Positions 1-37,973 of a stretch of DNA of 37,973 bases are shown in pieces. Source of the DNA: a virus. Each line of letters begins with the position of its first letter. The first letter of the stretch is position 1. A model generated the notes under the pieces. The model saw only the letters and a program-made list of their open reading frames with translations, was not told where the DNA came from and searched no databases. The translations under genes were made by a program, and so were the position numbers. The stretch is taken from IMG/VR virus record IMGVR_UViG_3300011115_000552, positions 1 through 37,973 of that record. One strand, 5' to 3'.

Positions 1-6085: not shown

Positions 6086-6406
6086 TTATTTTGCTCCTTG
6101 TTTTATTGTTTCGATGATCGGGTTAATCCATTTGTGAGAGATGTCGTGGGAGGGTATGCGGAAAACTAGGATGCCTTTCGAGGCGGCGAGGTTGTACTTT
6201 TCCATATCCCGCAAGAATCCTCCGGGTCGTAGGTGACGGCCTCGGATAAACACCCCGCCCTCAAGTTCAATGGCCACCTTCAATCCATTCGACTCCACAT
6301 AGAAATCAAATCGGAACTTCCTCTTGTCATCGAACTTGTATTCGGGCGTGAGCTTCGGGCCACGGAGCACCATCCAAAGCAACTCGAACTTGCCCGAGGG
6401 TTTCAA
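6086..6406 (-). CDS. PD-(D/E)XK-type endonuclease (DUF559 / VSR-like)
   Basis: The 106-residue protein matches small phage endonucleases: FELLWMVLRGPKLTPEYKF at the N-terminus, then the catalytic-type pattern FRFDFYV (Asp) followed by VAIELEGG (Glu-x-Glu), and RHLRPGGFLRDMEKYNLAASKG with the conserved Lys-x-Asn helix. The family acts in recombination, Holliday-junction or branch cutting, or mismatch-type nicking; which applies here is unknown. The start is TTG 6404-6406, which overlaps the upstream stop as TTGA and keeps the family's N-terminal segment. It probably works with the recombination protein and ligase of the same block. Confidence 0.7.
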   Translation of the reverse strand: MKPSGKFELLWMVLRGPKLTPEYKFDDKRKFRFDFYVESNGLKVAIELEGGVFIRGRHLRPGGFLRDMEKYNLAASKGILVFRIPSHDISHKWINPIIETIKQGAK

Positions 6407-6612
6407 TTTCGCCCCGCCCAGTTGTTGCTTGGTATGGATTCTTCTTTAGGGCGATTGCCCTCAGCCACGATTTTGTCCATCTTGTCCAACTCGGCGGCCA
6501 CCCATAGATAAAAGTTCCGTCTCTCGTAGTTCTGTTGGTCGATATGCTTTGCAAGTAGCCTCACCCCTTGGAGGATGAGAAGCCCAAAGAAAATAGAGAG
6601 GCCAAAGATCAC
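6403..6612 (-). CDS. Small single-span membrane protein, 69 aa
   Basis: The N-terminus is hydrophobic (VIFGLSIFFGLLILQGV), giving one membrane segment, and the rest is charged and helical (YERRNFYLWVAAELDKMDKI). The start is taken as GTG 6610-6612 because it overlaps the ligase stop as GTGA; an in-frame GTG a little upstream (6633) is the alternative. Its stop overlaps the TTG of the nuclease gene. The role is unknown. Confidence 0.55.
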   Translation of the reverse strand: MIFGLSIFFGLLILQGVRLLAKHIDQQNYERRNFYLWVAAELDKMDKIVAEGNRPKEESIPSNNWAGRN

Positions 6613-7166
6613 CAGCGAATCCTCATCTTGTGCCACTCGGTAGAGCAGTAGGCGGGGTTGGTAATGAAAGGATATTTCTGATCGTCCTTGCTCACGAATC
6701 CTTCCCAAAGAACTTCCCCCGCCTTTTGGTTCTGGTATTCCATCTCAGTCCAACACGCTTGGAGTTTGTCGTGATCGAGGCGGGGCATGCGGAGAAGAGC
6801 GTTGGCCTTCACCTCGTAGCTGGCGGGTTCGATCTCCTCGATGAGCTTGAGCCGTTCCGATATAGGGAGAGGGTTGGCGGGGTCGAACGCATCAATCAAG
6901 ATGATCGTTCCCTTGGCTGACCTTGTCCTCATCCCCATTATCTCGCCGTCTATGTAGCGAGCCTTGATCTCGATTCCCTTAAGCCGTTCAAGAACTAGCT
7001 CGGAGTTCTTGGCTTTAACTCCGTGGCGATTCATAACCAATCCGGTAGCCTGATCGAATAAGAACCGCCACCCATTCGCTTTCGGTTGGTGGATGAAGTC
7101 GGCGTACTCATCGCCGTAAACATTGTGAGCGCAAGCGACTGGTCGGGCTGGTAGCGGGGATTTCAT
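6609..7166 (-). CDS. Small ATP-dependent DNA ligase-like nucleotidyltransferase
   Basis: This has the ordered motifs of the covalent nucleotidyltransferase fold: HQPKANGWRFLF (motif I, Lys29 as the candidate adenylated lysine), a MNRHG strand, YIDGEIMG (motif III, 71-78), EGFVSK (motif IV, 155-160) and WHKMRIRW (motif V, 178-185). At 185 residues it is only the catalytic domain; the usual OB-fold is missing. Motif I reads K-x-N-G rather than the commoner K-x-D-G. The likely role is sealing nicks in phage DNA. Its ATG coincides with the predicted transcription start of the promoter at 7173-7201, and no Shine-Dalgarno is present. Confidence 0.75.
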   Translation of the reverse strand: MKSPLPARPVACAHNVYGDEYADFIHQPKANGWRFLFDQATGLVMNRHGVKAKNSELVLERLKGIEIKARYIDGEIMGMRTRSAKGTIILIDAFDPANPLPISERLKLIEEIEPASYEVKANALLRMPRLDHDKLQACWTEMEYQNQKAGEVLWEGFVSKDDQKYPFITNPAYCSTEWHKMRIRW

Positions 7167-7172
7167 TTGCGT

Positions 7173-7201
7173 ATTATTAGGAAGGATTTCTGGGGTGTAA
7201 A
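7173..7201 (-). promoter_or_regulatory. Sigma70-type promoter giving a leaderless ligase mRNA
   Basis: On the minus strand, TTTACA (7201-7196) is followed after exactly 17 bases by AATAAT (7178-7173), five of six matches to each consensus hexamer. Six further bases lead to the ATG at 7166, so the expected +1 is the A of the start codon. There is no Shine-Dalgarno before this ATG, consistent with a leaderless transcript. The -35 box overlaps the palindrome at 7197-7215. Confidence 0.55.
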
Positions 7202-7215
7202 GATAAATCTTTTAC
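7197..7215. promoter_or_regulatory. Palindromic operator candidate over the -35 box
   Basis: The 19-base sequence GTAAAAGATTTATCTTTAC (minus strand) is an inverted repeat of GTAAA(A)GAT with one unpaired base. It overlaps the -35 hexamer of the predicted ligase promoter, the position expected for a repressor site. It also overlaps the stop codon of the preceding 29-residue gene. The binding protein is unknown; several HTH proteins are encoded nearby. Confidence 0.45.
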
Positions 7216-7301
7216 CTTGTGAATATCATTTCCACGATGGCCAGTACCGAGCCAGCCCCGATGATGAGGCCAGCGATATAACTGAGGAGGAGTTTGTTCA
7301 T
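7212..7301 (-). CDS. Membrane micro-protein, 29 aa
   Basis: A 29-residue peptide starting MNKLLLSYIAGLIIGAGSVL is almost entirely one hydrophobic segment. The ATG overlaps the previous stop as ATGA and is also preceded by a very strong AAGGAGG, so translation is well supported. Its stop falls in the palindrome in front of the ligase promoter. Peptides of this kind in phages can modulate host membrane enzymes or lysis; nothing specific can be said here. Confidence 0.6.
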   Translation of the reverse strand: MNKLLLSYIAGLIIGAGSVLAIVEMIFTR

Positions 7302-7504
7302 TTGGTTGTTACCTCCTTAAAGTTTTTGCAATAAGTCCATTCCCGATAGGCAATCGGGGATTCATCACGATTGCGGATAGCGTTCATCAGTTTGTCTGAA
7401 ATGTGCCATAGGTCTTTTTTGTTGGCCTTGACCCAATACAAAACTCCAAAGAGCTTTGTTGCCCATTTGCCTTTTCTGTATGCCCATTGAACTTGACTTT
7501 TCAT
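7298..7504 (-). CDS. Hypothetical protein, 68 aa
   Basis: A small basic protein rich in Lys, Trp and Tyr (WAYRKGKWATKLFGVLYWVK near the start). No family was recognised. The leader contains ACCAGAAAGAACCAACC, nearly the same as that before the recombination gene at 5658. The stop overlaps the following micro-gene start as ATGA. Confidence 0.6.
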   Translation of the reverse strand: MKSQVQWAYRKGKWATKLFGVLYWVKANKKDLWHISDKLMNAIRNRDESPIAYREWTYCKNFKEVTTK

Positions 7505-7531
7505 TTGTGGTTGGTTCTTTCTGGTTGGGGG

Positions 7532-7759
7532 TTACTGGCCGATGTGTTTGGTTGCGAGTTTCTGGGCAACTTGCAAGGCGGTGGGGGCTTCGTAGTAAAT
7601 GCCATCAAAGAAAGCGTAAAATACTTTCTTCCCCTTTCGGCAAAGGTCGGCGATGACTGATGGCGTGTTGTCGATGGGGTAGAGAAAAAGCTCTACGAGG
7701 TCATCGAACTTTTGCGAGTCACTCAGGGTTTCCGTCTTTTCCGCTGTGGTCATTTGCAT
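7532..7759 (-). CDS. Hypothetical early protein, 75 aa, leaderless
   Basis: A small protein with an acidic N-terminal half (KFDDLVELFLYPIDN) and a segment VFYAFFDGIYYEAPTALQVA that looks beta-alpha. No family was recognised. Two ATGs lie close together (7759 and 7753). The first coincides with the predicted +1 of the promoter at 7766-7794, and no Shine-Dalgarno is visible, pointing to a leaderless mRNA like that of the ligase. Confidence 0.6.
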   Translation of the reverse strand: MQMTTAEKTETLSDSQKFDDLVELFLYPIDNTPSVIADLCRKGKKVFYAFFDGIYYEAPTALQVAQKLATKHIGQ

Positions 7760-7765
7760 ATTGCG

Positions 7766-7794
7766 AATCTATACCACCCCACCTAATCTGTAAA
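7766..7794 (-). promoter_or_regulatory. Sigma70-type promoter, leaderless, same layout as at 7173
   Basis: On the minus strand, TTTACA (7794-7789) and TAGATT (7771-7766) are separated by 17 bases, and six bases then lead to the ATG at 7759. This is the same -35 hexamer and the same spacings as the ligase promoter. An alternative -10, TATAGA, has a short 15-base spacer. The region lies in one of the few true gaps between early genes (7760-7807). Confidence 0.5.
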
Positions 7795-7807
7795 GGATTA
7801 TTTAACC

Positions 7808-8140
7808 TTATCTTGACGATTGTTTGCAACTCTTTGATGCTGGGGGCTTTATAGGAGGGGAAATAAGGCGAAAGTATGGGGTTCTGCGGAGATATTTTTG
7901 CCTTGGCCCACATCTTAGCGACTCGTTGTGCTTCTTTTTCTTAGCGCAAATTGTTCCTTTAAACTTTCGCATCTCCGCTCTGCCATCTCGAACCATTTGA
8001 GAAACGAGCCGTGAAGTTGTAGTGGGGTGACGCTTTAAAAGTTTGCCAATTTGTTTTGTTGTGAGCCAACCCGGAGGGATTTCTTCTTCATCCCTTTTTA
8101 GAATATGATCGGCAAGTGCTTTGACCCATTCGCCACTCAT
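7808..8140 (-). CDS. Winged-helix HTH regulator, 110 aa
   Basis: Residues about 20-60 form a winged helix: GWLTTKQIGKLLKRHPTTTS, then SRLVSQMVRDGRAEMRKF and a short basic wing. The C-terminal third is basic, low in structure and rich in Pro, Lys and Ser. This looks like a phage transcription regulator. It lies directly upstream of the first leaderless promoter, so it could act on one or both early promoters; that is positional inference. The ATG at 8140 shares one base with the upstream stop (TGATG). Confidence 0.65.
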   Translation of the reverse strand: MSGEWVKALADHILKRDEEEIPPGWLTTKQIGKLLKRHPTTTSRLVSQMVRDGRAEMRKFKGTICAKKKKHNESLRCGPRQKYLRRTPYFRLISPPIKPPASKSCKQSSR

Positions 8141-8883
8141 CAAAATGTTTTCATGTTGGTAGGCACGATGAACTTTCCGTTGCGCTCCTTGGCTTGAAAA
8201 ACATCATGCCCATGTTCGTGAATCAATCCGAAAGCCCAGCCGTGTTGCCATCGTAGTCTCCTCATCTGGCCTCTCGTATATGATGGCGTTTTATTACAGC
8301 AACAGCCGATATTGTAAGCCTCCCTTGAATCAAGGCTCACGCTCTTAAAGTAGTCGATGGCGTGGGTGTGGCCGAACAAAACCGCCCCTGCTCCGTAAGC
8401 GTCTGCGTGTTGCTTTGCTCCGTGCATTGAAGCTCCGTAGCCATGAACAAAAGTAAGCGAACCATTCTTATATACTCCCGCCGTTGAATCGTATGGATAC
8501 ATCTTCCCCCTCGTCTCCTTCATAATGGTTTCGATATTGTTGCACCCGTCCAAAGCGTAATCCCTAGCCACCCCACTTCGGACATTGGTGGACATATCAA
8601 AGATGCGCTCATCGTGATTGCCCCTAAGAAAGATTCGCTCTTGGCCAAACTTAAAGAACGACCTTATGAACTCCTCGCCCTCATCCCAATCTCTTTGAAG
8701 CGAAGAGGCTTGGTCTGTATCATCTGCTCCCCTGCGTATAGCTCGGAAGTCCCAGTTGTCCCCTATGTTCACCACCAGATCGGGCTTGTAGTCGGCACAA
8801 AAAGCAAGCAGGGCTTTGATAGTAGTTGGGTCTTGCTCATCTCCGTGGACATCGCCGGCGGCCACGAACTTTATTGGCTTCAC
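8140..8883 (-). CDS. Calcineurin-like metallophosphoesterase
   Basis: All signature blocks of the metallophosphoesterase fold are present: GDVHGD near the N-terminus (residues 10-15), GDNWD (41-45), the LRGNHDER block mid-protein, FVHGYG and GHTHAID toward the C-terminus. These residues hold two metal ions. Phage members hydrolyse phosphodiesters, cyclic nucleotides or nucleic-acid end phosphates; the substrate here is unknown, though a DNA repair role with the ligase is plausible. The start is GTG 8881-8883, overlapping the upstream stop as GTGA. It removes 20 extra residues that would come from an upstream TTG and places the GD motif at the usual distance. Confidence 0.85.
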   Translation of the reverse strand: MKPIKFVAAGDVHGDEQDPTTIKALLAFCADYKPDLVVNIGDNWDFRAIRRGADDTDQASSLQRDWDEGEEFIRSFFKFGQERIFLRGNHDERIFDMSTNVRSGVARDYALDGCNNIETIMKETRGKMYPYDSTAGVYKNGSLTFVHGYGASMHGAKQHADAYGAGAVLFGHTHAIDYFKSVSLDSREAYNIGCCCNKTPSYTRGQMRRLRWQHGWAFGLIHEHGHDVFQAKERNGKFIVPTNMKTF

Positions 8884-9224
8884 TTCTTCCCGCCCATCAT
8901 CTCGAAAATCTTTTTGCACGAATCTCTTGCTGTTGTAGCGCAAAGATCAGTATCCTCCATTCCCAATCGTGCCAGCTCATAGATTATTTTTATTTGCCCT
9001 CGAAGCGTCATTAGATATGAAATTTGGTCTACCGATTCGGCTATGGAGTTCTCAGTTACACTAATCGTTGGCATCGCCCACAATGGCCCACTTGCTCCGT
9101 GTTCAGCTTGCCCTGCCCTATACTTAGTTTCGATTGCCTCAATCGTTGCAAGTTGAATCTGGCTAAGGTGGTAGGCGTGTTTCTCCGTGAATTCATTACT
9201 CGCCACTACCTTTATCCCTGTCAT
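8880..9224 (-). CDS. MazG-like nucleotide pyrophosphohydrolase candidate
   Basis: The 114-residue all-helical protein contains KYRAGQAEHGASGPLW in the middle and ESVDQISYLMTLRGQI after it. This resembles small phage MazG-like proteins, where an Arg-x-x-Glu-His-Gly loop precedes a helix carrying E-x-x-D metal ligands. Members hydrolyse (d)NTPs or ppGpp-type nucleotides. In a phage with modified DNA it could adjust precursor pools, but this is inference. It is coupled to the phosphoesterase by a GTGA overlap. Confidence 0.5.
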   Translation of the reverse strand: MTGIKVVASNEFTEKHAYHLSQIQLATIEAIETKYRAGQAEHGASGPLWAMPTISVTENSIAESVDQISYLMTLRGQIKIIYELARLGMEDTDLCATTARDSCKKIFEMMGGKK

Positions 9225-9229
9225 CCCCT

Positions 9230-9733
9230 TTATCGACTAGCCCAAGGATTCTTTTTCACAATACTTTTCTTTGCAATTAGTGTAGCTTTCTGTGGAGTGA
9301 CAAGCTCTCGCCATCCAGAAATGCATCCATCTTCTAGGTGAGGTTCTTCCCATTCGAGATGTCGAAGCTGATACTTCTCACCTATCTTTTGGCAAATGGC
9401 ATATGTCTCGGAATCGTCCCATGCGACGATAAACGAGCCTGTAGAGCTTAGGGATAGGGGAACATAGTCAATAGCGTGACTCCCCTTACCTTGGTCGATA
9501 TGGAGCGATTGTGGGGGTATTCCTCGGGCATTGGTAACTTTCGTCCCCGCCTTTGTTCTGCCTTGGGCGTATAGCTCCTCTTGTTCCTCTGGTGTACGGC
9601 TTGAACAATAGATTAGAACTGGAATCTTTTTGCTTATCAGTTCCGAATACCACCTTGAAACTCTGTCGCCAAAACTAGGCTCAAGGTTTTTGATATGCCC
9701 CCTCGATCTCTCTGAGGCTTCTTTGATCGTCAT
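9230..9733 (-). CDS. Endolysin: M15-type peptidoglycan endopeptidase
   Basis: The 167-residue protein has the pattern of D-Ala/L-Ala-D-Glu carboxypeptidase-type endolysins: SSRTPEEQEELYAQGRTKAG (residues 44-63), VTNAR, a SLH...GSHAID zinc-site region (76-89) and EEPHLED (129-135) supplying the third ligand. The spacing between the first His and the Asp is longer than usual, so either His78 or His86 could be the ligand. There is no signal peptide, consistent with release through a holin. The ATG overlaps the stop of the outer spanin gene as ATGA. Confidence 0.8.
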   Translation of the reverse strand: MTIKEASERSRGHIKNLEPSFGDRVSRWYSELISKKIPVLIYCSSRTPEEQEELYAQGRTKAGTKVTNARGIPPQSLHIDQGKGSHAIDYVPLSLSSTGSFIVAWDDSETYAICQKIGEKYQLRHLEWEEPHLEDGCISGWRELVTPQKATLIAKKSIVKKNPWASR

Positions 9734-10005
9734 TTATTCTCGGCTCTTGCCCTCCACCGCTCTTGTTCTGCGATGGCGTTGCTTAGTGCTTTGAGGGCTT
9801 TAGCATATTGTTCTCTAAACTCTGGGCGAACTAGCCCAATAGTTCTTTCTAGTCTGTCCCACTCCATAATGAGTTCGGGAATGTCGGCAGGGGAAGGGGC
9901 GGTGTAGGTGTATTGGGTGGAAGCGCAAGAACTAAGGACGATGCCGCCACCAATTATCCAAATCAGCATCACGCAACTTACGCCGATATTCAATTTCCGC
10001 ATCAT
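9730..10005 (-). CDS. Outer-membrane spanin lipoprotein (Rz1-like)
   Basis: Starting at ATG 10003-10005, the 91-residue product has a short basic N-terminus (MMRKLNIG), a hydrophobic core and a lipobox LSSC followed by ASTQYTYTAP. It is therefore expected to be lipidated and placed in the outer membrane. The rest is a helical segment suited to coiled-coil pairing. The gene begins inside the inner spanin gene in another frame, the classic Rz/Rz1 overlap. A longer in-frame TTG start would destroy the signal peptide. It is expected to join the inner partner to fuse the membranes at lysis, implying a Gram-negative host. Confidence 0.75.
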   Translation of the reverse strand: MMRKLNIGVSCVMLIWIIGGGIVLSSCASTQYTYTAPSPADIPELIMEWDRLERTIGLVRPEFREQYAKALKALSNAIAEQERWRARAENK

Positions 10006-10096
10006 CTCGTTCTGTCCTAGTCTTAGCACGATTTTTAAGCCACCAGAAAAGGATTCCAACAACTCCCGCAAGCGAGGCGATAGTGGCCTCAAACAT
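9932..10096 (-). CDS. Inner-membrane spanin (Rz-like), 54 aa
   Basis: This short frame encodes an N-terminal membrane helix (ASLAGVVGILFWWL) followed by a very charged helical segment (KTRTERDDAEIEYRRKL) and a Trp-rich end, the layout of an inner-membrane spanin. It overlaps the lipoprotein gene by 74 bases in a different frame. It is shorter than typical Rz proteins (about 100-150 residues), so its periplasmic reach is small and the lipoprotein partner may supply most of the span. It lies between the holin-like and lipoprotein genes. Confidence 0.65.
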   Translation of the reverse strand: MFEATIASLAGVVGILFWWLKNRAKTRTERDDAEIEYRRKLRDADLDNWWRHRP

Positions 10097-10099
10097 GGC

Positions 10100-10270
10100 C
10101 TACTTCCGACTTAGCTTAGACAATAGACTAACGATCTTAGTGAGGGTGGCCTCTGGCTCTTCACCCGGAATCAAAGAGGCAACGGCGATCACGGCAGACA
10201 AGAGAGCAACCAACGCACCCACCCAAGCGAATACATCCTGTGACTGAATGAAGGTTAAGATTTGTTCCAT
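10100..10270 (-). CDS. Putative holin, 56 aa
   Basis: Starting at the ATG at 10270, the protein has a short polar N-terminus, one hydrophobic segment (WVGALVALLSAVIAVASLI), a short acidic turn (PGEEPEAT) and a basic helical tail (KIVSLLSKLSRK). Size, single-span topology, basic tail and position just before the spanins and endolysin fit a small holin. Holins diverge widely in sequence, so the call rests on context. Confidence 0.65.
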   Translation of the reverse strand: MEQILTFIQSQDVFAWVGALVALLSAVIAVASLIPGEEPEATLTKIVSLLSKLSRK

Positions 10271-10301
10271 AAGAAGAGGGGGGGTGTCAAAGGCTAACAA
10301 A

Positions 10302-10886
10302 TCAAGAATGGTCTCGAAGAGTGCAGGTGAGGGAGTCTATCTCGGATGTGTAAAATTCATCCGTGGTTCTAAAGGTTATTGGAACAGATATATCATCTGT
10401 AATTTGTAGCGTGCTGGTTGTGTTGAATGTTTGCGAGTCTGATATTATTGGCGCACCTTCTTCAACTCCGCAATATATACCAAAGGCAACATAGTAAGAC
10501 CCGCCAGAATAAATTACATTTCTTCCATCTTCAAGTATGTCGGATGATGTTGAAATTGATATTGGGTTATCGAAAACAGTTAATGGTGGCCTTGGAATGT
10601 CTTGTGCCCACCCCCATTGTAGTAAGTCTGGATAACCTGCGTCTGGCAAATAGGCGGGGCAAAGCGTGTCGGACATTTTGGCTTGTCCTGTGCCAGTAAA
10701 GCTGTACCCAAAATCTTCTGGCCCTTTTTGTGTTCCGCTAATTGTTATTGAGCCAACCATCCAATATAATGCCATCGCTTGTTCTAGCGAAAATGGCCCT
10801 TGATACCTAGTGCGATTAAAGACACCAACACCATCAAACCCAATCTTAGGGCAAAAGGGAAAGTAGTTAGGATGCAAAAACGCCAT
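10302..10886 (-). CDS. Tail-tip / receptor-region structural protein, 194 aa
   Basis: I do not recognise a named family. The protein is beta-rich with many Thr/Ser/Gly/Tyr, begins MAFLHPNYFPFCPKIGFDGV and has repeated ISISTSS and TSTLQITDDIS segments. It follows the long beta-structured tail protein and precedes the lysis genes, where phages usually place distal tail or fibre-associated proteins. The start at ATG 10886 is preferred over a TTG 21 bases upstream. Confidence 0.55.
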   Translation of the reverse strand: MAFLHPNYFPFCPKIGFDGVGVFNRTRYQGPFSLEQAMALYWMVGSITISGTQKGPEDFGYSFTGTGQAKMSDTLCPAYLPDAGYPDLLQWGWAQDIPRPPLTVFDNPISISTSSDILEDGRNVIYSGGSYYVAFGIYCGVEEGAPIISDSQTFNTTSTLQITDDISVPITFRTTDEFYTSEIDSLTCTLRDHS

Positions 10887-10917
10887 AGAGGATTTCGTTG
10901 TGGGCAACTGCCCAGAG

Positions 10918-12540
10918 TTAATAGCCGATGACGGTTATGCGGTAGGTGGCGGTGTTCACATCAATGGCGGCACTATCAGAATTTGTGCAACTAAGGCAGA
11001 CGGTATTCGTCTTGTACGCCACGCCTTGAATGACTGCCCCCGCTGAAACTGCCGATGGTAAGCCAAGCAAAACAATCCCATTGACGGTAGCACCAGTAAC
11101 CACTACATCCCGATAATGCTGATCGTTTCCGTTGACTGTTCCAAAGGTGACGGAGGTAAGGGTGGTGACGGTATAGGAAGATTGCGGGAGAACTCCGTAG
11201 CTAACTCCGCTTGCAATCAGCCCGACATTGATTAGGCCAGAAACAACATTCCCATTTGATGTCTGGGCAGTTGGTGTGCTCCCGTAAAAACCCATGACGC
11301 CCGATAAGGCTAGGCCAGTAGAAAAACTAACGACATTCGAGCCAGCGCTGTTTACTAGGGTGCGGTCGCCATAGTTTACTGCGGTCACGCCGGTGGAAGA
11401 TTTTAGGGCGCGGTTGGCCGCATTAACATTCGTTGCAGAATCCGCAATAAATCCAGCGTCCACTTGTGCCTTGGTGTAGTAGAGCGCCAAATCGGCAGGG
11501 ACCAGTGCCCCGGTCAAAATAAGATCCTTACTAATTGAGGTGGTGTACTGGAGAAGGGTCTTTGTCTGGCCACTCTCCGTCATCTCAATCTCTAGGGTGG
11601 GCGTGATAGTATCAGTTCCCGCCTCGTTGAATAGTTCTTCCATCTCGCTCGTGGACATGGTGACGGTGGAGGTATACCAGCTATAAGTTTGTATGCCTGT
11701 GGAATCTAGGGTCAAGGCGGTCGAAACATTTTGTAGGCCGAGAGCGTTAACAAAGGATATGATCAATCCCCTCTTTGAATCGCTAAAAACCGAGATGTTT
11801 CCCGATCCAATTCCAGTTATTGCAGATAAAATTGTAGCCGTACTATCAGCGGTTTGATCGTAGGAAAGGGCAACCGAGTAGCCACCATAAGCCAAACTAT
11901 ACGAACCACCATAAACATCGTTTCCGATTGTAAGGGCGTAGGTCTCGTTTAATGATGCCGAGCCCTCTTGTGTTGTTGTGAGGGCAACGCCAGTACCAGA
12001 AACAGAAGTAAAGGAACTAGAAAAGACGGCAGGGCTACGGCTTAAGGAAACAATCTGCTGAGCGTAGACGGAGGCGGTGGGGACACGACGGGTGTTGACT
12101 TGAACCGCCGCCGTTGGGAATAGGGTGAAGGACAACGCTCCAAAGCTGAGAGCCGTGTTAGCGGTGGCCGCCGTGATAATCCAAGCTGAACCCGAATCTC
12201 CGTAGGTTGTAACGGTTACATTCCCTGCAATAGCACTAACCGCAGAAAGCACTTGAGCCGTTGTTGCGTTAAAGGATATGGCCGTTGAAGTTCCGGTTGT
12301 CGTGGTTAGTTTGAATTGCCCATCAGTTGCAACTGCGTCGATGTTGCCTATTCCTAACGAAAACGAGGGAGAGGATAGAACTGCGTCTGTATATGCTCCG
12401 CTTTCGTTCCTTTCTAATACTCTCAATCGAAAGGGGTAGACATCGTTGCGGGTAAAGGCTGGCAAAGAACCGTAGGGGGCAGAGCCACCATTGATAAGGC
12501 CACTAGATTTGTCGAGAAGAATGTCGATGTTTGATGCCAT
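10918..12540 (-). CDS. Tail fibre/spike-type structural protein, 540 aa
   Basis: The protein is almost entirely beta-prone (Thr, Ser, Val, Gly, Ala) with two copies of a module seen in phage tail proteins: residues about 65-150 (GQFKLTTTTGTSTAISFNAT, then VTVTTYGDSGSAWIITA) and about 180-280 (a parallel set with GNISVFSDSKRGLIISF). The C-terminus ends in YRITVIGY, a closing strand often found in fibre-like proteins. It likely forms part of the tail tip or adsorption apparatus. An AAGGA with an ACCAACC leader precedes the ATG. Confidence 0.65.
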   Translation of the reverse strand: MASNIDILLDKSSGLINGGSAPYGSLPAFTRNDVYPFRLRVLERNESGAYTDAVLSSPSFSLGIGNIDAVATDGQFKLTTTTGTSTAISFNATTAQVLSAVSAIAGNVTVTTYGDSGSAWIITAATANTALSFGALSFTLFPTAAVQVNTRRVPTASVYAQQIVSLSRSPAVFSSSFTSVSGTGVALTTTQEGSASLNETYALTIGNDVYGGSYSLAYGGYSVALSYDQTADSTATILSAITGIGSGNISVFSDSKRGLIISFVNALGLQNVSTALTLDSTGIQTYSWYTSTVTMSTSEMEELFNEAGTDTITPTLEIEMTESGQTKTLLQYTTSISKDLILTGALVPADLALYYTKAQVDAGFIADSATNVNAANRALKSSTGVTAVNYGDRTLVNSAGSNVVSFSTGLALSGVMGFYGSTPTAQTSNGNVVSGLINVGLIASGVSYGVLPQSSYTVTTLTSVTFGTVNGNDQHYRDVVVTGATVNGIVLLGLPSAVSAGAVIQGVAYKTNTVCLSCTNSDSAAIDVNTATYRITVIGY

Positions 12541-12559
12541 ATTGGTTGGTCCTTGTCAC

Positions 12560-12811
12560 CTACTGGGCTTTTTTGGGAGCAACATAGGTATAGACAACTA
12601 TTGTTGATGGTTCTCCATTGGAACATACATTTAATGTAACTCTTTCTGCATCTAAGTGTAGTTTAATTCCGTCATCTGTTTCTTCTGTTTTTATTGAGTA
12701 TCCAGCAAGCGGAACAGTACACTCGATTCTTCTAACCACTCCCCGAAAATGGTTGCCAGATAGTTTTAAGTCCTTATCTGGGAGCATAGTGAGCTTGGGT
12801 TCTCGTGCCAT
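12560..12811 (-). CDS. Small tail-region protein, 83 aa
   Basis: A small, probably beta-sandwich protein: FRGVVRRIECTVPLAGYSIK, then GIKLHLDAERVTLNV and TIVVYTYVAP form alternating strands. No family was recognised. Its place between two tail structural genes suggests a minor tail component or chaperone. Confidence 0.6.
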   Translation of the reverse strand: MAREPKLTMLPDKDLKLSGNHFRGVVRRIECTVPLAGYSIKTEETDDGIKLHLDAERVTLNVCSNGEPSTIVVYTYVAPKKAQ

Positions 12812-12817
12812 AAAATC

Positions 12818-13594
12818 TTAATTAGTATAAGAGAAATTATACAACGCGATTGTTTCTGTGTTTCCGGGGTTGATTGGGGTGCTTTTATCAAAAACTTCCT
12901 CTGCGTAGCCAGCCTCTTGAAAATTAAGGGTATAGAGAGTTAATCCTCCTCGTCTTTCTGTTCGCATTGATACGCACCGATAGCCGAAGTAAAAACCACT
13001 AATCCCGATAAAACTAGTGATAGAAAGATCTGAACCAAGATCGCGGGGATATGATATTTTAAATGACCCCGATCTTCTTGCGGGCGGCATTGTAATGCCT
13101 CTAAAGGTGGTGGGCATTTCTGAAAATAAAAAGGTTGATATTGTTTCGGCCTCTGCTCCTGCGCCTCCTTCGCCCAAAAACTCTAGCTGTACTGTTATCC
13201 CCTTACCATCTATCGCGCCAGAGCCATTTATTGGGAAAAATTGATTTGGTTGTGCCGTGATGATCCCAAAAATAAGGGGGCCAGAGTTGGGAATCAAGGT
13301 GATCTTTGGGGCGTTTGCGTTAATGGCGTTTCTTGTGCCAATAGTTTGAATCACAAATTCAGCTAATCCCCCATTTGCCAGATTGGTTTCGGTGTCGGTG
13401 ACGACATAGTTGCTCTCGGCTGAGAAGGTGTTGGGGGCTATGCCAGAAAACTTGTCATCCTTCTTGGGGAGCAGGGACGCTAGTTGGGCGGTTGTTGCTG
13501 TGTATTGGTATGTAATATAATCAAAGCCATACTCATCTGTTTGAGATTTCTTTGAGTTAAGAACTGGCAATGTACCGATGGTTGATGTGGCCAT
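12818..13594 (-). CDS. Distal tail-type structural protein, 258 aa
   Basis: A beta-rich protein with EYGFDYITYQYTATTAQLAS near the start and many Gly/Thr/Ile strands. It is the first gene after the tape measure, where distal tail or baseplate hub proteins are encoded in siphoviruses. No specific family was recognised by eye. Confidence 0.6.
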   Translation of the reverse strand: MATSTIGTLPVLNSKKSQTDEYGFDYITYQYTATTAQLASLLPKKDDKFSGIAPNTFSAESNYVVTDTETNLANGGLAEFVIQTIGTRNAINANAPKITLIPNSGPLIFGIITAQPNQFFPINGSGAIDGKGITVQLEFLGEGGAGAEAETISTFLFSEMPTTFRGITMPPARRSGSFKISYPRDLGSDLSITSFIGISGFYFGYRCVSMRTERRGGLTLYTLNFQEAGYAEEVFDKSTPINPGNTETIALYNFSYTN

Positions 13595-13598
13595 ATAA

Positions 13599-15329
13599 TT
13601 ATTTTACAAAAGCGTAAGTACGCATCTCTTTGAGGTTGTCATCTAGTAGGTCGTAAATGTCTCCGAGTCCTTTTTCTCCTCCTGCCTTAGCCCCTCCCTT
13701 GCCCCCGCCTCCGCCACCGCCTCCTTCTTGAGCACCCCTCTTTATTTTGTCATCTAGGTCTCCAACAGATTTTCCCAAGTCAGAAAAGTCATCCCCAAGA
13801 TTACTCGCCTCTCCTCCTGTATTCATGAAGTCATCAACCATACTCCCAGAGTTTTTTGTTATGCTGTCGGCTAAGTTATTGGCATCCTTCATTACATTAT
13901 CGAAAGATGGCAATAAATCAGACATACTAGAACTAAAGTCATTTGTGGCCTTGCTTGCTGACGAACTGCTTTTCTTGAAGTCACCTAGTTGCTTTTTTGC
14001 TTCTGCTAGTCTGTCATTATATTGTTTAAGACCCTGCGAATTGGCTCCCTCCAATCCTCGTACTTGTTTCCGTCTTTCAGCAATCTCATTATCTACAGCA
14101 TTACGATCAGAGCTTTGACCCTTTTCCTTTAATTGTTTTGCTACATTATCTCTAAATATTTCGGCTTCTTGTTGCTTGCGTTTTTCAAATTCTCTTTCCG
14201 CCCGTGCCGCCGCCCCAACCTCTGCCGATGTTTGGCGTTGTCCGGGGCCACGAGTAGATAAACCCGGAACTTGGCCATTATATTTTGCCGTTCCTCCACC
14301 GCCTCCACTAAAACCCCCGCCCCCACCACCCCCTCCGCCTCCCCCACCTCCTCCTCCACTAAGCGGAGCCGCTTTTGCCGCCTCTAGTTCGTCTTGAAGT
14401 CCTTTTTGTTTGTCTGCTAAATCTTGTTCTGCTTTAAGGTTTGCGTCTATCCTCTTTTGTGTAGCTTCTTGAGCCTTCACCTCTGCATCGTATAGATCGT
14501 TGAATCTTTTCTGTTGTGCTACACCAAGTTCTTGTTCTTTTTTGATTTGTGCATCTATTTCTTTTTGCCGTGTACTAGCATTTTCAGTTTCGGTCTTATT
14601 TCTATCATCAGCAAATTTTGCCCTTATTTCGTCTGCTTGTATCGCATATTTTCGAGTGATTGCTAGGGCTGTCTCGCTTTCGTGAATAGCACTAACTCCG
14701 TCTAGCTCCTTAGCTAAGGCTCTTGAGTTTAATTCAAGTGCCTTATTTTCTGCATCAAGCCCTTGCATCTTTTGCAAATGAGCCAATTCTGATTCTGCCC
14801 CAAGTCGCTTAATTTCTTTTGCTTGGTTCTCAACAAGCAAAGCCTGTATATCCATCACGGCGGTAGATTGGGTGATGGCGTTAATTATGTTATCGAGAGG
14901 AGATTCATTGATTTCCTTTATTTTCTTTCTTATCGTCTCTGCTACTGACTCAAAGTTCTTTGCTTGTGCCGTGGCCTCCGCAAAGCTCATCGCCTTCGAT
15001 GCCTTGTCCATCCCTGCAAATGCTTCGGCTACTGCCTTTTCTGATTCCTTTACCGCTTGATTGATTTTATTGAAAGAATCAATTAGGGTCTTGCCAGCTA
15101 TAATAATTGCCGTACCAGCTATTGATGAACCAAGGACTTGACCGAACGCTCCTAGCGCAGACGAGGCGATGTCCGTTCCATCTTTTGCCTCAGATAACCC
15201 CTTAACAAAGTTCTTTAATGCGCCAGACGCTTTTTTAGATGACACATCTAGGCCACCCAGACTCTTATCATACTGACGCACCCCCGAATCATCGGCTTGC
15301 GTTTCGATCTTAAAGATTAGCGGTTCCAT
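13599..15329 (-). CDS. Tail tape measure protein, 576 aa, with poly-Gly hinges
   Basis: Features of a tape measure are present: an N-terminal opening (FKIETQADDSGVRQYDKSLG) followed by long helices rich in Ala/Lys/Glu/Gln, a hydrophobic stretch near residues 85-110 (LGSSIAGTAIIIAGKTLI) and a long coiled coil up to about residue 320. Unusually, an uninterrupted run of Gly follows, then a second Gly-rich block near residue 540. At 576 residues it predicts a fairly short tail if the common ratio of about 0.15 nm per residue holds. It lies downstream of the G/GT chaperone genes as expected. Its ATG overlaps the preceding TAA by one base (TAATG). Confidence 0.75.
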   Translation of the reverse strand: MEPLIFKIETQADDSGVRQYDKSLGGLDVSSKKASGALKNFVKGLSEAKDGTDIASSALGAFGQVLGSSIAGTAIIIAGKTLIDSFNKINQAVKESEKAVAEAFAGMDKASKAMSFAEATAQAKNFESVAETIRKKIKEINESPLDNIINAITQSTAVMDIQALLVENQAKEIKRLGAESELAHLQKMQGLDAENKALELNSRALAKELDGVSAIHESETALAITRKYAIQADEIRAKFADDRNKTETENASTRQKEIDAQIKKEQELGVAQQKRFNDLYDAEVKAQEATQKRIDANLKAEQDLADKQKGLQDELEAAKAAPLSGGGGGGGGGGGGGGGFSGGGGGTAKYNGQVPGLSTRGPGQRQTSAEVGAAARAEREFEKRKQQEAEIFRDNVAKQLKEKGQSSDRNAVDNEIAERRKQVRGLEGANSQGLKQYNDRLAEAKKQLGDFKKSSSSASKATNDFSSSMSDLLPSFDNVMKDANNLADSITKNSGSMVDDFMNTGGEASNLGDDFSDLGKSVGDLDDKIKRGAQEGGGGGGGGKGGAKAGGEKGLGDIYDLLDDNLKEMRTYAFVK

Positions 15330-16201
15330 TAGACTGCCTTCACATTCATTTTCTTACCAAACCACGCCGCAGAATTTCTCTTGATCACAAGCTCATACAT
15401 TGATTTTATCTCTGCATCAACTCCCATCCGTAAGCCAGACTCTTGAATGGCTCGTGCTTTGGCAATATCGTTTTGGCTACGCATGGGTGTTCCCTTGTAT
15501 CGAAGGTCAAACACACCAGCCCCATTCCATATCGTGAAAATAGATTGACCCGGAGCAACCCTATCTATTGTTGCCCCTCCTCCGTATGCCTTGCCAGAAA
15601 GTCTTTCAAGTGTAGCTGGGCCAAAGTCTCCCCTGCCGAATGGTCTGCCTAAAGCGGCAGAGGCACAAGCCCAGCCAATCCTCAAGAACTTCGAGCCTCT
15701 AGCCCTTGCCTTTAGAAAGGCTTTCGTCTTGCCATCCATAAACCCACCGCCCTTGCCAGCCTTCTTGTCTGCCTTGATTGGCTTGAGTCTGTACTGAGTT
15801 TGTTTCACATAATCATCTGCCCCTGTGTTGCTAAATGATTTCTTCTTAGATATTTTCATTCCAACAACATATTTCCTCGAACCACCAAGAGGCAAAAGCC
15901 CCATATTCTTCCTCTGCCAATTCATTAGTTTATACAAACCAATCCATTGTGTGTTGCCAGTTCTCTTCTTCCCGCCATCTTTAGTGATTGGAAGTGAACT
16001 TAATTCATTTCTTATGTTCTGTTGTGGGGAAAAATAAGTATTTTGTGCGGCTTTAAAAGCTATGTTTGCCATCTTTTCTTTTACCGATTCAAATACAGAC
16101 TGATTTCTAACCTTTACATAAGCCTCTAAAGCCTGTTTTACTGCATCAACATTAGAGATAATGCCTCCATCCTTGCCCACGGATGCGGTTAAAATATTCA
16201 T
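15329..16201 (-). CDS. Tail assembly region protein, 290 aa
   Basis: A basic, Lys/Gly-rich protein lying between the chaperone and tape measure genes. It has an N-terminal helical part (VDAVKQALEAYVKVRNQS) and a middle segment with GKGGGFMDGKTKAFLKARAR. I do not recognise the family. Position suggests a tail component or chaperone acting with the tape measure. ATG 16201 is chosen; an in-frame GTG at 16207 is an alternative. Confidence 0.6.
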   Translation of the reverse strand: MNILTASVGKDGGIISNVDAVKQALEAYVKVRNQSVFESVKEKMANIAFKAAQNTYFSPQQNIRNELSSLPITKDGGKKRTGNTQWIGLYKLMNWQRKNMGLLPLGGSRKYVVGMKISKKKSFSNTGADDYVKQTQYRLKPIKADKKAGKGGGFMDGKTKAFLKARARGSKFLRIGWACASAALGRPFGRGDFGPATLERLSGKAYGGGATIDRVAPGQSIFTIWNGAGVFDLRYKGTPMRSQNDIAKARAIQESGLRMGVDAEIKSMYELVIKRNSAAWFGKKMNVKAV

Positions 16202-16221
16202 TGCCACAAAATTAGCTGATG

Positions 16222-16808
16222 TTAAACATCAATCCCCATCAGTTTTGCCATCTCTAACTTGTCTGATGAGGTAGCGGAGGTTTCCCGCATTAACCGATAG
16301 CCCTCTTCATAAAGGTAGGTGTGAGTTGCTTGGTTAAGGAGTCGAACTGGAATGTTCCAAAGCATATAGTCTAAACTCCATCCAGTTTTCTCGGCCAGCG
16401 CAAAGAGGGTGTAAGCCGTCCACGCTGGCGTTAGTCGTTTCCCGGTATAACATTCCCAGACGATACAACGGAAACTTTTGCCCTAGACGCTTCTTCGATC
16501 ATTTCTGAAACTATGTTTGTGGCTAGGGTTCTGTCATCCTCTGTCTTATCCTCTATCCACCCAAGCAACTGATCTCTAAACTCGTCCTTATTCCACGCCA
16601 GTTTGATTGCTTCCTTGCGATTCTTGGCGATCAGAATATGGATGTAGAGGAAAGCCCATATAAAATATACAGAGGAGTCTTGCGGTTCTTTGCATTGAAG
16701 CATCAAAAGGCGAGAGCCTTCTGTATATTCAGCGATTGCGTCCCCCTTGTAATCCCTACCGGGCTTTACAAAGCTACCATTCAGTTCGTCATCTAGGATT
16801 TCATTCAT
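16222..16808 (-). CDS. Tail assembly chaperone GT-type fusion made by -1 frameshift
   Basis: Reading the 16431-16808 gene to the slippery GGGAAAC and slipping back one base opens a second frame of 71 codons ending at TAA 16222. The combined product has 195 residues. The extension begins RLTPAWTAYTLFALAEKTGW and has its own helical, Trp/Tyr-rich composition with no earlier stop. Length and arrangement match lambda gpGT, which brings tail tube and tape measure together. Without the frameshift this 208-base stretch would be non-coding, which is itself evidence for the fusion. Confidence 0.9.
16394..16443 (-). promoter_or_regulatory. Programmed -1 ribosomal frameshift signal
   Basis: The heptamer G GGA AAC (16443-16437) is in the correct phase for an X XXY YYZ slip in the chaperone gene. 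Seven bases downstream a GC-rich stem begins: GCCAGCG (16429-16423) pairs perfectly with CGCTGGC (16400-16394), closed inside by one extra T-G pair, around a 20-base loop. The zero-frame stop TAA lies between heptamer and stem. Slip site, spacer and stem all fall within values known for efficient -1 frameshifting. Confidence 0.92.
16431..16808 (-). CDS. Tail assembly chaperone G-type, 125 aa
   Basis: This is the short, zero-frame product of the chaperone gene. It is acidic and helical (ILDDELNGSFVKPG at the start, FIWAFLYIHILIAKNRKEAI in the middle) and ends a few residues after the slippery site. In lambda-like phages the G protein is made in excess over GT, both coat the tape measure, and neither stays in the virion. 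Its location two genes downstream of the putative tail tube gene and just before the tape measure block is standard. Confidence 0.85.
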   Translation of the reverse strand: MNEILDDELNGSFVKPGRDYKGDAIAEYTEGSRLLMLQCKEPQDSSVYFIWAFLYIHILIAKNRKEAIKLAWNKDEFRDQLLGWIEDKTEDDRTLATNIVSEMIEEASRAKVSVVSSGNVIPGND

Positions 16809-16809
16809 A

Positions 16810-17190
16810 TTACATTGCCCTTAATATAGCCCTTTTCAATTCTGGTTTTGCGTTTACTGGAACGAGGAGCGTCTGCCCCCCTTTTGAAATAATTTGAATA
16901 GGCTCCGTTCTCTTACATAGCCCGAGCAAGGTCTCACGATTCTCCAAGGCCGCGCGAACATAAAGTATGGGGGATTCTGGGTCAGCCGTCACCTCTGACC
17001 ACTTACATTCCATTTGTTTCTTTGCCTCTGCGCTACCAGTTCCAGCGTTAAACCAGAAAGTTACCTGCCTAGTTCCGTCTTGTTTTACTATATTCGTTAC
17101 TGGGTCGGATTGGCGAAGGGTTGCACCGAAAGCGGCCACGCAAGCGGCTACTTTGAGATTCGTTGTTCCCCAATAAGTAGTGCCTTCCAT
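16810..17190 (-). CDS. Tail-region structural protein, 126 aa
   Basis: The protein has alternating strands and helices (TTYWGTTNLKVAACVAAFGA, then QVTFWFNAGTGS and LYVRAALENRETLLGLC). No family was recognised. It sits between the tube and chaperone genes and ends one base before the chaperone start, so it is probably a tail component. The hairpin at 17207-17227 precedes it. Confidence 0.6.
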   Translation of the reverse strand: MEGTTYWGTTNLKVAACVAAFGATLRQSDPVTNIVKQDGTRQVTFWFNAGTGSAEAKKQMECKWSEVTADPESPILYVRAALENRETLLGLCKRTEPIQIISKGGQTLLVPVNAKPELKRAILRAM

Positions 17191-17206
17191 AAGATTAGGA
17201 TTTCAT

Positions 17207-17227
17207 TAAGAAGCGGGTTGCTTCTTA
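17207..17227 (-). other. Stem-loop over the tail-tube stop codon
   Basis: TAAGAAGC (17227-17220) and GCTTCTTA (17214-17207) form a perfect eight-pair stem around the loop AACCC. The TAA stop of the tail tube gene is the first three bases of the stem. No U-run follows, so it is not a normal intrinsic terminator. It may stabilise the abundant tube mRNA or reduce readthrough to the next gene. Confidence 0.5.
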
Positions 17228-17569
17228 GCTTACATTCGGATAGCCAGTAGCGGAAATGTCGAGCATCACGAACGCACTATTCGATTTGTTGAGCGTCAAC
17301 GAATCAATCCTGCAAGTTCCAACCGTAGTCGCATTGGCAAGGGCGGCAAAAGAACCGCCAACCGTGAGTGAAGTTGAGCCAGTAATCGCAACCGATAGGG
17401 AGTAGGCAGTTGTGGGATTGTAGTATCCGACCGCAGTAATCTCCCCTTGCTGATTCCGAACTTCGTTCTTCTCAACATTGCGCGTCTCGGAGAACGATTG
17501 CACAAGGCCGATCGTCTCTGCGGTTAAACCGAACACAAGCCCAGCCGTGCCGATACTGGTAGCGGCCAT
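17225..17569 (-). CDS. Putative major tail tube protein, 114 aa
   Basis: The short, Thr/Ser/Gly/Val-rich protein (FGLTAETIGLVQSFSETRNV at the start; SLSVAITGSTSLTVG and a DSLTLNKSNSAFVMLDISATGY ending in pieces) looks like a small tail tube fold: an N-terminal arm, a beta-sandwich and a long edge strand. It is encoded two genes before the frameshifted chaperones, the usual place for the tube gene, and is bounded by a 52-base gap upstream and a stable hairpin downstream, as expected for high expression. The role is inferred from context. Confidence 0.6.
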   Translation of the reverse strand: MAATSIGTAGLVFGLTAETIGLVQSFSETRNVEKNEVRNQQGEITAVGYYNPTTAYSLSVAITGSTSLTVGGSFAALANATTVGTCRIDSLTLNKSNSAFVMLDISATGYPNVS

Positions 17570-17621
17570 TAGATTAGAACCTCAAGAAGTTTATAGTTAG
17601 TCATAATCATCTTTGAGAGTG

Positions 17622-17891
17622 TCAAATATGTCTCCCAAGGAAGCGCGCTTTGATCAATTCCCACAGAGTAGAACAGACTGCACCGGAGATCAGGGCGACT
17701 AGCCATAGCTTAGTTTTGATGGTGTGGGCATCGGCCTCTAGCTTTTGTAGTCTCTGGTGGTATTCGACAATCCCTAGCTGACTCTTTTCTAAGAGGCCAA
17801 TCACAAGTCCCTGCCTCTCCTCAATTCTTGCAACCGAAATTCTCACCTCGGATAGACGCTCCGAAAGTTCAGCTACTTGGTCACTACTCAC
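17622..17891 (-). CDS. Coiled-coil protein with C-terminal membrane anchor (XhlA-like), 89 aa
   Basis: Residues 1-60 form a coiled coil (VAELSERLSEVRISVARIEE), followed by KTKLWLVALISGAVCSTLWEL as a single membrane segment near the C-terminus. The layout matches small XhlA/hemolysin-like proteins linked to phage lysis or membrane association. Here it stands inside the tail block, not beside the lysis cassette, which is unusual. The GTG at 17889-17891 overlaps the upstream stop (GTGA) and is taken as the start; TTG 17900 is an alternative. Confidence 0.6.
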   Translation of the reverse strand: MSSDQVAELSERLSEVRISVARIEERQGLVIGLLEKSQLGIVEYHQRLQKLEADAHTIKTKLWLVALISGAVCSTLWELIKARFLGRHI

Positions 17892-18058
17892 TTCCACCAA
17901 TCTGCCGAGTCTTTGGCAAGCCCTAGAATCGCTTTCTGTGCGTCTCTGAGGCTCGTGGTGAGGAATACAGAGGGCTGGCCATCAATGTAACCTAACGATA
18001 CAAAGCCTTCGTCTAGGAGGTATTGGAGGGCTTTGATTGCTTGATCGTCTTTGCTCAT
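17888..18058 (-). CDS. Hypothetical protein, 56 aa
   Basis: A small protein starting MSKDDQAIKALQYLLDEGFV, with an N-terminal helix followed by two strands (VSLGYIDGQPSVFL) and a C-terminal helix. No family was recognised. Its stop overlaps the following GTG as GTGA. Confidence 0.55.
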   Translation of the reverse strand: MSKDDQAIKALQYLLDEGFVSLGYIDGQPSVFLTTSLRDAQKAILGLAKDSADWWK

Positions 18059-18084
18059 GGTCACTTTAATAAAGGGTTTCGTTA

Positions 18085-18291
18085 TTAAACTTTCACCCGC
18101 CTCCACCCCATAACCGCCATAAAATTGTCTGGAAAATCTAGTCCGTCTGGGTTGAGCTTAGTTTCGGTTTTCTCATACCTTAACTTTTTGCGCTTTTCTT
18201 TACACAACGGGAAGGTCGTGATAACTGAACGGCGTTTTACTATATGTGTGCCAAGGGGTTTTAACTTTTTTTGCAAATTAGATGGCTTCAT
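18085..18291 (-). CDS. Hypothetical basic protein, 68 aa
   Basis: A Lys/Arg-rich protein (MKPSNLQKKLKPLGTHIVKR at the start) with FPDNFMAVMGWRRVKV at the end. No family was recognised. The ATG overlaps the stop of a 23-residue micro-ORF as ATGA. It may bind nucleic acid by charge, but this is weak. Confidence 0.5.
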   Translation of the reverse strand: MKPSNLQKKLKPLGTHIVKRRSVITTFPLCKEKRKKLRYEKTETKLNPDGLDFPDNFMAVMGWRRVKV

Positions 18292-18359
18292 TTGACCACC
18301 CCAAAAGACCGTTTCGACATATCTACTCCGGGTTGAATATGGCTGAAATTTTGATTCAT
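18288..18359 (-). CDS. Micro-ORF, 23 aa, in a coupled chain
   Basis: Between the small lipoprotein and the 68-residue protein run two tiny frames: 11 codons (18361-18396) whose ATG overlaps the lipoprotein stop, then this 23-codon frame starting one base after that stop. This frame ends in an ATGA overlap with the next gene. The bases around both junctions share GGTCAAATGA, as if one junction were copied from the other. The peptides may be translational couplers only. Confidence 0.3.
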   Translation of the reverse strand: MNQNFSHIQPGVDMSKRSFGVVK

Positions 18360-18392
18360 ATTATCGGCTGGCTGATATATGAAACGGCTTTT

Positions 18393-18560
18393 TCATTTGA
18401 CCCCTGCCGATTCTGGTTGGGCGGGGCTAAAAGCGGGGGTACGGCCTGCGTCCTCGGCGGCTCCCATGTCGTCATATCTAGGAAGCAAGTTCATGTCCCG
18501 CTGGTCATGTTGCTTAGGACTACATGAGCAGAGCAAGAGGGTGAGGAGGAGGAGGGGCAT
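18393..18560 (-). CDS. Small lipoprotein, 55 aa
   Basis: The product begins MPLLLLTLLLCSCSPKQ: a very short signal sequence ending in a lipobox (LCSC), after which the mature part is polar and Pro-rich. It is probably lipidated. Phage lipoproteins of this sort can exclude superinfecting phages or block receptors, but the location in the tail block gives no direct clue. Its ATG directly follows the stop of the 98-residue gene (TAAATG). Confidence 0.55.
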   Translation of the reverse strand: MPLLLLTLLLCSCSPKQHDQRDMNLLPRYDDMGAAEDAGRTPAFSPAQPESAGVK

Positions 18561-18857
18561 TTACTCGTACCGAATTGCATCGACTTCTTCATTAGTCGTG
18601 CAGTTCAACGCAATCGCCTTGCAGGCCAGATACTTATTTCGGCACTCGTTAACCCAACCAAGAATCTGTGCCTTCTTTTCACCGTCATAGATTCCATTGG
18701 CGCAGTTACGCTCGTCAGTTTCAGTTACCTTTGTGCGGATGAGCTTCGTGGTTTCATCTGCCCAAACTAGCTTACGCTCCTCGATTGCTTCTGTTAAGGT
18801 TCTTGTGTCCTCGACCCGTACAAGTTGCCCATTTTGGTAAATTTCTTCGCGTGGCAT
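18561..18857 (-). CDS. Hypothetical protein, 98 aa
   Basis: A helical, charged protein with four Cys (ERNCANGIYDG and ECRNKYLACKAIALNC regions), TLTEAIEERKLVWADETTKL in the middle and a C-terminal acidic end. The Cys could form disulfides or bind metal. No family was recognised. It directly follows an adhesin-like tail protein and precedes the lipoprotein. Confidence 0.6.
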   Translation of the reverse strand: MPREEIYQNGQLVRVEDTRTLTEAIEERKLVWADETTKLIRTKVTETDERNCANGIYDGEKKAQILGWVNECRNKYLACKAIALNCTTNEEVDAIRYE

Positions 18858-18860
18858 AAG

Positions 18861-19514
18861 TTATCCTATGAAAATTGCTGATTGCGAAGCTGGACCCCCA
18901 GAACCGCTAAAAGTTGCATAATCAACAGATGTACTGGTATAGTCAGTAAGAAGGTTTTGCGTTTGCCCATAAGAGCTTGGGACTGGAAAAGCTGGAGTTC
19001 CGTATTGCGATGTGGGAGTCGCTGATGAAAAACCTCCCATAAATTGTGAAAATATATAATCGTTTGTGCCAGAATTTATATTAAATGATCTTATTGTTCC
19101 GCTGTTGTTTAGGGTTGATCCAGTGGCCTTGATTAAGGCAAAGAAAATCCCGCTAGGTGCTTGCCAAGATGTGCCATAAGAAACAGTTTTAACCCCGCTT
19201 GTCGCCGCATCGATTCCAGTTGCTAGGCTGTTGGGTATTTGTACTCCTACCCTAACCTGCCCATTTACATTTGCTGGATAGTAAAAAGCTAACTGGATTA
19301 CTGGTGTTCCAGTATTTGTCATAGCGGTCACTACTTCAAATTTAGCTGTTGATATTGTTTTTGGAGAATTTAGGAAATATGTCGCCCAACCAGTATAATA
19401 ATTATACAAGCCATTAGTTTGATCGCATCTTCCGTGAGCCATAAATGGCCCGATATATCTGTCTGATGGTACAGATGTGTTTGTGAAACTAGGGATGGAT
19501 TTGAATAATGCCAT
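18861..19514 (-). CDS. Tail-associated, adhesin-like protein, 217 aa
   Basis: The protein is rich in Ser, Thr, Gly, Tyr and Asn with no long helices. It starts FKSIPSFTNTSVPSDRYIGP, which recalls capsid- or tail-bound decoration proteins. Such beta-sandwich proteins on phages often bind receptors or surface glycans. No named family was recognised. It is followed by another beta-rich gene upstream, suggesting a small adhesion module away from the distal tail genes. Confidence 0.55.
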   Translation of the reverse strand: MALFKSIPSFTNTSVPSDRYIGPFMAHGRCDQTNGLYNYYTGWATYFLNSPKTISTAKFEVVTAMTNTGTPVIQLAFYYPANVNGQVRVGVQIPNSLATGIDAATSGVKTVSYGTSWQAPSGIFFALIKATGSTLNNSGTIRSFNINSGTNDYIFSQFMGGFSSATPTSQYGTPAFPVPSSYGQTQNLLTDYTSTSVDYATFSGSGGPASQSAIFIG

Positions 19515-19523
19515 CGCCTACTC

Positions 19524-20351
19524 CTAGCTTACTTGCGTCACTCGTGCCGTGCCAGCCGTGGCGAATACGGCCGAGTGGGTGATCGTCGTTTGATGATTTG
19601 GCACCTCGTAATAATCTCCCGCCGATAGGCGAACTTGATAGGCGATGGTGGTACAAGTGGCTCCGGGTGCGATATGAAGGTTGCCAGCTCCCTCGTTAAA
19701 AATAGTTAGCACTTCCCTTGTCGCATTGTAATTAGCCAGCACGGTAGAAGCGGTGGTGCTGGTGAAGTTAGAGGTGGTGACTGCCGTGCCTTGGACGGCG
19801 AAAGTGTTGGCGGTGACTGTGCCAGAGATGGGAAGGAGATTATTTGACGCAAACGCACCATTGCCATTTCCAACAATAACGCAGTCACCATCCTCTGATA
19901 ATGGAACTGCTTGCCACGCTCCATTTGTTGTATCGTAACCAACAAGTGCAGTAGGATACTTGGTTGTATTGACCAGTTGAGAGCCAGCCGTAACTGCTTG
20001 TATATTTGAAACAGTTACAACTCCGCTAATTGGAATATTTTCATTATTGAAAGATGAAATACGGAACGGAACATCAATGCCGATTGCACTCCCCTCATCA
20101 TCCATTAGCTGTGTGCTTACACCCCCATACCCGCTTATCGGTAAATTTCCCGCCGTTACCGTGCCAGAGATGGGTTGTGTTGCTGGAAAGTTAGAGATTG
20201 AAACAACGCTTCCACTTACCGCACTTCGCATATCCGTGATGGCTTGCGTTCCAAGGCTTACAACTGTGTGAGCAGTAATGTGTTGACCGCTTGAAAGGAT
20301 GGTTGAAAGGGTAGTTGCTGTTTGTGTTCCGTCTAAAATTGCTAAGGCCAT
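19524..20351 (-). CDS. Repetitive beta-structured phage surface protein, 275 aa
   Basis: Repeats of the type PISGTVTAGNLPISG, IPISGVVTVSN and LPISGTVTAN recur through the first 180 residues. This beta-repeat pattern is familiar from phage head or tail fibre-like proteins. The last 80 residues (VLTIFNEGAGNLHIAPGATC and SAGDYYEVPN) match a compact beta domain seen at the C-terminus of such proteins. It is probably virion-exposed. AAAGGAAC precedes the ATG. Confidence 0.6.
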   Translation of the reverse strand: MALAILDGTQTATTLSTILSSGQHITAHTVVSLGTQAITDMRSAVSGSVVSISNFPATQPISGTVTAGNLPISGYGGVSTQLMDDEGSAIGIDVPFRISSFNNENIPISGVVTVSNIQAVTAGSQLVNTTKYPTALVGYDTTNGAWQAVPLSEDGDCVIVGNGNGAFASNNLLPISGTVTANTFAVQGTAVTTSNFTSTTASTVLANYNATREVLTIFNEGAGNLHIAPGATCTTIAYQVRLSAGDYYEVPNHQTTITHSAVFATAGTARVTQVS

Positions 20352-20366
20352 ATGGTAGTTCCTTTG

Positions 20367-20858
20367 TTAAATCACGGCGACATACATTGAGTTGCGAGGT
20401 TCTGAGAAGTCGAGGTATCTAATCCCATCATCTAGTTCTGATGGAGTACAAATAACACTAATGGTCAAGCCCCTCTGCCATGCTCTTTTGTTGGCTCGAA
20501 TGGATGGGCTTTGGCTACTGATTCTAGCCATGTGAATCTTTGTGTCTAAAATTGTGTTCTGAATCTTTGTTGCGAGGGTTGGGGTTTCTGAATAGAACGC
20601 TTCAAAGATCGAGCAGTATTCAGAGTCAAAATCCTCTTGGCTAATCTTGGCCGCTGTGTCGGAGTAGTTCACCGCAACACTCATATCGTACACCCCTGTG
20701 TAGTTCCCTAGCATCTGCTCATTTACAGAGGCAGATATTGTAGCAAAGGGAAAGAATCTAAGCCCGGTGCGGTTTGTCGTGTAGACATTCAGCCCAGCGA
20801 TTCCCACAAGTAAATCTCTAATAGCATCCTCTACATTAAATTGTGGTGTCTGATTCAT
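20367..20858 (-). CDS. Tail completion/terminator-like protein, copy 2, 163 aa
   Basis: This protein and the next upstream one (20855-21271) share the same plan: an N-terminal helix, then GLNVYTTNRTGLRFFPFATI here against GLNFFTSERGTARTMPNIVV, then a G-x-YTGVYDMSV / G-PFTGVFKTPA strand pair, a D-F-D helix and a basic KRAWQRG / NRTWNRA segment. They are tandem paralogues. Position after the connector gene suggests head-tail or tail completion proteins. The ATG at 20858 overlaps the upstream stop (ATGA). Confidence 0.6.
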   Translation of the reverse strand: MNQTPQFNVEDAIRDLLVGIAGLNVYTTNRTGLRFFPFATISASVNEQMLGNYTGVYDMSVAVNYSDTAAKISQEDFDSEYCSIFEAFYSETPTLATKIQNTILDTKIHMARISSQSPSIRANKRAWQRGLTISVICTPSELDDGIRYLDFSEPRNSMYVAVI

Positions 20859-21271
20859 TTCTTTGCCGTTGCTGTAATGTCTAGCGTTATGGCTCTGTTC
20901 CAAGTTCTGTTATTAGCAACAACCGAGTTTCCCTCGCTAGTGATTTTAGCAACATAACAAGTTATATTAGTTGCCGTTGTAATGTAACTTGCAAGGTCTG
21001 GTGATCTGTAAAGCTGTTCTAGTATGTCATAGAACTTTGCATCAAAATCTGTTCGACTGATTGTGTCGGCTCTTGCCGTGAAGGTAAGGGTAGCGGGGGT
21101 TTTGAATACTCCTGTGAATGGCCCGAGTTCCTCACTCCCAATGGTAGCTTGAACCACGATGTTGGGCATCGTCCGAGCCGTTCCCCTCTCGCTCGTAAAG
21201 AAGTTTAGGCCAGTAATGCCAGAAACTGCGTTGAGAAGTCCGTTCTCAATCTCTCGCTCGATCGAGGCCAT
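20855..21271 (-). CDS. Tail completion/terminator-like protein, copy 1, 138 aa
   Basis: A paralogue of the downstream neighbour (see that entry for the shared segments). It is a mixed alpha/beta protein of the size of tail terminators, which form a hexameric ring at the tail-head junction. Having two versions side by side suggests that one became a second ring or connector layer. The start shares a base with the stop of the preceding gene. Confidence 0.6.
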   Translation of the reverse strand: MASIEREIENGLLNAVSGITGLNFFTSERGTARTMPNIVVQATIGSEELGPFTGVFKTPATLTFTARADTISRTDFDAKFYDILEQLYRSPDLASYITTATNITCYVAKITSEGNSVVANNRTWNRAITLDITATAKK

Positions 21272-21588
21272 TAGGTTGTTATGTCGGCTAGTTCGATAGT
21301 GAAGGAAACTCCATCTACACTTTGGGAGAATCCCGCCACCATTCGTTCTACACCAGAAACAGAGCAGAGCATCCCAATCGTGGGAGCAGAAATAGAAGAG
21401 GCGGGAACGACTAGGCTCTGGGTTATCCTTAGAACCTCTCCACCAATATCCAAGTCAGTTGCCGTGGTTAGATCGGTAACAGAGGCACTCACAGCATTAG
21501 AACCCAATCCAGTTACGGACGAGTGCAAATCTTTAATCATTCCGTTTAGATCGGAAAGGAAATAGGTTGTGTCAATCGAGCCAGCCAT
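21271..21588 (-). CDS. Head-tail connector-region protein, 105 aa
   Basis: A small protein with an N-terminal helix (YFLSDLNGMIKDLHSSVTGL) and beta strands rich in Ser/Thr/Val (GEVLRITQSLVVPASS, then FTIELADITT). It is the first structural gene after the glycosyltransferase/methyltransferase block and precedes the tandem completion genes, so a head-tail joining role is likely. An AGGGGGGAT element precedes the ATG. Family not recognised. Confidence 0.55.
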   Translation of the reverse strand: MAGSIDTTYFLSDLNGMIKDLHSSVTGLGSNAVSASVTDLTTATDLDIGGEVLRITQSLVVPASSISAPTIGMLCSVSGVERMVAGFSQSVDGVSFTIELADITT

Positions 21589-21603
21589 AAATCCCCCCTA
21601 GTG

Positions 21604-22275
21604 TCAATCCCCTTTTATCATCCCCTTAAAGTCCCAAACATTCTGTACCGCAAACTGGTTTCTCTCTGGGAAGAACATCGTTTCCTTGTCCCTTCTAACC
21701 GAGGATGCCAAGATCATGGGCGAGCTATTGATTCCCCAGAAGTTCTCTGCCCCCCTAATTGCCCTTGCTATTTCTGCAACGCTCGATGCCGTGTAGGTAT
21801 CTAATCCTTGTATCCTAATGTCTGCTGTTGTAAGCACATAGAAATTATCTTTGCCTAGTTCTTTCCATGCGCTTTCTATGAGTGAAAGCGGATTCCTGTA
21901 ATCGCTTTGGCTTATCCCGAAAGGTGCGACTAGGTTATACTTCTCTGGAAGTCCTTTGGCTGGCTTATCGTCTAGCAGATCGAGGATGATGTTCGTCTTG
22001 TCTGCATCCTTAATTTCTGGGTGTGAATAGACAAACTCGTGCCAAGGGATTTTGCTTGCCATAAAAGCCTCATACCGAGTTGGCCAAATTTCTAGGTCTA
22101 TCTTATCGCCTTTGTTCCCTCGTTTACAATAAGAGACCATCTCAAAGACTCCCGCATATTTCTCGTAACAATCAATCAAAACCTCGTGGCCTTTATCGGC
22201 TAGAAACTTGGCGGCGGGTAGGCATCGCAGTACATCCCCGAGACGCTCCCTGTAGATAATGGTTTTAGCGGTCAT
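21604..22275 (-). CDS. Glycosyltransferase family 9-like protein
   Basis: The start YRERLGDVLRCLPAAKFLADK is close to the N-terminal GD-x-L motif of ADP-heptose:LPS heptosyltransferase (GT9) proteins. Later YNLVAPFGISQSDYRNPLSL and EIARAIRGAENFWGINSSPM match the second Rossmann half, where the donor is bound. At 223 residues it is shorter than full GT9 enzymes (about 330). It overlaps the preceding glycosyltransferase gene by 11 bases and ends the cargo block. Confidence 0.65.
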   Translation of the reverse strand: MTAKTIIYRERLGDVLRCLPAAKFLADKGHEVLIDCYEKYAGVFEMVSYCKRGNKGDKIDLEIWPTRYEAFMASKIPWHEFVYSHPEIKDADKTNIILDLLDDKPAKGLPEKYNLVAPFGISQSDYRNPLSLIESAWKELGKDNFYVLTTADIRIQGLDTYTASSVAEIARAIRGAENFWGINSSPMILASSVRRDKETMFFPERNQFAVQNVWDFKGMIKGD

Positions 22276-23032
22276 CAGCAACGCTCTTGTCTTGGAGATG
22301 GTGAAAGTATTGGCTCAATCGAACTGGGCCAGTTGTCTTTTGTAGTTCCTTCCAGCCATCCACCAGCCCATTATACCCATAGAAATCCTCCTTAAACTCA
22401 ACTTGTTTCTGGATGGCGTAGGCATAGTGATCGAACACCAGCCCCCAAGTTTCCGTCACTCCCCTTGGTACTAGTCGAGATTGGATGTTGAGTCGTGGTG
22501 GTTCGTGACTGGTAAAGCATACGCCCTTGCCCCACTTCCAAGCCCGCATCCATTCATACCAGTTCGACCCGAATCCTTCCCTTGTAACCACTCGCTTGTT
22601 TTCGCCTACGAAGAAATTGCAATGGAACTGCATCGTGCATCCATCCTCTGTTCCCTTTAGGCACTCATAGATTTTCTCGATCTGATCTGCCCTCCACATC
22701 TCATCGCAATCCACCTCCATAACTACACCGGAATCTACTCCAAGGAGGGCTTGCTGAATCATCTCTAGCTTCCCGCTGAATGGTTTTCCCTGCGAATAAA
22801 CAACGACATTCCCCCCTTGTATGCTCTCAATATATTCGTGCGTTCCGTCTATGCTCTTGAAGTCCTTATGCCATTTGTCGGGGATTTGCTTGCACCAGCG
22901 GGTGCATCCTAGAGGCTCGCTCACTCCCTCCACAATCCTCCATTGCCAAGGGATTTTCAGCTTTTGAAACTCTGCTAGATGCTTCTCGATAAAGGGCATC
23001 CCATTTAGAACGATGGTGAAGATGGTCAACAT
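22265..23032 (-). CDS. GT-A fold glycosyltransferase, 255 aa
   Basis: The N-terminus MLTIFTIVLNGMPFIEKHLA is typical of glycosyltransferases of the GT2/GT-A type. A DXD-like motif lies in VVMEVDCDEMW, about residue 115, for metal and nucleotide-sugar binding. The C-terminal half is rich in Trp, Tyr and His (WYEWMRAWKWGKG), as in acceptor-binding regions. It probably transfers a sugar to a phage structural protein, modified DNA or host surface glycan; the acceptor is unknown. The start is at ATG 23032, overlapping the upstream gene by seven bases. Confidence 0.7.
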   Translation of the reverse strand: MLTIFTIVLNGMPFIEKHLAEFQKLKIPWQWRIVEGVSEPLGCTRWCKQIPDKWHKDFKSIDGTHEYIESIQGGNVVVYSQGKPFSGKLEMIQQALLGVDSGVVMEVDCDEMWRADQIEKIYECLKGTEDGCTMQFHCNFFVGENKRVVTREGFGSNWYEWMRAWKWGKGVCFTSHEPPRLNIQSRLVPRGVTETWGLVFDHYAYAIQKQVEFKEDFYGYNGLVDGWKELQKTTGPVRLSQYFHHLQDKSVADDR

Positions 23033-23565
23033 TGTTTTACCCAGCAAGATTCTATTTTTTGTGCCTCTGGGAATATCTCATCAACTGCCTTAATGACTCC
23101 CGGCCAAGCAGAGTTATAGTCGTGGCCAGCCAATATGCCGCCCTTGCGAATTTTTGGCATCCAGTTTGTAATGTCCAGCTTCACGGCCTCATAGGAATGG
23201 TCGGCATCTATGAAAACTGCATCTAGAGATTCGTCTTTGAAAAGCCCCGAGGCTTCATTTGTTGTCATTTTGTGGGCTTGGTAGGGTCTGGCAAGGAGAG
23301 ACATATTTGAAGTAAATTTAGAATATGCGTCAGCAGATTTATCTTGTGAGCCGTCAAGGGGGTTTCCTCCCCAAGTATCAACAATATGAACTTCAATCTT
23401 TGGGCTTTTATTGTATGCTTCTACCACAAGAAACGCCGAGCTTCTTCCCTTCCAAGCCCCAAGCTCGACAATCTTTCCATCGTCTCTACAATTCTCCACA
23501 AGCATTTTATAGACATTAGGATAGTTAAACCAATCCTCCTCAAAGTCTGCAACAATATGATTCAT
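23026..23565 (-). CDS. SAM-dependent methyltransferase (Methyltransf_24-like)
   Basis: The class I methyltransferase signature is clear: KIVELGAWKGRSSAFLV (motif I), VHIVDTWGG (motif II), LDAVFIDADHSYEAVKLDI (metal/acid motif) and GGILAGHDY (after motif III). This set is typical of small-molecule or glycan methyltransferases of the Methyltransf_24 group rather than DNA methylases, since there is no DPPY/NPPF motif. It is coupled by ATGA to the upstream FkbM-like gene. Confidence 0.8.
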   Translation of the reverse strand: MNHIVADFEEDWFNYPNVYKMLVENCRDDGKIVELGAWKGRSSAFLVVEAYNKSPKIEVHIVDTWGGNPLDGSQDKSADAYSKFTSNMSLLARPYQAHKMTTNEASGLFKDESLDAVFIDADHSYEAVKLDITNWMPKIRKGGILAGHDYNSAWPGVIKAVDEIFPEAQKIESCWVKQC

Positions 23566-24131
23566 ACTTCGTAAGCCTCGTTATGTTCTCCCGCATCGGT
23601 TGGCTTGTATCCCAAGGCTGTTAGCCTCTCGACACAAGAAGAGTGTTTTTCCGCTTTTGTATAAGCCCCATCGGTGTGAAGAACTTCAAACTCGATTCTT
23701 GCAATCCTATATTTTTGAACATCAAGGCCAAGAAGAATATCGCAATCTAGTCCCTCGGCGTCTATGTAAAGCCTGTCGCATTTTGTGATTTTGTTTGAAT
23801 CAAAAAATCTAGCAAGGCTTGTGGACGAAGCGTTGATTGTCCTAAAGTCTTGGTGTCCGTGTGCAGTTAGGTGGTTTGCGAATGTTGAGGCGTGGCCATT
23901 GCATGATTTCCCTTGTGGAACATATAGGCTTATTGATTCAAGATCATTTGAGACAATAGCTAGGTTGTGAAATTTTGCTTGCTTGAAATCCGAGTATGTT
24001 TGTTTGCAATCTTCAAGGGCTTCTGGATTGGGTTCTATGAGATGAATTTCTTCGATGCTCTCCCTGTTCTTTAGGCAAAAATCTAGGACATGATCTTTGC
24101 CGTCATTACATCCGATTTGAACAATGATCAT
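23562..24131 (-). CDS. FkbM-family methyltransferase, 189 aa
   Basis: Motifs of the FkbM family appear in order: VQIGCNDGKD at the very N-terminus (SAM loop), IHLIEPNPEAL (acidic residue for the ribose), a mid-region TSLARFFDSN and CDRLYIDAEGLDCDILLG (the conserved D-x-E-G segment). FkbM enzymes O-methylate sugars and polyketides. With its neighbours it suggests decoration of a carbohydrate. ATGA overlaps occur at both ends. Confidence 0.8.
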   Translation of the reverse strand: MIIVQIGCNDGKDHVLDFCLKNRESIEEIHLIEPNPEALEDCKQTYSDFKQAKFHNLAIVSNDLESISLYVPQGKSCNGHASTFANHLTAHGHQDFRTINASSTSLARFFDSNKITKCDRLYIDAEGLDCDILLGLDVQKYRIARIEFEVLHTDGAYTKAEKHSSCVERLTALGYKPTDAGEHNEAYEV

Positions 24132-24736
24132 AACTGAAAGATGGCCGCACCATTACGAACAGACCAGTCCTCCCATAGTAGTTCCGCAGATCGTTTCAGC
24201 TTGTGATAGTTTGCCCAATTCTTCATGGCGTTAATATCGTCTAGGGCGATGATTGCTTTATCCGCTAGGAATGGTCGGACGCAACGCAGTTCGGATTCAC
24301 CAGAAAACTCACACCCATCAATCAGAACAAAGTTAAAATCTACGCTGTGCTCAAAGTGAATATCTTCGATTGCGCTGGTCTTATACTGGTAGGCGGTTTC
24401 AAGGGAAACATTGTGCCAGCCCAATACTTGCTCTAGCGGGTACTGGTTTAGGTTGGTTTTGGTAGTTTGATAGAACTCCTCGATATCTTTCTTGTTTGCC
24501 CATAGGCTGGATATTGTTGCCGTGCCGTTGATGGCGACTCCTCCCCTTGCGGATAGATTCATTGAGTGTCGGCCTATGCGGTCTGGGTGGTTCTCGATGC
24601 TAAATAGTTTCTTAGTCTTGATACATTGCGTCGAGCCGTCCCCTGTGCCTCCTCCGATCTCTAGCCCTACATCTAGCCCCTCGCTATATTTTTGGAGGGC
24701 TTGGCCGAATGAGTCGTTGCTGGTTATTTCTTGCAT
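24128..24736 (-). CDS. Class I methyltransferase-like protein, 202 aa
   Basis: The segment VGLEIGGGTGDGSTQ is a SAM-binding loop, followed by LFSIENHPDR as the acidic ribose-binding strand and FNFVLIDGCEFSGESEL as motif after the sheet. ALDDINAMKNW resembles the post-motif III region of the same superfamily. It is the third methyltransferase-like gene in a row. Substrate unknown; sugar or glycoprotein is most likely by context. Confidence 0.65.
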   Translation of the reverse strand: MQEITSNDSFGQALQKYSEGLDVGLEIGGGTGDGSTQCIKTKKLFSIENHPDRIGRHSMNLSARGGVAINGTATISSLWANKKDIEEFYQTTKTNLNQYPLEQVLGWHNVSLETAYQYKTSAIEDIHFEHSVDFNFVLIDGCEFSGESELRCVRPFLADKAIIALDDINAMKNWANYHKLKRSAELLWEDWSVRNGAAIFQL

Positions 24737-24978
24737 TTTGCCATCTCTAATAATGCCTTTTTAACTACATATTGAATGACGGCTTCTGGGTCTTTCTTCA
24801 AGGCTAGTATCCCGCACTCAAACAACTCTTTCTCTGCCTTTTTGTCATAGGTAATATCGAAATCAACAAACTTAGTTTTGCAGGGGCGAGACTTACCAAA
24901 GGTGATTATACCAAGCCCCTTCGTATTCTCTCCCTTTTTGGCTGTCCTACATCCAATTATTTGCTTTGCGCTTTTCAT
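24724..24978 (-). CDS. Hypothetical protein, 84 aa
   Basis: A small basic protein (MKSAKQIIGCRTAKKGENTK at the start) with a strand-rich middle (TKFVDFDITYD) and a C-terminal helix. No family was recognised. It overlaps the end of the glycosyltransferase gene upstream by 32 bases and the next methyltransferase gene by 13 bases. The longer in-frame start would increase the overlap, so ATG 24978 is preferred. Confidence 0.5.
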   Translation of the reverse strand: MKSAKQIIGCRTAKKGENTKGLGIITFGKSRPCKTKFVDFDITYDKKAEKELFECGILALKKDPEAVIQYVVKKALLEMAKCKK

Positions 24979-26599
24979 ATATGGCTTTGCCTTTCTCGTA
25001 GTATTCTGGTTTGTTATGGTTCTTAAGCTGGTCGTCTGGGTTGCCCCCTGCAAACATAGGATTCTCGTGCTTGAATTGGATATGTCGAGCCTCGACTATT
25101 ACTTGGTCTAAGTAAGCAAGGTCTGTGAACTCGTTGTCGGAATATAACCCATCGCTCTCTTGATACTCTGGATGAAACATATGCCCTTGTTTTTTTATCC
25201 TGTCTTTCGTCAGAATGGCCATACAGAGGAGTTTGTCTGTCCTAAGCCCATCTGATACTGCCAAAACCTTCTCTGCCTTTGTATCCCCAATAGCGTTCGA
25301 AATTAGGGCATCCCAATGTCTCGGGGGAGTCCAATCGTCCGACATTTGAATAATGATGTCCCCTTTGGCTATTTTTGCCCCTGCGTTCCAAGCATTAACA
25401 ATCCCGCCGGGGTTGCATCGAATCCCTTGGTGGGGGGTGTAGTCTTGTTTCTCGTCTGCATCCACCATAAAAAGCCATTCAACTTCAAGGGGCTTCTCGG
25501 CCAAGCACAACCATTGCCAGCGTCTTTGCCAAGCAATCTGATGTCGGCCTCTTGTAGCGTGAATCACGCTTATCTTGGGGGCGGGTCTAGCCTTGCGAAT
25601 CTTTTCTGCCTCGCCTAGTTCCCCGACACAAATTGAGGCCGTCTCGAAAATATCCATCGCTTGCCAGTTGTAAACTGATTCAACTAGATTCCAATAGTGG
25701 AGTTTTGGGCGAGCTAGTGCCATCGCTGTCCTTGCCGCTCCGTAGGTCTTTATCCAGTTCCCTTTCCCTGCCCAATGATTCGCAATATAAAAATAAGCCT
25801 CCCGCCTATCTGGTTGAAGTCCTACCGCTTGCCCTAACCAAGAGAGCCTATCGTTATCTCTAACTATTCTCCCTAGATTGCAAAGCACATCGTAGCGAAG
25901 CGTGTCCTCTAGCTCTGGAAAGGCCAAGGCTCTCATACTCGAATCAATGCACTTGTCTATCTGATTGCTTAGAAAATATTCTTGGGCTTGATAATAGAGG
26001 GAGTTGGGGGCAGTAGAGAGTGAGTCGGCTAGGATGTTAAAGTTCCTTTCGGCACTTTTAGACTTATATCCGTCTGGCTTATGGATGCGGAATATCTTAT
26101 CTATACCAATCGTCTTGTTCGCCTCTTTGGTGACAAGCATTTCATGCACCCGATTCTTCCAAGAACAAGTTCCTTTCCTAGAAATTTCTTCACGAAGGGG
26201 AAGTAGGCCAGCGTTTTCAACCCAATATTTTAAGGCTACTAGGTGAGCGTCTTTCTCTATGGCTTGGGCAATAGCTTCCTCCACCACCTTCTCCCCGCCT
26301 TCTGCCATTACATCGTCAGCATCTACCCATAAAGCCCATTCACACTCACAAGCGTCTAGCGCAGTATTCCTAGCAGTTGCAAAATCATCTATATGCTCCC
26401 AATCAGTTCTTTTATTCTGGTAATGAACGACTCTAGCACCGAGAGAAAGTGCGATCTCCTCCGTCTTATCGGCCTTAGCTGACCCCCTAGCCATACATAC
26501 AACAACTTCTTTTGAGATTGGCTTAAACGATTCAATGCAACGCTGGATGTAGGCTTCTTCATTGCCAGCTATAAGATAAACAGAGAGAGGATATTTCAA
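24947..26599 (-). CDS. Two-domain glycosyltransferase with TPR-like middle, 550 aa
   Basis: The N-terminal domain (residues 1-190) is a GT2: LSVYLIAGNEEAYIQRCIES, then a VDADD motif at 92-96. The middle (about 190-330) is helical with repeated Ala/Tyr/Leu patterns (YYQAQEYFLSN, YFYIANHWAGKG) resembling tetratricopeptide repeats. The C-terminal part (about 340-470) begins again like a GT2 (ISVIHATRGR), contains MVDADEKQDY and QMSDDWTPP, and is a second GT-A domain. A protein with two transferase domains could build a disaccharide or polymer. The start is TTG 26597-26599 because the conserved N-terminus begins there; no strong Shine-Dalgarno is present. It is the first gene after the capsid terminator. 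Confidence 0.75.
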   Translation of the reverse strand: MKYPLSVYLIAGNEEAYIQRCIESFKPISKEVVVCMARGSAKADKTEEIALSLGARVVHYQNKRTDWEHIDDFATARNTALDACECEWALWVDADDVMAEGGEKVVEEAIAQAIEKDAHLVALKYWVENAGLLPLREEISRKGTCSWKNRVHEMLVTKEANKTIGIDKIFRIHKPDGYKSKSAERNFNILADSLSTAPNSLYYQAQEYFLSNQIDKCIDSSMRALAFPELEDTLRYDVLCNLGRIVRDNDRLSWLGQAVGLQPDRREAYFYIANHWAGKGNWIKTYGAARTAMALARPKLHYWNLVESVYNWQAMDIFETASICVGELGEAEKIRKARPAPKISVIHATRGRHQIAWQRRWQWLCLAEKPLEVEWLFMVDADEKQDYTPHQGIRCNPGGIVNAWNAGAKIAKGDIIIQMSDDWTPPRHWDALISNAIGDTKAEKVLAVSDGLRTDKLLCMAILTKDRIKKQGHMFHPEYQESDGLYSDNEFTDLAYLDQVIVEARHIQFKHENPMFAGGNPDDQLKNHNKPEYYEKGKAIYEKRKANNWM

Positions 26600-26640
26600 G
26601 GGGATTTCGGGGTTGAGGATTTTAGTTCATAAGGATGTCA

Positions 26641-26679
26641 AAAAGAAAAGGGGGGAGTAGGCTTTCACCCGCTCCCCCC
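26641..26679 (-). terminator. Intrinsic terminator after the capsid gene
   Basis: On the minus strand GGGGGGAG (26679-26672) pairs perfectly with CTCCCCCC (26657-26650) around a 14-base loop, followed directly by TTTTCTTTT (26649-26641). This is a textbook rho-independent terminator. It separates head genes from the glycosyltransferase block and should limit readthrough from the highly expressed capsid transcript. Confidence 0.93.
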
Positions 26680-26704
26680 ATTTCAAGGAATCAACCACCA
26701 ATCT

Positions 26705-27670
26705 TTATGCGAAGTTTGTGGTGATACGAACAGCGGCGTTCGGATCAATGATAACTTCGTCCGTATTCATACGAACCCGGAGCACTTGGCTACGGCGAGC
26801 GTCATCCCGATAGCTTTCCGATACAAAGCCACCAGCCGCATCGCCAGTCCAAACCAAGGTGCGTCCAACTCCACCAGCGGTGAACTCACCACCAGTAATT
26901 TGACCCACGATGATTTTAGTGTCTGGAACAACGAACGAACCAGAGTAGCTCTTGTTCTTGCCAGCGGTATTGTAAGCCGCACGACCAATCAAGAGGTTCG
27001 TGACGCCGAGAGCCGCCGCAATCTCCGCTTCGGAGAGCAAGCGAGCACCTGTGCTAGAAATCACTCCGAAGAATTGGTTTTGCAATAGGGTCGAGCGACG
27101 AATCAACTCAAACACATTGGCCGACATCGCAACGCAATTTGACTCATACCCATATTGGGCGAGGGCCAACTTGGCCGCCGCCACATCACGAGCGATATCT
27201 ACTGTTGCAACTAAGGCTTGGGTGTAGGCAACTGCACGAGTTTGGTCAGCAATAGTGAAGGGAGTTGAGCTAGCCCAGAGAAGATCGGCCACCCGCTTCT
27301 CGTGGGAGAGTTTCAACTGACGAAGCAAGAACTTCGCTGTTTCGCTCTCGTATGAGAAGAAACGATTCAAGTCAGCGGAAGCATCATCAGGAAGCAATTC
27401 TTCCAGTCCGAATTCCGAAGTTGCAAAATTTGCCGAGCTGAAAGAACGAATTCCTCTGCTGTAGTTAGAACCACTTTCACGATTGAGAGCGTTGTTGCTG
27501 AGGAGTTCGCCAGCCGCCAACTGCACTTTCAGATATGTTCCCGCTTTCGCATCAACATTCTGAAGGGGCAATAATTGCGCTCCGATCAAACCCACATCCG
27601 CTTGAGGGGCCTCAATGAGAGCCTGTGAGATGTCCGCCCTAATAGTTGTTCCGCCGTTAATAAATGCCAT
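26705..27670 (-). CDS. Major capsid protein (HK97 fold)
   Basis: The 321-residue protein fits a small HK97-type capsid subunit: an N-terminal arm (TTIRADISQALIEAPQ), a long spine-helix region (SETAKFLLRQLKLSHEKRVA) and a late P-domain/A-domain mixture with GAAYNT-type loops and VVPDTKIIVGQITGGEFTAG. The C-terminal part (DDARRSQVLRVRMNTDEVII) is typical of this group, in which capsid genes follow a protease and a small decoration gene. It ends at a strong terminator. No separate N-terminal scaffold domain is seen, consistent with the nested scaffold upstream. Confidence 0.85.
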   Translation of the reverse strand: MAFINGGTTIRADISQALIEAPQADVGLIGAQLLPLQNVDAKAGTYLKVQLAAGELLSNNALNRESGSNYSRGIRSFSSANFATSEFGLEELLPDDASADLNRFFSYESETAKFLLRQLKLSHEKRVADLLWASSTPFTIADQTRAVAYTQALVATVDIARDVAAAKLALAQYGYESNCVAMSANVFELIRRSTLLQNQFFGVISSTGARLLSEAEIAAALGVTNLLIGRAAYNTAGKNKSYSGSFVVPDTKIIVGQITGGEFTAGGVGRTLVWTGDAAGGFVSESYRDDARRSQVLRVRMNTDEVIIDPNAAVRITTNFA

Positions 27671-27699
27671 ATATTTTAGTCTTTCTTTGTTGGGTTAAA

Positions 27700-28062
27700 T
27701 TACTGGGTGAGAGGAACTGCAATTTCAACAACCGCATCAGCCGCTCCACCTTCGAGGGCAACTCCGACGATGCCAGTATTGGCCGCCGCAGTTGTCACAA
27801 GACCACTGCCAGTCGTGGCAACCAAGCCACCAATAGCAATAGCCGTTTCGCAATTAGCGAAGAAGGTTGGGTAAAAGAGTTTAACTGATCCGACTTCAGA
27901 GGCGGCCACATCCGTTAGGGTGGAGCCGACACAACGAGCCGAGCCAGAGACAGCCGCACGAGCCGTGCCGTCAGTATGAATTTCTACTAAGCGATAAGCA
28001 CAGATCGCAGTAGCAGAAAAGGTGAAGGTGCGAACCGCACCGCCGTCGATATTAGTTGCCAT
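27700..28062 (-). CDS. Capsid decoration protein (DUF2190-like)
   Basis: A 120-residue, Ala/Gly/Val/Thr-rich beta protein encoded between protease/scaffold and major capsid genes. The pattern CAYRLVEIHTDGTARAAV and GIVGVALEGGAADAVVEIAV is that of DUF2190-type capsid stabilising proteins, a lambda gpD analogue in many phages. AAAAAGGATTAAAATATATG forms its ribosome-binding region, closely repeated inside the protease gene before the nested scaffold start. Confidence 0.8.
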   Translation of the reverse strand: MATNIDGGAVRTFTFSATAICAYRLVEIHTDGTARAAVSGSARCVGSTLTDVAASEVGSVKLFYPTFFANCETAIAIGGLVATTGSGLVTTAAANTGIVGVALEGGAADAVVEIAVPLTQ

Positions 28063-28080
28063 ATATTTTAATCCTTTTTC

Positions 28081-28482
28081 TTAGAGTTTGAAAATACCAC
28101 GAGTCAAAGCCTCGGTGTATTCGGTTGGGTTTGATAGCATCACGGCCTTCATAGCCTTGAGCTTAGAAGTTCCGTAATCGCTATGGGCGGCCACGAGTGC
28201 TTCAAAATTCTTGGGTTCTTCCTTTTTCTCGGAAGGAACTTCGATGGAGGGCGAGGCGGGGATGGGCTTAATGCCGAACTCGGTGAGAACTTTCTTCACC
28301 ACCGCACTCATCTCCTCGTCCTTCTTATCTTCGGAGGGTTCAATCTCAACGGAGACTTCGGGGGCGGGAGTTTCGGAGGGCTTCTCCTCTTTTTGCATTT
28401 CTTCTTTGGGTTTCATAGCGGCTTCAAGAGCCGATAAGCGGACTTTAATGTCCTCAACATCTTTCATATATTGGTCATCCAT
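28081..28482 (-). CDS. Nested in-frame scaffold protein, 133 aa
   Basis: An internal ATG at 28480-28482 lies in frame with the protease (its residue 217) and is preceded by AAAAAGGTTAAAACTAAT. This is nearly the same ribosome-binding region as that of the decoration gene just downstream. The product is helical and very acidic in the middle (SEDKKDEEMSAVVKKVLTEF), as scaffolds are. Production of a scaffold from an internal start inside a protease gene matches lambda Nu3 within C. Confidence 0.6.
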   Translation of the reverse strand: MDDQYMKDVEDIKVRLSALEAAMKPKEEMQKEEKPSETPAPEVSVEIEPSEDKKDEEMSAVVKKVLTEFGIKPIPASPSIEVPSEKKEEPKNFEALVAAHSDYGTSKLKAMKAVMLSNPTEYTEALTRGIFKL

Positions 28483-29130
28483 ATTAGTTTTAACCTTTTT
28501 GTCAAGTGGTGCGCTCTCTACAACAGCTTGTGGGATTGTCCCACCAGAAACATAACCTAGCTTTTCCATAAACTTAACCATCTCCTCGAAGAGTCCGTTT
28601 GTAGCCGCCGGCGAGGAAACAAGATCAGCCGATGCGATGCTCTGGGGTCTGATGTAGTCCTTTCCATCAATCGTCTCGCTCTCGTTTACAAAGGCCAAAG
28701 ACACGCCGAACTGGTCGGGGGCTTCGCTGGCCATCTCTTTGATAAGGCCATAATGAGGAGAGTTGCGGAGTAAGCGGAGATCGGCAACCAGCTTGTTCCC
28801 CTCAATGCGGGGATTCCTTGCAAACCCTACGCAAGCCGATAATCCCGATCCATGATCCATCTTAACTTTAGTCCCATTCTTGGCCATCTTCATTAGGTCG
28901 AGGGCTTTGCTTAGGCTAACTGCATCTACAAAGAGATCGTGGCCTTTAGCCTCTCCCACTTCAAGAATGGAGACTGAGGCCATCTCGGTTTCGTCATCAG
29001 CATAGGTGGAGTAAGCAACCGCTGAACGCTGGCTTTCGTCTGGGAAATCGCTTATCGCTTGGTCATCCCCCATAAAGCGGGAAACGAAGTCTTTCTCTGA
29101 TTCATCTGCGCTAGGAATTGGTAGGGGCAT
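28081..29130 (-). CDS. Prohead protease with C-terminal scaffold domain
   Basis: The N-terminal part (residues 1-215) contains FVSRFMGDDQAISDFPDESQ, a segment I recall from the N-terminus of phage portal/protease proteins. It then has MDHGSGLSACVGFARNP (candidate catalytic His), FGVSLAFVNESE (Ser) and ASADLVSSPAATNGLF, which together look like the Ser-His protease fold used for head maturation. Residues 217-349 are an acidic coiled-coil scaffold that can also be made alone. The ATG lies in the loop of a perfect hairpin (29120-29141) that also covers the GGTAGGG purine block. Confidence 0.7.
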   Translation of the reverse strand: MPLPIPSADESEKDFVSRFMGDDQAISDFPDESQRSAVAYSTYADDETEMASVSILEVGEAKGHDLFVDAVSLSKALDLMKMAKNGTKVKMDHGSGLSACVGFARNPRIEGNKLVADLRLLRNSPHYGLIKEMASEAPDQFGVSLAFVNESETIDGKDYIRPQSIASADLVSSPAATNGLFEEMVKFMEKLGYVSGGTIPQAVVESAPLDKKVKTNMDDQYMKDVEDIKVRLSALEAAMKPKEEMQKEEKPSETPAPEVSVEIEPSEDKKDEEMSAVVKKVLTEFGIKPIPASPSIEVPSEKKEEPKNFEALVAAHSDYGTSKLKAMKAVMLSNPTEYTEALTRGIFKL

Positions 29131-29141
29131 AAATCCCTACC
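29120..29141 (-). promoter_or_regulatory. Hairpin with the protease start codon in its loop
   Basis: On the minus strand GGTAGGG (29141-29135) and CCCTACC (29126-29120) form a perfect seven-pair stem around the eight-base loop ATTTATGC, which contains the ATG of the protease gene. The stem includes the only purine-rich Shine-Dalgarno candidate. It should reduce initiation unless opened by ribosomes translating the gene 17 bases upstream, which would tie protease level to that gene. Confidence 0.5.
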
Positions 29142-29146
29142 TTATG

Positions 29147-29971
29147 TCAAAGGAGATCGCCGTCTGCTTCTCGATACGACTTCTTAACCTCTCCACCGCC
29201 AGCCATCTTGAGAAACTTGTTCACCCTAGCCATCGCCCAAGCGTTCCTAGAGTTGGGCTTCCCCCCGCTGATGGTAGGTCGAAAACTGGTGGAGAACGCC
29301 CCTGCTCCCCTTCGGAATACTTTCTTCAATGCTCCGATGCTGGGTGCGTTTTTCTTGGGGTGATCTTTCTTGAACTCGGCAATCTTGTTCTTCAAGGCTT
29401 CCTCGTTCTGTTCTGAAATCTCAATATCCCCAGCCTTGCTCCGGGTGCTTGCTGTGCCTTCGGGGTTCTCCTTTGAGCCTTTGATTCGTTCCTTGGGAGG
29501 GGCGGGGGTCTGGGAGACTGGTCGGGCTAGTTCTTCTTTCTTGTCTGTGATCGGGCCACCCACAATCCAAGCGTCACAAGTCCTTTTAGATGCACACTTA
29601 AAATCAAAAATCTCGCAGTAGCCAAGATTCCCACCCACGGCTACTTCGTTGGCATCCTCGCCAATCCCCTTCTTGATACATCCTAGAATCTTGTTCCTCT
29701 GGTCAAAGGCCGCACAATTCCCGCAAAGCATCTTCTTTGCTGTTGGTACATCCCCTTGAAATTCGTCTGCCTTGGCTTTCCAATAGTCCTCGTTGGGTTC
29801 GTTAGGATTGGCTGGGCCATAGTTCGCATCGTCCACGGCTGTCTGCCTATTGGCTAGGTTGGTCTTTACATCTTGCGTTGCGATTGGGCAAGAGGCTGGT
29901 TCGGCTAGTTCTTTGTCGCTTGCGATTGTGATTACAGAATCACCTATTTCTTGCTCTTTGATATTGCTCAT
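29147..29971 (-). CDS. Cys-rich head-region protein, 274 aa
   Basis: Six Cys cluster in residues 83-132 (CGNC, then single Cys, GYCE, CASK and TCDAW), a pattern that suggests a zinc or iron-sulfur site, somewhat like HiPIP-type clusters. The middle is polar linker. The C-terminal 80 residues (APSIGALKKVFRRGAGAFST; RNAWAMARVNKFLKMAGGG) match a helical module found at the ends of many phage head proteins, ending in a DGDLL-type tail. The protein is probably part of the virion or head assembly. The start overlaps the portal stop as ATGA. Confidence 0.65.
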   Translation of the reverse strand: MSNIKEQEIGDSVITIASDKELAEPASCPIATQDVKTNLANRQTAVDDANYGPANPNEPNEDYWKAKADEFQGDVPTAKKMLCGNCAAFDQRNKILGCIKKGIGEDANEVAVGGNLGYCEIFDFKCASKRTCDAWIVGGPITDKKEELARPVSQTPAPPKERIKGSKENPEGTASTRSKAGDIEISEQNEEALKNKIAEFKKDHPKKNAPSIGALKKVFRRGAGAFSTSFRPTISGGKPNSRNAWAMARVNKFLKMAGGGEVKKSYREADGDLL

Positions 29972-32900
29972 ATTTGTTCTATTTCTACAAAGTGAGTTTT
30001 TGATTTGCCTGTGGTTAATGTTCTTTGGCTTGTTACTCGATAGTTGCCCTTTGGAAGAACCACCTCCTTGAATGATGAATCAAGGGCTGGGCGTTTTGAA
30101 TTTATTGTGCTTATTCCTCTTTTTGCTTTAATCTTAAATAGTATTGAATCTCCATCTTGAGCCTTGCTTCCGCTTCTATTTGCATATTTTGCCGCTACCT
30201 CTGGGTCTGACGATGCAGACATAACAGCGGCAAATTTTATGCTTTTATCCCCTTTAAGTATTTGGTCTAGGATTGGCTTGCTCTGTGATGAGTCTGCCCG
30301 AAATCCTCTGTATATTGTCTGCTCAGACTTAAAACTAGAGTTTGCAAGTTTGTTGAGCTCTCCAATTCTCTTGTCTACCGCTACTTTGGCTTTTGCTATG
30401 TAGGGCTTTAGATTCTCGTTATCACCAATTCGAGCATATTTTCTTATTGATTTCAATTCATTTTCATTAAATGTATCACCAGTTATATCCTCAATCAGTT
30501 GGGCTTGACTATTACCAGCAACCACCGAGGTCAATCTATTAAACGCATCATTTTCAGACATTCCGCTTTCTTTGAATCTTTCATATGCAATCCAAGGAGA
30601 GCCAGCGTTTCCTCGGTAGTCATCGACAATCTGCTTTTCTTCTGATGTCGATTGTCTCTTATCATCCTCATATGCATTGGTTTTCGTGTACGCATCTTTA
30701 ATGGCCTTCATATGATCTTCTTCGGACACATCGGCAGAATTTTTATTATCGTATTTATATTTATCTAGTACGCCTGTTTCCTTTGGGCTTGGGGCAAGAG
30801 GCTTCTGTGGTTCTGCCTTTTCCTTTTTATCGCCTTGGGGTGTTGGTCGTTTATAGTCCTTTGGGATTTGTCCTCCGGGTCTGGTTGGTTCGTAGCCACC
30901 CTTGAGCGGGGGTCTGCCGTAGCCTACTGCACATTCGTTGGATGGCCCGAAAGTCCCGCCCTCGGATTGCCCACAATCCCTACCCGCTACGAACTCAGTT
31001 TTCTTGTCCCTCGCATCCATCTGACCAACCACTTTCTTTGCCCAAGAATAGCCAGCATCCCCGCCCCATCCATTCCACGCTTGCCATCCTTTTCCTTGTT
31101 CTCCGAAGGTCGAGCCTTTCTTGTCCACTTCGTGCCTATCGAAAAAGGCTTTCATCCTTTTAATAGTGTCGGGCGACATCTTCACCCCATTCTGCAAGTC
31201 TCTAGCCCTAGCAAGCCCTACTGGGGTCATTCCTCGTTGGCTAGGTGGTTTGGTCTCCCGCACCTCTAAGGCTCTTTTAGCGGCATCTCTAGCTCCTTGC
31301 GGGGGTGTAAAATCAATCCCATCATACTTTGCCAACTCAATGCCACCCATCATCCCCTCAATCAGCATCTTGATTGATGCAGGGTCGAGGCTTTCTAAAA
31401 TCTCTAAGCTACTTTTTTTTTGTGCGGTTGCCGTGGGGGCGGTCGGGGGTGTGGTAGGTTCTGGGACTGGGGGGGTCGAGCCTCCCGAAGTATCGCCTCC
31501 CTCGTCTTTCGCAATCTGTTGTTTCTCTTCCTTGGTCGTGGGGATGGTTGTACCGATATTGACCCCTGCGATGATTGCCCTTGCTTGGTCTGGGCTGATG
31601 GTCGGGAAGGCCGCCGTGATGATAGAGATTGCACCCTCTTTGGAAACTGCACCAATAGCCACGGCGTTGATGATGTTGATAAGCGATGAGACTTGCGCTC
31701 CGTTGAGCGAAGCACCGCCAAGCATATCCGCATCGCCTTCTTGACCTTGGGGCTGGTCGGTTGGCTTCTGCGCTGTCTGCACTTGACTTTCCCTTTGAAG
31801 TCCTTGCATAGCAATATCTGAAATTGTGTCGGCTGAAACTTCATATTCCCCAGACAAGTCCTTAATCAGCTTGGCCTCAATCGCCCTCTGTCTCATTGCG
31901 CTCTCAAAGTCTTGGCCACGTTCGGCGTAGATGTCGGCGGCGGTTCGGAGTCCTGTCTTGAACTCGGAGATTGCGGAAGCGGATTCTCTGCCCAAATCAA
32001 TAGAGACATTCGCCCCAAAGTTAAAGATGCCCTTGGCTGTTCTGCTTCCAGAGTTGTTCTCGATCAATCCCCTAGCAACTGCATCGGCGATTACGATGTT
32101 CTTAATTGGGCGAAGAACCTTATCGTCTAGGAGCTTCTGGTATCTGCGGAAAGTTCGCCCCGCTTGTTGCATTTCTAGGCGAGCGGTTGGGCCACTCATA
32201 GCGGAAGGGTCAACGGCGAAGCTGTAAGGGATGCCTACCCCTAAGCAAATGTTGCGGAGTAGAATCTTGTGAAATTCTGCGAACGCACCACTTGGTCTGT
32301 TCGGGCCATCGGGGAACTGAATCGTTTCGCCCGGTTCGAGATAACTGACCTTGCCCGATTCCATTGTCTCTAGCTTGATCGCTTGGTTATCAAAATTGTT
32401 ATCAGCTGTCAGATCACTCAAGTCCGAAGCATTATTGTTGTTTCTTAGAACGATAGCACTCTGCGAACTCGCTACCTTAGCGGACATCTTTTCAAAATTG
32501 ATTATGTCGTAAATGTCTTGTGCATCGTTAATTGCGGTATGAAAAGCAGAGATGCCCCTATACTGGTCGATGCGTAGTGGGTCGTATAGGTGGAACGCTT
32601 GGCTTGCGCTCACCTTTTGTTGAAAGGTGTAAGCATTTCCAATAGATCGTGCAAAAATATCGTAGGCAGTAGGAGCACCAGTTTCTTGATCTATGTGGAT
32701 GCCCCCGATTAGATCGCTAGTGGTATAAACTTGAAATGGATTGCCGAGTCGATCTGCTTCGATGCCTTGTAATTTTAGATCGCCATTATTGTCTCTAATC
32801 AAAAGGAATAAAAAGTCACCATCTCGGAGCATCGACATCACCGCAACTTGCATAAGGGTTGAACCAGTATGCCTAGTTGAGATGTCGCAGTTATCCCACC

Positions 32901-33249
32901 ATTCAGACCAGAACGATTCAACATCTGTATTCACCGCTGGCTCGCTAGTCCGTGCTTGGTAGGAAACATTGGCCGCCGTGTGCGAGGCAAACTTCATTAA
33001 GATAGATCGAACCAATCCAACATTCTCAGCTAAGTCCCTGCTCCGCTTCATTAGTTCAATACGATCGTATCCAGTCCGATAACTCTCCGCACCCTGCAAC
33101 ACGCTCGGGCCTTTGCGCTCCCGATTGTACTTAGTCGCATCGTAGTTAAAATGGGTCAGCTTTGCCCTTGCAATCGCTCTATTAACTCCCGCTTGTGGGT
33201 TGACCAAGGCCACGGCTCGGTCGATTAGGTTAAGGGATATTTTCTTCAC
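29968..33249 (-). CDS. Portal protein fused to a C-terminal ADP-ribosyltransferase-like domain, 1093 aa
   Basis: Residues about 1-500 are a lambda gpB-type portal: ARAKLTHFNYDATKYNRERKG near the start in pieces, a SFWSEWWDNCDIS block, ADRLGNPF, FHLYDPLRIDQYRG and GIPYSFAVDPSAMSG toward the end. After a Gln/Pro linker, residues about 660-740 hold a phage module (TPVGLARARDLQNGVKMSPD; AWNGWGGDAG). Then comes GRDCGQSEGGTFGPSNECA, and finally an ADP-ribosyltransferase-like domain (about 960-1093): TIYRGF (Arg981), FAAVMSASSDPEVAAKYA (STS-type motif, 1007-1024) and FKEVVLPKGNYRV with Glu1062. The residue two before this Glu is Phe, not the usual Glu/Gln. Portals of this type normally have about 450-550 residues. 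The last 800 bases are richer in A+T than the portal part, suggesting separate origin. The start is GTG, coupled to the previous gene. Confidence 0.8.
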   Translation of the reverse strand: MKKISLNLIDRAVALVNPQAGVNRAIARAKLTHFNYDATKYNRERKGPSVLQGAESYRTGYDRIELMKRSRDLAENVGLVRSILMKFASHTAANVSYQARTSEPAVNTDVESFWSEWWDNCDISTRHTGSTLMQVAVMSMLRDGDFLFLLIRDNNGDLKLQGIEADRLGNPFQVYTTSDLIGGIHIDQETGAPTAYDIFARSIGNAYTFQQKVSASQAFHLYDPLRIDQYRGISAFHTAINDAQDIYDIINFEKMSAKVASSQSAIVLRNNNNASDLSDLTADNNFDNQAIKLETMESGKVSYLEPGETIQFPDGPNRPSGAFAEFHKILLRNICLGVGIPYSFAVDPSAMSGPTARLEMQQAGRTFRRYQKLLDDKVLRPIKNIVIADAVARGLIENNSGSRTAKGIFNFGANVSIDLGRESASAISEFKTGLRTAADIYAERGQDFESAMRQRAIEAKLIKDLSGEYEVSADTISDIAMQGLQRESQVQTAQKPTDQPQGQEGDADMLGGASLNGAQVSSLINIINAVAIGAVSKEGAISIITAAFPTISPDQARAIIAGVNIGTTIPTTKEEKQQIAKDEGGDTSGGSTPPVPEPTTPPTAPTATAQKKSSLEILESLDPASIKMLIEGMMGGIELAKYDGIDFTPPQGARDAAKRALEVRETKPPSQRGMTPVGLARARDLQNGVKMSPDTIKRMKAFFDRHEVDKKGSTFGEQGKGWQAWNGWGGDAGYSWAKKVVGQMDARDKKTEFVAGRDCGQSEGGTFGPSNECAVGYGRPPLKGGYEPTRPGGQIPKDYKRPTPQGDKKEKAEPQKPLAPSPKETGVLDKYKYDNKNSADVSEEDHMKAIKDAYTKTNAYEDDKRQSTSEEKQIVDDYRGNAGSPWIAYERFKESGMSENDAFNRLTSVVAGNSQAQLIEDITGDTFNENELKSIRKYARIGDNENLKPYIAKAKVAVDKRIGELNKLANSSFKSEQTIYRGFRADSSQSKPILDQILKGDKSIKFAAVMSASSDPEVAAKYANRSGSKAQDGDSILFKIKAKRGISTINSKRPALDSSFKEVVLPKGNYRVTSQRTLTTGKSKTHFVEIEQI

Positions 33250-33482
33250 GGGCCAAATTTTGCGTATGTTGTTCTAATCCTTGTGCCACTCAGATTTTGA
33301 ATGGCAAGCGTTAGTTCGGCGATTGTTGACGAAACTTCACCGAGGTTCGCCCTAGAAAAAGAACGACCAGCTATCGAATACGAGCTACCCGCCACCGCAA
33401 TAGCCTCAAGGCAGGTGACATATTTGTCACGCAAGGAGGTTAGGGTGGCTAGGGGTAGCCCAATAAAATCACCCCTCGCCAT
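33246..33482 (-). CDS. Small head-tail joining / gpW-like protein, 78 aa
   Basis: This 78-residue helical protein lies between large terminase and portal, the position of gpW-type head-completion proteins. The pattern LATLTSLRDKYVTCLEAIAV, then FSRANLGEVSSTIAELTLAI, is typical of the two-helix gpW-like family. It is thought to plug the portal after packaging. It overlaps the terminase end by 14 bases, and its stop overlaps the GTG of the portal. Confidence 0.75.
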   Translation of the reverse strand: MARGDFIGLPLATLTSLRDKYVTCLEAIAVAGSSYSIAGRSFSRANLGEVSSTIAELTLAIQNLSGTRIRTTYAKFGP

Positions 33483-35259
33483 TGATTTCCTCCTCTGTCA
33501 AACTTGCGGGTGATATTTTGAGGAGCTTGTATAGGCCAGCCCCCACTATATTCATGCACTCACAATCGAGTAAGTGGTTCTGCTTTCCTATCTGCTTCCA
33601 CACCATCCTAGTTCTGCCGTTGAGGGGGTTCTTCACCGCCACTTTCACCTCTGCCCTAATATGAGTATGCCAAACTTCGGGAGCGTCATCAGCCACAAAT
33701 CCGTCCGAGTGGAGTAGATTGGAGAGTATGTCTTTGATTGATGGATTAGACCAGCGCCATACAGGGCAAAGCCTCCACTTCCATCCGAGTCTCGATTGCC
33801 CTACCTTACCCGATAGGGGGTCTCCATTAGAGATTCTTGCAAAGGGTCGGGTGACTTTCTGCTCCCCTACAATCTCCGAGAAGGAGGAGCGATCTGAACC
33901 AACCAAGGCTATCCATCCGTGCAAGCAACATTGATAATAAACATCTCGGGTTTGATCGCCCGAATCTATAAAGACCATTTTGGGCTGTACCTTAAACTCG
34001 TCTGCCTTTGCTTCAATGTCTCCCCAAGTTTCAAGGCGGCCAGCCCATACCATCCTAGACTTGCCTTCATCATTATAGGCTCGAACCAGTACCCAAGTGT
34101 GAAAGCCACCGGACTCTTGCACATCGACGCTCATCACGCACTTCTCTCCCTCCCTAACCTCGCCCATTTTATATCCACCCGCCTTAATCTCGATTCGTTC
34201 TTGTTCGTGTTCTAACCAAGGCTCGGCCAATACTCGATTGATAAAATCTTGCAAGCCCACAATCCCCGCATACTTATCTTGCAGAAACTTAACTGCCAAG
34301 CTCCCGAATGTTACCCACGGAGCGTACAGGCCGTTGAGGTGGTAGGAGCGCCTAGCTGGTTCGCCGTTGGGGTTGGTTGCCTTCCATTCACCCCCTCGAA
34401 GCATAGCGGTTTTTTGTCCATCGGTGATTGGCTTCTTGCATCCCTCACACTCATAAAAGGCTGAGGATTTTACTAGGGCGAAGTCATACACGCTGTCCTC
34501 TAGTTTCGCCTTATCGTCCCACTTAATCTGTCCCCAGATAAGTTTTTGTTTTAATCCGCAGTATGGACAGGGCACAAAGAAGAACCGCATATCCCCTTTA
34601 AGCCACTCGCTCCAAATCGTACTATCTGCCGTAGTCGGGGTGCTGGTGGTTATGATTAGGTGGTTCGGGTAGGTGCTAACTCTCGCCTCTGCCAGTTGCA
34701 ACGCTCCCGCCTCTGTTTTGCTTGACCCTGCCTCTGGGTATTTGTCCACCTCATCGAGCATCAAAAGGGAAACGCTACGAGACGCAAGATTGGCGGGGCT
34801 GTTGCTTCCCACAAACCAAAGGCTCATCTTTCGGAAATGCTGTTCGAGAATCTTGATCTTGTCTGTGTTGTCGGGCTTTTCTTTTGCTAGGGCTGGGCAG
34901 TCATCAATCATCGGTAGCCACCTAGTTTCTGAGAACGATCTAGCAAGAGCCTCGGAGGGCATAACCCAAAGGGCAGGGCAAGGCCGCTCGGCTAGTCGAT
35001 AGGCTAGGCCAGCGAGAATAGTTGTAGTCTTGGAAGTCTGCGCTCCCCAAACTAGGCACACCCGCCGAACTGAATCATCACCGAAAGCCTCAAGGGGTTC
35101 TCGGACATAGGGCGTTAAGTTGGTCGAGTACGCACCGGGGATGTTCGTCACCCTTGCCGATAGCGTAAGGTTTTTCTCTGCCCACTCTGGAATTGAAAGA
35201 TGCTCTCTGGGTTTGAATAAATCTCTAGTGAATCCGTTGACTTCCGCAAGCGTGTTCAT
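33469..35259 (-). CDS. terL: Large terminase subunit (TerL, lambda gpA-like)
   Basis: The 596-residue protein has the gpA-like layout: an N-terminal EWAEKNLTLSARVTNIPGAY segment, a Walker A-type loop WGAQTSKTTT (71-80), Walker B LLMLDEVD (165-172), a TSTPT coupling motif near 200 and a zinc-type CPYCG / CEGCKK region. The nuclease domain contains SVDVQESG and FIDSGDQTRDVYYQCC. It cuts and pumps DNA into proheads. gpA-like terminases usually act at cos sites, in agreement with the short terminal repeat. ATG 35259 overlaps the HNH stop as ATGA and is preferred over upstream alternatives. Confidence 0.92.
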   Translation of the reverse strand: MNTLAEVNGFTRDLFKPREHLSIPEWAEKNLTLSARVTNIPGAYSTNLTPYVREPLEAFGDDSVRRVCLVWGAQTSKTTTILAGLAYRLAERPCPALWVMPSEALARSFSETRWLPMIDDCPALAKEKPDNTDKIKILEQHFRKMSLWFVGSNSPANLASRSVSLLMLDEVDKYPEAGSSKTEAGALQLAEARVSTYPNHLIITTSTPTTADSTIWSEWLKGDMRFFFVPCPYCGLKQKLIWGQIKWDDKAKLEDSVYDFALVKSSAFYECEGCKKPITDGQKTAMLRGGEWKATNPNGEPARRSYHLNGLYAPWVTFGSLAVKFLQDKYAGIVGLQDFINRVLAEPWLEHEQERIEIKAGGYKMGEVREGEKCVMSVDVQESGGFHTWVLVRAYNDEGKSRMVWAGRLETWGDIEAKADEFKVQPKMVFIDSGDQTRDVYYQCCLHGWIALVGSDRSSFSEIVGEQKVTRPFARISNGDPLSGKVGQSRLGWKWRLCPVWRWSNPSIKDILSNLLHSDGFVADDAPEVWHTHIRAEVKVAVKNPLNGRTRMVWKQIGKQNHLLDCECMNIVGAGLYKLLKISPASLTEEEINGEG

Positions 35260-35540
35260 CGCCTCACCATATAATCTTTTGCATATGCCCACGCTGGATT
35301 CATATGAATCTTGTGGTGGCAATCAAAGCACACCGCCAAGAAGAACTCTACCTCATTGAGCCTGTCCCCGAATCTCCCCCGCCTATGATGAACTTGGCTT
35401 GCTACGCTTGAACATACTTGGCAGAGAGGGTTGAGGGTTAAGAACTTTTCCCTCACTTCCTTGTAAACATCATTCTGCAACTTTCTTTTCTTGGACACTC
35501 GGCGTAGCGGTGTCTTGCGTTTTAGGGGGGAGCGTTTCAT
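35256..35540 (-). CDS. HNH endonuclease, 94 aa
   Basis: The start at ATG 35540 gives a basic N-terminus (MKRSPLKRKTPLRRVSKKRK), then an HNH domain with CQVC, QVHHRRGRFGDR (catalytic His pair), VCFDCHHKIHMNP (second Cys pair and His). HNH proteins next to the terminase are needed for cos cleavage in several siphoviruses. The stop overlaps the terminase start. This again supports a cos-type packaging system. Confidence 0.85.
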   Translation of the reverse strand: MKRSPLKRKTPLRRVSKKRKLQNDVYKEVREKFLTLNPLCQVCSSVASQVHHRRGRFGDRLNEVEFFLAVCFDCHHKIHMNPAWAYAKDYMVRR

Positions 35541-35618
35541 TTTAAGCAACTTTCCCGATAGGTGTATTTTGTGATAATACAATCCATTGTTGTGAAATAA
35601 TTACTGATCGGGAAGGTT
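35541..35618. other. Intergenic gap before HNH/terL
   Basis: This 78-base gap separates the modification block from the HNH/terminase genes. It contains no recognisable gene and is fairly A+T rich. I see no clear -35/-10 pair or terminator, and no Shine-Dalgarno of the usual type before the HNH ATG. Confidence 0.4.
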
Positions 35619-35699
35619 TCATTCGTCTTTGTCGAAGTATGGCAAAATCAACCCCAATAGGCAAAGGCCAACTACAATGAATAGAAAGCACTCGTTCAT
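35619..35699 (-). CDS. Membrane micro-protein, 26 aa
   Basis: The 26-residue frame begins MNECFLFIVVGLCLLGLILP and ends in an acidic tail (YFDKDE). Its ATG overlaps the stop of the upstream deoxyribosyltransferase-like gene (ATGA), so it is probably translated. It is a single membrane segment with no recognisable function. Confidence 0.5.
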   Translation of the reverse strand: MNECFLFIVVGLCLLGLILPYFDKDE

Positions 35700-36109
35700 T
35701 TGCGGCAAGCAATAATTGTGTCGCAAAAAGCTCGCAACTCTTTTATTGTATCCTCAAATCTTCCAACATTCCTTGCCCTAGCCAATAGCCAAGGGGAGGG
35801 ATTTTCGCTTGATGTAAAGAACAAGACTGGCTTCCCCTTCATATGTGCGTAGAAAATCTCCATAGCTGTTCCCCATCCCGGCTTATCTGCGTTTGCTAAA
35901 ACAACATCGGCCTTGTCCACTTGCATCAAATCGGCCTTTACGATGCTATTGCTATTTACAACATCGAACTTTGTTCCTCGGAAGTCTCTGTCTAGAGGGT
36001 TTAAGATTTCATATAGGTCTTGAAGTTCTGTTGTGGCCACGCCTCTCCACTCTTGCTCTTGATCAGTTGTCCCATAGATCGGGCCAGATAAATATAGTTT
36101 TGGTTTCAT
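35696..36109 (-). CDS. Nucleoside 2-deoxyribosyltransferase-like protein, 137 aa
   Basis: The motifs YLSGPIYG at the N-terminus, KADLMQVDKADVVLAN in the middle, GWGTAMEIFYAHMKGKPVLF and SPWLLARARN toward the end match the nucleoside deoxyribosyltransferase / DUF4406-type fold, in which a Glu such as that in TAMEIFYA forms the glycosyl intermediate. Such enzymes swap or hydrolyse the base of deoxynucleosides. Beside dpdA and queD it may trim unwanted nucleotides or recycle displaced bases; this is inference. ATGA overlaps join it to queD upstream. Confidence 0.65.
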   Translation of the reverse strand: MKPKLYLSGPIYGTTDQEQEWRGVATTELQDLYEILNPLDRDFRGTKFDVVNSNSIVKADLMQVDKADVVLANADKPGWGTAMEIFYAHMKGKPVLFFTSSENPSPWLLARARNVGRFEDTIKELRAFCDTIIACRK

Positions 36110-36543
36110 AGTGCCTCTACCTTAACTCTATTATCCCTGCCTTCACGCAGTAAGACTGACTTCAATTTTAGTTTGTCACAATTAAAATGAAGCAGTCTTT
36201 TGAAAAACCAGTTGGCAACATTCTCAAGTGTTGTTGGAAAAATAAAGACATCGTTTAGATTTGAGTGATCACAAGCAGAAACCAAGGTTTGCGTAAATGA
36301 TTTCAAATGTCCGAAAGGCCATATCATAGGCTCTGCCTCTGTGGGAAAACCCTGCCATTCAACCTCCAAATAGTATGTGTGTCCGTGATCGTAAAAGCAT
36401 TTTGATAAATCGACAAGAAATGGTTGCGATAGGTAGCTAAAATCTTCTTGTTTAAGTTTATGTGAAGAATCAAATGTGAATGATTGTGTTATGGTGTATG
36501 TTGCATTTCCAAGGTGATCGTTAGGCGGGTGTTTCATAGGCAT
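36106..36543 (-). CDS. queD: QueD-like 6-carboxytetrahydropterin synthase
   Basis: Residues typical of the 6-pyruvoyl/6-carboxytetrahydropterin synthase family are present: FTFDSSHKL (first zinc His), KCFYDHGHTY (catalytic-type Cys four before the His-x-His zinc ligands), HLKSFTQTL, ACDHSNLND (catalytic His), FPTTLENVANWFF and LLREGRDNR (Glu). QueD makes the second intermediate toward preQ0, the 7-deazaguanine precursor of queuosine and of deazaguanine-modified DNA. No folE, queE or queC is in the window, so the host must provide other steps. The start at 36543 has GGAGG at good spacing; 36537 overlaps the dpdA stop as ATGA and is the alternative. Confidence 0.8.
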   Translation of the reverse strand: MPMKHPPNDHLGNATYTITQSFTFDSSHKLKQEDFSYLSQPFLVDLSKCFYDHGHTYYLEVEWQGFPTEAEPMIWPFGHLKSFTQTLVSACDHSNLNDVFIFPTTLENVANWFFKRLLHFNCDKLKLKSVLLREGRDNRVKVEAL

Positions 36544-37148
36544 AATTGTCTCCTCCCTGTTATGTATTTTTCCTCAAGATAGTCGATCAATGGTTGGATT
36601 CTTTTTAATCCTCCACGCACCCACCCAGTTCCATCGCAACTTTCAACTCCGTTCTCGTCACATATCCAAAGCCCCTCGTATGAATTGACCCTTCCACAAT
36701 GAACTCGTTTTCCCATCTTGCAAAATTCTGGTAGCATCTTCCACTTCCACTCAAACGAACCTCCAATAAATATTACCTCTGCTTCCGCTGGAACATCCTC
36801 TTGCGTCATTCCGTCTTGAACTACAAATGCGGGGTTGAACCCAAGTGATTTTATTCTACCGGAATGTATGCCCCATCTTGTAATCGTTTCTTCTTTGTCT
36901 AAAACCTTGTCTGGACAAGCAACCCACAATGGCTTTCTTGATGGTTCAACATTCCCAAGCATCTCATAAAAGGCGGCCTCATCCCATTCTGTTTTGTTTG
37001 TGAACGCATAAAAAGCCCCATTATCAAGGGCGTATGGAATCACCTCTGGTATGTATCTCCACCCATTCGGAGACACTAAAAGACCTATTGAGCCTATGAA
37101 CTTTCCAGCTAGATATCCTATCATAAAGCCTGTATTATTTGCTGGCAT
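36534..37148 (-). CDS. dpdA: DpdA-like DNA guanine transglycosylase (7-deazaguanine insertion)
   Basis: The protein resembles phage DpdA-family enzymes, short relatives of tRNA-guanine transglycosylase that exchange guanine in DNA for preQ0 or related bases. Seen from ATG 37148: NTGFMIGYLAGKFIGSIG, PYALDNGAFYAF (candidate catalytic Asp; ALDNGAF 40-46), VACPDKV (76-82), VVQDGM (109-114), EVIFIGGSFEWKW (125-137) and HCGRVNS (150-156). These lie in the TIM-barrel order expected. At 204 residues it is much smaller than bacterial DpdA but similar in size to phage forms. GTG 37157 is an alternative start. It is followed directly by queD, which strongly supports the function. It lies between the two terminase genes and is A+T rich compared with them. 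Confidence 0.75.
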   Translation of the reverse strand: MPANNTGFMIGYLAGKFIGSIGLLVSPNGWRYIPEVIPYALDNGAFYAFTNKTEWDEAAFYEMLGNVEPSRKPLWVACPDKVLDKEETITRWGIHSGRIKSLGFNPAFVVQDGMTQEDVPAEAEVIFIGGSFEWKWKMLPEFCKMGKRVHCGRVNSYEGLWICDENGVESCDGTGWVRGGLKRIQPLIDYLEEKYITGRRQLCL

Positions 37149-37182
37149 AATTATCACTTAGCCTCCCCCATTAAAAGCTCAT

Positions 37183-37320
37183 TCACTTGTTAATCCACTT
37201 CCCAATACATTCGAACAGGGTGACGATCAGATAGGCTAGAATGATGAAGCCCCAGAACGCCACATTGAGAATCACGATTGCAAGCACTATCCCCACGGCT
37301 ATTTTTAATGCTAATATCAT
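37183..37320 (-). CDS. Small membrane protein, 45 aa
   Basis: The product is two hydrophobic stretches almost in series (ILALKIAVGIVLAIVILNVA and FWGFIILAYLIVTLF) with a short GKWINK tail. Its ATG overlaps the small terminase stop as ATGA. It could be a membrane-anchored accessory or exclusion peptide. No family was recognised. Confidence 0.6.
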   Translation of the reverse strand: MILALKIAVGIVLAIVILNVAFWGFIILAYLIVTLFECIGKWINK

Positions 37321-37910
37321 TTGAACTCTCCTTCTGCTTTTTGGATGGTAACGAAGATTTGATCTACCCCTTCTTGAATAGCCACCTTCGCACACTCTGG
37401 GTCTGAGGGATTGGCTCGGGCTGAAAGGGAGGAGGGCATTGCGTCCATTAGGTTTCGGATTGCTCCGAACCAAGTCGATATGAACTCTTTAACCTCGCCC
37501 ATCGCAAGGGTGTTGCGCTTTCTAAGGTCATAGTTCTCCTTTGCTTCCTCGGCTATGATAAGGCTCTTTTGAGCGTTGATTTGCGAGTCCACCGCCGCCC
37601 TCATCGCCACCGCATTACCCTCGGCACTAGAATTTTTAAGCATCGCATTGGCTTCTAGCAGGGCTTGTTCTGCCATCTTGATTCTTGCGTAGGGGCTTAT
37701 CCAGTCACCCTCTTCTTCTTGAACCTTTGTTGACTCTATTTTGACTGGGTTTTTTAGTTTGCCCCCGCCCCTTCCCACTCGTTTCTGGTTCGCCATCCTC
37801 CAATTTTCCGCATCGCTTTCACTCTGTAACGGCATCCCCCTTTTTACCATTTTGGAAATCGCCCCTGCGCTTATTCCCCACTTTTTAGCGAGCGTGTTTT
37901 GGGTAATCAT
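37317..37910 (-). CDS. terS: Small terminase subunit (Nu1-like)
   Basis: The N-terminus (TQNTLAKKWGISAGAISKMV) is a winged HTH like that of lambda Nu1, which binds cos DNA. A basic Gly/Lys linker follows (VGRGGGKLKNP), then a long helical oligomerisation region (ALLEANAMLKNSSAEGNAVA) and an acidic C-terminus likely to touch TerL. The gene is the first one inside the contig end, next to the 13-bp repeat, as in lambda. TerL is separated from it by the modification block rather than lying adjacent. Confidence 0.75.
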   Translation of the reverse strand: MITQNTLAKKWGISAGAISKMVKRGMPLQSESDAENWRMANQKRVGRGGGKLKNPVKIESTKVQEEEGDWISPYARIKMAEQALLEANAMLKNSSAEGNAVAMRAAVDSQINAQKSLIIAEEAKENYDLRKRNTLAMGEVKEFISTWFGAIRNLMDAMPSSLSARANPSDPECAKVAIQEGVDQIFVTIQKAEGEFK

Positions 37911-37960
37911 TTGTAACTAGCTTAACCTAAGGGTTTTGAAGTCAACTCGTACAAATTATT
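37911..37960. other. Upstream region of the small terminase gene
   Basis: This 50-base stretch between terS and the terminal repeat contains TTGACT on the minus strand (about 37941-37946), but no credible -10 lies at 16-18 bases, so I do not call a promoter. No Shine-Dalgarno is obvious before the terS ATG. With the repeat and bases 14-130 it forms the only large non-coding region of the circle and may include the packaging site. Confidence 0.45.
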
Positions 37961-37973
37961 CGCGATGGGAACC
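37961..37973. repeat. 13-bp terminal direct repeat (right copy)
   Basis: This is an exact copy of the first 13 bases of the window (CGCGATGGGAACC). See the left copy for the interpretation as contig closure or filled-in cohesive ends. Confidence 0.75.

What the first reader, a model, noticed from the sequence alone, without database searches (positions are those of the whole stretch)
29968..33249. Portal protein carrying a C-terminal ADP-ribosyltransferase-like effector
The portal is about twice the normal length. Its C-terminus has R (TIYRG), STS-like (MSASSD) and catalytic-type Glu (KEVVLPKG) motifs in the order of ADP-ribosyltransferase exoenzymes. Established knowledge: some phages inject ART proteins (T4 Alt) or fuse ART to MuF head proteins. 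Fusion to the portal would place about 12 enzyme copies at the DNA exit vertex, possibly released by the head protease and injected with DNA.
Basis: partly seen in the sequence, partly recalled or inferred. Interest (0 to 1): 0.85.

Follow-up and report, generated by a model that had tools for sequence, protein, structure and literature searches.

The report
Phage portal with swappable injected enzymes
A freshwater phage has built an ADP-ribosyltransferase-fold enzyme onto the protein ring through which its DNA passes, and its close relatives carry different enzymes at the same spot behind a short two-cysteine peptide, so the phage head appears to carry interchangeable cargo, probably meant for the infected cell.

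Summary
ORF 29968-33249(-) is one 1093-aa lambda-family portal. AlphaFold2 of residues 829-1093 with seven relatives gives an ADP-ribosyltransferase (ART) fold: pLDDT 81.5, and all 50 best solved-structure matches shown are ARTs or ART-fold toxins. Arg981, the Ser-Ala-Ser motif and Glu1062 are invariant. The residue two before Glu1062, normally Glu/Gln, is Phe or Leu in all eight, so target and even transferase activity are open.

The larger finding: the ART is one of several exchangeable cargoes. Across 76 complete related ORFs the portal trunk is conserved, while the C-terminus is one of three ART subfamilies, an HExxH (zincin-like) domain, something unknown, or nothing. Cargo changes at least 25 times on the trunk tree. 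A short two-cysteine block (M) precedes cargo in 51/51 ORFs; 24 of 25 portals without it carry none. The same motif links portals of three Pfam families to ART, zeta-toxin and GNAT domains in other uncultivated phages, and is almost absent from 85,000 prokaryotic genomes (3 hits, against at least 120 viral stretches).

Portal-effector fusions, ARTs included, were already reported; the swapping trunk and M motif appear undescribed. Release and injection are inferred, not shown.

The parts
29968..33249 (-). Portal-cargo fusion ORF, 1093 aa, GTG start
31750..33249 (-). Lambda-family portal, about residues 1-500
   Evidence: PF05136 E 2.9e-51, phrog_21; solved portals 8vhx, 8k38 by sequence
31015..31329 (-). 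Helical P module, residues 641-745 (phrog_2859, unknown function). In marine phages it sits instead at the N-terminus of the S78 protease-capsid fusion
30814..31002 (-). M block, residues 750-812; present before cargo in the clade
30928..30975 (-). Two-cysteine motif CGQSEGGTFGPSNECA inside the M block
29971..30765 (-). ART-fold domain, residues 829-1093; R981, S1011/S1013, E1062; G+C 38.5% against 50% in the trunk
29147..29971 (-). Next gene: cysteine-rich HiPIP-like module (H) plus DUF5824-like module (D); fused in frame to the portal in many relatives
28081..29130 (-). Candidate S78-like prohead protease plus scaffold; the likely enzyme to free the cargo (no Pfam match; inferred from collinear H93 and S144)
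26705..27670 (-). Major capsid protein
   Evidence: phrog_1005 E 6e-25
33469..35322 (-). Large terminase, gpA type
   Evidence: PF05876 E 2e-62

Best explanation
The gene is the phage's structural portal with an added cargo arm. About 12 copies (established portal stoichiometry) assemble at one vertex with the C-terminal arms inside the head. The arm is a helical P module, then a two-cysteine M block, then an exchangeable enzyme. In this phage the enzyme is an ART-fold domain that probably binds NAD and either ADP-ribosylates a host target or hydrolyses NAD. The cargo is most likely cut free during head maturation, or leaves with the DNA, and acts in the infected cell in the first minutes. Recombination replaces the cargo cassette downstream of the conserved M block, so close relatives carry different ARTs or HExxH domains. 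Shown here: fusion, predicted ART fold, conservation, cassette exchange, M-cargo association. Inferred: location inside the head, release, injection, enzymatic activity.
For: Single ORF with portal domain. ART fold and invariant R/S/E residues, purifying selection. Cargo classes on one trunk: ART-A 8, ART-B 2, ART-C 1, HExxH 39 (28 short, 11 long), other 2, none 24. Trunk tree needs at least 25 cargo changes; the 6 ART-A rows need 6. DNA homology stops near residue 811 and resumes in the downstream gene when cargoes differ. M block with cargo 51/51, against 1/25 without it; that exception carries the generic motif. No space for an immunity gene between cargo and next gene, e.g. 94 nt in L004 and 56 nt in L039. 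An ART-C relative, L039, passes Pfam's ART cut-off. Cargo G+C differs from the trunk.
Against: No protein, virion or activity data. The window ART itself passes no Pfam cut-off, and Phe/Leu replaces the usual Glu/Gln two residues before the catalytic Glu, so it could have altered activity or be a binding domain. Metagenomic contigs can be chimaeric at conserved segments, although the pattern recurs on dozens of contigs. The candidate protease is identified only by weak alignment.
Confidence: 0.75

Rival explanations
1. The ART is not injected; it stays on the portal or is removed at maturation, and acts in the producing cell late in infection or in assembly.
For: It is encoded among the late head genes; head proteases commonly remove extensions (established knowledge).
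Against: Cargoes with unrelated folds exchange at one site, which suits host-directed effectors better than an assembly role. Relatives without cargo exist, so it is dispensable for assembly.
Confidence: 0.15
2. The ART fold is catalytically dead and serves as a binding or decoy domain.
For: F/L instead of E/Q two before the catalytic Glu in all eight relatives.
Against: R981, S1011/S1013 and E1062 are invariant at 44-48% identity. Sister cargoes L010, L012 and L039 keep E-x-E.
Confidence: 0.15
3. A MuF-type polymorphic toxin system used between bacteria, with an immunity gene.
For: Same logic of conserved head protein plus variable C-terminal toxin (PMC5576092).
Against: No MuF match in the portal ORF or the next gene, no room for an immunity gene beside the cargo, no sign here that this is a prophage.
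Confidence: 0.05

Closest known systems
MuF polymorphic toxins of temperate phages (PMC5576092; MuF-ART fusions in PMC9503650)
   Same: Conserved head protein with variable C-terminal enzymes, ARTs among them, proposed to be injected with DNA
   Different: Here the carrier is the portal itself; no MuF domain, no adjacent immunity gene, and a two-cysteine M block precedes the cargo
Portal fusions to PBECR, 2H, Nudix or ART domains (PMC5512222, PMC9503650)
   Same: Effector domain fused to a portal. Portal-annotated proteins with ART fold matches are already deposited (A0A6J5S481, A0A8S5N2S9)
   Different: Those reports name fusions; the passages read do not describe cargo exchange on one portal lineage or the M motif
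T4 Alt
   Same: Head-packaged phage ART that acts on entry
   Different: Alt is a separate internal protein, not part of the portal, and (from general knowledge) keeps the E-x-E motif that this domain lacks
Polyvalent proteins (PMC5512222)
   Same: Several effector and structural modules in one virion-linked polypeptide, ART and zincin included
   Different: Here the first module is the structural portal, with cargo at a fixed C-terminal site

Membership tests
Lambda-family phage portal (PF05136) | Profile match above curated cut-off | tested here: met
   175 bits against 32.9
Lambda-family phage portal (PF05136) | Dodecameric ring at one capsid vertex | not testable with these tools
   Needs structure or virions; adjacent gpA-type terminase and capsid genes fit
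ADP-ribosyltransferase superfamily (R-S-E class) | ART fold | tested here: met
   pLDDT 81.5, pTM 0.80; Foldseek 4xzk E 3.9e-8; VIA Z 12.9; the 50 best VIA entries are all ARTs or ART-fold toxins
ADP-ribosyltransferase superfamily (R-S-E class) | Catalytic Arg, Ser-x-Ser and Glu in order | tested here: met
   R981, S1011/S1013, E1062 invariant in 8 sequences
ADP-ribosyltransferase superfamily (R-S-E class) | NAD-dependent catalysis | not testable with these tools
   Needs an enzyme assay
Arginine- or Gln/Asn-specific mono-ART ([E/Q]-x-E subclass, e.g. PF03496) | Glu or Gln two residues before the catalytic Glu | tested here: not met
   Phe or Leu in all 8
Arginine- or Gln/Asn-specific mono-ART ([E/Q]-x-E subclass, e.g. 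PF03496) | Pfam PF03496 or PF01129 cut-off | tested here: not met
   No Pfam match for 29968-30780; sister cargo L039 does pass PF01129
MuF polymorphic toxin | MuF domain | tested here: not met
   No PF04233 match in the portal ORF or the next gene
MuF polymorphic toxin | Conserved N-terminal carrier with variable C-terminal effector | tested here: met
   At least 25 cargo changes on the trunk tree
MuF polymorphic toxin | Adjacent immunity gene | tested here: not met
   Cargo stop is within about 0-100 nt of the next conserved gene
Injected virion effector (T4 Alt-like) | Present in virions and ejected with DNA | not testable with these tools
   Needs purified virions and infection experiments

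The most novel reading that the evidence does not exclude
The two-cysteine motif [N/D/G]CGTG[A/S/E]GGF[K/Q]xGNxCA is a virus-specific cargo tag shared by unrelated tailed phages. It marks proteins or domains for carriage in the head, and perhaps for cleavage or redox-controlled release, whether they are fused to a portal, a protease or MuF, or encoded alone. Finding it would then predict injected effectors from sequence.
Probability: 0.4. Interest if true: 0.88.

Novelty: new variant of a known kind. Interest (0 to 1): 0.72.

Why it matters
If the cargo is delivered, the portal is both the DNA gate and a loading dock whose enzyme can be replaced by recombination, which gives a direct way to see which early host targets these phages need. 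The motif offers a sequence handle for finding head-borne effectors in uncultivated phages, where most such proteins have no annotation, and it makes the question of how a phage loads and releases early-acting proteins testable with one peptide.

Tried and rejected
Frameshift or assembly artefact joining two genes: rejected, the same fusion occurs on independent contigs. ART domain in cultured phages by protein search: no match. Structure of P plus M: P is helical with moderate confidence and no significant PDB match; M is unpredicted, pLDDT about 40. M block in cultured phages: only four Streptomyces phage hits at E 0.7 or worse; the one inspected lies almost wholly outside annotated genes and was dismissed as noise. 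S78 protease by Pfam: no match for the window gene, only a weak three-sequence alignment. Published description of the motif: not found, though the paper library holds mainly open-access work. Host: closest terminases are about 31% identical or less, so host not assigned.

Full report
What is there. ORF 29968-33249 on the minus strand is one uninterrupted 1093-residue frame with a GTG start. Residues 61-371 match the lambda-family portal PF05136 at 175 bits, and phrog_21 (portal) covers 1-500. It lies between a gpA-type terminase and the protease-candidate and major capsid genes, so it is most likely the structural portal. No second copy was found in the 37,973-base virus record. Its stop overlaps the start of the next gene.

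The C-terminal domain. Residues 829-1093 gave no Pfam match and no match in cultured phages, but seven relatives were found in IMG/VR. AlphaFold2 on the eight-sequence alignment gave pLDDT 81.5 and pTM 0.80. Foldseek ranked ADP-ribosyltransferases first (4xzk, E 3.9e-8), and the second aligner gave Z 12-13 with ARTs or ART-fold toxins in all 50 rows shown. R981, S1011, S1013 and E1062 are invariant although most relatives are only 44-48% identical to the window. dN/dS is 0.06-0.44 where it could be computed. The residue two before E1062 is Phe or Leu throughout, not Glu or Gln. By established ART enzymology that residue helps attack the acceptor, so the target, and even transferase activity, is open.

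Interchangeable cargo. In related contigs the first ~750-811 residues are conserved and the end varies. Among 76 complete 3' ends the cargo is ART-A (8), ART-B (2), ART-C (1), an HExxH domain (39, of which 28 short and 11 long), unknown (2) or none (24). HExxH domains are called zincin-like from that motif alone. ART-C passes Pfam's ART cut-off; ART-B is called ART from its E-x-E-F-V-L-P motif only. Blastn shows homology stopping near residue 811 and resuming in the next gene (L004, L010, L009, L070), and whole blocks in different orders (L030, L081). On a tree of the trunk the cargo label needs at least 25 changes over 69 rows (61 different); the six ART-A rows need six changes, as many as shuffled labels. 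The ART cassette has 38.5% G+C against 50% for the trunk. I read this as recent and repeated exchange.

The M block. Cargo follows a block of about 60 residues containing CGQxxGGTFGPxNxCA or a close variant: 51 of 51 ORFs with M have cargo, and 1 of 25 without M does (Fisher p 7e-19). That one, L068, carries the generic form CGTGAGGFKEGNTCA. Relatedness inflates the p-value, but the cargo changes on the tree show the association is repeated. Without M the portal ends in H and/or D modules, which in the window are the separate next gene.

The motif elsewhere. Positions left free in the pattern are also conserved: N, D, G or E before the first Cys in 83 of 84, Thr at +2 in 73 of 84, Lys or Gln at +8 in 73 of 84. 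Of 60 stretches before the motif, Pfam finds portals of three families (13 lambda, 10 HK97-like, 7 Mu-like; a protein can match more than one, as L092 does) and 2 S78 proteases. Of 67 stretches after it, none of the 25 Pfam families listed is a portal; ART-PolyVal 5, ADPrib_exo_Tox 3, ART 2, PARP 1, KptA 1, zeta toxin 1 and a GNAT domain appear (six further families are not listed). Exceptions exist: one ART-PolyVal match lies before the motif, and a MuF domain and an S78_2 protease lie after it (L108, L102), so the polarity is a strong tendency, not a rule. L145 shows the usual order directly: HK97-like portal 126-424, motif 845, GNAT 891-954, ART-PolyVal 1001-1066. Some small ORFs begin with the motif and continue into an ART-like (L158) or unknown (L157) domain; L158's domain, without the motif, is found in head proteins of cultured phages. 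Of the three hits in prokaryotic genomes, two (a Singulisphaera acidiphila chromosome, L211, and an alphaproteobacterial MAG contig, L209) also carry the motif in portal-like ORFs (portal identity of these two judged by eye, not by profile).

How it probably works. Portals are dodecamers and their C-terminal ends can project into the head; the P22 barrel is an example (abstract of PMC4992974). Twelve arms with cargo would therefore sit inside, near the exit channel. The next genes include a candidate S78-like protease, and in Roseobacter and Synechococcus phages the P module lies directly upstream of the S78 protease in one polypeptide, which fits a head polyprotein that is cut during maturation. 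Release, ejection and host action remain inference. M may be a cut site, a fold that needs two cysteines, or a packaging tag; the model gave it low confidence and I cannot decide.

Prior art. ARTs fused to portal and MuF proteins, and other enzymes fused to portals, are reported (PMC9503650, PMC5512222), and MuF proteins with variable toxins are an established family (PMC5576092). I found no report of the M motif or of cargo exchange on a portal. The finding is therefore a new variant of a known kind, with a possibly new cargo tag.

Noticed in passing
window 29147-29971, residues ~20-150 of that gene: Cysteine-rich module whose relatives are annotated 'high potential iron-sulfur protein' in lake and spring phages; a possible iron-sulfur domain among head genes.
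   Followed up: partly
window 35696-36543: PTPS/QueD-like gene (PF01242) beside a nucleoside 2-deoxyribosyltransferase-like gene (PF05014); with the unassigned gene 36534-37157 this may be a modified-base (7-deazaguanine) pathway.
   Followed up: partly
window 24947-26599 and 22265-23047: Two glycosyltransferase-like genes inside the structural gene cluster; the second is below Pfam's cut-off.
   Followed up: no
L209 ORF on - strand, 745 aa: Portal-like ORF in an alphaproteobacterial MAG with the motif at residue 512 and a P-like module near its C-terminus: the same modules on another portal type.
   Followed up: partly
L211 (Singulisphaera acidiphila DSM 18658), 936-aa ORF: Portal-like ORF with the motif, a long KPNAST repeat linker and an unknown C-terminal domain, in a cultured bacterium's chromosome.
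   Followed up: partly
L013:7096-8718: A second motif-linked tail on the downstream H-D gene, so one phage may carry two cargoes.
   Followed up: no
L101, L102, L110, L111, L116, L127, L130, L151, L167, L168: Two or three copies of the two-cysteine motif in one ORF or in neighbouring ORFs, as if separating several cargoes.
   Followed up: no
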